64,000 nucleotides of DNA from contig JAUDYN010000001.1 in NCBI GenBank assembly GCA_030407005.1, positions 3,658,001 to 3,722,000 of the forward strand. The letters are read 5' to 3'. Both the position numbers and the translations under genes were made by a program. The stretch comes from Desarmillaria ectypa. Its lineage: Eukaryota > Basidiomycota > Agaricomycetes > Agaricales > Physalacriaceae. Below, piece after piece: positions 1-64,000 of this stretch (position 1 is its first letter; the number at the start of each line of letters is the position of its first letter). The notes beneath the pieces are model-generated. The model made no database searches, was not told where the DNA came from, and saw only the letters and a list, made by a program, of their open reading frames with translations.

Positions 1-1571
1 GGCATACAAAGAAGTGTTATCAGGTAGGCTGACATTAAATATTCCAGCCGGCCCACTGACATTCTCCCAGAACATCTGTTCTTGCTTCTTATTCAACATT
101 GCTAGCATTTGATCCATTGGACAGAGGTGCACTGGTTTGCATGGGATTGGATTACCATCGGCCATCATGAACTTGCAGTCGACAAACTTCAACAATCCTT
201 CTGCTAAGTGCTTCTGGACATTCTGGCAATCTCTTACGTAGTGCCCAGGTTTCCAGTCGTACCAGCAGTTGTCAGAAGGGCCTGCCCCTGGGTGTTCATT
301 CTGTGGTTGTGATTGCCTTGGCAAGGAGCTATTATTTCCACCTTGTTGAAAGGCTTTCAATATTTGTTCTTGGCGCTCCTTTGCCTGTTTCTCACTCACG
401 TCAATGTGATCGAGTAAAGTAGCTACTTGCTGCTTTACTTCTTCAAATTCTGCCTTGAATCCAGAACCACTAGTGGCTCCAGTAGATAATATACTTCCAC
501 TAGTCGCTGACAGAAGGTAACTAGTGGAGCTGTTGAGAGCAATATCATCAGCTTCAGCAACAACCTCATCGAGGGTGTGCATATCTTCCCGTCTTTTCAT
601 GGGTCTTGCAGCAACCGGTGCAGCAGAACTACTGACACCAGCAGCAACAGCAGGTGCACTTGTCATGCTTTTGAATCCATGCTTGATACTCAATCACAAT
701 GCGATGTTTTCTCTAAACGTGGGAGACAACGACTCAGTGAATTTCTCCACTAGTTCTCGATTCATGACTAGCGCCGGAGGTTTCTGCAGCTTCTTAGCTT
801 CGGTCAAGAATCTACACTTGAACTTCAGATACGACTCGCGCTCGTCAGCCCCAAGGTTTGAGAACTTTCGTGATATATGCATGAGCCTCTCCCAAGTGCC
901 TGTCTCTGCGTCTGCCGCCTCTGGATAGTTTTTCAAGATAGCTTCCTTGAATTTGTCGAAGGTGCCACTATCATACTCCTCTAGGGTTTGCCATTCTTCT
1001 TCGGTACGTGCATCCGTATACCTTACTAGCTTCTTCTTCTTCTCGTCGTCGTCGGTGATGCTGTAGTCAGAGAATAAATCCTCCATTTGCCCAAGGAAAT
1101 GACGCAAGTTCTCTGGTTCTTCACTATCAAACTTGGGCGCGTCCCTAGACGTTGGTCTAGGCATCTTTTGGTTGTTAGTCGACATGGACGGTCTACTAAC
1201 AGTTTGAATGGACTGTGAGTTCGTTTGTCCAGGTACTAGTGATATTCTATCTTCACTAGAGAAGGAAGGTCTTGGCCTTAGGCGTGGTGTGATGGGTCTA
1301 GTCTGTTGAACTGTTAAGTTCACATTGATTCGCTGCGCTGTCCTAGCTTGTGAGCTATTGGGTGGTGCAGTTGCACTTCGTTTCTGCTTTAACAAGTCGT
1401 AGTTAGATGGAGATCCAACACCAGCAGCTCGTGAATTGGCTGTTGATCTTCCTCTTGGTCTCGAGGTAGCACTATTAGGTGCTAGCCTTGAAGACGATGC
1501 TCGTGCGGGCTCTGTAGTTCTAGCTTTGCCCTTCGCTTTCGCTGAGGCTTGGTTAGACAGATTGCATACAA
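1..1571 (-). pseudogene. Gag region of a family-B LTR retrotransposon (partial)
   Basis: The minus strand carries a Gag-like reading frame from about 1571 leftwards off the window edge. It starts with a basic, Ser/Pro-rich stretch, then a capsid-like helical region around 1130-850 (FLGQMEDLFSDY, then WERLMHISRKFSNLG), as in the retrotransposon gag domain. One in-frame TGA at 694-696 interrupts it and the same frame stays open on the other side, so this is one broken gene. A zinc-knuckle-like motif CWYDWKPGHYVRDC lies near 228-270; the spacing fits CX2CX4HX4C but the second Cys is Asp, so zinc binding is doubtful. No ATG is visible at the start of the frame; an in-frame TAG lies just upstream. 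The gene is downstream of the primer site and LTR at 1667-3042 on the same strand, which fixes its orientation. Pol would lie outside the window. Confidence 0.75.
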
Positions 1572-1666
1572 GCTACTAGGTTTGAACAGTAGTTTATTTA
1601 ACAAGACTAGTGTCAAATAAGCGTCTTTTATTCAACAAGATTATCAAGTCTGAAACCCCCCCCCAC

Positions 1667-1677
1667 GGTGGGCTCCA
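1667..1677 (-). other. Primer-binding site of the family-B element
   Basis: On the minus strand, two bases after the LTR end, the sequence reads TGGAGCCCACC. It begins TGG, the complement of a tRNA CCA end, and is followed by a long G run. This suggests a conventional tRNA primer, unlike the self-priming family A elsewhere in this window. Which tRNA is used was not determined. Confidence 0.55.
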
Positions 1678-1679
1678 GA

Positions 1680-3042
1680 TGATGTGCTTGGTAACGGCGA
1701 GTGACAAAAGAATTAGGGAATGGCAATGAACACCAATCACACTAAACCTCTTACTACTCTACACTTAATCACCAATATTGAATTCGGGCGGTTTTGAGTA
1801 CGATGGAAGCACTCTGCAGACTTCAATAATCAAGTACAATTGTCTTAAAGACGTTTTATTCGTTACTAGTGAGTTTATACAAAGTACTACTCGTACTAGT
1901 GGGGTGGGTAAGACACAATTGGATAAGAGTGACTTGGTTTGAGCTACTGCGCTCGTTCTGACTGAAATGGCTTCAGGCTGGTGGCGCTCTTGGCTCTATA
2001 CTGCTTCCTACAAGTGATAAACACTTGACCAGTTGCACTCTTGGCTGACTAGTGGTGCTCTTGGCCTAAGAATAAACTATAACTCCGAGAACTTTGCTTG
2101 AACTAACTTCAAAACACTCCGGACCTTTGCAGGACACAACAGTGACTCTAATGGACTTCAATTCAATGCAATTCTATTGGTGACTTAGCGACTATTAATC
2201 ACTTCATCGAGGTTAAGCACAAAAGCCTTTAATTGGGGACACCAGTTACTACCAGTGAGGGCTCAACTGTGGGGATGGCTTGCCTGCCTTGCACGAGCGC
2301 CCATCCCACTACTTATATACTACTGAGGCAAAACTATAAATATCATCTGGGTATAGGGTATATTGGTAAGGATTTCTTGGCTAGTCACAAATAATGGTGA
2401 ATAATCACACAATAGTTGGTCTAGTCTGTTTTCTTTTCAAATATTCGGTCTAGAGACTCCACAGTCAGTCTTTCCGCACCCTTGGCACAACTACAGGCCC
2501 TAGTAACGCGGTTATATGGATATCCGGATATTGGTGCCTGTAACAGCTATCCGATCATGATCGAGGGTGCAGTCCGGCTCCACTAGCATTGATCATAAGA
2601 GATCTATATTGAAATAGTCGGATCTGGGCTCAAGGTTAATCCATTCCTAATTTATTTCTAAGTCCTGTTTCAAGATTGCCATGTGACTAGTTATCCTGAC
2701 TTAGGTGTTTATGCCCAGTCTGGGCTGCTAGTGACAGAACTTGACGAGATCTGTGTAATCTGCTCCTGGTTTTTGTGTGCTAGTAGCATCCTTTGTTTGC
2801 TAGTGGCTGTATTTCACTTAGTCCTGCTAGCATTCGAGTTACTAGTCTGGCCAGCTGGTAGATTTAACCCACTAATGATGTTGCATCTAAGTCCTGGCTC
2901 TACCAGTTGCTTACTGCTTTTAACTATCAGCTCAAAGCCTCAGCTATAGTCCTCTATGTATCACTAGTATAGGATAGATGTGCAATAGTATTGTTACAAA
3001 ATCGCAAAATCTAGGTGTGAATGCGTAGACGGCATATCACCA
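1680..3042 (-). repeat. Family-B LTR, minus orientation (5' LTR of the left-edge element)
   Basis: A 1363-bp LTR. On the minus strand it begins TGGTGATA at 3042 and ends ACATCA at 1680, followed by a primer site and gag, so it is the 5' LTR of the minus-strand element. It is nearly identical, in inverted orientation, to 4303-5666, and both ends of the match coincide with the TG and CA termini. It interrupts an integrase gene that resumes at 3043. The 88-codon open frame at 2683-2949 lies inside the LTR and has no recognised product. Confidence 0.85.
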
Positions 3043-4199
3043 TGTTTATTCAAAGCACAGAATGCCTTAAGTAGTCATATCAGACTGAGGACCTCAATTC
3101 ATTTCAACCTTTATGAGACTCTACTAAATGTTAAACATCACTCTGAATGCCTCCACTGCCTATCATCCACAAACCGATAGACAGACAGAGCAAGTTAACC
3201 AGGAGATTGAAAAATATCTTCAGATCTTTATCAATCACTGACAGGATGACTGGAATGATTGGCTACCAATGATAGAATTTACCCATAATAATTGCATACA
3301 CTTGGCTACAGGAAAAAGCCCATTTATAGTGCTTTATAGAAGAAATCCTAGACTTGTGCCCAATTCAATATGAAACACCCTCATTCATCAACCCAACAGC
3401 CATGGAATTCACAGAAACCATGGCACAGATATATAAGGAAGTACATGATGTGTTAGAAAAGGCAGCCATTCAGATGAAGGGACAGTATGATAAGAGGAGA
3501 CAAGTGGCACAGGATTATCAAGTTGGCAACAAAGTCTGGCTAGACACCAGCAACCTTCACCTACTGTGACCAAAGAAAAAACTTGATGACAAATGAATGG
3601 GACCATTCAAGATCCTCAAGAAAGCTGGTGTGGCAGCATACAAACTAAAGCTGCCACTGCACTGGAAGATCCATCTCTGCTTTAATGAGAAACTATTAAT
3701 GTCTTACCTCACAACCATATTTCTCAATCAGCAGTCACCACCACTGCCCCCTCCAGACCTTGTAGATAGACAGGAAGAATATGAGATTGAGAAAGTCCTA
3801 GACTCATGAACCTACCAGGTACAAGCTGCAAAGGGACAAAGGTCCAAATTAGTAACTGATTACCTTGTCAAATGGAAAGGATGGATGTGGGAGCACAACT
3901 CTTGGGTCAGAGAAATAGAGATGACAAATGTGCAAGAAGCAATTGCCAAGTATGAAAAAAGCATGCAATAAGAATGAACCATGGACATCACCAAAATTAT
4001 AACACCAGATAAAGTGGTGACAGCTATCCTTGACCATGAATATTTGGATGATGGAGAGGTATCTTACCTTGCACAATGAAAAAATAGAATCCAATGATGG
4101 GTGACAAACTCAAACCAAGAGTGATGGACATCATTATTAGATGTATACTGGACCATCCAAGCATTATTCCAATACAACACCCCTGAGGAAGAGCCTTAG
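3043..4199 (+). pseudogene. Integrase C-terminal half and chromodomain of a family-A chromovirus (relic)
   Basis: Three-frame reading gives the end of a Ty3/gypsy integrase core (NASTAYHPQTDRQTEQVNQ near 3145-3200), the C-terminal integrase domain (WLDTSNLHL, GPFKILKKAGVAAYKLKLP, WKIHLCFNEKLL), and a chromodomain (DYLVKWKGWMWEHNSWVREIEM near 3860-3930, split here by reading only the motif core KWKGWMWEHNSWV). Many in-frame stops, mostly TGA, make it non-functional. The left side is cut by the insertion of the family-B element; the right end runs into a polypurine tract (about 4219-4229) and the first 71 bp of a family-A LTR. Confidence 0.8.
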
Positions 4200-4231
4200 C
4201 AGTCAGGATGACTGCTTTAACAAGGGGGTAA

Positions 4232-4302
4232 TATTATGATTTTTCCATTTTTGCCCTTATCTTATCCCATCTTATCTCATCACTGATCCATCAATCAACA
4301 CT
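4232..4302 (+). repeat. Remnant of a family-A 3' LTR
   Basis: After the polypurine tract the sequence TATTATGATTTTTCC begins, a decayed form of the family-A LTR start TGTTATGATTTTTCC. Only 71 bp remain before the family-B LTR starts at 4303. Confidence 0.7.
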
Positions 4303-5666
4303 TGGTGATACACCGTCTACATGTTCACACCTAGATTTTGCGATTTTGTAACAATACTATTGCACATCTATCCTATACTAGTGATACATAGAGGACTATA
4401 GCTGAGGCTTTGAGCTGATAGTTAAATGCAGTGAGCAACTGGTACAGCCAGGACTTAGATGCAACACCATTAGTGGGTTAAATCTACCAGCTGGCCAGAC
4501 TAGTAACTCGAATGCTAGCAGGACTAAGTGAAATACAGCCACTAGCAAACAAAGGATGCTACTAGCACACAAAAACCAGGAGCAGATTACACAGATCTCG
4601 TCAAGTTCTGTCACTAGCAGCCCAGACTGGGCATAAACACCTAAGTCAGGATAACTAGTCACATGGCAATCTTGAAACAGGACTTAGAAATAAATTAGGA
4701 ATGGATTAACCTTGAGCCTAGATCTGACTATTGTGATATAAATCTCTTATGATCGATACTAGTGGAGCTGGACTGCACCCTCAATCATGATCAGATAGCT
4801 GTTACAGGCACCAATATCTGGATATCCATATAACCGCGTTACTAGGGCCTGTAGTTGTGCCAAGGGTGCGGAAAGACTGACTGTGGAGTCTCTAAACCGA
4901 ATATTTGAAAAGAAAACAGACTAGACTAACTATTGTGTGATTATTCACCATTATTTGTGACTAGCCAAGAAATCCTTACCAATATACCCTATACCCAGAT
5001 GATATTTATAGTTTTGCCTCAGTAGTATATAAGTAGTGGGATGGGCGCTCGTGCAAGGCAGGCAAGCCATCCCCACAGTTGAGCCCTCACTGGTAGTAAC
5101 TGGTGTCCCCAATTAAAGGCTTTTGTGCTTAACCTCGATGAAGTGATTAATAGTCGCTAAGTCACCCATAGTATTGCATTGAATTGAAGTTCCTTAGAGT
5201 CACTGTTGTGTCCTGCAAAGGTCCGGAGTGTTTTGAAGTTAGTTCAAGCAAAGTTCTCAGAGTTATAGTATTATTCTTAGGCCAAGAGCGCCACTAGTTA
5301 GCCAAGAGTGCAACTAGTCAAGTGTTTATCACTTGTAGGAAGCAGTATAGGGCCAAGAGCGCCACCAGTCTGAAGCAGTTTCAGTCAGAACGAGCGCAGT
5401 AGCTCAAACCAAGTCACTCTTATCCAATTGTGTCTTACCCACCCCACTAGTACGAGTAGTACTTTGTATAAACTCACTAGTAACGAATAAAACATCTTTA
5501 AGACAATTGTACTTGATTATTGAAGTCTGCAGAGTGCTTCCATTGTACTCGAAACCACCTGAATTCAATATTGGTGATTAAGTGTAGAGTAGTAAGAGGT
5601 TTAGTGTGATTGGTGTTCATTGCCATTCCCTAATTCTTTTGTCACTCACTGTTACCAAGCACATCA
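4303..5666 (+). repeat. Family-B LTR, plus orientation (isolated)
   Basis: A 1364-bp LTR, TGGTGATA to ACATCA, nearly identical to the reverse complement of 1680-3042. It joins an old family-A LTR on the left to the middle of a family-A pol gene on the right. The bases on its two sides (ACACT and CTGGG) are not a target duplication, so it is not a simple solo LTR. It is more likely a junction left by recombination between two family-B LTRs in different neighbours. Confidence 0.8.
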
Positions 5667-8600
5667 CTGGGCAGAAGAAAACCTGACGAGGCTGAGTATC
5701 CCACCAGGCCAGAGAGTCACAGGATCAAAGCTGACAGGAAGGAAGTCGCTAGCACCCAGGTGATAGAAAGGGGGCAGATGTACCCAAACAATGGGCATGA
5801 TGGTAGCACTAGCTGGGAGTCAATGACCAAGGAAATTCAAACTCCATTGAAAGTAGTGCCAGCTGAAGAACACAGGGGTACTGACCAGGGATATGAAGGC
5901 AAGCTGGCTGACAAATTCCCATCAGTGGCTGTACCCCACCAGGGGATATCCCATGCTCGGGAACCTGCTAGCACCCAGGCAGTAAAAAGGGGGCATTTCA
6001 GTAGAACCACTATTGTCGAAGTATCCGACGAAGAGGATGACACTGCCTTTAGGATTTGGCAAGCCAGTCAATCCAAAGCCAGTACCCCGATACCCAAAGA
6101 CCTCCGAACGCAAGGGGAGGCAATGACTCAAGGTCTTCCGAACGCATGGGGAAGTACCAAACCCGATACCCATCTTAACAAGGGGGTATCAGAAACTTCT
6201 GAACATATGGGGAAGCAGGATGATCTTCAATGGTACTGACCATTCAGGATCGATTGGACTTTGCATGCAGTTCGCAACTCCAAGGATTTGGCAGTCACCA
6301 AAGTGGTTCTCTCTATTTGGGTACATCCCAAATGACTTGGAGAAATCGACCATGAGCTCATCCAGAGCTTAAGAATGGGAGGGAGTATAGCCTGAGAACA
6401 GCTCTATGAATTACATGAACCGATCTGCTATATCCGCAGTACCAGAAGCTCAGGCCAAGACTTCCTGGTGGATATCCAGCTTTTCCCATGTACTGGGAAA
6501 CAGACATTGACAACCCGAGCATTGTTGGATAGTGGCTGTACAGGCAACTCTATCAATCAAACCTATGTCCAACAACACCGGTTGGACACTAGGAAGGCCG
6601 CCACCCCTATACCAGTCTACAATGCCAACAGAATGTGCAATAAGGCAGGTTATGTTACAGAATTTGTGGAACTCCGAATGACCATCAGAGACCACAGTGA
6701 ATGAATTGATCTTGCAGTCACTGACTTGGGCTCTAAAACTGTGTATTTGGGCCATGACTGGCTTAAACGCCACAACTCTTTCGTTAACTGGAAGGCAGGA
6801 ACTATGACATTCAGATGATATCATTGCAATCAGAACCATTTCACTCTGCTGGATGCAGATGAAGAAGATCAATGGGACGAAGAGCTCGAGGAAGGAGAAA
6901 GTATTCTTGCAGTCAATATGCAGGAAGAAATCATCCTTTGTGCCATCCATCATGCAAATGAGTTGGCTGCAGCTGCCAATGCTGAAAAACCAAAACAGAT
7001 ATTTGAGGAGCTCATGCCTCCTCAGTATCAGAGCTTTAGAGATTTATTCTCAAAGGAGAGCTTTGATGAGTTACCAGAAAGAAGACCCTGAGATCATGCA
7101 ATCGAATTGATCCCCAATGTGAAATCGACTCTAGACTGCAAAGTCTATCCACTCAACAGAAATGAGCAAGAACAACTGGACAAGTTCTTGGACAAGAACT
7201 TAGACTCAGGATGAATCCATCCCTCGAAATCCCCCTTTGCCTCTCCTTTCTTCTTTGTCAAGAAAAAGAATGGCTCACTATGACCAGTTCAGGATTACCA
7301 CAAACTGAATGAAATGACAATTAAAAATCATTATCCCCTTCCACTCATATCAGAGCTCATCGACAAGCTCCATGGCACAAAGTATTTCTCTAAGCTAGAC
7401 ATTCGATGGGGATACAACAACATATGCATTAGAGATGGAGATGAAGAAAAAGCTGCCTTCAGAACTAACTGGGGACTCTTCGAGCCAATGGTCATGTTTT
7501 TCAGGCTTACGAACTCACCAGCCACATTCCAGTGGATGATGAATGACATATTCAATGACTTGATTGCTGGAGAAAAAGTTACCATCTACCTCAACAATAT
7601 CCTTATATTCACAAAATCTTTGTCTGAACATCGAGATATAGTTCGACAAGTGCTCCAATATCTCTGAGAAAACAAGTTGTTCCTAAAAGCTGGGAAATGC
7701 GAATTTGAAGTACTCAAAACTGAGTACTTAGGAGTGATCATCAGTGAAGACTCTATTCGCATGGATCCAGTCAAGATCGTGGGCATAGCAGAATGGCCCA
7801 CTCCAACAAAGAAGAAGGAATTACAGTCCTTCCTGGGATTCATGAACTTCTACTGGAAGTTTATAAAGGACTACTCCAAGATCATGCATCCCCTTACCCA
7901 GTTAACTGGAAAGATAGACTGGACATGGGGATCAGAACAAGAACAAGTGTTCAGACAACTCAAGAAGTTGATGATGACAAACATAGTTCTTACGATTCCC
8001 TCGGACAATGGAAGATTCTGAGTAGAAGCGGATGCTAGTGATGGAGCCATTGGAGCCGTCCTAAGCCAAGAAAAGGATGGTAAATGGAGGCCAGTAGCTT
8101 TCATGTCAAAAGTGCTCACAGTCACTGAGTGCAATTATGAGATTTATGACAAGGAATTACTAGCAATCATGCTAGCACTAGAAGAATGGTGCCATTATCT
8201 TATGGGTGCCAAAGAGACCATTGAGATCTGAACAGATCATCAGAATCTCCAGTACTTCCAGAAACCCCAGAAGTTGAACCGCTGACAAGCTTGGTGGGTC
8301 ACCAAATTAGCGGAATACCACTTTGTTCTTCAACACAAGGCTGGAACCACAAATCAGAAGGCAGATCTTCTCAGCAGACAAGACAATCATAATCAGGGAA
8401 AAGAAGACAATCAAGACATTGTCGTTCTATCCCCAGAACATTTCCAGGTGTTGATACTACCAACCCCCAAAGAATGGACCATGCATATAAGAGACACAAC
8501 AAGACAAAAGGAACAGTGGGACCAGGGAATCAAGAAATCCCTTAATCACGAATGAGGAATCACCCAGGAGAATGATCTCCTGTGGTACGAAGGGCGAGTC

Positions 8601-10151
8601 TACATCCCCAACGACTCTATTCTACATGGTGAGATCATTGCACAATTCCATGATCATATCACTGCCAGACACCCAGGAATCGCCAAGACCAAGGAACTCA
8701 TTCTTCGCAAATACTGGTGGCCAAAGATGAAGAAAGATGTCGAGTCCTACATCAAAGGATGTGAGACTTGCCAATGAACGAAGAGCAATATGCAGGCCAA
8801 GGCTGCACCTCTTCATCCGAATACAATCCCGGACACCCCATGGACTCACATTTCAGTTGACATGGTAACAGGACTCCCAGAATCAGAAGGATTTGATGCT
8901 CTACTAGTCATTGTAGATTAATTCTCCAAGAACATTCTCCTCATTCTGTGCAATGAGGAGTTATCCACCGAAGGATGGGCACTGATGCTCCGCAATCACA
9001 TATATGCCAAGCACAGGATGCCACAAGTGGTCATCTCAGACAGAGGACCACAATTCATTTCAGCATTCATGAAGGAACTCTACCGAATGCTAAATATCAC
9101 ACAGAATGCCTCCATGGCATATCATCCCCAGACCAATGGACAGACAGAGAGGGTCAACCAGGAGGTTGAAAAATACCTTTGCATCTTTGTCAACTATCAA
9201 CAAATGGATTGGGTAGCATGGTTACCCCTTGCTGAGTTTGCTCATAACAACCGAGTTCATTCAGCCATGGGCAAGAGCCCCTTCATGGTCCTTTATGGAC
9301 GAAATCCCCAACTCATTCCTGAATCAATTCAGAAAACCAGCTTCATGGACCCTGCAGCTGTTGATTTCACAGAAACCATGACCAAAGTCCATGAAGAGGT
9401 CCATGACATGTTGGAAAAGGCAGCAGCACAAATGAAGGCGCAATACAACAAAAAAAAACAGACTCCATGGGAGTATAAGATCAGTGATAAGGTTTGGCTT
9501 GACACCACCAACCTTCATCTTCCCAGACCCAAGAAAAAGCTCGACGACAAGCAGACAGGACCATTCGAGATTGTCAAAAAGTCAGGAGCGGCAGCATACA
9601 AGCTGAAACTGCTGCCCCACTGGAAGATTCACCCCCGGTTCAATGAGAAACTGTTGACCTCATATGTCACACCTTCATTCCCAAATCAAGAACAACTGCC
9701 GCCTCCTCCACTAGACCTCATTGACAGTCAAGAAGAGTATGAAATTGAAGAAGTCCTGGACTTGCATATCAGAAAGGTATGAGCCAAGAGAGGACAGCCA
9801 TCTAGGGAAGTTATGGACTACCTAGTCAAGTGGAAAGGATGGACCCATGAACACAATTCATGGGTCTGAGAAAACGAAATGATGAATGCCTTGGAAGCGA
9901 TCCAAGAGTACCAGGCCAGCATAAACCATGCCATATACACTCCAAAAATTGCAACCAAGAACAAGAGAGTGGTCAAGATACTGGACCACAAATATTCGGA
10001 ACATGGCAACATAGCTTATCTTGCCAAAAGAAAAGATGGATACATGAAATGGATCATCAATCCAGACAAGAATATATGGAAAAACCTGATTGATCAGTAC
10101 TGGATCAGTCAAATTGCAACACAATTCAACACCCCTATAGAAGAGCCTTAG
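5667..10151 (+). pseudogene. Pol of a family-A chromovirus, 5'-truncated and broken
   Basis: Enters in the linker upstream of protease and runs to the pol end. In order: aspartic protease (LLDSGCTGNSINQTYVQQH near 6520-6575), reverse transcriptase (about 7200-7960; here YLNN replaces the YLDD seen in the better copy), RNase H (about 8025-8400), integrase zinc finger (about 8640-8780), DDE core (ISVDMVTGLPESEG near 8850, VISDRGPQFISAFMK near 9020), C-terminal integrase domain and chromodomain (about 9810-9900). In-frame stops are frequent, e.g. TGA at 7281-7283 where the copy at 12248-20676 has CGA. Gag, the 5' LTR and the start of pol are missing because the family-B LTR ends at 5666. The integrase part 8985-9782 is a 265-codon open stretch, so this copy is less decayed than its outer neighbour. 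Confidence 0.88.
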
Positions 10152-10183
10152 CAGTTGGGATGACTGCTTTAACAAGGGGGTAA

Positions 10184-10604
10184 TGTTATGATTTTTCTGT
10201 TATCTTATCTTATCCAAGTCATATCCATGACTTATCTATCTAATCTATTCAAGAATCCAACTTGTATCCAGCTACTCACCAGTTACCACCCTTGTTCTCA
10301 CCGTCTGTCACCCCAGATGCTTTCCATTGGTTATATGATCCTCCCGGACCACCACACTTCAACACCATTTGTGCATGGACCTTAATGTTTCATCTATATA
10401 TAATGCTGTAGAAATACTATATAAGTAGAGTAAACTACACTGTTGTACTCTATCTCTTGTTTAAATTCAAATCATATACTCCTTGACTTGCACTACACTA
10501 AAGACTAAAGCTTCTACTTCTCTATACAGATATTGTTCGAATGCGTAACAGCCTAGAGAAGTCAGCTGATGTCCCAAGTCATGTGCCCAAGGTGGTGCCT
10601 AACA
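10184..10604 (+). repeat. Family-A 3' LTR
   Basis: A 421-bp LTR from TGTTATGATTTTTCTG to CCTAACA, directly after the polypurine tract AACAAGGGGG (10171-10180). It has a TATA box (ACTATATAAGTAG near 10418) and the ATCTCTTGTTTAA segment used for self-priming in this subfamily. Right of it another pol gene resumes in mid-protease, so this element was inserted into that one; the five bases after it are GGAGT. Confidence 0.85.
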
Positions 10605-12247
10605 GGAGTGAGGCATGAGAATGCCTCTATGAGCTCCAAGAACCTATCTGATACATCTGGGGCACCAAGAGTTCCAAAAGAGACTTCATGATTGAAGTAT
10701 AACTTGCTCCATGTACAGGAAAGAAGACTCTTACCACCTGAGCTCTACTTGATAGTGGCTATACAGGTAGTTCAATCAATCATGCCTATGTCTGTGACTA
10801 TGGCCTAGAGACCCAACAAGCCACTGCTCCAATCCCTGTATATAATACAGACAGAACCCATAATAAAGCTAGTAACATTACCGAATTTGTTGAGCTCAGA
10901 ATGACAATAGGTGGGCATACAGAATGAATTGACCTTGCAGTCACCAACTTAGGGTCCAAGACAATTTACTTAGGCCATGACTGGCTAAAGCACCACAACC
11001 TGATCATCAATTGGGAAACTAGAAAAATGATCTTCAGATGCTGCCAATGCATCAAAAATCCCCTTCCTCTCCCCAATGTAGATAACAAAGACAAATGAGA
11101 CAAAGAATTAGAGGACAGTGAAACAATCCTCACCATCAATATGCAGGAGAAACTGGTGATTTGGGCTGTACATCATGCCAATGACCTAGCAGCTGCTGCT
11201 CATACTGAGAAACCTAAAAAGATGTTTGAAGAGTTGGTATCTCCTCAGTATCAAAGCTTCTGAGATCTATTCTCAAAGGAAAGCTTTGATGAGTTGCCAG
11301 AGTGAAAACCTTGGGATCATGCTATTGAGCTGATTCCCAATGCAAAGTCCACACTGGACTGTAAGATTTACCCACTAAACCACAACAAACAAGAACAGCT
11401 TAATAAGTTCCTTGATAAGAACTTGAGCTCCAGATGCATTCATCCTTCAAAGTCCCACTTCACCTCCCCTTTCTTTTTCATAAAAAAGAAAGATGGCTCC
11501 CTCTGCCCTGTCCAGGACTACTGAAAGCTGAATGAGATGATGATCAAGAATTGTTATCCACTCTCTTTGATCTCCAAGCTCATTGACAAGCTACATGGAG
11601 CCAAGTACTTCTCCAAACTAGATGTCCATTGGGGATACAATAACATCCAGATCCAGGAAGGAGACAAAGAAAAAGCTGCTTTTCACATGAATCATAGACT
11701 CTTTGAACCCACCATTATGTTCTTTGGTCTCACCAATTCATCCACCACATTCTAGTGGATGATAAATGATATTTTTTGGGATCTCATCGCAGGCAGAAAG
11801 GTCATGATATACCTCAATAACATCCTCATATTCACAAAAACCCTGGAAAAACATCAACAAGTCATTTGACAAGTACTTCAATGACTTGAAGAGAATAAAT
11901 TGTTTCTCAAAGCTAAGAAATGTGAATTTGAGGTATTAGAAACCGAGTATTTGGGCATTATCATCAGTGAAGATGCCATATGAATGGACCTGGTCAAAGT
12001 CACTGGAATAGCCAAATGGCCAACCCCCACAAAGAAAAAGAAATTACAATCCTTTTTAGAATTCACTAATTTCTATCAGAAGTTCATACAGGATTACTCC
12101 TGAATTGTATGCCCATTGATGCAGCTGACTGGGAAGGCCAAATGGAAGTGGGGAAAGGAACAAGACCCAGCCTTCCTCAAATTAAAGAGACAAATGATGA
12201 CCAATATCATTCTGGCTATCCTGTCTGATGACAGAAAATTCAGAATC
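10605..12247 (+). pseudogene. Protease-RT part of an older family-A element, interrupted by a nested element
   Basis: Begins just upstream of the protease (LYELQEPI-like, then LLDSGYTGSSINHAYV) and runs through the reverse transcriptase into RNase H, where it stops at 12247 in the codons for DDRKFRI. The same frame resumes at 20677 with EADASNGAISVVLSQEQ. The 8.4-kb element between carries a 5-bp duplication GAATC (12243-12247 and 20677-20681). Heavy decay: TGA, TAG and many TG/CA dinucleotides where younger copies have CG. Its own gag and 5' LTR are not in the window. Confidence 0.85.
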
Positions 12248-12670
12248 TGTTACGATTTTTCCATGATCTTATCTTATCCAAGTCATATCCATGACTCATC
12301 CATCTAATCTAGACCAGAAACTGACTCGTATCCAGCTATTCGCTGGCTACCACCCTCGTTCTCACCATCTGTCACCCCAGACACTTTCTATTGGTTCTAT
12401 GATCCTCCTGGATCGTCCAGCTTCGACACTGTTTGTGCATGGACCATAGCGTTTCATCTAATTATAACACCATAGAAATACTATATAAACAGAGTAAACT
12501 AGTCAGTTGTACTCTATCTCTTGTTTAAATTAACATCATATACTTCTTGCTCGCACAACACCAAAGACTCTTAGCTTCTATATCTCTCATTGGGTGATCA
12601 TTCGAACATGTAATGGCCCAGAGATATCAGCTGACCGTCCCAAGTCATGTGCCCAAGTCAGTACATAACA
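12248..12670 (+). repeat. 5' LTR of the nested chromovirus
   Basis: 423 bp, TGTTACGA to ACATAACA. It matches the 3' LTR at 20254-20676 except for 16 transitions, all at CpG sites. It contains the promoter described separately. Confidence 0.95.
12482..12528 (+). promoter_or_regulatory. LTR promoter: TATA box and inferred transcript start
   Basis: A TATA box TATATAAA lies at 12482-12489. The segment ATCTCTTGTTTAA at 12516-12528 starts 34 nt after the first base of the TATA box, where transcription would begin, and is complementary to the primer-binding site. The start site is inferred, not mapped. Confidence 0.7.
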
Positions 12671-12683
12671 TTAAACAAGAGAT
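12671..12683 (+). other. Self-complementary primer-binding site
   Basis: TTAAACAAGAGAT directly follows the 5' LTR. It is the exact reverse complement of 12516-12528, the inferred 5' end of the element RNA, so the transcript could fold back and prime its own minus strand, as known for Tf1 of fission yeast. It does not begin with TGG, so a tRNA primer is unlikely. Confidence 0.8.
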
Positions 12684-12729
12684 TATCCCCTTCTCTTCTA
12701 TTATGCTAGCTGTATAGAAGATATTCTTC

Positions 12730-15432
12730 ATGTCTGGAGAAGACAGAAACTCTCAAGAACCTCGAACCGTCTCCCTCAGCATTGCCATTGGTGGCGCCAT
12801 ACTATTGTCTTTTTTCACGGTCCTTGCCATACTAATTTACGAGGAAGAACTCCGGGCACTGCTGAGAAGGCAGCCCCGACGACTAAACAAAGAACCCCAC
12901 CCTGCCCCGCCCACCAACAATGTCCTTCCCAGGGGGATACCCCCCGCAAGACTGGGAGAATGAGAGACAGTTGCACTCATTCGTCCCCGGGCTCGATTCA
13001 CCATTGGCCCCGCCTCCTCCTCTGAGGAGAGCGATAACTCGCGACCCCCATCTCCGGGGATTGCAGAACTTCGGGCCCAGATTGCCCAATCCGCTCGCAC
13101 CTATAACGCGAGAGCCATCCTCCTCCGCTACCAGATGGAATGACCCACCGTCGCACTGGAGCGACCAGCAGCCGGCTCTACGGAGGCCAAAGAATACGCG
13201 CGGGACATACGGGCTGTGATGGATGAACCCCGGCCCCCCCCTCATCCTCGAACCCCCACCCTCCGCATATCCCAGTGGAGGTCCGATTCCCCATCGCCTG
13301 ACAGTGACGGCAGTAGAAGGTCTGGTCACTCTGGACCCCAACACCCTGATGATCCCAGCATGGATCGGACCCACCCCTATGGCCCCTGGAGCCATGAGCG
13401 GTGGCCAGACGAGGGAGAAGAAATCTCTCTCTCCTCCCTCCCCGTCATCGAAATCTCCAATGATGAGTCCGATGATGACATCATCAGAGACAATGCCCTG
13501 GTCCCGACCACTCCCCGTGCTGCTGACGACCCCTTCAATCCATGTGGGGACGACTTCATCTGGCCGGACCTCTCCGAGGTTGACCGGAGACTATTCGGTC
13601 CATTCCGGACCACAGCATGGGAGGTTCAACGAAGGGATGTCGAAGCCCATGACCTCTGGGAAGAGCCCAGAGTCGAGATGGATGAGTGGCTCACCCTTAA
13701 CAGGGGCGACCCCATCCAAGTCCCCTTCGATGGGCCCAGTAACTACAGGGCCAACATCGTCAACCACCGGATTTGCGCAAACTGCAACTGGTCAATTTTC
13801 CGTCCCTCCGCTGGGGATCGTTTTCCAGGGTTACAACCCTGGACTGCTCAGGAACAGCAGGAATTGGAGCGGACCCTCCAGCACTTATGGAGGCTGGAGG
13901 TGGCAAGAGAGAAATGAGTGGGGGCAAGAGCCCCAGTACAATACGTTAACCTACGATACAGGTTACTACGGTGGGATGGAATACCACCATCCCCAATATG
14001 AAATTTATCTGGATCACCCACCGGATACTCTGGTCATAAGCCCACGACCACTTCCTGACTTGCCCCTGCATCACAGGGTGCATCACCAAGGATACCACCC
14101 CTATCAGGGTGGCAGTCTTCTCTTTGCAGGGGCGGGGGAAGAAATGGAAGCCGAAGGAGCCCCTGCAGGAAACGCCACTGCAGGGGTGTCAAGAACCCCT
14201 GCCACGGCAGAAGAAACCTGGCAGCAAATGTGGAATGAGCTGCTGGAGAAAGAGCAGCGCATAGCGGAAATGCGTGAAGAGCTTGACAAGGAGGACTCCG
14301 CCTGCAAGACATTGGCGGACTACCTCCGAGTCCAAGAGCGGGAGAAGGAGCCAGAGAGGGGAAGACCCCTGGGGCCGCCAAGAAGCTACCCAGGATACCG
14401 GCCGGATCGATTTTTGATCCCAAGACCGCCCCCTGGTCAGGGACCACCTGACCCAATCCTGAACCCGGTCGGGAATGCCGCCGCCAATGCCCCATATTTG
14501 GGCATCAAACCAACCCTCGTCAAGGTCCCCACCCTGTTCAAAGAGGATCATGACAACATTGAACGCTTCATAGGCGATTGCATCACCTATTTCAAAGTGT
14601 TCTGACACTACTTCCAGGTGCCGTCGCACCTGGTACTGTTCGTGATGTCCCATTTTGAGGGCGCCACCAAGGACTGGTGGGTCTACAAGAGACCCGAATA
14701 CTGGGTGGGCGATGCCTTTGATGGCACTGCTGCCCACTCCGATACCCCAACTGGGCCAACTTCGTCGACCTGGTCACATGACAATTCCGAGATCCCGCGA
14801 TCGAGGAAATACACAAAAAGCACATGTTCGACTTGTGTATGGGAGCACAGCCTGTCTCCCACTATTTCCAGAAGCTAGAAGAAGAAGCCAAGTTAGCGGG
14901 CCAGAGATCCGATGAGGTCAAACACAGCGCGATGGTGAAGGCAGTGCGACTGGGAGTGCCCAGCTCATACATGACCTTCATATCAAACATGGGCATGAGT
15001 ATTCCACGCTCATATCCGGAGTGGAAGGAATGCATCCTCTGGATGTATGAAGAGAGACAGCAGAAGTGGGTCTTTGACCAGACCATGAGTATGCCTCGGG
15101 ACGGCCAGAAGCAGGGCCCGCATCCCCAACAACAGCAGCCCAGCAGCAAGAACACTGCTGGGGCGACAAGTTCCTCGGCTCCAAAGCCGACTGCTGGGAG
15201 CAGAGGAACCAGTCACGATGCTGGAACCGGTAAGTGGACGACATACAGAGGGGCGGGGAAGCCCATGGACCTAGACCGGCAACGAGCCGAGGGGCGCTGC
15301 TATAGGTGTGATCAAAAGGGTCACCTGAGCAGGGATTGCCCTATGAGAAAAGAGAAGAATGTTGTGAGATATGTGGGGCCCACTGACGCAGTGGTGCCAA
15401 GCACCTCCAAGATCGAGGAGGTAAAAGAGTAG
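12730..15432 (+). pseudogene. Gag of the nested chromovirus (zinc knuckle, N-terminal hydrophobic segment)
   Basis: Structural protein forming the virus-like particle. ATG at 12730 opens a protein with one strongly hydrophobic segment at residues about 17-40 (SLSIAIGGAILLSFF, then TVLAILIY), then a long Pro/Ser/acidic region, a coiled-coil-prone segment (about 14220-14340), a capsid-type region (FKEDHDNIERFIGDCITYF near 14540; HYFQKLEEEAKLAG near 14860) and a CCHC zinc knuckle CYRCDQKGHLSRDC (about 15299-15340). It is broken: TGA at 12961 and near 13138, a frame change near 13900, TGA at 14603-14605 (the copy at 42977 has CGA there), and a one-base loss near 14738 where relatives read HFRYP. 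The last part 14824-15432 is intact for 202 codons. It ends with TAG at 15430-15432, the first base of the hairpin. Confidence 0.85.
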
Positions 15433-15464
15433 GGCGTCAAGGGTTCGATTCCCCTTGCACGCCC
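15432..15464 (+). promoter_or_regulatory. Hairpin at the gag/pol junction (candidate -1 frameshift signal)
   Basis: GGGCGT (15432-15437) pairs with ACGCCC (15459-15464) and CAAGGG (15438-15443) with CCCTTG (15452-15457), with C15458 bulged and a loop carrying TTCGATT. Its first base is the G of the gag stop TAG. An AAAA run ends 5 nt before the stem. The -1 frame is open through the hairpin into pol. Equivalent hairpins occur at 37672-37704 and 43806-43838 with compensatory base changes. The loop region GGTTCGATTCC equals the pol III B-box consensus. Confidence 0.7.
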
Positions 15465-18400
15465 AAGTCTCAAGGTGTGTCCTCGGTTTCTGTGGGTTGG
15501 ACTAATTATTATGAAAATAGAAAAATACCTATGAAAACAAATATATCTATGACTTCACCGAAGCCGAAGACAAAGAAGAAAGAATCATCAAGAACAAACA
15601 GGTACGTTATCCTTCTGGAAGAAGCTGATACAAGTATCTGTAGTGACAAATCCTGAGCCTCCGATGAACTGGAGCGGGACTTGCCAAGTGGTGTTGGCAC
15701 TGCAACAAAGTCCAACGAGCAGTGCTCACCGGATATGCCGCTGAGCGCACAGCGACGAGCAGGGACCAGTAGGTGGGACTCCTTCGGGCCTCCCAGAAGT
15801 CCGACCGTCCCAGTACCCACCTCGAGCAGCAGGGCAAGCTCACCAGTTCCACCAGGGTCAGCAGAGGACCAGGACAGTGCCTCTAACCAAGGCCAGGACC
15901 GACGACCCAGACAAACTGGTCCGGGGAGTGGAAAACTTGATGAAGCTGAGTACCAAACTGGGCCGGCAAGTCAAAGGGTCAACAACCGTGTGAAGGTCGC
16001 CTTAGGCACTAGCTGGGAGTCAATGACCAAGGAAATTCAAACTCCGTCGCGAGTGGTGCCAGCTGAGGAAAAGGGACAGGATCTCACTAGCGCCCAGGCA
16101 GTAAAAAGGGGGCATTTCAGCAGAACTACCATCATTGAAGTACCCGACGAAGAAGATGACATGGCTTTTAGGATGTGGCAAGTCAGCCAATCCAAAGCCA
16201 GTACCCCGATATCCAGAACACCAGAACCACAGAACCTTGACCTTCTGAACATACGGGGAAGCATTGAACCCGACTCCTATCCTAACAAGAGGGTATCAAA
16301 TGCTTCCGAATGCACGGGGAAGCAGAACAAGTCTTCCGAACGCATGGGAAAGCAGGACGGATTCCAATGGCTCAAACCATTTGGAATTGACTGGACGATG
16401 CATGCAATATGCGACTCCAAGAACTTGGCAAATGCCAAAGCGGCTCTCTCCATTTGGGTACATCCCAAACGACTTGGAGAGATCGACAATGAGCTCATTC
16501 GAAGCTTACAGACAGGAGGGAGCACTGCCCGGGAACAGCTCTATGAATTACACGAACCCATTTGTTATATTCGTGGCACCAAGAGTTCCGGACAGGACTT
16601 CTTGGTAAACATTCAACTTTCCCCATGTACCGGGAAAAAGATATTGACAACCCGAGCGTTGTTGGATAGTGGTTGCATGGGCAGCTCTATCAACCAAACA
16701 TACGTTCAGCAACACCAGCTGGACACCAGGAAGGCTGCAGCCCCTATACCAGTCTATAATGCCGATGGAACGCGCAATAAGGCAGGAGATGTCACCGAGT
16801 TCATAGAACTTCGAATGACAATTGGAGGACATAGCAAGCGCATTGATCTTGCAGTCACAGACCTCGGTTCCAAGACCATGTACTTGGGCCATGACTGGCT
16901 TAAACGCCACAACCCTTTCGTTAACTGGAAGGCAGGAACCTTGACATTCGGATGATGTCATTGCATTCAGAACCACTTCACCTTGCCCGACACAGATGAA
17001 GAAGACCGATGGGATGAAGAGCTCGAGGAAGGAGAGAGTATTCTTGCCGTTAACATGCAAGAAGAAATCATACTTCGTGCCGTCCATCATGCAAATGAGT
17101 TGGCTGCAGCAACCAATGCTGAAAAACTGAAGCAGACATTTGAGAAGCTCGTGCCTCCTCAGTATCAAAGCTTTAAAGATCTATTCTCTAAGGAAAGCTT
17201 TGACGAATTACCGGAAAGAAGACCCTGGGACCATGCCATCGAATTGGTCTCCAATGCGAAATCTACCTTGGATTGCAAGGTGTACCTGCTCAATCGCAAT
17301 GAGCAGGAACAATTGGACAAGTTCTTGGATGAGAACTTAGACTCAGGATGCATCTGTCCCTTGAAATCTCCCTTCGCCTCTCCCTTCTTCTTCGTTAAGA
17401 AAAAGAATGGCTCCCTACGACCGGTTCAGGATTACCGGAAGTTGAACGAAATGATGATCAAGAATCATTATCCCCTTCCACTCATTTCTGAGCTAATCGA
17501 CAAGCTATGGGGAGCCAAGTACTTCTCTAAGCTGGACATATAATGGGGCTACAACAATGTCCGTATTCGAGATGGAGATAAAGAAAAAGCAGCATTTAGA
17601 ACTAACCAAGGACTCTTTGAGCCCACGGTTATGTTCTTCGGACTCACCAATTCACCTGCTACATTCCAGTGGATGATGAATGACATATTCAAGGATTTGA
17701 TCGCCAGAGGAAAAGTCACCATTTACCTTGACGACATACTCATATTCATGAAATCCTTGTCAGAACACCGGAGCATAGTACGACAAGTACTCCAATGACT
17801 TCAAGAGAACAAACTGTTCCTCAAAGCAGAGAAATGCGAGTTTGAGGTACTCGAAACCAAATACCTAGGAGTGATCATCAGCGAAGATGCCATTCGCATG
17901 GACCCAGTCAAAATTGCAGGAATAGTGGAATGGCCGACGCTGACAAAGAAGAAGGAGTTACAATCCTTCTTAGGATTCACGAACTTCTACCAAAAGTTCA
18001 TCAAGGACTACTCCAAGGTAGTACGTCCCCTTACCCAGTTAACCGGAAAAGTAGACTGGACGTGGGGACCAGAACAAGAATGAGCATTTAATCAACTCAA
18101 GAAGCTGATGACAACAAACATAGTTCTTACGATCCCTTCAGACAATGGAAAGTTCCAAGTAGAAGCCGACGCGAGTGACGGAGCTATTGGCGCCATCCTA
18201 AGCCAAGAAAAGGAAGGCAAATGGAGACCCATCACCTTCATGTCAAAGGCGCTCACCACTACCGAGCACAATTACGAAATCTACGACAAGGAGTTGCTCG
18301 CAATCATGCTGGCACTAGAGAAGTGGCGCCATTATCTCATGGGTGCCAAAGAGACCGTCGAGATCTGGACCGACCACCAGAATCTCCAGTACTTCCAGAA

Positions 18401-20221
18401 ACCCCAGAAGTTGAATCACTGACAAGCTCGGTGGGTCACCGAATTAGCAGAATACCACTTTGTCCTGCAACACAAAGCTGGAACCGCTAATCAAAAGGCC
18501 GATCTTCTCAGTAGATGAGACGATCATGATCAGGGAAAAGAAGACAATAAAGATGTTGTCGTTCTATCCCCGGAACACTTTTGAGCGTTGGTATTACCAA
18601 CAATGGAAGAGAGATTCACGCGTATAAGAGACACAACAAAACAGAAGAACCAGTGGGACCAGGGGATAGAGAAATCCCTTAACCATGAAAGAGGAATCAT
18701 GCAGGAAGACGAAATCCTGTGGTACGATGGACAAGTCTACATTCCCAACAACTCGATGCTATGCGGTGAGATCATCGCCCAATTCCATGATCACATCACC
18801 GCTGGACACCCGGGAATTGCCAAGACCAAAGAACTCATACTTCATGAGTATTGGTGGCCAAAGATGAAGAAGGATGTGGAGTCATACATCAAAGGATGTG
18901 AGACTTGCCAAAGAATGAAGAGCAATACGCAGGCCAAGGCTGCACCTCTTCACCCCAATGTAATTCCAGAAGCACCATGGACACATATCTCGGTTGACAT
19001 GGTAACAGGACTCCCAGAATCAGAAGGATTTGACGCTCTACTAGTCATTGTAGACTGTTTCTCCAAGAATATCCTCTTGATTCCATGCAACGAGGAGTTA
19101 TCCACAGAAGGATGGGCACTGATACTTCGCAATCAGGTATATGCGAAGCATGGAATGCCACAAGTGGTCATCTCGGACAGAGGACCTCAATTTGTTTCAG
19201 CATTCATGAAAGAACTATACCGAATGCTGAACATCACCCAGAATGCGTCCACAGCCTATCATCCGCAGACAGACAGACAGACTGGGTAGCATGGCTACCA
19301 CTAGCCGAATTCGCCCACAATAACCAAGTTCACTCAGCCACGGGCAAAAGTCCTTTCATGATCCTATACGGACGAAACCCCTGACTCATTCCTGAGTCAA
19401 TATAGAAAACCAGCTTCGCAAACCCTGCAGCCGTCGACTTCATGGAAACTATGGCCAAGGTCCATAAGGAGGTCCATGAAGCATTGGAAAAGGCCGCGGG
19501 GCAAATGAAGGCGCAATATGACAAGAAGAAACAGACTCAACGAGAGTACCAGATTGGAGACAAGGTATGGCTTGATACCGCCAACCTCCATCTTCCACGA
19601 CCAAAGAAAAAGCTCGACGACAAGCGAATGGGACCATTCAAAATCGTAGAAAAGTCAGGAGCAGCAGCATACAAGCTAAAGCTGCTGCCACACTGGAAGA
19701 TCCACCCCTGGTTCAATGAGAAGCTGTTGACTCCATACGTCATGCCCTCATTTGTGAACCAAGAACAACTGCCACCTCCTCCTCCGGACCTTGTCGATGG
19801 TCAGAAAGAATATGAAATCAAAGAAGTCTTGGACTCACGCACCAGAAAGGTACAGTCCAAGCGAGGACAACCATCTAGGGAAGTCACGGACTACCTAGTC
19901 AAATGGAGAGGATGGACTTGTGAGCACAACTCATGGGTCCGAGAGAACGAAATGACGAATGCTTTGGAGGCGATCCAAGAGTACCAGGCTAGCGTAAACC
20001 GCACCGTATACACTCCAAAAATCGCAACCAGGAAAATAGTGGTCAAGATACTGGACCACGAATACTCAGAACATGGCGACGTGGCCTACCTCGCCAAAAG
20101 AAAAGATGGACACATCAAATGGATTATCAATCCAGATGAAGAAATATGGAAGAACTTGATTGATCAGTACTGGATCAGTCAAATCACAACACAGTTCGAC
20201 ACCCCTTTGGAAGAGCCTTAG
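15432..20221 (+). pseudogene. Pol of the nested chromovirus (PR-RT-RNaseH-IN-chromodomain)
   Basis: One frame runs from the gag stop to 19289, then shifts. Domains: linker with DEEDDMAF, protease LLDSGCMGSSINQTYVQQH (about 16660), reverse transcriptase with YLDD at 17724-17735, RNase H (about 18140-18500, TDHQNLQYF), integrase HHCC finger (about 18785-18915, ending CETCQRMKS), DDE core (HISVDMVTGLPESEG near 18985; VISDRGPQFVSAFMKE near 19165), C-terminal domain (WLDTANLHLPRPKKKLDD) and chromodomain DYLVKWRGWTCEHNSWV (about 19890-19940), which would steer integration to methylated histone marks. Stops at about 15654, 16953, 17541 (TAA), 17796, 18081, 18420 and 18516 are TGA or TAA where CGA, CAA or similar is expected. 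About 64 bp are deleted near 19270-19286 relative to the copy at 9125, changing frame. The ancestral protein probably began by frameshift from gag, since no upstream ATG is needed. Confidence 0.9.
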
Positions 20222-20250
20222 CAGTCGGGACAACTGCTTTAACAAGGGGG
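20220..20250 (+). other. Hairpin over the pol stop and polypurine tract
   Basis: AGCAGT (20220-20225) pairs with ACTGCT (20233-20238) around a 7-nt loop; the pol stop TAG (20219-20221) overlaps the first arm. It is followed by AACAAGGGGG (20241-20250), the polypurine tract for plus-strand synthesis, and three bases later by the 3' LTR. The same hairpin and tract occur at the end of every family-A copy here. Confidence 0.7.
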
Positions 20251-20253
20251 TAA

Positions 20254-20676
20254 TGTTATGATTTTTCCGTGATCTTATCTTATCCGAGTCATATCCATGA
20301 CTCATCCATCTAATCTAGACCAGAAACTGACTCGTATCCAGCTATTTGCCAGCTACCACCCTCGTTCTCACCGTCTGTCACCCCAGACACTTTCTATTGG
20401 TTCTATGATCCTCCCGGATCATCCAGCTTCGACACTGTTTGTGCATGGACCATAGCGTTTCATCTAATTATAACACCGTAGAAATACTATATAAACAGAG
20501 TAAACTAGTCAGTTGTACTCTATCTCTTGTTTAAATTAACATCATATACTTCTTGCTCGCACAACACCAAAGACTCTTAGCTTCTATATCTCTCATTGGG
20601 TGATCGTTCAAACGTGTAATGGCCCAGAGATATCAGCTGACCATCCCAAGTCACATGCCCAAGTCAGTACATAACA
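20254..20676 (+). repeat. 3' LTR of the nested chromovirus
   Basis: 423 bp, TGTTATGA to ACATAACA, followed by the target duplication GAATC at 20677-20681. See the 5' LTR for the comparison. Confidence 0.95.
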
Positions 20677-22845
20677 GAATCGAGGCTGATGCCAGCAATG
20701 GAGCTATCAGTGTGGTACTCAGTCAGGAACAAAAGGGTAAATAGAGGCCTGTCACTTTTATGTTAAAAGTGTTAACCATCACTAAACACAACTACAAAAT
20801 ATATGACAAGGAGTTGTTGGCCATTATGCTAGCCTTAGAAGAATGATGATATTATCTAATGGGTGCAAAGGAGGAAATCGAAATCTAGACAGATCACCAG
20901 AACCTCCAGTACTTCCAAAAGTCACAGAAGTTAAACCAATGGCAAGCCCAGTGGATAACCAAACTTGCTGAGTACCATTTTATACTACAATACAAGTCTG
21001 GTATGACCAACCAAAAAGTGGACTTGCTCAGTCAATGGAATGATCATGATCAAAGGAAAGGGGACAACCACAACATAGTGGTCCTTCTTCCAAAACACTT
21101 CCATGCACTGATCTTACCCTCTGAGTCTGAAGAATAGGAGAAAATTTGAGATGCAACATGATAGAAGGATTGGTGGGATACCAGAATTTCCAACTCCCTC
21201 AATTATGAGTGAGGAATCACTCAGGATCAGGGGATTCTATACTACAATGGATATATCTACATCTCTTGAGATGAAGCTCTATGGGGCAAAATCATTGTGC
21301 AATGTCATGACCATCTCACAGTAGAACATTCTGGAGTAGCAAAGACCACTGAGCTTATTCTTTGCAATTATTGGTGGCCCAAGTTAAAGAAGGATGTAGA
21401 AAGGTACATCAAGGGGTGCAAAATATGCCAACATACCAAGACCAGTACACAAGCTAAGGCCACACCCTTACACCCAAACACTGTCCCCAATGTCCTATAG
21501 ACCCATATTTCTGTTGACATGATCACCAGACTCCCAGAGTCCAACAGCTATGATGCCCTACTAGTCATGGTGGATAGATTTTCCAAGACCATTATACCAG
21601 TCACCTGTAATGAGGAACTGTCAGCAGAAGGGTGGGCATGAATCTTATGTGACTATGTATACTCCAAGTATGGAATGCCTCAAGTGGTCATTTCAGACCA
21701 AGGCCCTCAGTTTGTTTCAGCCTTCATGAAGGATCTTTACTGAATGCTCAACATCACTCTGAATGTCTTCACAGCTTATCATCCACAAACTGATGGACAG
21801 ATGATGCAAGTCAATCAGGAGATTGAAAAATATATCTGAATCTTCATTAATCATTGACAAGACAACTGGAGCAATTGGTTACCAATGGCAGAATTTACCC
21901 ACAATAATCACATACACTCTGCAACAGGAAAAAGTCCATTCATGGCTTTTTACAGGAGGAATCCTAGAATTATGCCCAACTTGATATAGAATACCCCATT
22001 TGCCAATCCTACTGCTATGGAGTTCACTAAGACCATGGCACAGGTCTACAAGAAAATGCATGATGCACTAGAAAAGGTGGCAACCTAAATGAAGGGCTAA
22101 TACAACAAGAAGAAATGAGTGGCACAAGACTACCAAGTCAGTGACAAGGTCTGGTTGGATACTAGTAATCTTCACCTGCCACAACCAAAAAAGAAGCTCA
22201 ATGACAAATGAACTGGGCCATTTAAAATTCTTGAAAAAGCTGGAGCAGCAGTGTACAAACTAAAACTGCCATCACATTGGAAAATCCACCCCTGGTTTAA
22301 TAAAAGATTATTGACACCTTATCTCACACCTGCCTTTTCTAATCAACAATTACCACTACCACCTCCTCTGGACCTTGTGGATGGACAGAAAGAATATGAA
22401 GTCAAAAAGGTACTCAATTCTAGAACTCATCAAGTATGAGTGAAAAAGAGACAATGACTAAAAACAGTAACTGATTATCTGATCAAGTGGAAGGGGTGGA
22501 CTCAAGAGCACAATTCATGGGTTAGAGAGATGGAGATGACAAATGCACAGGAAGCCATCACTGAGTACAAAAAGAGTGTACAATAAAGACAAGCTATGGA
22601 CATCACCAAATTATAACACAAGATAAAGTGGTTACCACTATTCTTGACCATGAGTACTCAGAAAATGGAGATGTTGCTTACCTGGTATAACAAAAGAATG
22701 GACTTCAATGATGGATAAAGAACCCAGATAAAAACCACTGAGAGATGCTATTACATGAATATTGGAATAAACAAGCATAATCACAATATAACACCCCCAA
22801 AGAAGAGCCTTAGCAGTCAAGATGACTGCTTTAACAAGGGGGTAA
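20677..22845 (+). pseudogene. RNase H-integrase part of the interrupted older family-A element
   Basis: Continuation of the gene cut at 12247. It begins IEADASNGAISVVLSQEQ (RNase H), continues with the integrase finger (HDHLTVEHSGVAKTTELILCNYWWP, key residues His and Cys pairs in 21300-21430), the DDE core around 21500-21800, the C-terminal integrase domain and a chromodomain near 22470-22530, and ends at a polypurine tract (22832-22842). Many TGA, TAG and TAA stops. CpG is almost absent, which marks it as clearly older than the element nested in it. Confidence 0.85.
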
Positions 22846-23038
22846 TGTTATGATTTTTCTATTTTCAACCTTATCTTATCTTATCCTCCATCTTATCTTA
22901 TCATCTTATCCAATATCCATCAATTGACATCCAATAACCCATCACATCTATAGCCATAACCTTTGAGTGATTGTCCAAACACAAGACAGCCCTTAGGATT
23001 ATAAATGTCTGCAGATCATGTGGACTGTGGGTCTAACA
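22846..23038 (+). repeat. Internally deleted family-A 3' LTR
   Basis: Only 193 bp, from TGTTATGATTTTTCT to GTCTAACA, compared with 340-426 bp for other family-A LTRs here. Both ends are present but the middle with the TATA box and self-primer segment is missing. It is followed by another integrase fragment, so this element lay inside a further family-A copy. Confidence 0.75.
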
Positions 23039-23139
23039 CCCTATTTGCAAATCTGACCACCATAGAATTCACCAAGACCATGACACAAGTCCACAAGGAG
23101 GTACATGATGCATTAAACAAAGCTGCCTCACAAATGAAG
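23039..23139 (+). pseudogene. Integrase fragment of the outermost family-A element (left piece)
   Basis: Encodes the stretch TIEFTKTMTQVHKEVHDAL, matching the integrase C-terminal region of the other copies. It is cut on the left by the LTR ending at 23038 and on the right by a solo LTR; the gene resumes at 23513. Confidence 0.75.
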
Positions 23140-23512
23140 TGTTATGATTTTTCCATTTCCAATCTTATCTTTCATCTAATCACTATTGCTTCTCTATCTC
23201 TTATCCACGGATCACCATATTCCTTTCTATTCATAACCACCTCATTATGGTTGACCAACTATTATGCTCTTTTCACTTCATTTATGCATGGATCACTTGT
23301 GGACTGTTCTATAATTAACTGATCTCTTTATGTATATAAGTAGCATAGTATTCACTGTATATTCCTTATCTTTGAACTAAAGTTTATTTCATACCACACA
23401 ATATCCATAAGATCCCAAGACCATAGCTGTATCCTAAAGGGTGACTGTCTGAATGTGAGGCAGCTCTAAGGATTACATGTGTCTGAAGATCATATAGAAT
23501 GTGAGTCTAACA
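23140..23512 (+). repeat. Solo family-A-type LTR with target duplication
   Basis: 373 bp, TGTTATGATTTTTCC to GTCTAACA, flanked by TGAAG (23135-23139 and 23513-23517). It interrupts the integrase codons between ASQMK and KQYDKKK of the outermost element. It has a TATA-like TATATAAG near 23333 and the segment ATCTTTGAACTAA in the self-primer position. Confidence 0.9.
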
Positions 23513-24269
23513 TGAAGAAACAGTATGACAAGAAGAAGCACCTGGCCTAAGAGTATCAGATTGGGGACAAGATTTAGCTCGATATGAGTAATCTTCATCT
23601 CCCAAGACCAAAGAAAAAACTCAATGACAAATGGACAGGCCCATTTGAAATACTCAAGAAAACAGATGCAGCAGCATACAAGCTAAAATTACATCCACAA
23701 TGGAAGATCTATCCTTGATTCAATGAAAAGCTGCTAACTCTATATATTGTACCTACTTTCCCAAATCAACAGCTACCACCACCCCCACCTCTGGATGTCA
23801 TTGATGGTCAGGAGGAATATGAAGTTGAAGAAATATTAGACTCATGAACCCACTGAGTATATGCCAAGAAAGGGCAATGCTCCAAAGTGACAACTGATTA
23901 CTTGGTTAAGTGGAAGGGATGGACCTGGGAACACAATTCCCAGGTCAGAGAGATGGAAATGGGAAATGCACAAGATGTGATCAAGGAATATGAAGAGAAA
24001 GTATGGTACATATGGAGGGTAGACATCACAAAAATCATAACCCAGGAGAAGGTCATCATCACAATCCTCAACCATGAATATTCTAAAAATAGGGATGTTG
24101 CTTACCTTGCTCAACAATAGGATAGAATCAAAAAATGGGTCAAAAACCCAGATGCAAACTGTTGGATGGCCTTACTAAACAAGTATTGGACCATCCAAGC
24201 AAACTCCCAATATGACTCTCCAGAAAAAGAACCTCGACAGTTGGGACAACTGTCTTAATAAGGGGGTAA
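23513..24269 (+). pseudogene. Integrase end and chromodomain of the outermost family-A element (right piece)
   Basis: Reads KQYDKKKHLAQEYQIGDK, then LPRPKKKLNDKWTGPFEIL, then the chromodomain DYLVKWKGWTWEHNSQV (about 23895-23945). Stops interrupt it. At the end the copy has CGACAG where other copies have the stop TAGCAG, so its reading frame ended differently. A hairpin GACAGT/ACTGTC precedes the polypurine tract (24259-24266). Confidence 0.8.
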
Positions 24270-24686
24270 TATTATGATTTTTCTTTATCTAATCTTATCA
24301 CTAGTGCCTATCTTATCATCAGCACTTATCTGCATTCTGATCCCTGTCATTATCCATGGCAATCACTATCACCTTGCAGCTATTGTGTTCATAGCTCATG
24401 ACAATCACTCACCTAATGGACAACTTTCATTGTTTCACATATGGACACACCTATTCTTAGTTACCCTGTTTTCATATATAAATTAGTTAGTCCTCACTGT
24501 AATACTCCAGCTTCCAACTAAAGTTTATCTATACTATCATCTCTCTCAAAGAACTTGGCTAAATACCTTAGCCTCTCTTCATTGGATCTGAAGACCATAG
24601 CTATGATCCCCAGGTGACTGTCTGAATGTGAGACAGCCAAAGAAATTAGCATGTGTCTGCAGATCACATGAGGTGTAGGTCTAACA
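24270..24686 (+). repeat. 3' LTR of the outermost family-A element
   Basis: 417 bp, TATTATGATTTTTC (decayed start) to GTCTAACA. The next five bases are AGAAC, and immediately to the right lies a truncated hydrophobin gene on the minus strand, which this element disrupted. Confidence 0.85.
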
Positions 24687-24812
24687 AGAACCATTGTTGT
24701 ATTGGCCTCTGGTGACAGTCATGTTTGTGGATTCCCTTGGTATCACACTAGCAGCAGCAAGAAGAGGCAAAGAAAAGATGGCAAGACAGAAAGCAGACAT
24801 GCAAACAAACAT
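24687..24812 (-). pseudogene. Class I hydrophobin, N-terminal fragment (copy 1)
   Basis: The ATG at 24812 (minus) opens a signal peptide (MFVCMSAFCLAIFSLPLLAAAS) followed by VIPRESTNMTVTRGQYNN; the fragment stops where the retrotransposon LTR ends at 24686. Compared with copy 2 (GQCNTNSAQCC) the first of the eight hydrophobin cysteines is already Tyr. Hydrophobins are small secreted surfactants that coat fungal walls. The rest of the gene was displaced to the left by the insertion and is not in the window. A conserved TATA box (ATATAAAGG on the minus strand, 24877-24886) lies about 65 nt upstream in both copies. Confidence 0.75.
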
Positions 24813-25011
24813 GGTGAGTTGAGTTGGTCAACAGTGAGGGATGTTCTACTTAAAAGATATTTGCTCAACTATACACACCTTTATATGCCCAAGATACTAT
24901 GTCAGGACTGAATGCAGAGATAATGCAAGAAGAAAAAACAAGACCAGATCATTGACTGTCAATAAGGAACTGTCAGAATGTTGAAGCAACACCATAATAA
25001 ATGTTAGGCAC

Positions 25012-25424
25012 CAACTTGGACACGTGACTTAGGGTCATCAGCTGATCACTCTGGGCTGTTACACATTCGAACAGTCACCCAATATGAGCAATAAAAGCTT
25101 TAGACCTTCTGTGTTGTGTAGACAAGAGGTATATGATTGTAATTTAAACAAGAGATAGAGTACAACTGTGTAGTTTACTCTACTTATATAGTATTTCTAC
25201 AGTGTTATATATAGATGAAACACTAGAGTCTATGCACAAATGGTGTCGAAGTATGGTGGTCTGGAAGGATCATACAACCAATAGAGAGTGTCTGGGGTGA
25301 CATATGGTGAGAATGAGGGTGGTGACCAGCAAGTAGCTGGATACGAGTCAGATTCTTGAGTAGATTAGATGAATGAGTCATGGATATGACTCAGATAAGA
25401 TAAGATAATGGAAAAATCATAACA
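25012..25424 (-). repeat. Solo family-A LTR with target duplication ATAAA
   Basis: 413 bp in minus orientation, starting TGTTATGATTTTTCC at 25424 and ending GCCTAACA at 25012, flanked by ATAAA (25007-25011 and 25425-25429). Contains the TATA box and ATCTCTTGTTTAA. The matching site in copy 2 near 49650 has no LTR. Confidence 0.93.
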
Positions 25425-25429
25425 ATAAA

Positions 25430-27005
25430 TATAATGACACATCCAAAGAAATTTGCATAATTAACAATCTAATGGTAATCAAGACTCTGGCTGGACTGTA
25501 TGCTTGACTGGCCTTTGGTATTGATGTAATGAATATTCTAGTATTGTCATTTGATTGCAGTCATTTGGCTATTGTAGGAAGGGGTGATCATAGAGATCAA
25601 TGTTGGATAATTAGTTTATCCCAATGCAAGATCTGGACTCAGTCTTAATTAACCAGCAGTGCCCAACACTTTGAGTATATTCCTTCTTACTCAGTTAGTG
25701 TATTCTACACCTGCAATTCATATTAGAATATTCCTTACCTTTAGGTATAAATATGAGACATACTATAGTAGCATAGCTGAAAATTATTCTACTCTTAATA
25801 CTCTACCATTCCAATAATCTCACAATCAACACACACCAAAATAACCAGAAAATCTCTGGATGTATTCAATTCACATAACCAAGGTCACATGTATAATATT
25901 GTTGACCCTGTGGCATGGTTAGCCTGAGTTCTGCTGAGTAAAGGATGATTAAGAGAAAGAAAGTACTAGAAGATACAGAATGATATTTAAGTAGCTATAT
26001 TTCATAGTATATTTTACTCATTTTATTGAAATCCTTAGTATAGCAGGCACTTGAGCACAGGTATGATAAATGAAGTTGTTATTAAATGTACCAAATTACA
26101 GTCTTATTTAGATAAAACAACATAGTCCATAGCATAACTAAGTATCATAAGAAATATTTAAGAAATAATTACCATAGGAGCAAACGGTGCTGTACTCAAG
26201 AGTATGAGCGAGCACAATGTGGGTTGAACCTAGTTACCATAATGGGACACCAATGCATCAATCCGTCAAGTCGGCTTCGCGCCGACTTCCAGTTTGTATT
26301 CCAACACGTTTGCCTTCCTACCTCCTCATATTAAGCGAACATGAACATGTTCTGTTCTAACTTGCTGGGAAAACGTGCCTGATATTTGATCTGCGTGTTA
26401 TCCAACATCACGGTCTACCCAGAGACGGAAGTTCGGATGGCCTGTGACTGATGATCAAGAGACTGAATTCAATTTGCAGTGCAGGGTGCCATACCTTCCA
26501 TAGAAGTCCTCACTAGCATTCAGAGATCTGTCAACAGAAAGATTCACGGGGAAACTAGGTGTTTTATGTATATAGAACAATGACACCGAGCGGCAGAGGG
26601 AAAATGTTATCTCGTTCCATTGTTCCTAATGTCATTTCAATAATAACATGGACCAGCAGGCACACATTACAGAGCTCACGATGATCAGAAGAAATTTGGA
26701 GTTGTAGAAGGACTCGGGGAGCCTTTCTCCGACTTCAGAACTGGGGAAGATGCAATTTCGGCTGCACCTAATGAAGGGGAGAGTGTTCGCAGGGTGTAAG
26801 TATTAGGATGGCAAAGACATAAAGAAATGAGGATGTTAAAGGCACATCTGACAAACAAGTGTCGGATATCAGTAGGTATAAAGCCCCGCCCACAATGAGT
26901 ACAGCCAGTGTATCAACCACGATGAATACGGCATTCGAATTTGTGCAAGTACATGAGCAAGACAAAATATATCGATCAAGTCTAAGGGAGATCGATTGGT
27001 GCTAT
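25430..27005. other. Intergenic region between hydrophobin and P450 (copy 1)
   Basis: AT-rich non-coding sequence shared with 49690-51242. No convincing coding region; short ORFs do not hold up between the two copies. A perfect 8-bp inverted repeat with 5-nt loop (AAGTCGGC, loop TTCGC, GCCGACTT) lies at 26268-26288, in the part absent from copy 2. Confidence 0.6.
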
Positions 27006-29665
27006 TCACAACACCGCTTCTTCCTTCGTTTCTTCCATCTTGACCCACAACCCGCCCTGACAAGCAAAGCATCAATTCAAAAACTTTTCACATCGAGGGA
27101 TTTCCCAAAAAACATACCTTGGCATATAGCGTGACATGTATTCCAAACATGATCCTATCCCTGCCTTTGGTCGTCCCCGGGGCTGGCGTCCAGCTTTTTG
27201 GGGGAATACTTTCAGAAGGTTGTGCTTCCGTGGCGAGGCTGAACGAAGAGAAGTTCTGCAGAAGTCGAATGAGGTAGTACGATGCTTCGTTGTATGCAAA
27301 CTAGCAAGAATTATCAAGTCTTATTGAATACTCAGAGCTCAGAATATCTTCACCTGTTGACCAAGGCAAATTCGAGGGCCCGCGTTGAAGGGAAGGAAAA
27401 TGTATGGGTTTGGAGTCAAATACTTATGAACACGGCTATCGAGGAATCGATCCGGATCAAATTCAAGAGCTAGGGGGAGGATATGGATCAGCAGCACCAA
27501 AGGACTAATAATTGTGTTTATCTCACCATCCGGGCCCCACAAATCCGTGCGCCGATGCATCAGGAATACAGAATACACCACTCTGGGTGGGTCATCAGAC
27601 AGCCATCAAGGACATCAAAATGAAGGTGATGAGTGCTGACCTTGTATTACTTGGAATATAATATGGCGTCCGTCCTTTGTTCGGAAGAGTCGTCGCCACT
27701 TTCGAGGAGCTTGTACAAATGACCACATAAGAAAAGCACCAGGAAAGAGGCATAGCATGTCATACCGATTATTTTCTGGGCTGGAGTCCAACGTGGTCAG
27801 CTGCATTCAGTTTCAGAAGGCGGCTCTACATACACAGTTGGATGCAGGCGCAGGGTTTCTAGAGGATATGATGAGAAATTATTTCGAGTAGGAGTATAGG
27901 AAACAGTTTTTGTACCATTGAGGAATGCCCGTAAATATTTCATGTCGCGAATGTCCTCGTATGTTGGCTTCCTGTTGCCTACCTTCTCAACGATCTCGGA
28001 CCGTAACCGAGCAACCACGTCCGGATGTTCGCACATCCTATATACCGCGAAGGTTAGCAAGGAGGCAGTCTACATGTAGATACTGCATGAGTACATTGTC
28101 AAGTAAAGGCCACAAAAGTTGGAGAGCTCACCGTGTCTCTGCCAGCTACCAATACGTTAATGAGCTCATCCTGAATCACTTTAGGGTCTGAGGAACTTCA
28201 ATTAGTATACCGTAGCAGTTGACCGCGAGGAATACAATATGCCTACCATCGATGTCCTGGACAAGACGGTCCAACAAGGACATATTCTCGAGGTCCTTTT
28301 CCGAATTCACAGGATTGACGCCTTTAGCCTTCCGGTCAAATGCATCGGAGAGCATGGGTTGGACAAAATGATTGATTGTTTGCCGCTGCGGGAGTATTCC
28401 GTCTTCCCAGAGTTCATGGAGCGGCCAGGAAGGTCCCCTCTGAAGTCGAATAATTAATTGCTCTTGTGCCTTCATAAACGCCTTAACGAAAGGATTAGAG
28501 GGATGATTAACAAACTGAGGGTTTCCCGCCATCGGCGATCCGGATGGGTATGGAAGACCAGCAGCTAACGAATTAATATCTTTGCCAAACAGATACTCAG
28601 TGGAGGAGTCCATCGTAAACCGAGAAACGACGTCCTAGGTGCATGTTATCAGATACCGACTAAAATTTACCAAGATTATTGGAAACCCGACCTGGAAATC
28701 GACAGGATAGCCTTCCCTCAGCCTTGTTTTAATTTGCGAGATCGTATTGACTGCGTGCCTCTCGAAGTTGTCAAAGTCAGAAATACGAGCTTTGTTGAAG
28801 AAAGGTCTCGCAGTCGTCCTATGAAGCCTGATCGGAGATAGTAGCAGGATAAGCCCAAAACGTGAAGAACGTGTGGTATGCTTACTTCCACATCTCGCCT
28901 ACCACCAATGAGTAAATAACTTGTGTGTGCGGTGTCTAATTTGGGTAAACTCACCATCAGAATTAAAGACGCCGACACCGGAAAGAGCCTTGGCAGCATT
29001 GAATTGGAATCGGCCTGGAATCCTGCATCAATAACTGGACAGGCGACTAGCGAGAGCAAGACCTTTTTCAAAGTTCTGGAATTGTGTCGCTAGGATAGCC
29101 TAGTGCAAGTCATGAAACAGCGTTCGAAGTTGGTCACTAGTACTCGCCTTAATATGTTCTGGCTCAGTCGTAAAGACCTGGTATTGCCGTTAGAAACAGA
29201 AGCGCAAGTGACGGTAAAGTCACTTACCCGTTTATCGGACAATGAGCCGAACGAAAAAGTGTGGCCGTACTGCTCGCTCCACTGCTGAAAAACTTCGCCT
29301 AATGCCCGATTGTTAGCATAGAGCGCTATGAAGTGTCTGTCTTCGAGCGAACCTGGATAACCATTCCTAAAGCCATCCTCGATGCGAGCCAAAATCGAGA
29401 CGCTGCTCTCCTGAACGCTGGGCATCATGAGAGCGCCCTTTGTGGCAGCCTCTCTGCGAATGATAAAGCTTGTAAACCAGCTGCGTGCAGCACGAGCGAT
29501 AAATTGCAGGGCCACAGGGGCTACCAAAAAGAACCATGGCACAATATGAACACCAGATTGTACGAGTACGCTTCGTAGAATCCAAGAAGCCGCAAAAGGC
29601 AGAATTATGACGGTGAGCATAACTCTGGATAGGTAAGCAAGTCCTGGGGATAAGTAGATAGACAT
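27006..29665 (-). CDS. Cytochrome P450 monooxygenase, CYP63-like, 16 exons (copy 1, apparently intact)
   Basis: Heme-thiolate monooxygenase of the ER membrane; CYP63 enzymes of wood-decay fungi oxidise alkanes, fatty acids and aromatics. Joining 16 exons by eye gives about 590 residues, the usual family length. Exon 1 (29665-29353) has an N-terminal membrane anchor. Later landmarks: [17 protein letters not shown], the micro-exon [14 protein letters not shown]-helix AGRDT, K-helix [32 protein letters not shown], and heme-binding [15 protein letters not shown] with the Cys ligand (about 27360). The end reads GGLWVKME before TGA at 27006-27008. All introns are about 45-65 nt with GT-AG ends except one GC-AG intron after EHIK (near 29130). 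No stop or frameshift was found in the joined exons. The substrate cannot be inferred. Copy 2 is at 51243-53898. Confidence 0.85.
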
Positions 29666-30352
29666 GGTTGGATAATGGATGAGCCGAGGAGGCGACCACC
29701 TACTTAAATACTCGCTGGGGGCGTGCTTAAGATGACTGTTCGTGTAAGAAGCCGGAGCTATAGTTCCGTTGTCGTGTTCATGACATTCAAATCATCTTGT
29801 AAAAATGGTGGTTTGACAGCGTCCGTGAGGATTTCCGGCTTCGAGAAGCACAGATACCGGGAGATATCCTAATACCGTCGAACGATTTCTCCAAGATTGA
29901 GACAACGAGCAAAACCCAGCTCATCAAACCTGGCTAAGTCTCTCATATGTATCGGCTAAGATACAGTGTGTTGCGAGAACACAGCGCTGTCGAAGACAGG
30001 AGTTGGTTAGTACTCGTTTTCTTTGTACTGGATCTTACTCATATCGGGGGTTCGGATAATACTTCGGGCCTAAAACGCTCTAAATTATTCATCTGGTGGT
30101 AGCAATTCTCTTCTAGACGTCTACGCGGGAGAAAGTAATCGTCAAGGAATATACGACATCTGAGATTGGCGCGTTCAGGTGGAAATCAAAGGAGAAAAAA
30201 TACACAACTTCTGCAGCGTCATTACCTATATCACAGTTTCAGTATTCTGATACTCCTTAGATGCAGCAAGAAGATCTCACAATGACCTTGTTTATATGAC
30301 TTTCGTTGTGTAGCATAAGTTCGATCGTGCTTAGCCCTCGATAATAACGTGG
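29666..30352. other. Upstream region of the P450 gene (copy 1)
   Basis: About 690 bp shared with 53899-54583; probably the P450 promoter region. No gene recognised. Confidence 0.5.
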
Positions 30353-30568
30353 TTGGTCCGGGCCGAATTTGAAAACGTTAAGGGCCGAAAGGTGTCATTT
30401 CTTTTTCGTATCGTGATCGAGAAATGCGTTGCGTCGCCTCCCTGCGAAATGAAGGAAGGCTTATCCTTCTATAGTATATGGCCAAATTCGACCCTTACCT
30501 CATTGTTGGGTGAGATTTTCCTCGACGTGGATTTCAGAAGAACCAGAAATAGGTTCAGATTAATATAA
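30353..30568 (+). CDS. Short ORF conserved in both duplicated copies
   Basis: A 71-codon open frame whose counterpart at 54584-54814 (76 codons) stays open without any indel. It contains VSFLFRI, CEMKEG and LLGEIFLDVDFRR. No known domain recognised. It may be a piece of a longer gene or chance; retention of the frame in a pair where the neighbouring genes decayed is the only support. Confidence 0.25.
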   Translation: MVRAEFENVKGRKVSFLFRIVIEKCVASPPCEMKEGLSFYSIWPNSTLTSLLGEIFLDVDFRRTRNRFRLI

Positions 30569-30606
30569 TGCCTGATGCACCACCCTCGGGGTCGCGCCAG
30601 ATCCTG

Positions 30607-31722
30607 GCTCTTCAAACGCTGTAATGTTAGTTCCGCTTGAGCTACCATTGTTGGCAGTAATTAGACGTCTCTCTGTCGCCAAGCATGCCATCTCATCCTG
30701 TTTGCCGTCACTTTTGAGGAAGCTCATTGGGGCTTCATAAAGGGGTCGTATCTAATCAAAAAAACGCTCAAACAACGCTCAAAGTCGACTACGATCGTGC
30801 ATGTCAGTCACTTCTTAGTGATGCAAATAGGCGTACCGTGAAGCAAGTCAAAGGATGCCTGCCAGTGGGGTCCGTAGTTAATGTCTTGTAAGATATGTAT
30901 TTGGTGTTCAAGAGAGCTATGCGGCTGATGATACGGCTACTGTGTGGGAAAATCTCTATGAGATATAGACACATTAATTCGACGTCGTCTCAGGCGAGGG
31001 GTTGCCTCGATGCGATCTGCGACCTTTTCGCGAAATAGGCCGACACTTCGCACCTGTGGAGAGCTTTTCAACGGAGCGAGACATTTGTCAGTGGGGCCCA
31101 GACTAATAATGTCTAGTATTGAAATATTTGCGGTTGCGAAAGAGGTACCGTATGTGTTACTGCGTGCCGTATGCGACACCCCTGCGATGACAAGATTATG
31201 GAGGAGTGGAGCCATTAAAAAAGTGTCCGGAATAGCTGAACATCGATCCTCCTCATGCAGGCTATTTCAACGTGAAGGTATCCAAGGCGACCGAGAAAGC
31301 TTTTGAATGTCGGTAGGAACTCGTAAAATGGATACGGAAAAGAGCAAATTAACCTCATTCATTTCGCTCAGACAGAATGTCTGGAAAAGAAGCATCTGTT
31401 CCACTGAAGTGGCCATCCGTCCTTCCCGTTCCGTACTGGACCCAAAAACGTGAACAGATAAAGTGCGCTCCTAAGCAGTGCAAGGATCCTTCTGCATATC
31501 AACTGTTACAGTCGACCACAGTCTACCGGTCCGAAGGGCGACTCTCCACGTGTCTGCACCCAATGCTGGGACATGACAACTAAAATTTTCACTCAGGACA
31601 TCGCCTGGCAGTCGGCGAACGGGATGGACCAGAATTTTCGCATCGAAAATTTTGGAGCCGATTTGGTCCCGTTCTGTTGACAGAAAATGGAACTCCCTGG
31701 ACGCTGTACCGCCCATTCTCAA
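30607..31722 (-). pseudogene. F-box-like gene relic (copy 1, inverted relative to copy 2)
   Basis: The minus strand reads RLPGDVLSENFSCHVPALG then ADTWRVALRTGRLWSTVT (about 31640-31480), the pattern of an F-box followed by the Trp/Leu motif common in Agaricomycete F-box proteins (substrate adaptors of SCF ubiquitin ligases). Downstream pieces (LLHNLVIAGVSHTA, ANISILDIISLGPT near 31215-31090) resemble the leucine-rich part, in shifting frames. No continuous gene can be assembled. Confidence 0.55.
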
Positions 31723-31952
31723 ATTCTCGTCATATGGCGCTACGGTATAACAAATAATTCAACACCTCAGGGGATTTGATATCAGAGCTAGCTCCCCTCC
31801 AACTTGAAGAGATTGAATTTTTACGCCGCTGTGCAGCCCCGAAGACAGCCATGCAGGAAAAATCGTTCACAAGGAAGACGAAGTGCGGGGAATGTGGAGT
31901 TATGGGAGGATTCGGGAACGCGTCCATCCGTGATCGAGTGCGTTACCAACTC
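31723..31952. other. Short unassigned stretch between the F-box relic and the LINE
   Basis: Unique sequence with overlapping short ORFs on both strands; no recognised product. Confidence 0.4.
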
Positions 31953-31964
31953 TTCAACAAGATA

Positions 31965-32843
31965 TTTTTTTTTTTTGGACTCTGCATTTCATTAACCGCC
32001 ACAGGTACACTAGCTATTAAGACGCGGTGAAGGTACAGGATCTCAGGCCCTCTTGTTCCCTCTTGTTCCAGTCCCTCCGCTCATTCTTCTGTTTTCTCCT
32101 GGTGAATTGACATCTGTTGTGGAGTAGAGTAACGGACTTCTGTGGTATTTCCGCGCCCTGATTGGGCTAATTGAGTTGGTTCTGCGCTCGGCCTAGGCCG
32201 TGAGATGGTTTTACGAGCGTTCCGTGTATATGAGTCACGTAGGGGATGCTCTCGTGACGTGGCGGGAATTTGGCTACTATCTGTGCTCGTCCTCTGAGTC
32301 GTCCTCTTCCTCCCACCAGCCTCCTTCATCTTCCTCCTCCATTACCGGGGCCGGCCTAGGGTTTCATGGTTCTCCTGACCTAGTGAATGTCCCCGACTTC
32401 TCAATGAATTCACCCAGGACTGTGATCCCATCTTTGGTGCCCAGGATGTCCAGCAGGTATATAGATCTCGATACTTTTCGAAGTGTTTCTCGTTCGGCGT
32501 CGTAGAGTGGGCATTCACGAATAATGTGCTCGCGAGTCTGGAAGAGCTCGCTACAAGGACAGTCAACGTCCTCGCTTGGCACAAACTGTGCGTAGAACTC
32601 GCCTATGTATCCTTGGCCGGTTCTGCATTGCAGGTGGCATGATGGCTTCAGAGATGGTGGGAGTCTGTTTGCCGTTGCGTATTGCCCACGTTTACGACTA
32701 GCCTCCGACATTTTCCTCCATTCCTCCGTCGTATTTGCTTTTGCTTCCCTTCTTGCATTGGCTCCTGTTTTGCACATTCTCTCCGCTGAGTTTTCTGCTC
32801 CTCTCTTCGCCAGGTAGTCTGCTTGCTCGTTTCCTGCAATGTT
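31965..32843 (-). mobile_element. 5'-truncated LINE (non-LTR retrotransposon)
   Basis: The minus strand starts inside RNase H (GNEQADYLAKRGAENSAERM), continues to the C-terminal Cys/His motif CPCSELFQTREHIIRECPLY (about 32550-32490), ends the ORF near 32364, then has about 385 nt of 3' UTR and a poly(A) of 12 at 31965-31976. The 12-bp sequence TTCAACAAGATA occurs at both sides (31953-31964 and 32844-32855) as target duplication. The ORF piece is open, so the insertion is fairly young. 5' truncation is normal for target-primed reverse transcription. Confidence 0.92.
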
Positions 32844-32855
32844 TCAACAAGATAA

Positions 32856-33165
32856 TTGACATTCAATGTTATCGGGTGGTTTGTCTCCTTTTATACACGC
32901 TTTATTACTGGGCGCCAATTCCATTGTCCCATATTTTCACATTTCCAGAATGTGTTGGTTCTGTCGCGTCTTTGCACGCAAGGCCCACGTCCAAGCGCCA
33001 CGGCCACCTCTCCCTCCTTATCTTGCCTATGAGCTCGCTATGACCGTGCCGTGGAAGCATCATCTCATTGACCGAGATTTGTGGGAGAAAGGATTCCCTT
33101 CGCACCGGAGACATTGGCTCAGTCAGATCTTGAGAACAGTCAAGACACGATAATCTTCTCTCACC
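32856..33165. other. Unassigned stretch right of the LINE
   Basis: Host sequence that was continuous with 31952 before LINE insertion. Overlapping short ORFs only; nothing recognised. Confidence 0.4.
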
Positions 33166-34200
33166 TCACGTTGCCACGCCTAAACACCTTCTATCCCAAA
33201 GGAACCTGCACCAACTAATGGCATCATTCCAGATATTTGGCTCTCTGTGAAGCAGCCCCGGAAGCGGTGTATCGGAATCTATATACTCCGTCACCACTTC
33301 GTTCTCCGTATTTGGCGGTTCCGTTTCCTTTATCCACTCTGGCAGTTCATCCCAACTCGTGTATCTATTATCGCCCCAGAAACGCTCTTCGAGAGTCTCT
33401 AGGGGTGGACGGATGTTGGTGGCATCGAACCCCAACTCAAGGACCACCGGGTCGATGTCCGTCTCAAAGCTCTCTAAAGCTGGGCATATGTACTTTATCA
33501 GAAGCACCAATGCTGGATTGGCACCGCAGATAGTCAAATGGCGGATATACGGCAAGGTGAGCGACTTGGATTGTAAGACACCCCCGTATCTGACTGATGG
33601 AGAATAGAACTTTGGAGGGTAGTAGAACTCTTTCGAGTGGTAAAGATGGCGAATACGGGCCGAGTAATTTGCATCTTCGACGTCGTATGTGAATAGCATT
33701 TCTAGTGAATCGATGGTTCTAGGGGGGAAGAGGAAGTGGAACCGGCAAACGTAGGCGAAAGGCATCTGTTGGCTAACATTATGATAGAGGAGCGTTATGC
33801 ATCGGATATGGGGAAGATTTGTGAATATTTGAGGGAAGCCATAGAACGAAGTGTCTTGGACAGAGACAGTGAGGGAACGACAGCAACGACAGAGATAAGC
33901 GCCTAGAGACAGCTGCACACCGTCGGAATCTGTAACGGTGCTAGAAGTGAAAGTTGGGTCGATTTGAAGAAGTACGATGTACTTGAAGTAAGCATATGAA
34001 ACGATATGCAGATGCGTGAATGAGACCCGTAGGAAACTGAGCATCCATATTCGACCAACATGAAGTGAGGCCCTCATGAAGAAATGACGCTCCTTTTTGC
34101 TCAAAGGAAGAGCCCATACTTCCTCAATAATGAGCGCGATTATTTCAACTGGTAAGTAGGGAAAACGATCGATAACCGAAGACGGCCTTGCTAAACTCAT
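33166..34200 (-). CDS. F-box-like protein, single exon, 344 aa
   Basis: An uninterrupted ORF from ATG 34200 to 33166. The start PYLPVEIIALIIEEVWALPL fits an F-box-like motif (residues about 13-35), followed by RHFFMRASLHVGRIWMLSFL, a pattern frequent in expanded Agaricomycete F-box/LRR-like families, and a C-terminal part with leucine-rich strands (LPYIRHLTICGANPALVLL). Such proteins may recruit substrates to SCF ubiquitin ligases, but no partner can be read from the sequence. It is an intact ORF between a LINE and a retrotransposon cluster and may be a member of a lineage-specific family. Confidence 0.65.
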   Translation of the reverse strand: MSLARPSSVIDRFPYLPVEIIALIIEEVWALPLSKKERHFFMRASLHVGRIWMLSFLRVSFTHLHIVSYAYFKYIVLLQIDPTFTSSTVTDSDGVQLSLGAYLCRCCRSLTVSVQDTSFYGFPQIFTNLPHIRCITLLYHNVSQQMPFAYVCRFHFLFPPRTIDSLEMLFTYDVEDANYSARIRHLYHSKEFYYPPKFYSPSVRYGGVLQSKSLTLPYIRHLTICGANPALVLLIKYICPALESFETDIDPVVLELGFDATNIRPPLETLEERFWGDNRYTSWDELPEWIKETEPPNTENEVVTEYIDSDTPLPGLLHREPNIWNDAISWCRFLWDRRCLGVAT

Positions 34201-34778
34201 GGTGGTTGTAGTCCTATTGCCGTTAGTGACTGAAAGGGTGTTAACGCTGGGCCCGTTCGTCGGTCCGAATCCCGAACACAGCCATTAGCTCAATGTGTTG
34301 ACTTGTCGACATAAGCACTAGAAGTGGAGAGGGACTTTCCTCTCTTTCTGAATGGCCAGCCTGACGAGTCGTATGGTGTTAGAAGTTCACGCTTATCATT
34401 GAATGATATTCAAGGTCGTCGGTCGACTGTGGCGCGGAAGAGGCTGGGTGATCGGACTCGCCACCGAAACATGTAGTTAGTTCCCTCTGCTGTTTCACTG
34501 CAAGTTGATATCCGTAAGCATTGGTGATACCGGCATACATGCCTCAGAATTTTACAGCGACACGTCAGCGACGGCGGTCATCCAGAAGGATCAAGATTAG
34601 ATAGAAGATATCTTTACCCAGCAATAGCCTGCAACCATCTCACTGCAGCATCATCAGTCATCTTTCCACGCTTGAAAAATAAGAAAAAACCCACAGCTAC
34701 ATATCTAAATGCAGGATTTGCAAAATCTGTTATATCATCCATCATGGCTGTGTGCTCATCATATTCAGCTCCTTTATC
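34201..34778. other. Upstream region of the F-box-like ORF; no gene seen
   Basis: About 580 bp between the F-box-like ORF and the first LTR of the second retrotransposon cluster. Nothing coding was recognised. Confidence 0.5.
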
Positions 34779-35118
34779 TGTTACAATTTTTCCATTTTTC
34801 TTACCTAATCCAGACTCTTATTGTCCTACATTGCTCATCCATTGATTCACTCATGCTGTCACCCTTTACAACCCTCTTTCTATCATTTGACCTGAACACA
34901 TGGATAATGCACAAATATACACATGCACTATATTTCAGTATATAAGTAACATAGTTTTCATGTATGTTCTGCATCTTCCAACTAAACTTAATCTATATAC
35001 CATTATCCACTCTTCTAAAGACCTCCACTGCTATCCCAATCAGGGTGATTGTCCAAATGTGAGACAGCCCAGGAATTAGCATCTGGTCTCAAGATCATGT
35101 GATAACTGGGTCATAATA
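34779..35118 (+). repeat. 5' LTR of the second-cluster family-A element
   Basis: 340 bp, TGTTACAATTTTTCC to CATAATA (end decayed from TAACA). It has TATATAAG at 34939-34946 and ATCTTCCAACTAA at 34973-34985, again 34 nt after the TATA start. It is directly followed by the primer site and gag. Confidence 0.85.
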
Positions 35119-35131
35119 TTAGTTGGAAGAT
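35119..35131 (+). other. Self-complementary primer-binding site, second subfamily
   Basis: TTAGTTGGAAGAT is the exact reverse complement of 34973-34985 in the preceding LTR. The sequence differs from that of the element at 12671 yet the pairing is kept. Confidence 0.8.
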
Positions 35132-37672
35132 TTCCCAACCACTTCATCACTGCTAGATGCAACAAAACACAAACCTATGCCTGAAGAATGAAAAAACCAG
35201 CAAAACATAACTCTTGGAACCACTATTAGTGGCACAATATTACTGGTGATATTCACCACCCTTTTTGTACTAGCTTACAAAGAGGAAATCAGAGTGTGCT
35301 TATGCAGACAAAGAAACCCACAACCATGACTTCCCCCTCACCCTTCCCCTCACCCTCTCCATGTCCTCCAATGACCAGAAGCCACAAGAGTGGAAGCCAC
35401 AAGTTTGGACATTGAAGTCTAAGAAAACCTCTCCTGTCCCTGGGCCCACTTTGTGAATTCCTCTGAGGAGTTCCCAGTGCATAATGGGTCCTCTGCCAGC
35501 TCCAACATCAGGGTGGAATGACCCTCCTCCCCCATGCCAGAACACCCATGGAATATATGGGCTACAATGCAGCACCGAGAGTCCTCTCCTCTCCCCTACA
35601 CCCTGTCTGCCCATTCTGCCCATGCAAGGATGGGACACTACAACCATGCCAGGATGGAAGATCCCCACCCCTGGACTCATCCCTATGGTCCCTGGGCCAT
35701 TGAAACCCAAGAGTGAGGCTCTTAGCCTAGTGAAGGAACAAACTTCTCCTCCTCCCTCCCTCTCATTGAAATCTGAGACAACAACTCCTCTGACAGTGAG
35801 ACCTCAACCACTCCCCATGCCACTGATGACTCATTCAATATTGATGGAGCTGATTATGAGTGGCCCAAGTTATCTGACATCAACAGGGGACTATTTGGCC
35901 TCTTCAGGACTGCCACCTGGGAGTTACGATGCACTGACATGGAGGCTCAGACCCCTTGGCCCTGAATTCACCCAGAAATGAATGAGTGGCTGGCCCTTAA
36001 CAGGGGCAACCCTGTATGAGGACCCAACCCAGGCTCTAACATCCACACCCATATATGAGCAAATAAATTCCATGAGTTATATCTGCCTGCAGCAGGAGAC
36101 CTGGCCCCAGGTCTATGACCAAGAACAATCAAGGAGTGGTGCATATTGGGACATGTATTATAGGATCTGGCAAGGAGAGAGGCAAACCAAAGAGAGTAGG
36201 TGGGGTGCAGAGCCCAATTTTAGTAGTCTTACAGGCTACTATGGCATGCTAAAATCATTCTAGCCCCAAAATATATTCTATCCACAATATTCACCTGACA
36301 CCCCTGCCTTAATACCCTAACCCTTTCCAGACTTGCCACCCCCATGAGTCTGACAAATCAGCTATCATTCCTATCAGGGTGGTAGTACTCTCTTTGCAGG
36401 CACAGGCAAAGAATCTGAAGCAAGTTCTTTCACCCCTGCAGAACCTCTGTCTGCCACAGCAGAGGAACTTTGACAACAGATGCAAGCCACACTAGCCAAG
36501 AAAGAACAGCACATTAAGGAAATGTATGAGGAACTGGCCAAAGAAGAAGCCATCAGGAATGAGATGACAGAATATCTCCAAGAAAGGAAAAGAACCAGAC
36601 CAAGGAAGGCCAACAAAACCTCCAAGAGAATCCCCCCCCTGACCAGACTGATACTCAATTCTCCAACCATCCCCTAGAAAAGGACCTCCTGACTTGATAC
36701 CAAACCCCATCAGAAATGCCCCTGATAATGCTCCCTATATGGGTATCAAACCCATACTCATCCAGCCTCCAAAGCCATTCAAGGAGGATCATAATGACAT
36801 CAAATACTTTGTAGGCAATTGCACCATCTACTTCAAAGTGTTCCATCACTATTTCCAGATGCCATTGCACCTGGTATTATTTGCAACCTCCCACTTTAAG
36901 GGGGCCATCAAAGACTGGTGGGTTTATAAAAGACCTGAATTTTGAGTCAGTGATGCCTGGGATGGCACCACCACCCACTTCTGATATCTCTCATGGGAAG
37001 ACTTCATCGACATGCTATCTTGACAATTCTGGGACCCTGCAATCGAGAAGATCCATGAGAAGTGCATGTTTGACTTACATATGGGAATCCAACTGGCATC
37101 CCATTACTTTCAGAAATTGGAAGAAGAGGCCAAATTGGCAGAACATTGGGCCAACAAACATGACTGTGGAGCAATGGTCAGGGCAGTCTGCCTTGGCATT
37201 CCCTCCTCCTACATCATGTTCATTTCCAACATGGGTATAAACATTCCCTGCACCTATTCCAAGTGGAAGGAGTAGATTATGCACATGTATGAGAAACACC
37301 AGTGCAAATGGGTCTTCAACCAGACCATCAGAATGCTACAAGAAGGACAGAAAAAGGACTCCTGTCCTCCCCCAACATCAACCCAGTGGCAAAGCTGCCA
37401 CTGGGGCAACAAGTCACTCAGCTCCAAAACTGATAGCCAATACCAGTCCTAGTCAGGATTTGAGTATGGGCTGATGGACAACATATGGGAGATTGGGACA
37501 ACTGATGGAAGTCAACCAATGAAAAGTGGAAGGTCACTGTTTTAGATGCAATGAAAAGGGTCACATGGCAAAGGATTGCCCTAAGAGAAAGGAGTTCAGA
37601 GACATTAGGTCAGTAGGGCCCACTAATGCAGTGGTGCTGCCTATGGCCACAATTGAGAAGGCAAAAGAATAG
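35132..37672 (+). pseudogene. Gag of the second-cluster family-A element
   Basis: A decayed homologue of the gag at 12730. The hydrophobic N-terminal segment is recognisable near 35200-35290, followed by the Pro-rich region, a coiled-coil-like stretch (about 36480-36570), capsid-like FKEDHNDIKYFVGNCTIYFKVFHHYF (read in parts, near 36780-36860) and MFDLHMGIQLASHYFQKLE (37066). The zinc knuckle near 37540-37580 reads CFRCNEKGHMAKDC across frames. Numerous stops and frameshifts. It ends with TAG at 37670-37672. Confidence 0.8.
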
Positions 37673-37704
37673 GTCAACAAGGGTTCGATTCCCCTTGCTT
37701 GACC
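37672..37704 (+). promoter_or_regulatory. Gag/pol junction hairpin, second copy
   Basis: GGTCAA pairs with TTGACC and CAAGGG with CCCTTG, bulged C at 37698, loop TTCGATT. The same position relative to TAG and an AAAA run as at 15432, with different stem bases. The -1 frame is open from here through 38017. Confidence 0.7.
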
Positions 37705-38017
37705 AGTGCCTCAACTGGTGAGTCCTTAGTATCTGTGGGTCAGACTGATATACATCTACACAGACATTTACCTACAAAAAAAAATATGATCTTGTTAACA
37801 ATCCCAAAGCTGAAAACCTCTGAAGAATTAAAAAAGAACAGGTATGTCATCCTGCTACAAGACACTGACACAATTATATATAGAGACTCTCAAGCCCCCA
37901 ATGAAGTGCAGGATTTGCCAGGTGGTGCTGGCACTGCCATGAAGTTCAATGAGCTTGCTTTGGCAAGTTCACCAGATACATGGGTAAAACTGCAGACTGG
38001 GGTCAGTAGATGGGATG
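37672..38017 (+). pseudogene. Start of pol, cut by an inverted element
   Basis: Open frame with NRYVILLQDTD and QDLPGGAGTAMKF, matching the pol N-terminus at 15600-15720 and 43980-44110. It is cut after the codons for SRWD by the minus-strand LTR at 38018. The rest of this pol is not found in the window. Confidence 0.75.
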
Positions 38018-38443
38018 TGTTATGATCCATCTTAGGCATGTGACTTGGGATGTAAGTGGTTCTCTTGGGCTGTTATGCATTTGAACAATCACCCATGTAG
38101 AGAACTGAACTAGGTCTTTAGTGTAGTATGAGAAGAGGTATATAAATGTAATTTAGTCAAAAGATAGAGTACAACAGTGAAGTTTACTCTACTTATATAC
38201 TGTATATATGGTGTTTTATTAATAGGTGAAATGATATGGTCCATGAGAAAACAGTGCAGTTCATGAGAGGATGGTGTGAACTGAATGGATCATGGTCCAA
38301 TGAGAGGGAATAAGGGTGATGGTCTGTGTAAATGGGGGTGTTGGTCAGTAAGAGTGTCAATACAAATACAAACAATGGTTTGATTAGATGGATGAGTCAT
38401 GGATATGACTTGGATAAGATAAGATAATGGAAAAATCATAACA
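38018..38443 (-). repeat. 3' LTR of an inverted family-A element
   Basis: 426 bp in minus orientation (TGTTATGATTTTTCC at 38443 to CATAACA at 38018). The minus strand to its right has the polypurine tract and pol end. ATCTTTTGACTAA occupies the self-primer position. The five bases left of it are GGATG. Confidence 0.88.
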
Positions 38444-41400
38444 TTATCCCCTTGTTAAAGCAGTTGTCCCAACTGCTAAGGCTCTTCTTCAGGGGTGTCA
38501 AGTTGTGTTTCGATTTGACTGATCCAGTACTGATCAATCAGGTTTTTCTATAAGTCTTGATCTAGATTGATGATCCATTTCTGATGTCCATCCTTTCATT
38601 GTGCTAGGTATGCAATATTGCCATTATCAGAATATTTGTGGTCCAGTATCTTGACCACTACTTTGCTTTTGGTTATGATTTTGGGAGTGTATATAGCATG
38701 GTTTACACTGGCCTGGTACTCTTTGATCACTTCCATAGCATTTGGCAGCTCAGTTTCTCTAACCCAGGAATTGTGTTCTCTAGTCCAGCCCTTCCATTTA
38801 ACCAGGTAGTCCATGACTTCTCTAGATGGTTGTCCTCTTTTGGAGCATACTTTTCGAGTATGTGAGTCCAAAACTTCTTTGATTTTGTATTCTTCTTGTC
38901 CATCAATGAGGTCTGGTGGAGGAGGTGGCGGTTGTCATTGATTGAGGAAAGAAGGTGCAGTATATAGCATTAATAACTTTTCATTGAATCAAGGATGTAT
39001 CTTCCAGTGAGATGGCAGTTTTAGCTTGTAGGCTGCTATTCCAGACTTTTCAACAATTTCGAATAGTCCTGTTCATTTGTTGTCAAGTTTCTTCTTGGGT
39101 CATGGAAGGTGGAGGTTGGTGATATCGAGCCAGACCTTATCACCAATGTGGTATTTGTGGGGTGATTGCTTTCACTTGTCATATTGTGCCTTCATTTGTG
39201 ATGCCACCTTCTCCAATGTGTCATGGACTTCTTTATGGACTTTGGCCATGGTTTCAGTGAAGTCAACAGCTGTGGGATTGACAAAGTTGGTTTTTTGGAT
39301 TGACTCAGGAATGAGTTGGAGATTTCGTCTATATAGAGTCATGAAGGGACTTTTGCCAGTAGCTGAATGGATTTGGTTATTATGGGCAAATTCTGCCAGT
39401 GGTAGCCCTGCTACCCAGTCTGTTTGTTGATGGTTGATGAAGATTCAAAGGTATTTCTCAACCTCCTGATTGACTCTCTCTGTCTGTCCATCGGTTTGAG
39501 GATGATATGCCATCAAGGCATTTTGCATGATATTCAGCATTCAGTAGAGTTCCTTCATGAATGCAGATATGAACTGGGGTTCTCGGTCTGATATGACCAC
39601 TTGGGGCATTCTATGTTTTGCATATACATGGTTTCAGAGCATTAGAGCCCATCCTTTAGCAAATAATTCTTTATTGCATGGAATGAGAATTATGGTTTTG
39701 GAGAATCGATCCACTATGACTAGTAGGACATCAAAGCCTTCAGATTCTGGAAGACCAGTGACCATGTCAATGGAAATATGAGTCCATGGAATATCAGGGA
39801 TTGCATTGGGATGAAGAGGAGCAGCCTTGGCCTGCATGTCATTCTTTGTCCTTTGGCATGTTTTGCATCCCTTGATATAGGATTCAATGTCTCTTTTCAT
39901 CTTTGGCCACCAATATTCTCATAAGACAAGTTCTTTAGTTTTAGTGATGCCTGGGTGTCCAGCGATGATATGATCATGATGTTGAGCAATGATATCCCCA
40001 CATAATGAAAGGTCCTGAGGGATGTAGATTCGTCCATCGTACCACAGGATTTCATTTTCCTGTGTAATTCCTTGTTCACAATTAAGGGATTTCTCTATCT
40101 CTTGATCTCATTGACTCTTTTGTCATGTTGCATCTCTTATACATGTAATTCATTCCTCTGTTGTGGGCAGTATCAATGCCTGGAAATGCTCAGGGGAAAG
40201 GACAACTATATCTTGATTGTCTTCCTTTTCTTGATCATGATCATCCCATCAACTGAGAAGATCAGCCTTCTTGTTGGCAATTCCAGCTTTGTGTTGAAGA
40301 ACAAAGTGGTATTCAGCTAATTCCATAACCCATTGGGCTTAGTGTTGGTTTAGCTTTTGGGGCTTCCGGAAGTATTGGAGATTTTGATGATCTATCTAGA
40401 TTTCAATAGTCTCTTTTGCACCCATGAGATAATGGCACTATTCCTCTAAAGCTAGCATGATGGCCAGCAACTCTTTGTCATAGATCTCATAGTTGCATTT
40501 GGTGACTGTCAAGGCTTTTGACATGAAGGCAATGGGTCTCCACTTGCCATTCTGTTCTTGGCTTAGAACAGCACCAATGGCTCTGTTGCTGATGCTGGCT
40601 TCTACCTGAAACTTCCCATCATCTGAGGGAATTATTAGAACTATGTTTGTGATCATCAACCTTTTGAGTTGTGAGAATGCTTGTTCTTGTTCTGATCCTC
40701 AGGTCCAGTCGACCTTCCCAGTCAGTTGAGTGAGAGGTCGGACAATCTTGGAATAATCACAAATGAATTTGCAATAGAAGTTGGTGAATCCTAGGAAGGA
40801 TTGAAGTTCCTTCTTTTCTGTTGGAGTGGGCCACTCTGCTATTCTAGTGATTTTGACTGGATCCATATGGATAGCATCTTCACTGATGATAACTCCCAGA
40901 TACTCAGTTTTGAGTACCTCAAACTCACACTTTTCTGCTTTGAGGAATAGTTTGTTTTCTTACAGATGCTGTAGAACTTGTCAAACAATAATATGATGTT
41001 CTGATAAGGATTTTGTAAATATGAGAATATTGTCAAGGTAAATTGTGACTTTTCCTCCAGTGATTAAATCCTTAAAGATGTTATTCATCATCCACTGGAA
41101 TATGGCTGGTGAATTAGTAAGGCCAAAGAATATGATCATAGGCTCAAAGAGACCTTGATTAGTTCTGAATACAGTCTTTTCTTCATCTTCATCTCGGATT
41201 CATATGTTGTTGTATCCCCATCGTACATCTAGCTTGAAGAAGTATTTGGCTCCTCGTAGCTTGTCAATAAGCTCTGAGATTAGTGGAAGGGGATAATGAT
41301 TCTTGATCATCATTTTGTTCAGTTTGTGATAGTCCTGAACAGGTCATAGAGAGCTGTCCTTTTTCTTAACAAAGAAGAAAGGAGATGCAAAGGGGAATTT

Positions 41401-41475
41401 GGAAGGTCGAATTCTTCCAGAGTCGAGATTTTCATTAAGGAACTTGTCAAGTTGCTCTTGTTCATTTTGGTTGAG
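38444..41475 (-). pseudogene. Pol of the inverted family-A element (RT to chromodomain)
   Basis: Read on the minus strand: RT from about 41470 ([19 protein letters not shown]), RNase H around 40660-40300, integrase finger and core about 40080-39480, C-terminal integrase domain about 39250-38990, chromodomain DYLVKWKGWTREHNSWV (about 38815-38760). Stops are scattered. The gene is cut within the N-terminal RT region at about 41475, where it abuts the gag of a plus-strand element; the 5' parts of both are missing, so the join is a deletion or recombination breakpoint. Confidence 0.85.
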
Positions 41476-43806
41476 AGGTGGCTCCATTATCCTGCCCCCA
41501 GGTCAGCTTCAGGGCCTCTTCAACTGCTTTGTCCTCCTCTGAGGACACCAACCAGACCTCCACAAGAGCAATTCTTGCAACCCACTGGCTGGAACAACCT
41601 GCCCCCACTATAGTGGAAGAATATGTGCAGGACATATGGGCTCAGATCAATGACCCCCCTCTCCCCCCCCCCCCCATACTCCCTTCCCCCTTATCCCCAT
41701 TCCCCTACTTCCACCTGGCCCTATCTCAGGGCTTTACAATCCAACAATCCCAACATGGATCAAAACCACTCCTATGGACCCTGGGCTTGAGGAAGAGACT
41801 CTTGGCCCAGAAGGAGCATGAACTCCTCATCCTCACTCTCCATCATCGAGTTCTCCTCCTCAGACTCCAATGGGAGCTCAAACTCCAAAACAGAGTTCAT
41901 CCTGCTCACCCTGCTTCTCCCACTCACCTCCAACAGTCCCTTCAATCCTGATAGGACAAGCCAAAACTGGCCTGCCCTTATGGCCATTGACTGAGAAATA
42001 CTCGGCCCCATCACATCTATCACCTGGGAACTCAGACGAGCTGATGTTGAGGCCAGAATGGCCTGGCCCAAGCATTGTCCTGACATGGATGAGTGGCTTG
42101 CCCTCAACAGGGGCAATCTAATATGGGGACTGAACCCCAACACCACAATTCGAGCCCAGATTCATGCAAACAGGAACCAGGAGCTTTATCACCCCACCGT
42201 CAGCAATTTGGTACCAGGGCTATGCCCAAGGATGGTAGAGGAATGATGGGAGCTGGGTTGCTCTCTTCAACAGTTATGGCAACTGGAGCTCACCCGAAGA
42301 GAGGAGAATGGACCCAATGTCCAGCTTTGAAGGAGCTAGATATGAGTACAGACACTATGATAGGCTGGGATACTCTCAGCCCCAATATATAAATTTCCCC
42401 AACTATCCTCCTGACACCCCAGTCACAAGACTAAGACCCCTGCCTGATTCACTGCCTTATCATCAGGCATGACAACCAGGCTACCACCCCTATCAGGGTG
42501 GCAGTCTTCTCTTTGCAGGCACCAGAAAAGACATGAAAGCTGAAAATGCTCCTGCAGGACTGTCAACTACTACAGCAACAATAGTGGAACTCTGGCAAGC
42601 AACGAAAACCACACTAGCCAAAAAGGAAAGATACATTGCAGAGATGTGTGAAGAACTCGCAAAAAAAGAATCTGCCAAGAAGATGATGACAGACTATCTT
42701 CATGACAACAACAAAGGGAAGGAATCTAACAGGGGTAGATCCACTGAGCCACCAAGAGGCTATCTGGGTCTAAGGCTGGATCAATTTTCCATTCCAGGAC
42801 CACTCTCCAGAAGAGATCCTCCTGACTCTATCCCCAATCCCATTGGGAATGTGCCTGATGATGCCCCATATTTGGGCATCAAACCCATCCTCATCAAAGC
42901 TCTCCTTCCATTCAAAGAGGACCACAATGATATTGAATGCTTCATGGGTGATTGCATCACCTATTTTAAAGTGTTCCGACATTATTTCCAGGTGCTATTG
43001 CACCTGATCTTATTCATAACCTCTCACTTTGAAGAGGCCGCCAAAGACTGGTGAGTTTATAAGAGACCTGAATTCTGGGTTGGCAATTCCTATGATGGAA
43101 CTGCGCCCACTTCCGCTATCCTGCATGGGAAGACTTCATTGACCTGGTCTCATGCCAATTTTGAGATCCTGCTATTGAGGAGGTCCATGAAAAGCAGATG
43201 TTTGACCTCTGGATGGGAATGCAGCCTGCCTCCTATTACTTCCAGAAGTTAGAAGAAGAGGCTAAATTGGTGGGCTGACGGACCAATGAGCATAAGTGCG
43301 GCATCATGGTGAAGGCCATTTATCTAGGAGTACTATCCTCCTATATGACCTTTATATCAAACATGGGCATCAACATCCTGCACTCATATCTGGAGTGGAA
43401 GGAGTGCATTTCACAAATGTATGAAGAGCACCAGTGCAAATGGGTCTTTGACCAGACCACTGGCATGCCCCAGGATGGGCAGAAGAAGGACTCCCACCCC
43501 AATCCCCCACAACACCCCAGCAGCAAAGCTGCCACTGGAGTGACAAGTTACTCAGCCCCAAAGCTGACTGCTAATACAGAGGTGAGTCAGGATGCTAGAA
43601 TGGGCCAATGGATAACATATGGAGGGGCAGATAAACTGATGGAGATTGATCAACAATGAGCAGAGGATAAATGTTTCTAGTGTGATGAGAAAGGTCACCT
43701 GGCCAAAGATTGCCCTAAGAGAAAGGAGTTCAGAGACATTAGGTCAGTAGGGCCTACTAATGAAGTGATGCCACCTATGACCAAGATTGAGGAGGCAAAG
43801 GACTAG
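41476..43806 (+). pseudogene. Gag of the third plus-strand family-A element, 5'-truncated
   Basis: Starts downstream of the hydrophobic N-terminus. It contains the Pro-rich part (41640-41720, with a C run), coiled-coil-like segment (about 42580-42680), capsid-like FKEDHNDIECFMGDCITYF (42910) and a zinc knuckle about 43672-43720 (with CDEKGHLAKDC). It keeps CGA at 42977-42979 where the gag at 14603 has TGA. Stops and frame changes are frequent. It ends with TAG at 43804-43806. Confidence 0.82.
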
Positions 43807-43838
43807 GTTGACAAGAGTTCAATTCTCCTTGCTCAACC
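43806..43838 (+). promoter_or_regulatory. Gag/pol junction hairpin, third copy
   Basis: GGTTGA pairs with TCAACC, inner stem CAAG with CTTG plus weaker pairs, bulged C at 43832, loop TTCAATT (CpG lost). The outer stem again differs from the other copies but pairs fully. Confidence 0.65.
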
Positions 43839-46800
43839 ATATCTCCTGGAGGTGAGTCCTCAGTCTCTATGAGTCAGACTGACATACATGCATCTAGACA
43901 ATTACCTATGAAAAATATATATTACATGACTTTCCAGACTCCAAAACTGAAGACCATCGAAAAATCGAAAAAGAACAGGTACATCACACTTCTAGAAGAA
44001 GCTGATACCATAATCTATAGTAAATCCCAAACCCCTGACAAGATGCAGGATTTGCCGGGTGGTGCTGACACTGCCACAAAGTCCACCGAGCTAGCACAGC
44101 AAAACTCATTGGATATGCAGGTAAAACCACAGACTGAGGCTAGTAGGTGGAACATTCTCAGACCTTCCAGAAGTCTGAATGCCCCCATGCTCCTCTTGAG
44201 CAGGGAGACAAGTCCACCAGCCTCACCAGGGTCAGTGGGAGACCAGGACAGTGCCTCTCACCAAGGCCAGGATCAGGACCACACACTACTGGGTCCAGTT
44301 GGGAGAAACTTAGTGGCAGAGCTGACTGCAATGCTGATAAGATTCACACCTGACACCATAGTGTACTCCACCAGAACCAGTAGTAGCAGAACCTCAGAAG
44401 CAGCAAGCTGAGTTCTATCTCCTCCTGAGATAGTTTGAGTGCCAAAAGCCACTCAAGCCAAAGAACAGGGGGAAGCCGCTAGCACCCAGGCAGTAAAAAG
44501 GGGGCACAGCAGCAGCAACACCACTGTCATCAAAGTACCCAATGAAGAGGATGACATGGCTTTCCTACAATGGAAAGCAAAACAGTTCAAAGCCAGAACC
44601 ATGATACCTGAAATCCTGCCAGTCATGAGAGTACCCAATCATGTGTGGTACAAACCATTCAGAGTAGATTGAACTCTACATGCAATCTGAAGTATCAAGA
44701 ATCTGGCAGTTGCCAAAGCTATTCTCTCCACTTGGGTTCATCCCAAATGACTTGAAGAGATAACTGATGAGCTCATTCAGAGCTTGAATAATGAAGAGAG
44801 CTCAGTGCATGAGCAGCTCTATGAACTTTGTAAACCAATTCAGTATATCCATAGTACCAAAAGCTCTGGTTGAGACTTCTTGGTGGATATCCAACTAGCT
44901 CCCTGCACAGAGAAAAAGATCTTGATGACCCATGCATTGCTAGATAGTGGCTGCACTGGCAGTTCTATCAACTGATCATACATTCAACAACACCAGTTGG
45001 ATATCAGAAAAGCCACTGCCCCTATTCCCATCTACAATGCAGATGGAACCCACAACAAGGCAGGCAATGTAACTGAATTCATGGAACTCTGAATGACCAT
45101 CAGAGACCATGTTGAACAAATTGACTTTGTGGTCATGGATCTGAGTTCCAAGACAGTATACTTGGGCCATGATTGGCTTAAATGCCATAATTCCCTGGTC
45201 AACTGGAAATTGGGAGTCATAACATTCAGGCAATATTATTGTATAAAAAACTATTTCTCACTCCCCGATTCCAATGAAGAAGACAGATGGGATGAAGAGC
45301 TTGAAGAAGGCAAAACAAACCTTGCTGTAAACATGCAAGAAGAAATTATTCTCTGAGCTGTGCATCATGCAAACAAACTGGCAGCAGCCACAAATGCAGA
45401 AAAACCAAAAAAGACTTTTGAGAAGCTCATACCTCCTCAGTATCAAAGCTTTAGAGACTTGTTCTCTAAAGAAAGCTTTGATGAATTACCAGATTGAAAA
45501 TTCTGGGACCATGCGATTGAACTAACCCCCAATGCTAAATCCACCCTAGACTGTAAAGTCTATCCCCTCAACCAAAATGAACAAGGACAACTCAACAAGT
45601 TTCTTGATAAAAATCTCAACTCTGGGAGGATTCACCCTTCCAAATCCTCTTTTGCCTCTCTCTTCTTCTTTGTCAAGAAAAAGGATGGCTTCTTATGATC
45701 AGTTCAGGATTATCGCAAACTGAATGAAATGATGATTAAAAACCATTATCCCCTTCCCCTAATCTCAGAGCTCATCAACAAATTATGAGGAGCCAAATAC
45801 TTCAGCAAACTAGATGTTTGATAGGGATACAACAATGTACAAATCCAGGAAGGAGATGAAGAGAAAGCCACATTCAGAACCAACTGAGGACTCTTTGAGC
45901 CTATGGTCATGTTCTTTGGCCTCACTAATTCACCAGCCACTTTCCAGTGGATAATGAATGACATCTTTAAGGACTTAATCACCAGAGGAAAAGTCATCAT
46001 ATACCTCAACGACATTCTTATTTTCACCAAATCTCTGTCGAAATATAGAACCATTGTCCAACAAGTCCTCCAACACTTATGAGAAAACAAATTGTTCCTC
46101 AAAGCAGAGAAATGCGAGTTCGAGGTACTCAAGACAGAATACCTTGAAGTCATCATCAGCAAAGATGTGATTCATATGAATCCAGTTAAAATTGCCAGAA
46201 TTGCAGAATAGCCCACTCTGACAAAGAAAAAGGAACTCTAGTCCTTTTTAGGGTTTACCAACTTTTACCAAAAATTCATCTGCGATTATTCAAAAATCAT
46301 ATGACCTCTCACGCAGTTGACTGGCAAGATTGACTGGATATGGGGGTTAGAACAAGAACAGGCATTCACACAAATCAAGGAGTTGATGACCATGAATATA
46401 GTCCTAACTATTCCTTTGAATGATGGGAAATTCCAAGTAGAAGCAGATGCTAGTGATGGAGCCATCAGCACTGTTCTAAGTCAAGAACAGAATGGCAAAT
46501 AAAGGCCAGTCACCTTCATGTCAAAAGCGCTAATGGTCACTGAATGCAACTATGAAATCTATGATAAAGAATTGTTAGCTATTATGCTTGCTTTGGAGGA
46601 GTGACATCATTACCTCATGGGCACCAAGAAAACCATTGAAATCTGGACAGATCATCAAAATCTCCAGTATTTCTGGAAACTCCAGAAGCTGAACCAATGA
46701 CAAGCTCGATGGGTCACTGAGCTGGCTGAATACCACTTTATTCTTCAACATAAAGCTGGAATTGCTAACAAGAAGGCTGATCTTCTCAGTCAAAGGGATG

Positions 46801-48565
46801 ATCATGATCAAGGGAAAGAAGATAATTGAGATGTGATTGTCCTTTCCCCCGAACATTTCTGAGCACTAATCTTGCCCACCAATGAAGAGTGAGTAATGCA
46901 TATAAGAGATGCCACTTGACAAAAAACCCAGTGGGATCAAGGGATTGAGAAATCCCTCAATCATGAATAAGGAATCACCTAAGAAAATGAAGTATTGTGG
47001 TACAATGGGCAAATCTATATTCCTCAAGATTTGTCCCTTCATGGAGAAATCATCATCCAATGCCATGACCATATCATGGCAGGACACCCAGGTATCGCCA
47101 AAACCAAGGAACTCATTCTACAAGAATATTGGTGGCCTAAGATGAAAAGAGATGTCAAATCCTACATCAAAGGATGCAAAACATGCCAAAGAACAAAGAG
47201 CGATATACAGGCAAAAGCCACTCCTCTTCACCCAAATGCAATCCTGAATACCCCTTGGACTCATATATCAGTCGATATGGTCACTGGCCTCCCAAAATCA
47301 GAAGGATTTGACACCTTACTGGTTATCATAGACCGCTTTTCCAAGAACATCATTCTCATTCCATGCAATGAAGAGTTATCTGCAGAAGATTGGGCTCTTA
47401 TGCTCTGAAATCACATATATGCAAAGCATGGAATGCCGCAAGTGGTCATCTCAGACCGAGGACCTCAATTTGTGTCTTTCTTCATAAAGGAGCTATACCA
47501 GATGTTGAACATTATGCAAAATGCATCCACCACATATCACCCACAAACTGATGGACAGACAGAGTGAGTCAATCAAGAGGTTGAAAAGTATCTCTGCATC
47601 TTTGTCAACTATCATCAAACAGACTGGGTCACCTGGCTACCTCTCACCGAATTTGCTCATAACAACAGAGTTCATTCTGCTATCAGCAAAACTCCATTTA
47701 TGGTTCTATATGGACAAAATCCCTGACTCATTCCTGAGTCTATCCAAAAAACCAACTTCACAAACCCAGCAGCTGTAGAATTCACAGAAACAATGGCCAA
47801 AGTCCACAAAAAAGTTCATAATGCTTTGGAAAAAGCAGCAGTGCAGATGAAAGCACAATATGACAAATGAAAGCAATCACCTTGAGAATATCAAATTGGT
47901 GATAAGGTATGGCTTGATACTGCTAATCTTCATCTTCCATGACCAAAAAAAAAACTCAATGACAAATGAACAGGACCATTTGAGATCATTGAGAAGTCAG
48001 GAATGGCAGTGTACAAGTTGAAACTGCCCCCCACTGGAAAATACATCCCTGATTCAATGAGAAATTGTTGACTCCATATATCATGCCCTCTTTCCCAAAT
48101 CAGCAACAACCACTGCCTTCTCCTCCAGATCTCATTGATGGTCAAGAAGAGTACAAAATTGAAGAAGTCTTGGACTTGCACACTCATCGAGTACACTCCA
48201 AATGAGGACAACCATCTAAGGAAGTCACAGACTACCTAGTCAAGTGAAAGGAATAGACCAGAGAACACAACTCTTGGGTCTGAGAAACAGAGATGATAAA
48301 TGCAACAGAAGCAATCAAAGAATACAAGGCTAGCATAAACTGCATCTTATACATTCCAAAAATCATAACCAAAGACAAGATAGTGGTCAAGATACTGGAT
48401 CACAAATACTCCAACAAAGGTGATGTTGCATATCTTGCTCAACACAAGGATGGATATCAAAAGTGGATTATCAACTCAGACAAGAAAATATAGAAAAACT
48501 TGATTGATCAGTACTGGATCAACCAAGTTATATCACAACTGGACACCCCCAAAGAAGAACCTTAG
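43806..48565 (+). pseudogene. Pol of the third plus-strand family-A element
   Basis: Full pol order is recognisable: linker (43980-44640, ending VPNEEDDMAF), protease LLDSGCTGSSIN (about 44940), RT (45560-46200, YLND in place of YLDD at about 46001), RNase H (46440-46800), integrase finger (about 47050-47200), core (HISVDMVTGLPKSEG near 47265; VISDRGPQFVSFFIKE near 47445), C-terminal domain and chromodomain (about 48225-48290). The pol frame is -1 to gag, as in the other copies. Many TGA stops, e.g. in the hairpin at 43809. It ends EEP-stop and the hairpin and polypurine tract follow. Confidence 0.87.
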
Positions 48566-48597
48566 CAGTCAGGATGACTGCTTTAACAAGGGGGTAA

Positions 48598-48981
48598 TGT
48601 TATGATTTTTCTGTTATCTTATCTTATCTCATCATATCCATGACACAGTATATCTTATCACAGTTAACATTGACACATTCACTGACAACCACCCCAGTTC
48701 TCATCAACTAGCACCCTCATTTGCTCTTATTGGTCTATGATCCATCCAACTTCAATGCTGTTCTCTCATGGACCATACCATTTCATCTATTAATAATGCC
48801 ATACTTTCAGTATATAAGTAGAGTAGTTTTCACCCTTATACTCTAAATTACATTCATACACCTTCTACTACACTAAACCAAAGACCAAGCCCACCTCTCT
48901 AATTATAGGTGATTGTCTGAACATGAGACAGCCCAGAGAGAAGCTTATGTCCCAAGTCACATGTTAGATAGGGCTGTAACA
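48598..48981 (+). repeat. 3' LTR of the third plus-strand element
   Basis: 384 bp, TGTTATGATTTTTCTG to GCTGTAACA, next to the hydrophobin pseudogene of host copy 2. TATATAAG lies near 48820. The five bases after it are GTTAG; the matching left end is lost. Confidence 0.85.
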
Positions 48982-49019
48982 GTTAGAGACTGACATTGAT
49001 TGGGCAATGAGACTATTTT

Positions 49020-49470
49020 ATTTTTTGACATAGATAAGCATTGCATCACAATTGATCTGTGCTGGTTGCAGAAAACAGGCTGAATAGTGCACTATGTGGT
49101 ATCAAGACCAATGACAGTGATGGAGTCACAAGTGAGACCCCTTGAAAGAGGATTAGTAAGACTCAGAAATTTTGACTGGAGCCTACACTCTAGCAGTGAT
49201 CTTGCCAATGAGAATTCCTAGAAGACCAAGAGCACTCTGCACCACTGAATCCTTGGGCTATTGAAAATAAGTTTTTTTTTTCATATTCTGCTGCATATGA
49301 CCAAAGAAGAGGCCTACATCTTGAACAGACTTGCAGCATTGAGCAGAATTAGTGTTGCATTGGCCTCTGGTGACAGTCATATTTGTGGATTCCTTTGGTA
49401 CTGTGCTAGCAGCAGTGAGAAGAGGCAAGGCAAAGGTGATGGGACAGAAAGCAGATATACAAGAAAACAT
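49020..49470 (-). pseudogene. Class I hydrophobin pseudogene (copy 2)
   Basis: Minus strand: signal peptide from ATG 49470 (FALPLLTAAS), then TRGQCNTNSAQCCKSVQ (Cys 1-3), an intron, DSVVQSALGLLGILIGKITARV, a second intron (gtaggc donor), then GLTCDSITVIGLDTT, a TAG stop, C, and QPVFCNQ. This is the class I hydrophobin layout with eight Cys; the stop near Cys5 and Phe in place of the first Cys of the second CC pair make it non-functional, and the first intron's donor is decayed. Active relatives are secreted and self-assemble at air-water interfaces. It is more complete than copy 1. Confidence 0.8.
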
Positions 49471-51242
49471 GATGAGTTACAGTGAGGGATGTTCAACTTT
49501 AAAGATATATTGCTCAACTATACACACCTTTATATTCCCAAGAGACTATGTCAGGACTGAATGTAGAGATAATCCAAGAAGAAAAAACAAGAACAGATTA
49601 TCAACTGTCAGTGAGGAACTGCCAGAATGTTGAAGTAATGCTGTAATAATTATAATAACACATCCAAAGAAACTGAAAACATGTCCTAGGGAGAAACAAA
49701 AAACACTACTCATGAGAAGACCAACAAGTACTGTGAATGATAAATGATATTGAGCATGGTAGACATCTACTAGAGCAAAATAAGAGGAAAAGAAAGAATT
49801 TCTAGACTTGAAATAATGAGCAAGTGTTTATATGAGTATAAGCAAGAAAAGGATGAAAGTATGGAAGCAAAGTATCAGTCTGAGAGCATCATAGTGGTAA
49901 GTACATGCATCATCAATAGTAAGCAGGCTTACAGAAACTTGCATAATTCACTGTTGTGAAAAATGGGGAATCAGTTCATTCTCAGTTAATACATGCATAG
50001 TGTCAGGCCAATAGTATTGTGCTTGGCTGAGCTCTGCAAATGCATGCAGATGTACACTACTGTACCTACTTATATACTAAATGCTAATTTAGTAGAATCT
50101 TCTACCACTTTCCTAATACTTCTCCCTTAATCAGCAAGTTCAGCATGATGCCAGATTGCCATCATCTCGGCTCAACTCTCAAATTCCAATATTCACAGTC
50201 CAATGGTGATTAAGACTCTGGCTGGACTGCATGCTTGACTAGCCTTTAGTATTGATGTAATGAATATTCTTGTACTGTCATTTGCTTGTGGTCATTTTGC
50301 TATTGTAGAAAGGGGTGATTATTGAGATCAGCACACACCAAAATAACCAGAAAATCTCTGGATGTATTTGATTCACATAACCAAGGTCATGTGTGGAATA
50401 TTGTTGACCCTATGGCTGTGCAAGCTGGTGTGATGTCTGGTTAGCCCAAGTTCTGCTGAGTAAAGGATTACTAAGAGAAAGAAAGTACTAGAAGAAGATA
50501 CAGAATGGTTTTAAGTAGCTATATTTCATAGTATACCTCACTCGTTTGCCTCCCTACCTCCTCATATTAAGCGAACATGAACATGCTCTGTTCTGACCCA
50601 CTGGGCAAACGTGCCTGATATTTGATCTGCGTGTTATCCAACATCATGGTCTACCCAGAGATGGAAGTTCGGATGGCCTGTGACTGATGATCAAAAGATT
50701 GGATTCAATCTGCAGTGCAGGGCGCCATACCTTCCATAGAAGTCCTCATTAGCATTCAGAGATCTGTCAACAGAAAGATTCACGGGGAAACTAGGTGTTT
50801 CATGTATATAGAACAATGACATCGAGCAGCAGAGGGAAAATGTTATCTCGTTCCATTGTTCCTAATGTCATTTCAATAAGAACATGGATCAGCAGGCACA
50901 CATTACAGAGCTCACGATGATCAGAAGAAATTTGGAGTTGTAGAAGGACTCGGGGAGCCTTTTCTCTGACTTTAGAACTGGGGAAGATGCAATTTCGGCT
51001 GCACCTAATGAAGGGGAGAGTGTTCGCAGGGTGTAAGTATTAGGATGGCAAAGACATAAAGAAATGAGGATGTTCAAGGCACATCTGACAAACAAGTGTC
51101 GGATATCAGTAGGTATAAAGCCCCACCCACAATTAGTACAGCCAATGTATCAACCACGATGAATACGGCATTCAAATTTGTGCAAGTACATGAGCGAGAC
51201 AAAATATATTAACCAAGTCTAAGGGAGATTGATTGGTGCTAT
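49471..51242. other. Intergenic region between hydrophobin and P450 (copy 2)
   Basis: Homologous to 24813-27005 without the solo LTR and without about 290 bp present in copy 1. The site matching the LTR target is intact near 49650. No gene recognised. Confidence 0.6.
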
Positions 51243-53898
51243 TCACAGCGCCGCTTCTTCTTTCGTTTCTTCCATCTTGACCCATAACCCGCCCTGACAG
51301 GCAAAACATTAATTCAAAAACTTTTCACATCCAGGGATTTCCCAAAAAAACATACCTTGGCATATAGCGTGATATGTATTCCATACATGATCCTGTCCCT
51401 GCCTTTGGTCGTCCCTGGAGCTGGCGTCCAGCTCCTTGGGGGAATACCTTCAGAAGGTTGTGCGTCCGTTGTGAGACTGAACGAAGAGAAGTTCTGCAGA
51501 AGTCGAATGAGGTAGTACGATGCTTTGTTGTATGCAAACTAGCAAGAATTATTAAGTCTTATTGAATACTCAGAGATCAGAATATCCTCACCTGTTGACC
51601 AAGGCAAATTCGAGGGCCCGCGTTGAAGGGAAGGAAAATGTATGGGTTTGGAGTCAAATACTTATGAACACGGCTATCGAGGAATCTATCCGGATCAAAT
51701 TCAAGAGCTAGGGGGAGAATATGGATCAGCAACACCAAAGGACTAATAATTGTGTTTATCTCACCATCCGGGCCCCACAAATCCATGCGCTGATGCATCA
51801 GGAATACAGAATACACCACTCTGGGTGGGTCATCAGACAGCCATCAAGGATATCAAAATGAAGATTCTGAGTGCTGACCTTGTAGTAATTGGAATATAAT
51901 ACGGTGCCTGTCCTTTATTCAGAAGAGTCGTCACCACTTTCGAGGAGCTTGTAAAAATGACCACATAAGAAAAGCACCAGGAAAGAGGCATAGCGTATCA
52001 TACCGATTATTTTCTGGGCTGGAGTCCAACGTGGTCAGCTGCATTCAGTTTCAGAAGGTGGCTTTACGTACACAGTTGGATGCAGGCGCAGGGTTTCTAG
52101 AGGATATGATGAAAAATTATTTTGAGTAGGAGTATAGGAAACAGTTTTTGTACCATTGAGGAATGCCTGTAAATATTTCATGTCGCGAATGTCCTCGTAT
52201 GTTGGCTTCCTGTTGCCTACTTTCTCAACGATCTTGGACCGTAACCAAGCAACCATGTCCGGATGTTCGCACATCCTATATACCACGAAGGTTAGCAAGG
52301 AGGCAGTCTACATGTAGATACTGCATGAGTACATTGTCAAGTAAAGGTCACACAAGTTGGAGAGCTCACCGTGTCTCTTCTGGCTAACAATATGTTAATG
52401 AGCTCATCCTGAATCACTTCAGGGTCTGAAGGACTTCAATTAGTATACCGTAGCAGTTGACCACGAGAAATACAATATGCCTACCATCGATGTCCTGAAT
52501 AAGACGGTCCAACAAGAATATGTTCTCGAGGTCCTTTTCCGAATCCGCAGGCTTGACTCTTTTAGCCTTCCGGTCAAATGCCTCGGAGAGTATGGGTTGG
52601 ACAAAATGATTGATGACTTGCCGCTGCGGGAGTACTGCGTCTGCCCAGAATTCATGAAGTGGCCATGAAGGTCCCCTCTGAAGTCGAATAATGATTTGCT
52701 CTTGTGCCTTCATAAACGCCTTAACGAAAGGATTAGAGGGATGATTAACAAAATGAGGGTTTCCCGCCATCGGCGACCCGGATGGGTATGGAAGACCAGC
52801 AGCTAACGAATTAATATCTTTGCCAAACAGATACTCAGTGGAGAAGTCCATCGTAAACCGAGAAACGACTGTCCTAGGTGCATATTATCAGATACCGACT
52901 AAAATCTACTAAGATAATTGAAAACCTGACCTGGAAATTGACAGGATAACCTTCCCTCAGCCTTGTTTTAATTTGCGAGATTGTATTGACTGCGTGCCTC
53001 TCGAAGTTGTCAAAGTCAGAAATACGAGCTTTGCTGAAGAAAGGTCTCGCAGTCGTCCTGTGAAACCTGATCGGAGGTAGTAGTAGGATAAGCCCGAGAT
53101 GCATGTGGTATGCTTACTTCCACATCTCGCCTACCACCAATGAGTAAATACACTTGTGTGTGTGGCATCTAATTTGGGTAAACTCACCATCTGAATTGAA
53201 GACACCTACACCAGAAAAAACCTTGGTAGTATTGATGAAGAATGGGCCTGAAATCCTGTATTAATAACCGAGCATACGACTAGTGAGAGCAAGACCTTTT
53301 TCAAAGTTCTGGAATTGTGTCGCTAGGATAGCCTAGTGCAAGTCATGAAACAGCGTTTGAAGTTGGTCACTAGTACTCGCCTTAATATATTCTGGCTCAG
53401 TTGTAAAGACCTGGTATTGCCGTTAGAAGCAGAAGTGCAAGTGACGGTGAAGTCACTTACCCATTTATCGGACAATGAGCCAAATGAAAAAGTGTGGCCG
53501 TACTGCTCGCTCCACTGCTGAAAAACTTCGCCTAATGCCCGATTGTTAGCATAGAGCGCTATGAAGTGTCTGTCTTCGAGCGAACCTGGATAACCATTCC
53601 TAAAGCCATCCTCGATGCGAGCCAAAATCGAGACGCTGCTCTCCTGAACGCTGGGCATCATGAGAGCGCCCTTTGTGGCAGCTTCTCTGCGAATGATAAA
53701 GCTCATAAACCAGCTGTGTGCAGCACGAACAATAAATTGCAGGACCACAGGGGCTACCAAAAAGAACCATGGCACAATATGGACATTAAATTGTACAAGT
53801 GCGCTTCATAGAATCTAAGAAGCCGTAAAAGGCAGAATAATGACGGTGAGCATAACTCTAGATAGGTAAGCAAGTCCTGGGGATAAGTAGATAGACAT
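51243..53898 (-). pseudogene. Cytochrome P450, CYP63-like (copy 2, disabled)
   Basis: Same exon-intron layout as copy 1, from ATG 53898 to TGA 51243-51245. Two stops interrupt exon 1 inside the membrane anchor: TAG at 53815-53817 (Trp in copy 1) and TGA at 53806-53808 (Arg CGA in copy 1). The I-helix motif is ARRDT where copy 1 has AGRDT, losing the conserved Gly. Heme motif [15 protein letters not shown] and most splice sites are still intact, so inactivation is fairly recent. A downstream Met (53775) follows the stops, but a product from it would lack the anchor. Confidence 0.85.
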
Positions 53899-54583
53899 GA
53901 TGGATAATGGATGAGCCGAGGAGGTGACTACCTACTTCTTAAATACTTGCTGGGGCGTGCTTAAGGTGACCGTTCGTGTAAGAAGCTGGAGCTATAGTTC
54001 CGCTATTGTGTTCATGGCATTCAAATCTTCTCATGAAAACAGTGGTTTGGCAGCGTCTGTGTGGATTTCCGGCTTCGAGAAGCACAGATACCAGGAGATA
54101 TCCCCATACCATCGAACAATTTACCCAAGATTGAGACGGCGAGCAAAGCCCAGCTCATCAAACCCAGTTAAGTCTGTCATGTGTATTGACTAAGAGACAG
54201 TGTGTTGCGAGAACACAGCACTATCAAAGGCAGGGGTTGGTTAGTACTCATTTTCTTTGTACTGGATCTTACTCATATCGGGGGTTCAGATGATACTTCG
54301 GGACTAAAACGCTCTAAATTCCCCATCTGGTGGTAGCACTTCCTTTCTAGACGTCTACGCTGGAGAAAGTAATCGTCGAGGAATATACGACATCTGAGTA
54401 TTGGCACGTTCAGGTGGAAATCAAAGGAGAAAAAATACAGAACTTCTGCAGCGTCATTACCTATATCACAGTTTCAGTATCCTGATACTCCTTAGATGCA
54501 GCAAGAAGAGCTCACAATGATCTTGTTTATATGACTTTCATTATGCAGCACAAGTTCGACCACCCTCTTAGTGCTTAGCCTCA

Positions 54584-54814
54584 ATGAATGACGACTGGGT
54601 GGTCCAGGCCGAATTTAAAAACGTTAAGGGCCGAAATGTGTCATTTCTTTTTCGTATCATGATCGAGAAATGCGTCGCGTCCCCTCCCTGCGAAATGAAG
54701 GAAGGCATATCCCTCTATACTATATGGCGAAATTCGACCCTTACCTCATTGCTAGGTGAGATTTTCCTCGACGTTGATTTCAGAAGAATTAGAAATAGGT
54801 TCAGATTAATATGA
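54584..54814 (+). CDS. Short ORF conserved in both duplicated copies (copy 2)
   Basis: 76 codons, counterpart of 30353-30568 with substitutions but no indels; the N-terminus starts five codons earlier. Function unknown; may not be a gene. Confidence 0.25.
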   Translation: MNDDWVVQAEFKNVKGRNVSFLFRIMIEKCVASPPCEMKEGISLYTIWRNSTLTSLLGEIFLDVDFRRIRNRFRLI

Positions 54815-55059
54815 TGCCTGGTGCGCCACCCTCGGGGTCGTCATCAGCGCCTGATCCTACCACCAATCGGTGATGAGTCTGACGTTTTATTCCTGTGAAT
54901 CTTTCCTTATTTGATCCTGCATTCATATCGTTCTCGCCCCAGTATCAACACTCACCTCGCTCTGCTAGAATCATAGCAGCTACTCTTTCTTTTGAGCAGG
55001 ATATCTTTACTGTGCTAGTGACTTCAAGAAAAGAAGATTGTTGCCACACGCTAGCTCTA

Positions 55060-56129
55060 TTTTCTGTCAACAGAAAGGGACCAAATCGGCCCCAAAACTT
55101 TTGATGCGAAAATTCTGACCCATACTGTCTGCCGACTGCCAGGCAATGTCCTGAGTGAAAAATTTAGCCGTTGTGTCCCAGCATTGGATGCAGACACGTG
55201 GAGGAGAGTCGCCCTTCGGACCGTTAGGCTGTGGTCAACTGTAACATTTAATATGCAGAAGGATCTTTGCGCCGCTTTCCGGCTCAGAGCACAGTTACCC
55301 AGGTCACGAGGGCGTGCTTTGTCCGTTCACGTTTTGGGTCCGCCGTCTCAGAAGCTTCTTTTCCAGACATTCTGTTCAAGCACACCGAAATGGACGAGGT
55401 TAATTTGCTCTTTGCCGTTCCCATTTTACGAGTTCCTACCGACATTCAAAAGCTTTCTCGGTCGCCTTGAATACGTTCACGTTGAAATAGCCTGCATGAG
55501 GATCGATGTTGCAGCTACTCCGAACACTTTTTCAATGACTCTACTCCTCCCTAATCTTGTTATTTCAGGGGTGTCGCATACGGCACCTCTTCTGAAATTT
55601 GCAAATATTTCAATGCTAGACATTATTAGACCTGGGCCCCACTGACAAATGTCTCGCTCCGTTGAGAAGCTCTCCACAGGTGCGAAGTGTCGGCCTATTT
55701 CGCAAAAAGTCGCAGATCGCATCGAGGCAACCCCTCGCCTGAGACGACGTCGAATTAATGTGTCTATACCTCATAGAGATTTTCCCACACAGTAGCCGTA
55801 TCATCAGCCGCATAGCTCTCTTCAACGCCAAATACATACCTTACAAGATATTAACCGCGGACCCCACTGGCAGGCATCCTTTGACTTGCTTCACGGTACG
55901 CCTATTTGCATCGCAAAGAAGTGACTGACATGCACGATCGTAGCCGACTTTGAGCTTTGTTTGAGCGTTTTTTTTTGATTAGATACGACCCCTTTATCAA
56001 GCCCCAATGAGCTTCCTCAAAAGTGACGGTAAACAGGACGAGATGGCATGCTTGGCGACTGAGAGACGTCTAATCACCGCGACAATGGTAGCTCAAGCGG
56101 AACTAACATTAGTACAGCATCTGAAGAGC
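55060..56129 (+). pseudogene. F-box-like gene relic (copy 2)
   Basis: Plus strand: RLPGNVLSEKFSRCVPALD then ADTWRRVALRTVRLWSTV (about 55130-55240), then a 153-codon frame (55184-55645) with SFLGRLEYVHVEIACMRID and NLVISGVSHTAPL. This is the F-box plus leucine-rich pattern also found inverted at 30607-31722. The frame with the F-box start and the frame after it are the same for a while, but no complete gene can be built. Confidence 0.55.
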
Positions 56130-57769
56130 ACGCGAACATGTCACGTGCACGTGGGAGTGACAATATATCCTCGGACATACCTCGGGGTATCCGTGGCCTT
56201 GAAGGGCAAAATGAGAACGAAACTACGAAACGATGGACCACCTCATGGAGTCGGGGCACACCTCACACCACGAGAGATTCTACGGAATAGTGAAATCGTT
56301 AAGCCCAATTACTGCATATCCTTCACCAATTCTTTGAACGAATTCTTAGTTTTCCGAGTTCCCACCATCGATTCAGTGGATTGGAGTATTTTACCGGTGA
56401 ATCTCCTTCCTGGAAGACACCTTCATGAACTAGATATTTTTCACATAGTTGAACGTGGCCGATGCCCAAATCGGCTTCAATGTTCTGAATAGCCCGTGAC
56501 GTCTGCGACCAATGTCAGAGTGTAACTCGTGCTGCTTTGCCTAGACTCTGCAATCCAACGCGTCGCCTCCATTTGTTGACTACTGCATCAGCTCGGACTG
56601 GCGGTGATCTTAGTCGATGTTCATTGTCTCCCACGGAGATCTCATCTTCGATGTGAAGAGATTCTGTCCGACTCTACGTGTATCTGCTACACGCAACCTG
56701 GATTCTTTTATGCATATTCCCGTCTCCTTATGAGTCGCGGCAGGCAGTGAACCGTTTCCACCCCAAGAATGACAACAGGCTAGCTTCGAACTCGGATTTA
56801 ATCGATTCGCCAAGAAATACCAGTGGTCTATCCCCAGGCGGTCTACAGCATTCTCAATGCCACATGGATCAAGGGGTCTAGTCATCGGCTACTAAGCCTC
56901 TGGTACATACTTCGAGTCTTCAAGCCGTTTCCAAGGGTGCCCCGTAAATCCACCAATGGCCCTGCATTATTCTCAATCCTATTCTGGGTTGATCCCATCA
57001 CGTATGAGCTCCAAGGCGATAGCCGTGGTGTTGCCCAAGACTTTAGACAAGATGAGTCCGGAACCCTACAGCGTTAATGGCATGTCATCGCGAACAACAA
57101 GCAAATATTCCGTTCGCGTTCGAAGTCCAGCCAATCACTTCGAACTTCTTGGCCGCAGCACGCTGGCCAGGTGGTGCTGTCGTTTTCAAAATTGATGGTG
57201 CTTGCACCCAGTCTGGCGCTCACGGCGGCCTTTAATATCAGCTCGCAGCATGACTGGATCATGCAGACGGCGGCCATAATGGACCTGCGGAAATGCATGT
57301 GTTCGTTTGACACGGCGAGCGAACATTCTTCAAGTGGCGCGGAACTAGGCCTTGAGGTCAACGAGAATCTTCGGGATGGTTATCGGACCTCATCGAGGTT
57401 CGCGAACAATATTTACATCCAGCTGTGGCATAATAAACATCGGTTTCACCTTTCGGTAATGGAAAAGTGCCACAAGAACCTGTCCTCTTGTTGGCGAAAG
57501 GAAATGGTATGTTATCTCTCCCGAGGTCACGGCCAAAGACGGATCTTCATACTGTCCTTGTAACTGCGTTTCACGCACTAAATGATGATCTGCCAAACGG
57601 AGCCAGTCTGATGAAAATACGACTTGCAGACGCCGACCGTGGAGCAGTAGTACTGATAAGCCATTCTATTAATCAACGGAGTATAGAAGCATTTCTCTGA
57701 TTGGGAGACACGATGTTACACGTAAGACGTACTAATACACTTTTCATTTACTTGACCTTTCTTCCGATC
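56130..57769. other. Host region without a recognised gene
   Basis: Several medium ORFs overlap on both strands (e.g. 57171-57563 plus, 57074-57361 minus, 56610-56885 minus). None carries a motif I recognise, and no splicing model links them convincingly. A host gene on the minus strand around 57074-57600 is possible. Confidence 0.35.
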
Positions 57770-58592
57770 TCAATCAAACTTGATGACGCGGGGTACAATT
57801 TCAATCCAATAGCTGTAATCCATTCTATCAGTACTCACACAACAAAAAAACAGGCGAACACGCACCCATCAGGGTCCAGAATAAATGCGATGTGTTTCAT
57901 TTTCCCATCACTGGGTTTCTGAAAAAGGGTACTGTCAATATACAAGTACGACGAACTTGAGTAGACAGCATCTACCTTCTTGAAGGCAACTCCCAGCTGT
58001 TCGAATCGTTCACAAGCCTTTTCAACATCATCAACGGTTATAGCGATGTGCCCAAAGCCTCGGCCGGGATCCGAGTTTCCACTAGCATATCCCTGGAAGC
58101 TCGGATCTGATTCGGTGCCATGGTTATGAGTGAGCTCGAGTACGCCTATATCAGAACGAAGTTTCGCTACGATTAAGCCTCGCAGCAAGGCGACCAAGAC
58201 GAACCTTCACGGGAAAACCTTGTCTCTTCTCTCTCCTTGGCACTAAGTGCGCCATCGGAGTGATCGAACGCAAGGAAGTACAGAGTGAAGTCTCCTAAAT
58301 CCATTTCTGTAATACCGATGTCAACAGAAGACGTTAGAGCAAGTTTGATTGTGATTGGATGTACCGGACAGAAGATCCATCCCAATAATCTGCAGCAGCA
58401 TTGGAAGCTCAGTAAAGACAAATGTGTGCGGGCACGATGTAACCTACTTCAGTATAAAATTGAAGGGATACCTTAAAATCCTTCACCCGGATCATGGTGT
58501 GGTTAAACTTGATGGGCGCATAGTCAGCCTCCAGTTCGCTTGCAGTTACCAGAACTGACCGCAAAACTGGCTGTTTCCGCTGTGCGGGGCAT
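57770..58592 (-). CDS. Glyoxalase I (lactoylglutathione lyase), 7 exons, 161 aa
   Basis: Converts the hemithioacetal of methylglyoxal and glutathione to S-lactoylglutathione in the cytosol. Exons (minus): 58592-58560, 58507-58448, 58389-58365, 58306-58205, 58145-57976, 57918-57866, 57812-57770; together 486 nt including TGA, frame kept at every GT-AG join. Introns are 52-59 nt; exon 3 has only 25 nt. The protein starts [21 protein letters not shown]. The four metal-site residues expected for the family are present: His in FNHTMIR, Glu in GVLELTHN, His in GFGHIAI and Glu in YWIEIVP. Other family motifs: [31 protein letters not shown]. Length fits the single-domain fungal form. No disruption seen. 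Confidence 0.9.
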
Positions 58593-59395
58593 GGTGGTGG
58601 TTTGAAGTTTCGAGATGATTGATAAGGAATTAATTATCAAGGAAATATCGTCATAGCCCTAACCCTAATAGGCACGAGGCCAACGGGACCCGCGTCGTGA
58701 TTGACAATGGCGAGAACCTTTACCGCGACATTTCACTCTCAATGACCGCCGCTACGTACGTCGTATTTCAAGCCATTGTTTTCATGTGCAGGACTACTGT
58801 GCATAATAACTGCGACAATATTGATTCCTTATATCGTCATGCCACGTAATCTTATCGGCTTTCAAAATGCTCGACCCTACACCGATCAAGAATATCAATG
58901 GCATCTCGAGGTACCTAATCACAATAATCACTGCGCAACTACGCGCCGGGAAGGCGTTTTGCTGTTTCGTGGTTCTCCGAGGAAAAAATAAATTTACAGC
59001 TAAGGTGTTTACGTAGCTTCTTACCGTGGCTTCGATGATAGCAACAGCATTCACAGCCAGCGAGCCGGAAAACGAACGGCGTAGTTATCGAGCGAGTGCC
59101 TTGTGTCCCAGGTGGGTTAACATTTTATCCTTTGCAACCGTCATTTTACTGACACGTCAACCTATTTTCATTTGATGGGTCCGACTTCGCAGTGTGCGGA
59201 GGGACGGAGGCCACAGGGGCTGGAGTTGCTATACTGGGTAACGGAATCTTTACGGCGCGCGAAGCTGTAAACTGCTGCGGATAGAAATCTTTTTTATACC
59301 AAGTTCTGGTCCTTGATGAAGTCCTTGTCCACCCCCGTTATCGCTGCCGTCAACTTTTCCCACCTCACTGTGCGACGAAAGCAGCTTCTGTCGGG
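58593..59395. other. Divergent intergenic region between glyoxalase I and the methyltransferase gene
   Basis: About 800 bp between two genes transcribed away from each other, so it should contain both promoters. Two telomere-like units (CCCTAA twice, 58657-58668) lie 65 nt upstream of the glyoxalase ATG. No further gene recognised. Confidence 0.5.
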
Positions 59396-61239
59396 ATGAG
59401 CTCCAAAATCGAGTCTCTCTCAGCGCGTCACCCGCGTTATATGATTCTATCTATCACCCTTTCGTTCATTATCATTCTTCTCTATGTTAATTTCTCCCCC
59501 GATTCTCCCTTCTCTAATGTCTATGCATGGGGTGGTCACCCCCCTCCGTATGACTACACTGCTCGCGCTCACATGAATGACATCTACTGTCAAAGAGCTG
59601 TCCAGGAGCATGGCTTCCAGGTCGTGCCGCCGCCTTCCCACGGTTACGAGGCCTTCCAAGGACATCCACCGCATCCGGATCACGAGGGGCGTCCATGGGG
59701 CTACGGACCGCCGCCTCTCGGCCCATGGGGACCACCACCCCCGCCGCCGTTTGGCCAGATGCCTCACGGGGAGCGTGGCGGTCCAGAAGGCAAGCATCCG
59801 CCGCACCTACCTCCGTTCTGGGGTCCTCCGCCGCCGCCTCCACCACCACACCACTGGTGGGCCCCGCCACCACCTCCGTCAGGCCGTGAGCAACCCTACG
59901 GTATGCCTCCTCATCCGCCTCATTCGTACTGGGGTCCACCGCCTCCGCCTCATGAACTCCATGGTCATGGGGATTCCAGGTCACCTCTACCAATGTTCTG
60001 GGGACTGCCACCTCCCCCTGGACACCAACACGGTTATCGTCCCGCGTCTCAAGAAGGCGAAGATGGTGGAGAGCACCCTCCCCCTGGACTGCCACCACCT
60101 CCTCCCCATTATCCACCCCGGCCTTCCGAACACGACAAGCACGGAAAACCGCGCCCCGAAGGCGAAGCAGACACCAAGGCACATCGGCCACGACCCCATC
60201 CTCCCGTTGAAGTCGCGACTGAGATTAGCGAAAAGCACTATCAAGACTACGTGGAACACCGTAAAGATTCTATCGATCAAGCAGCTCCACTTTGTGAGTT
60301 AAATTTTGCGAATATAATTGCACTCAATCTGACTTCGTTCTAATTTCAAGGGAAATCCTTTGCTCCTGCTTTCCGTTGCCCTCATCATCTACAACTCCTC
60401 GGTGAGCCGGAGGACAATGGCAAATGGGTCTGTGGCTTCGAGCACATCGCTTCTAAGGAGCAATGCGTCGTGTACTCGATTGGTATATCATTTTCCTCAT
60501 TTCATTTATCAAATTATCCATTTAGTCTGCTCTTTCTCAGGTTCTGACGGCTCGTCCTTCGAAACAACGGTAAAAGAACGATCCACCTCATGCACAGTAT
60601 TCGATTATGTCGACAAGGCAGAGAACGTAAGAACCTTCCTGACCCCTGTTCCATTTCGCATGTAGTGACCAATGTTTCAGACTGATGCCGTTACTGAAGA
60701 GGAGACCATTGCCACCGAAAAGTCAGACGTCACAGTCCTAACCAATCCTCTCAATGACCTTCTTGAAATCAACGGCCACAAATTCATCGACATACTGAAG
60801 TTTGATATCAACTCCAAATCCGATTATGCCGTCCTCGACACCTTCTTGGATGAATACGACTTCCCTCAACTGGCCAGCCGTGCTCCTTATCCTCCGCCGC
60901 GCCGAGCTTCACCCCCTCCCAAACGCGCACCCGTCCTTCCCTTCGGTCAGCTCCTTCTCTCCGTCGCCGTCTCTTCTGATGACGACAAGAGTGAGTTGTG
61001 CATCAGCGATTTCGGTACCTGGTTCGAGAAGCTCGAGCGTATGGGTTTGAGGCCCTTCTTTGCTGCGCCCCGTCCAAGCAATTCCGGTGATGTGGTTGAT
61101 GTGAGTATTACCTTCCACCTCTCGTTATATTTGAATCTGACATCTTTGACAGTATTCTTTCATCAACATCCATGGAGAGCATGAACTGCTTTCTGCCGTT
61201 CCTCCCCCACCTCCTCCTCACTTTCCTCCGGCCCCTTGA
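59396..61239 (+). CDS. Membrane-anchored proline-rich protein with Methyltransf_22-like domain, 5 exons, 540 aa
   Basis: Exons 59396-60293, 60351-60482, 60541-60626, 60681-61100, 61153-61239; all introns 51-58 nt with GT-AG ends and frame kept. Residues about 17-37 (ILSITLSFIIILLYVNF) form a signal anchor, suggesting a type II membrane protein of the secretory pathway. Residues about 60-275 are a Pro/Gly/His-rich stalk with many PPPPP runs. The C-terminal half resembles the Methyltransf_22 (METTL24-like) family: RCPHHLQLLGEPEDNGKWVC, CVVYSIGSDGSSFE, CTVFDYVD, FIDILKFDI, YSFINIHGEHELL. In this family the first Gly-rich part would bind S-adenosylmethionine. After IDILKFDI this protein has NSKSD where relatives usually have EGAE-like residues. 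The protein ends in another short Pro run. The substrate is unknown. Confidence 0.85.
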
Positions 61240-61901
61240 ACAACAATCTATTGACTGACCCTAGAACAGTCGTATATTTTCATTCAACACTTCCTCAGCA
61301 GCCGGCCTATATTCGTCTTTGGGCTCGTCCAGTAAAGACCTACCCCTTATCTGGCGCCCTTTTTCATTTAAACTGGATGAGGTCCGAGTTCATCGTTCTT
61401 TCTCTAAGTATTCACGCAGCTACTGGGTGGAGTCCCTCCCTTAGTAGTTCTGTACATTCAAGTTGTATGTCGTCGATGTCGTTATCAGTTGACCTATCTC
61501 GATGGTCTTTTTTTTTCTTGAATCGAGAGCAGACCAAGGGGAACCGAGGTGTCAATCAAATTGGCTGGTATTTGTCTTGTGCACAGTTCACAGGTGCTGC
61601 GTACCAGGAGTAACGTTTCTAAACGCTGCGGCATTTATGAATTTTAGCTGCGCAGCTCGGCTAGATATAGACAACCATAAACATCTTCGATCAAATAGAG
61701 AGAACCTCGGCTCACTTCGTGTTAGCCGCAAACAGGAAAACAATATGAATTGGTTGACTCCGCTAACGGAAATGAGGTAGTAAGTGTCATGTGCAGGTTT
61801 TAAGACACGAACTGGTGTATATGAAGTCCGGGATGCGGCATGCTCAGTGCTCATTTTCTTGTAACCTTTCCATTTTCCTGTGTTGCCCTCATTATACAGG
61901 C
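61240..61901. other. Downstream region of the methyltransferase gene; no gene seen
   Basis: Probably the 3' UTR plus intergenic sequence. A 125-codon ORF at 61236-61613 has no recognisable motif and overlaps the stop region of the gene before it. Confidence 0.4.
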
Positions 61902-62658
61902 TGTTAGGAATCTGCCGAAATCAGGATATGAGAGTGAGGGGCGACAAGTGATGATCGAAGCGAGGTAGGATATGTTATAGAGATGTATGTCGTTAGGGAA
62001 TAGAATAGATTCCGGCAAGGGTTCGTGAGGAGACCTGAGAGGTCCAGTTTGCGAGGTAAAGGGTCAGTAAGTGCGAAGCAGTTACTGTAGGAAGCAGCTG
62101 GTGAGCGCGGAGCTATTATGGGCTGTAGATGAAGACAAGCGCTAGGCGTAGTCTTTGGATTGGTGTCGGAAAGCGCTTGGCGTATCCAACGAGTTGTTCA
62201 GCAAGTGCTAGGCGTAACTGATGAGGTTTCTGACAAGCGCTAGGCGTAGTCAGGAAGCGAGGAGATTGGCAAGCGCTAGGCGTAACCGATCAGATGCTTA
62301 GTTCACACAATGAAGTGGACTTGAAGATGAGTAGCTTGATTTCTTTCTTTTACAAGGTTACAGACGGTATTTATATACTAAAAGGCTCGAGTCATGAATA
62401 TTCTACAATGTTCTATTATATTCTAGTATGAGCAAGAAGAATAGAGAAAGTAAAAGAAAATTATGTGTGAGTCACTGCTAGGACCGAGAAGGCCGAGTGT
62501 AGGCATGCGTTGACTCATGCACCGAGTTTACAGATACTCAAGATCCATGACACAGGCTGAGGAGGTCGATTTGGTAAATCCGAAGGCATACCTAGGCACT
62601 TTTTGCTAGTCGCTGTTTGTGGCCAACGTCAACATGTTCAAAGCAAGTTATCCTAACA
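61902..62658. repeat. Candidate solo LTR with internal tandem repeat
   Basis: 757 bp bounded by a perfect terminal inverted repeat TGTTAGGA/TCCTAACA. It has a TATA-like TATTTATATACTAAAAGG near 62370. Inside are five repeats of the core CAAGCGCTAGGCGTA. The flanking five bases (CAGGC and AGCGG) do not match, so no target duplication is visible. It matches none of the other LTR families here. Confidence 0.6.
62136..62284. repeat. Five tandem copies of a 32-36 bp unit
   Basis: The core CAAGCGCTAGGCGTA or close variants starts at 62136, 62170, 62202, 62234 and 62270. The core contains the palindrome AGCGCT. The spacer between cores is variable. Confidence 0.8.
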
Positions 62659-63789
62659 AGCGGCCGTATCGATCTTATTTCATTCTTCGAAATTCGACGA
62701 GTCCGATACTCTGGTTTCACCGGCAGTAGAAGTCAGGTCAATCGCGGAATTGACACACCGGACCCTCATAACGCAACCTTCAGTGCCTGTTGTAGTTATG
62801 CTGGCCAAGCTTGACCATAATATATCAATAGCGAACCTCTTACCCTGAATCCCCTTCCTCCCAGGACGAAGGAATCACCGAGAGTAAATGGACCCCTCCA
62901 TTATACCTTCGATGCAGCATTTTTGTAATCCCGTCTGCATTACCTACATTTGTTAGGTGCCATACTGATACTTAACGGAACGCCAGACCTATTAAAGTTG
63001 ACATCGACCTGGAATATACCATTGATAGACCGGCGGTTTCCACAGGAATACAACTGACTCAAGTAGACGTTACATATATCTAAAGAAGAGCAGAACAACG
63101 AGAGATAAAGACATAACCCTTCGACTGTAAGGTGTAAGGCCAGGTGGTTTATAGAGCAGACATACCAAGATGGACGAGCACATAATGATTATCGCCATCA
63201 TGCTCTATTTTGAAGGAGCACTATCACTTTTTCGTAGTCTGTGACATGGATACAGAGCCCACTGCCAGGTTCAATCTTCTCAAAATATAACGGCAAACGA
63301 TATTGCATTGACACATTGGAGTATAAGTACAAGAAAAAAAGAAGCAAGAAACAATGGACGCTGTTCATGCCGGATTCAACATGTCTTGAAAAAGCGCAAG
63401 AGAAGTCATGTGAACTGTCCTTGATGATGGTTCCAATTCTCCCAATAGTACAATCACTGTAAACAACATCGACCTGCCAATGCTTTGACTCAAGCGTGCT
63501 CGTGCCGTATAAAAAGTATTTGCGATTCCTTGAAAAAAGAACAGTCCTTATGTACAACAACATCGTAGCGCTGATATGGAATGGATTATTAGATACGCCT
63601 CTGGAATAGCGGTAATTCGTCTTACCTGGAGAAAAATGCATCATCCAGTAAGATGGAACTTTGAAAGGGTCCACCGTAGTATCGTAATGAGCGATAGACT
63701 TGATACGGAACAGAAGCGAGAATGAAGCAGTACAGAGCTTGCAAGATCAAAAACGGGAAGTAACAAGACTTCGTCGGGCAGAGTGAAAA
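62659..63789. other. Unassigned region; weak minus-strand ORF 63198-63674
   Basis: A 158-codon minus-strand frame (63674-63198) is open but AT-rich, has hydrophobic stretches (FLLLFFLYLYS) and matches nothing I recognise. GT-AG pairs inside it could be introns. It may be the 3' UTR of the gene at the right edge or an unrelated gene. Confidence 0.3.
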
Positions 63790-64000
63790 TCAACGAAGTA
63801 GCTTAGGCGAGGAAAACCTAGAGCTCTTTTCTAGTCGAGACCGTTTAGCATCCTTCGTTAGGCAGGAACCAGAGGATCTGTAAATTTTCAATACTGATTT
63901 AATGACCATCATAAGTAAGAGCGTACCTCTTCGTCCCAGAAGCCTTTGTCTTCGTCTCCTTGAGTTTCTGATATTTCGACTTGTAGCGCTCGAGTTCCTC
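63790..64000 (-). CDS. 3' end of a gene leaving the window (coiled-coil, basic C-terminus)
   Basis: Two exons fit: 64000-63927 and 63877-63790, joined over a 49-nt GT-AG intron with the frame kept and ending TGA at 63790-63792. They encode EELERYKSKYQKLKETKTK, charged and coiled-coil-like, followed by a basic Ser/Arg-rich tail ending SSRFSSPKLLR. Too little is visible to name the protein. Confidence 0.5.
   Translation of the reverse strand, partial: RNSSATSRNIRNSRRRRQRLLGRRGTLLLMMVIKSVLKIYRSSGSCLTKDAKRSRLEKSSRFSSPKLLR

Follow-up and report, generated by a model that had tools for sequence, protein, structure and literature searches.

A covarying hairpin at the gag stop codon of Tf1/sushi-like retroelements in Desarmillaria ectypa, a probable −1 frameshift signal

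In three diverged retroelement copies within the window (the whole 64,000-nt stretch of DNA analyzed), a hairpin begins at the last base of the gag stop codon. The locus raises the question of how pol is translated beyond that stop and what part the hairpin plays in it. A preliminary description had proposed a programmed frameshift, perhaps of tRNA origin, or else an internal pol III or tRNA-mimic function. From comparison of copies across the genome, the hairpin is probably a −1 programmed gag-pol frameshift signal with a 12-bp stem, perhaps extended to a pseudoknot. The earlier reading thus stands in part: −1 frameshifting that involves an RNA stem agrees with the data on frames, stops, indels, and covariation, and its tRNA and pol III components do not.

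The element and its hairpin

The LTR element that carries the first of the three hairpins contains the following features.

12248-20676, + strand: LTR element (LTRs of 423 nt, 96% identical; GAATC flanking both outer sides)
12248-12670, + strand: 5′ LTR (96% identity over 423 nt with 20254-20676; GAATC outside)
12671-12683, + strand: presumed primer binding site (13-nt exact complement of LTR 12516-12528)
14782-15432, + strand: 3′ part of gag, with a CCHC zinc knuckle and the end ...EEVKE-TAG (Pfam zf-CCHC, 1.5e-06)
15657-16955, + strand: aspartic protease in the pol frame, past a CpG-type TGA (Pfam gag-asp_proteas, 3.4e-06)
18585-19289, + strand: integrase piece (Pfam H2C2 and rve)
19406-20221, + strand: C-terminal part of the integrase, with SH3 and chromodomain (Pfam SH3_Tf2-1 and Chromo)
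20254-20676, + strand: 3′ LTR (matches the 5′ LTR; GAATC outside)

With a chromodomain integrase, a CCHC gag, an aspartic protease (28.0 bits, slightly below the Pfam cut-off of 28.2), and a presumed self-priming site whose 13-nt complement lies within the element's own LTR, these elements look like Tf1/sushi chromoviruses (Ty3/gypsy), an assignment made from the domains and the self-priming site. The primer site appears to be a self-priming, Tf1-like arrangement, in which the element would use no tRNA primer. The complementary LTR stretch (12516-12528) lies about 30 nt past a TATA-like box, as judged by eye. LTR-like stretches at 25125-25424, 10184-10483, 38134-38443, and 48598-48825 are 68 to 86% identical to the LTR at 12248, suggesting copies of several ages. 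ARAGORN also reports a tRNA-Tyr (anticodon ata) within the element, on the minus strand at window positions 13046-13139; this call is probably a false positive. Much of the difference among copies genome-wide (L001 to L131) consists of C-to-T and G-to-A changes at CpG, a pattern like that left by methylation or by RIP-like mutation. Such decay creates stops such as TGA from CGA, and it can imitate stem covariation.

The gag-pol junction of the element, together with the two other window hairpins, is laid out as follows.

15384-15386, + strand: pol-frame (−1) TGA that bounds the slip window on its upstream side, at a distance of 48 nt from the stem
15423-15426, + strand: A_AAA, presumed slip tetramer
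15427-15431, + strand: 5-nt spacer GAGTA
15430-15432, + strand: gag stop codon TAG, whose G is the first stem base
15432-15464, + strand: 12-bp hairpin with bulged C (folding, alignment, RNAalifold)
15494-15501, + strand: octamer able to pair with the hairpin loop, candidate 3′ strand of a pseudoknot (84.3% of cells pair)
37672-37704, + strand: second hairpin copy (sequence, folding)
43806-43838, + strand: third hairpin copy (sequence, folding)

In all three copies a 12-bp hairpin with one bulged C starts at the G of the TAG, and in the first copy the AAAA run ends 5 nt ahead of the stem, exactly as first described. The hairpin consists of an outer stem (15432-15437/15459-15464), an inner stem (15438-15443/15452-15457), a loop of 8 nt (15444-15451), and the bulged C (15458); the third window copy has a loop of 7 nt and a second bulge. 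Predicted folding energies of the three copies are −20.4, −16.5, and −10.7 kcal/mol (z = −4.6, −4.4, and −3.5, respectively), and for each of them 0 of 200 shuffles folded as well.

All hairpin data come from one genome, that of D. ectypa. At up to 3 mismatches, the 40.6-Mb genome contains 440 matches to a 20-nt core of the hairpin, and the reversed control yields 0. We rejected a chance origin of the hairpin. The first 50 distinct contexts of the core were all gag junctions, with the TAG directly at the stem in 49 and a 4-nt insertion at the TAG/stem site in one; among contexts collected with no upstream filter, the TAG abuts the stem in 69 of 71. Close study covered first 74 and then 82 copies. 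These sets leave out duplicates and copies with no TA before the stem or no AAAAGAGTA-like stretch (up to 4 of 9 positions changed), a filter that inflates the conservation of the TA and the A run. L071 and L100 were excluded ahead of the open-frame and diversity comparisons. The inner stem-loop is the lowest-diversity 21-nt window among the copies; its conservation was set aside, since most copies were found through the core motif, which inflates it. All 12 pairs are present in 33 of the 52 copies with both frames open in the stretch examined, versus 13 of the 30 others (P = 0.04). In IMG/VR, neither the one hairpin pattern nor the one integrase piece used as a query had a match.

Pairing in the stem across copies and lineages

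Across 50 distinct hairpins, 93.2% of cells pair, against 35 to 53% when the partner strand is slid, and RNAalifold recovers the hairpin on 47 longer sequences. The covariation score is 0.287 versus 0.149 for shuffled alignments, with 0 of 500 shuffles as high. Two of five covariation measures failed to beat the shuffles on these 50 hairpins: pairs with two-sided changes (5 versus 4.1 shuffled; 99 of 500 shuffles as high) and further pair types (12 versus 12.7; 499 of 500 as high). Sound evidence of covariation is found at two pairs, namely pair 3 (GC in 21 hairpins, UA in 20, CG in 7, other in 2) and pair 6 (UA in 26, AU in 20, other in 4). The window copies themselves differ at these positions by genuine double transversions. 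In a set of 85 copies selected for T at position 3, with no constraint on base 31, the latter was A in 84, and positions 6 and 28 were A and T in 83.

The preliminary description had counted four of the six outer pairs as covarying. Positions 3 and 6 bear this out; positions 4 and 5 do not, being matched in 33 of 85 copies against 28.4 expected (P = 0.16, one subfamily). These two positions are a CpG opposite a CpG, and decay on either strand yields TG or CA, which can pair by chance; because they vary nearly independently, we excluded them as evidence. The weakest part of the covariation is the C-G subfamily at pair 3. Among the matches listed (100 of 195) for a pattern with base 31 unconstrained, 8 places have C at position 3, and their base 31 is G five times, A twice, and T once; a count of 7 CG among 8 hairpins is inflated, in that it combines 6 of the 8 listed places with two G copies obtained by a G-favoring pattern. 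At inner pair 8/25, a search for double changes gave three places: one a single change, one unrelated, and one a possible two-sided change to U.G in a decayed copy.

The changes at pair 3 also bear on whether the protein or the RNA is under constraint. In the pol frame the 5′ base of the pair is silent (Gly GGG, GGT, or GGC), and its partner changes the encoded amino acid to match, to Pro, Thr, or Ala in 46, 25, and 6 of 82 copies, respectively, in agreement with the earlier suggestion that RNA structure rather than protein lies behind the covariation. On a tree built from the flanks alone, pair-3 states require 6 changes and pair-6 states require 5. In four copies pair 3 is G-C and pair 6 is mismatched (T.T); these adjoin the G-C/T-A clade and look like intermediates, in a tree in which many forks are weakly supported and a U-A/A-U copy (L093) sits among those four.

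A deeper lineage was reached by a 441-nt BLAST search with one diverged copy; the hairpin lay within the query, and the hits were not chosen by it. Relatives extended down to 65% identity, and the ten next-best hits, 70 to 81% identical, were taken as the deep set. All 10 carry RTA AAA RAN TAG, with the TAG directly at the stem. The outer stem has 6 of 6 pairs in 7 copies, 5 of 6 in one, and 4 of 6 in two. Predicted folds have 9 to 12 pairs and z scores of −5.0 to −1.0, the fold of L126 (z = −1.0) being no better than its shuffles. Part of this lineage lacks the bulged C and has an unbroken 12-bp stem (L127, with further strings that were selected by pattern). Loops drift (ACTGATT, ATTGATT, CTCAATT, TCCAATT, and TCTGATT), and of the 10 copies one has the T-loop letters TTCRA and none has the B-box. 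With a full outer stem in 7 of 10 copies and a drifting loop, the stem is better kept than the tRNA-like letters.

Reading frames, presumed slip site, and candidate pseudoknot

The −1 (pol) frame overlaps gag and, counted from the stem, runs for 222 nt with no stop in 55 of 74 copies, whereas frame 0 after the TAG and the third frame are each open in 0 of 74. Of the 23 pol-frame stops, 19 fall at two TGA positions that resemble CpG decay; the TGA noted earlier in the pol frame of the third window copy is present and lies within the stem. While the window copies are decayed, some copies elsewhere in the genome are open in both frames over the stretch examined, so the −1 frame is not an artifact of decay. 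Between +33 and +220, relative to one reference, indel runs number 137 of 3 nt and 35 of 6 nt and only 13 of 1, 10, or 16 nt, counts in which related copies recur. Diversity at the third codon position tracks gag from −150 to −60 (0.333 versus 0.173 and 0.146) and pol from +120 to +220 (0.274 versus 0.142 and 0.166); in the linker from +33 to +120 it has no clear codon periodicity. A −1 stop stands at −48 in 73 of 74 copies and confines the shift to a short overlap of about 48 nt.

Within that overlap, A_AAR at −9 is present in 74/74 and 81/82 filtered copies, in 68/71 unfiltered contexts, and in 10/10 deep copies. It is the sole gag-frame Z_ZZN tetramer common to all 74; others occur in 1 or 2 copies each. 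The gag codons at the junction read NNA AAR RAN TAG, and the codon before AAR is mostly GUA or GCA and sometimes ACA or AUA. An X_XXY_YYZ heptamer, the canonical eukaryotic −1 sequence, is absent from the overlap in 72 of 74 copies; A_AAA_AA stands at the slip site in 2 of 74 and in deep copy L122. Since P-site codons such as GUA, GCA, ACA, and AUA re-pair poorly at −1, the site is not of the standard tandem type. The downstream structure is present, as an RNA stem after a 5-nt spacer. Of 21 Gag relatives, several of which carry the name Armillaria ostoyae or A. solidipes, 15 have K[VI]xx[VI]K[EDG] at the C terminus with 0 to 7 residues after it, and in 7 of these the motif abuts the stop; the residues encoded over the slip site are thus conserved. 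The peptide encoded by the hairpin had no convincing match among 116 related proteins.

Downstream of the hairpin, the octamer at +62 to +69 gave the best pairing with the loop among the offsets tried (the next reached 68% of cells). Eight loop-octamer pairs are attained by 33 of 82 copies, which are related, versus 12 of 410 shuffles. The pairing includes three or four G.U pairs, and its pairs are invariant or vary mostly at CpG-type sites; RNAalifold favors a weak separate hairpin at the octamer region. We suggest that the loop may pair with the octamer, about 30 nt downstream, in a pseudoknot. A block at 15479-15503, about 15 to 40 nt past the hairpin, has almost no transversions across copies (roughly GNGTCC...GGGTCRGACT); it could belong to a pseudoknot as its 3′ part, form another small hairpin, or reflect protein conservation.

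Weighing of alternatives and comparison with known systems

Other routes to Pol would dispense with a shift of frame at the A run. Termination followed by reinitiation, internal initiation, or ribosome bypass, with the hairpin aiding a restart in pol, is unlikely. Pol-frame ATGs are frequent at about +99 to +123, just 4 of 74 copies lack one within 222 nt, and bypass aided by an inverted repeat has been suggested for plant Sireviruses (PMC2829016); yet the position of the ATG varies, the stretch ahead of it is nearly free of pol-frame stops with indels nearly all multiples of 3 nt, as expected if it is translated, and the slip tetramer lies 5 nt ahead of the stem in every lineage seen. Frame-0 readthrough of the UAG, or removal of the stop by splicing, has next to no chance of being correct. 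The fixed UAG at a structured site resembles that of readthrough elements, and GAG|GTAAAA in family 1 resembles a 5′ splice site. However, all 74 copies have a frame-0 stop within 222 nt; over about 54 nt in the deep set, pol is open in 9 of 10 copies, frame 0 in 1, and the third frame in 2, and a frame-0 stop within so short a distance in 9 of 10 speaks against readthrough. A readthrough element was also rejected on the ground that pol is not in frame with gag. As to splicing, the T of the putative GT is C in 17 of 76 rows (3 of the 76 being unrelated sites).

Two further explanations would leave the hairpin without a role in frameshifting. It is very improbable that the stem lacks a function as RNA and is a side effect of protein conservation or of descent from a common repeat: copies found by the motif hardly vary in the inner stem and loop, and the copies share ancestry, but the outer stem covaries with one side silent and the other side changing the amino acid, and the loop drifts while the stem is largely kept. 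Scarcely any likelihood attaches to the hairpin being a T-arm-like minihelix (tRNA-derived, a substrate of RNase P or Z, or a B-box bound by TFIIIC) whose job is something other than frameshifting. The B-box GGTTCRANTCC is present in 66 of 82 copies, and the 11-mer GGTTCGATTCC has 172 matches genome-wide versus 10 for its reverse; the equation of the loop with this 11-mer applies to two of the three window copies and fails in the third. Yet these letters are lost in the deep lineage, where the stem is largely kept, and with them falls the case for a tRNA origin, a tRNA mimic, or a pol III function. Of 82 copies, one has an A-box match and three have a TTTT run within 150 nt; a pol III promoter was rejected, as was a tRNA-like minihelix. 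Moreover, the bulged C and the unequal strands misfit a 7+5-bp arm, a tRNA finder with bacterial settings calls nothing at the hairpin, Rfam has no match for it, and the element appears to be self-primed rather than tRNA-primed. A regular T-arm, AAGGGTTCRANTCCCTT, occurs five times in the genome, never with the extra C; one occurrence is a gag junction copy, and three resemble tRNA 3′ halves by eye. These last (L111 to L113), with the T-stem AAGGG/CCCTT, are not called by ARAGORN and are perhaps intron-containing tRNA genes. The likeness of the hairpin to a tRNA arm is probably accidental.

If the hairpin is a −1 frameshift signal, a ribosome decoding AAR would meet it, and the Lys-tRNA would slip from AAR to the overlapping AAA. 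The slipped ribosome would then read AGA NTA GGN into pol, and most ribosomes would halt at the TAG, yielding Gag alone. The loop may meanwhile pair with the downstream octamer. The full proposal, in which Gag-Pol arises by a single-tRNA slip on A_AAR with an unshifty P-site codon, stimulated by the 12-bp stem at the stop codon and a long pseudoknot closing about 30 nt downstream, is a tentative one that we hold to be possible and somewhat doubtful in its entirety. If a single-tRNA slip is true, the hundreds of natural variants in one genome are a ready mutational series, and a non-heptamer −1 signal with such variants would permit direct tests of what fungal ribosomes require of stem and slip site. 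The ratio of Gag to Pol matters for retroelement mobility. Elements of such a −1 type can also be misannotated by gene callers, and a wrong intron in the annotation of Tcn1 has been attributed to −1 frameshifting (PMC10085805).

At the level of titles and the beginnings of abstracts, we found no description of a gag-stop hairpin in the literature. The −1 signal of PEG10 comprises a heptamer and a pseudoknot. Like the junction described here, the −1 signals of HIV-1 and PEG10 have a slip site, a short spacer, and structured RNA, but HIV-1 uses the heptamer U UUU UUA (PMC4373837, PMC4598141), of a kind that 72 of 74 copies here lack. Z_ZZN, which a review gives as the minimal −1 frameshift sequence, shares with our site a single slippery AAR after A and a P-site codon that is not shifty; the natural examples in the passages compared are bacterial (PMC5009743), whereas the host here is a fungus. 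Among Tf1/sushi elements, whose tree includes marY1, MAGGY, skippy, and sushi-ichi, −1 frameshifting predominates outside the fission yeasts (PMC10085805). These chromoviruses share with the present elements a chromodomain integrase, self-priming, and pol at −1; the passages of that account compared here hold no covarying stop-codon hairpin, no slip site, and no use of the word "slippery" (PMC10085805). In the literature passages compared, a covarying stem locked onto the stop codon together with a missing tandem heptamer is undescribed. The nearest published likeness that we found is the gag/pol motif of the Sireviruses, 27 nt long with an 11-bp stem containing covariant bases and a 4-nt loop (PMC5009743). 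Sireviruses differ in being plant Ty1/copia elements with pol at +1, for which bypass or internal entry has been proposed (PMC2829016); they share with the D. ectypa elements a conserved, covarying stem at the gag/pol boundary.
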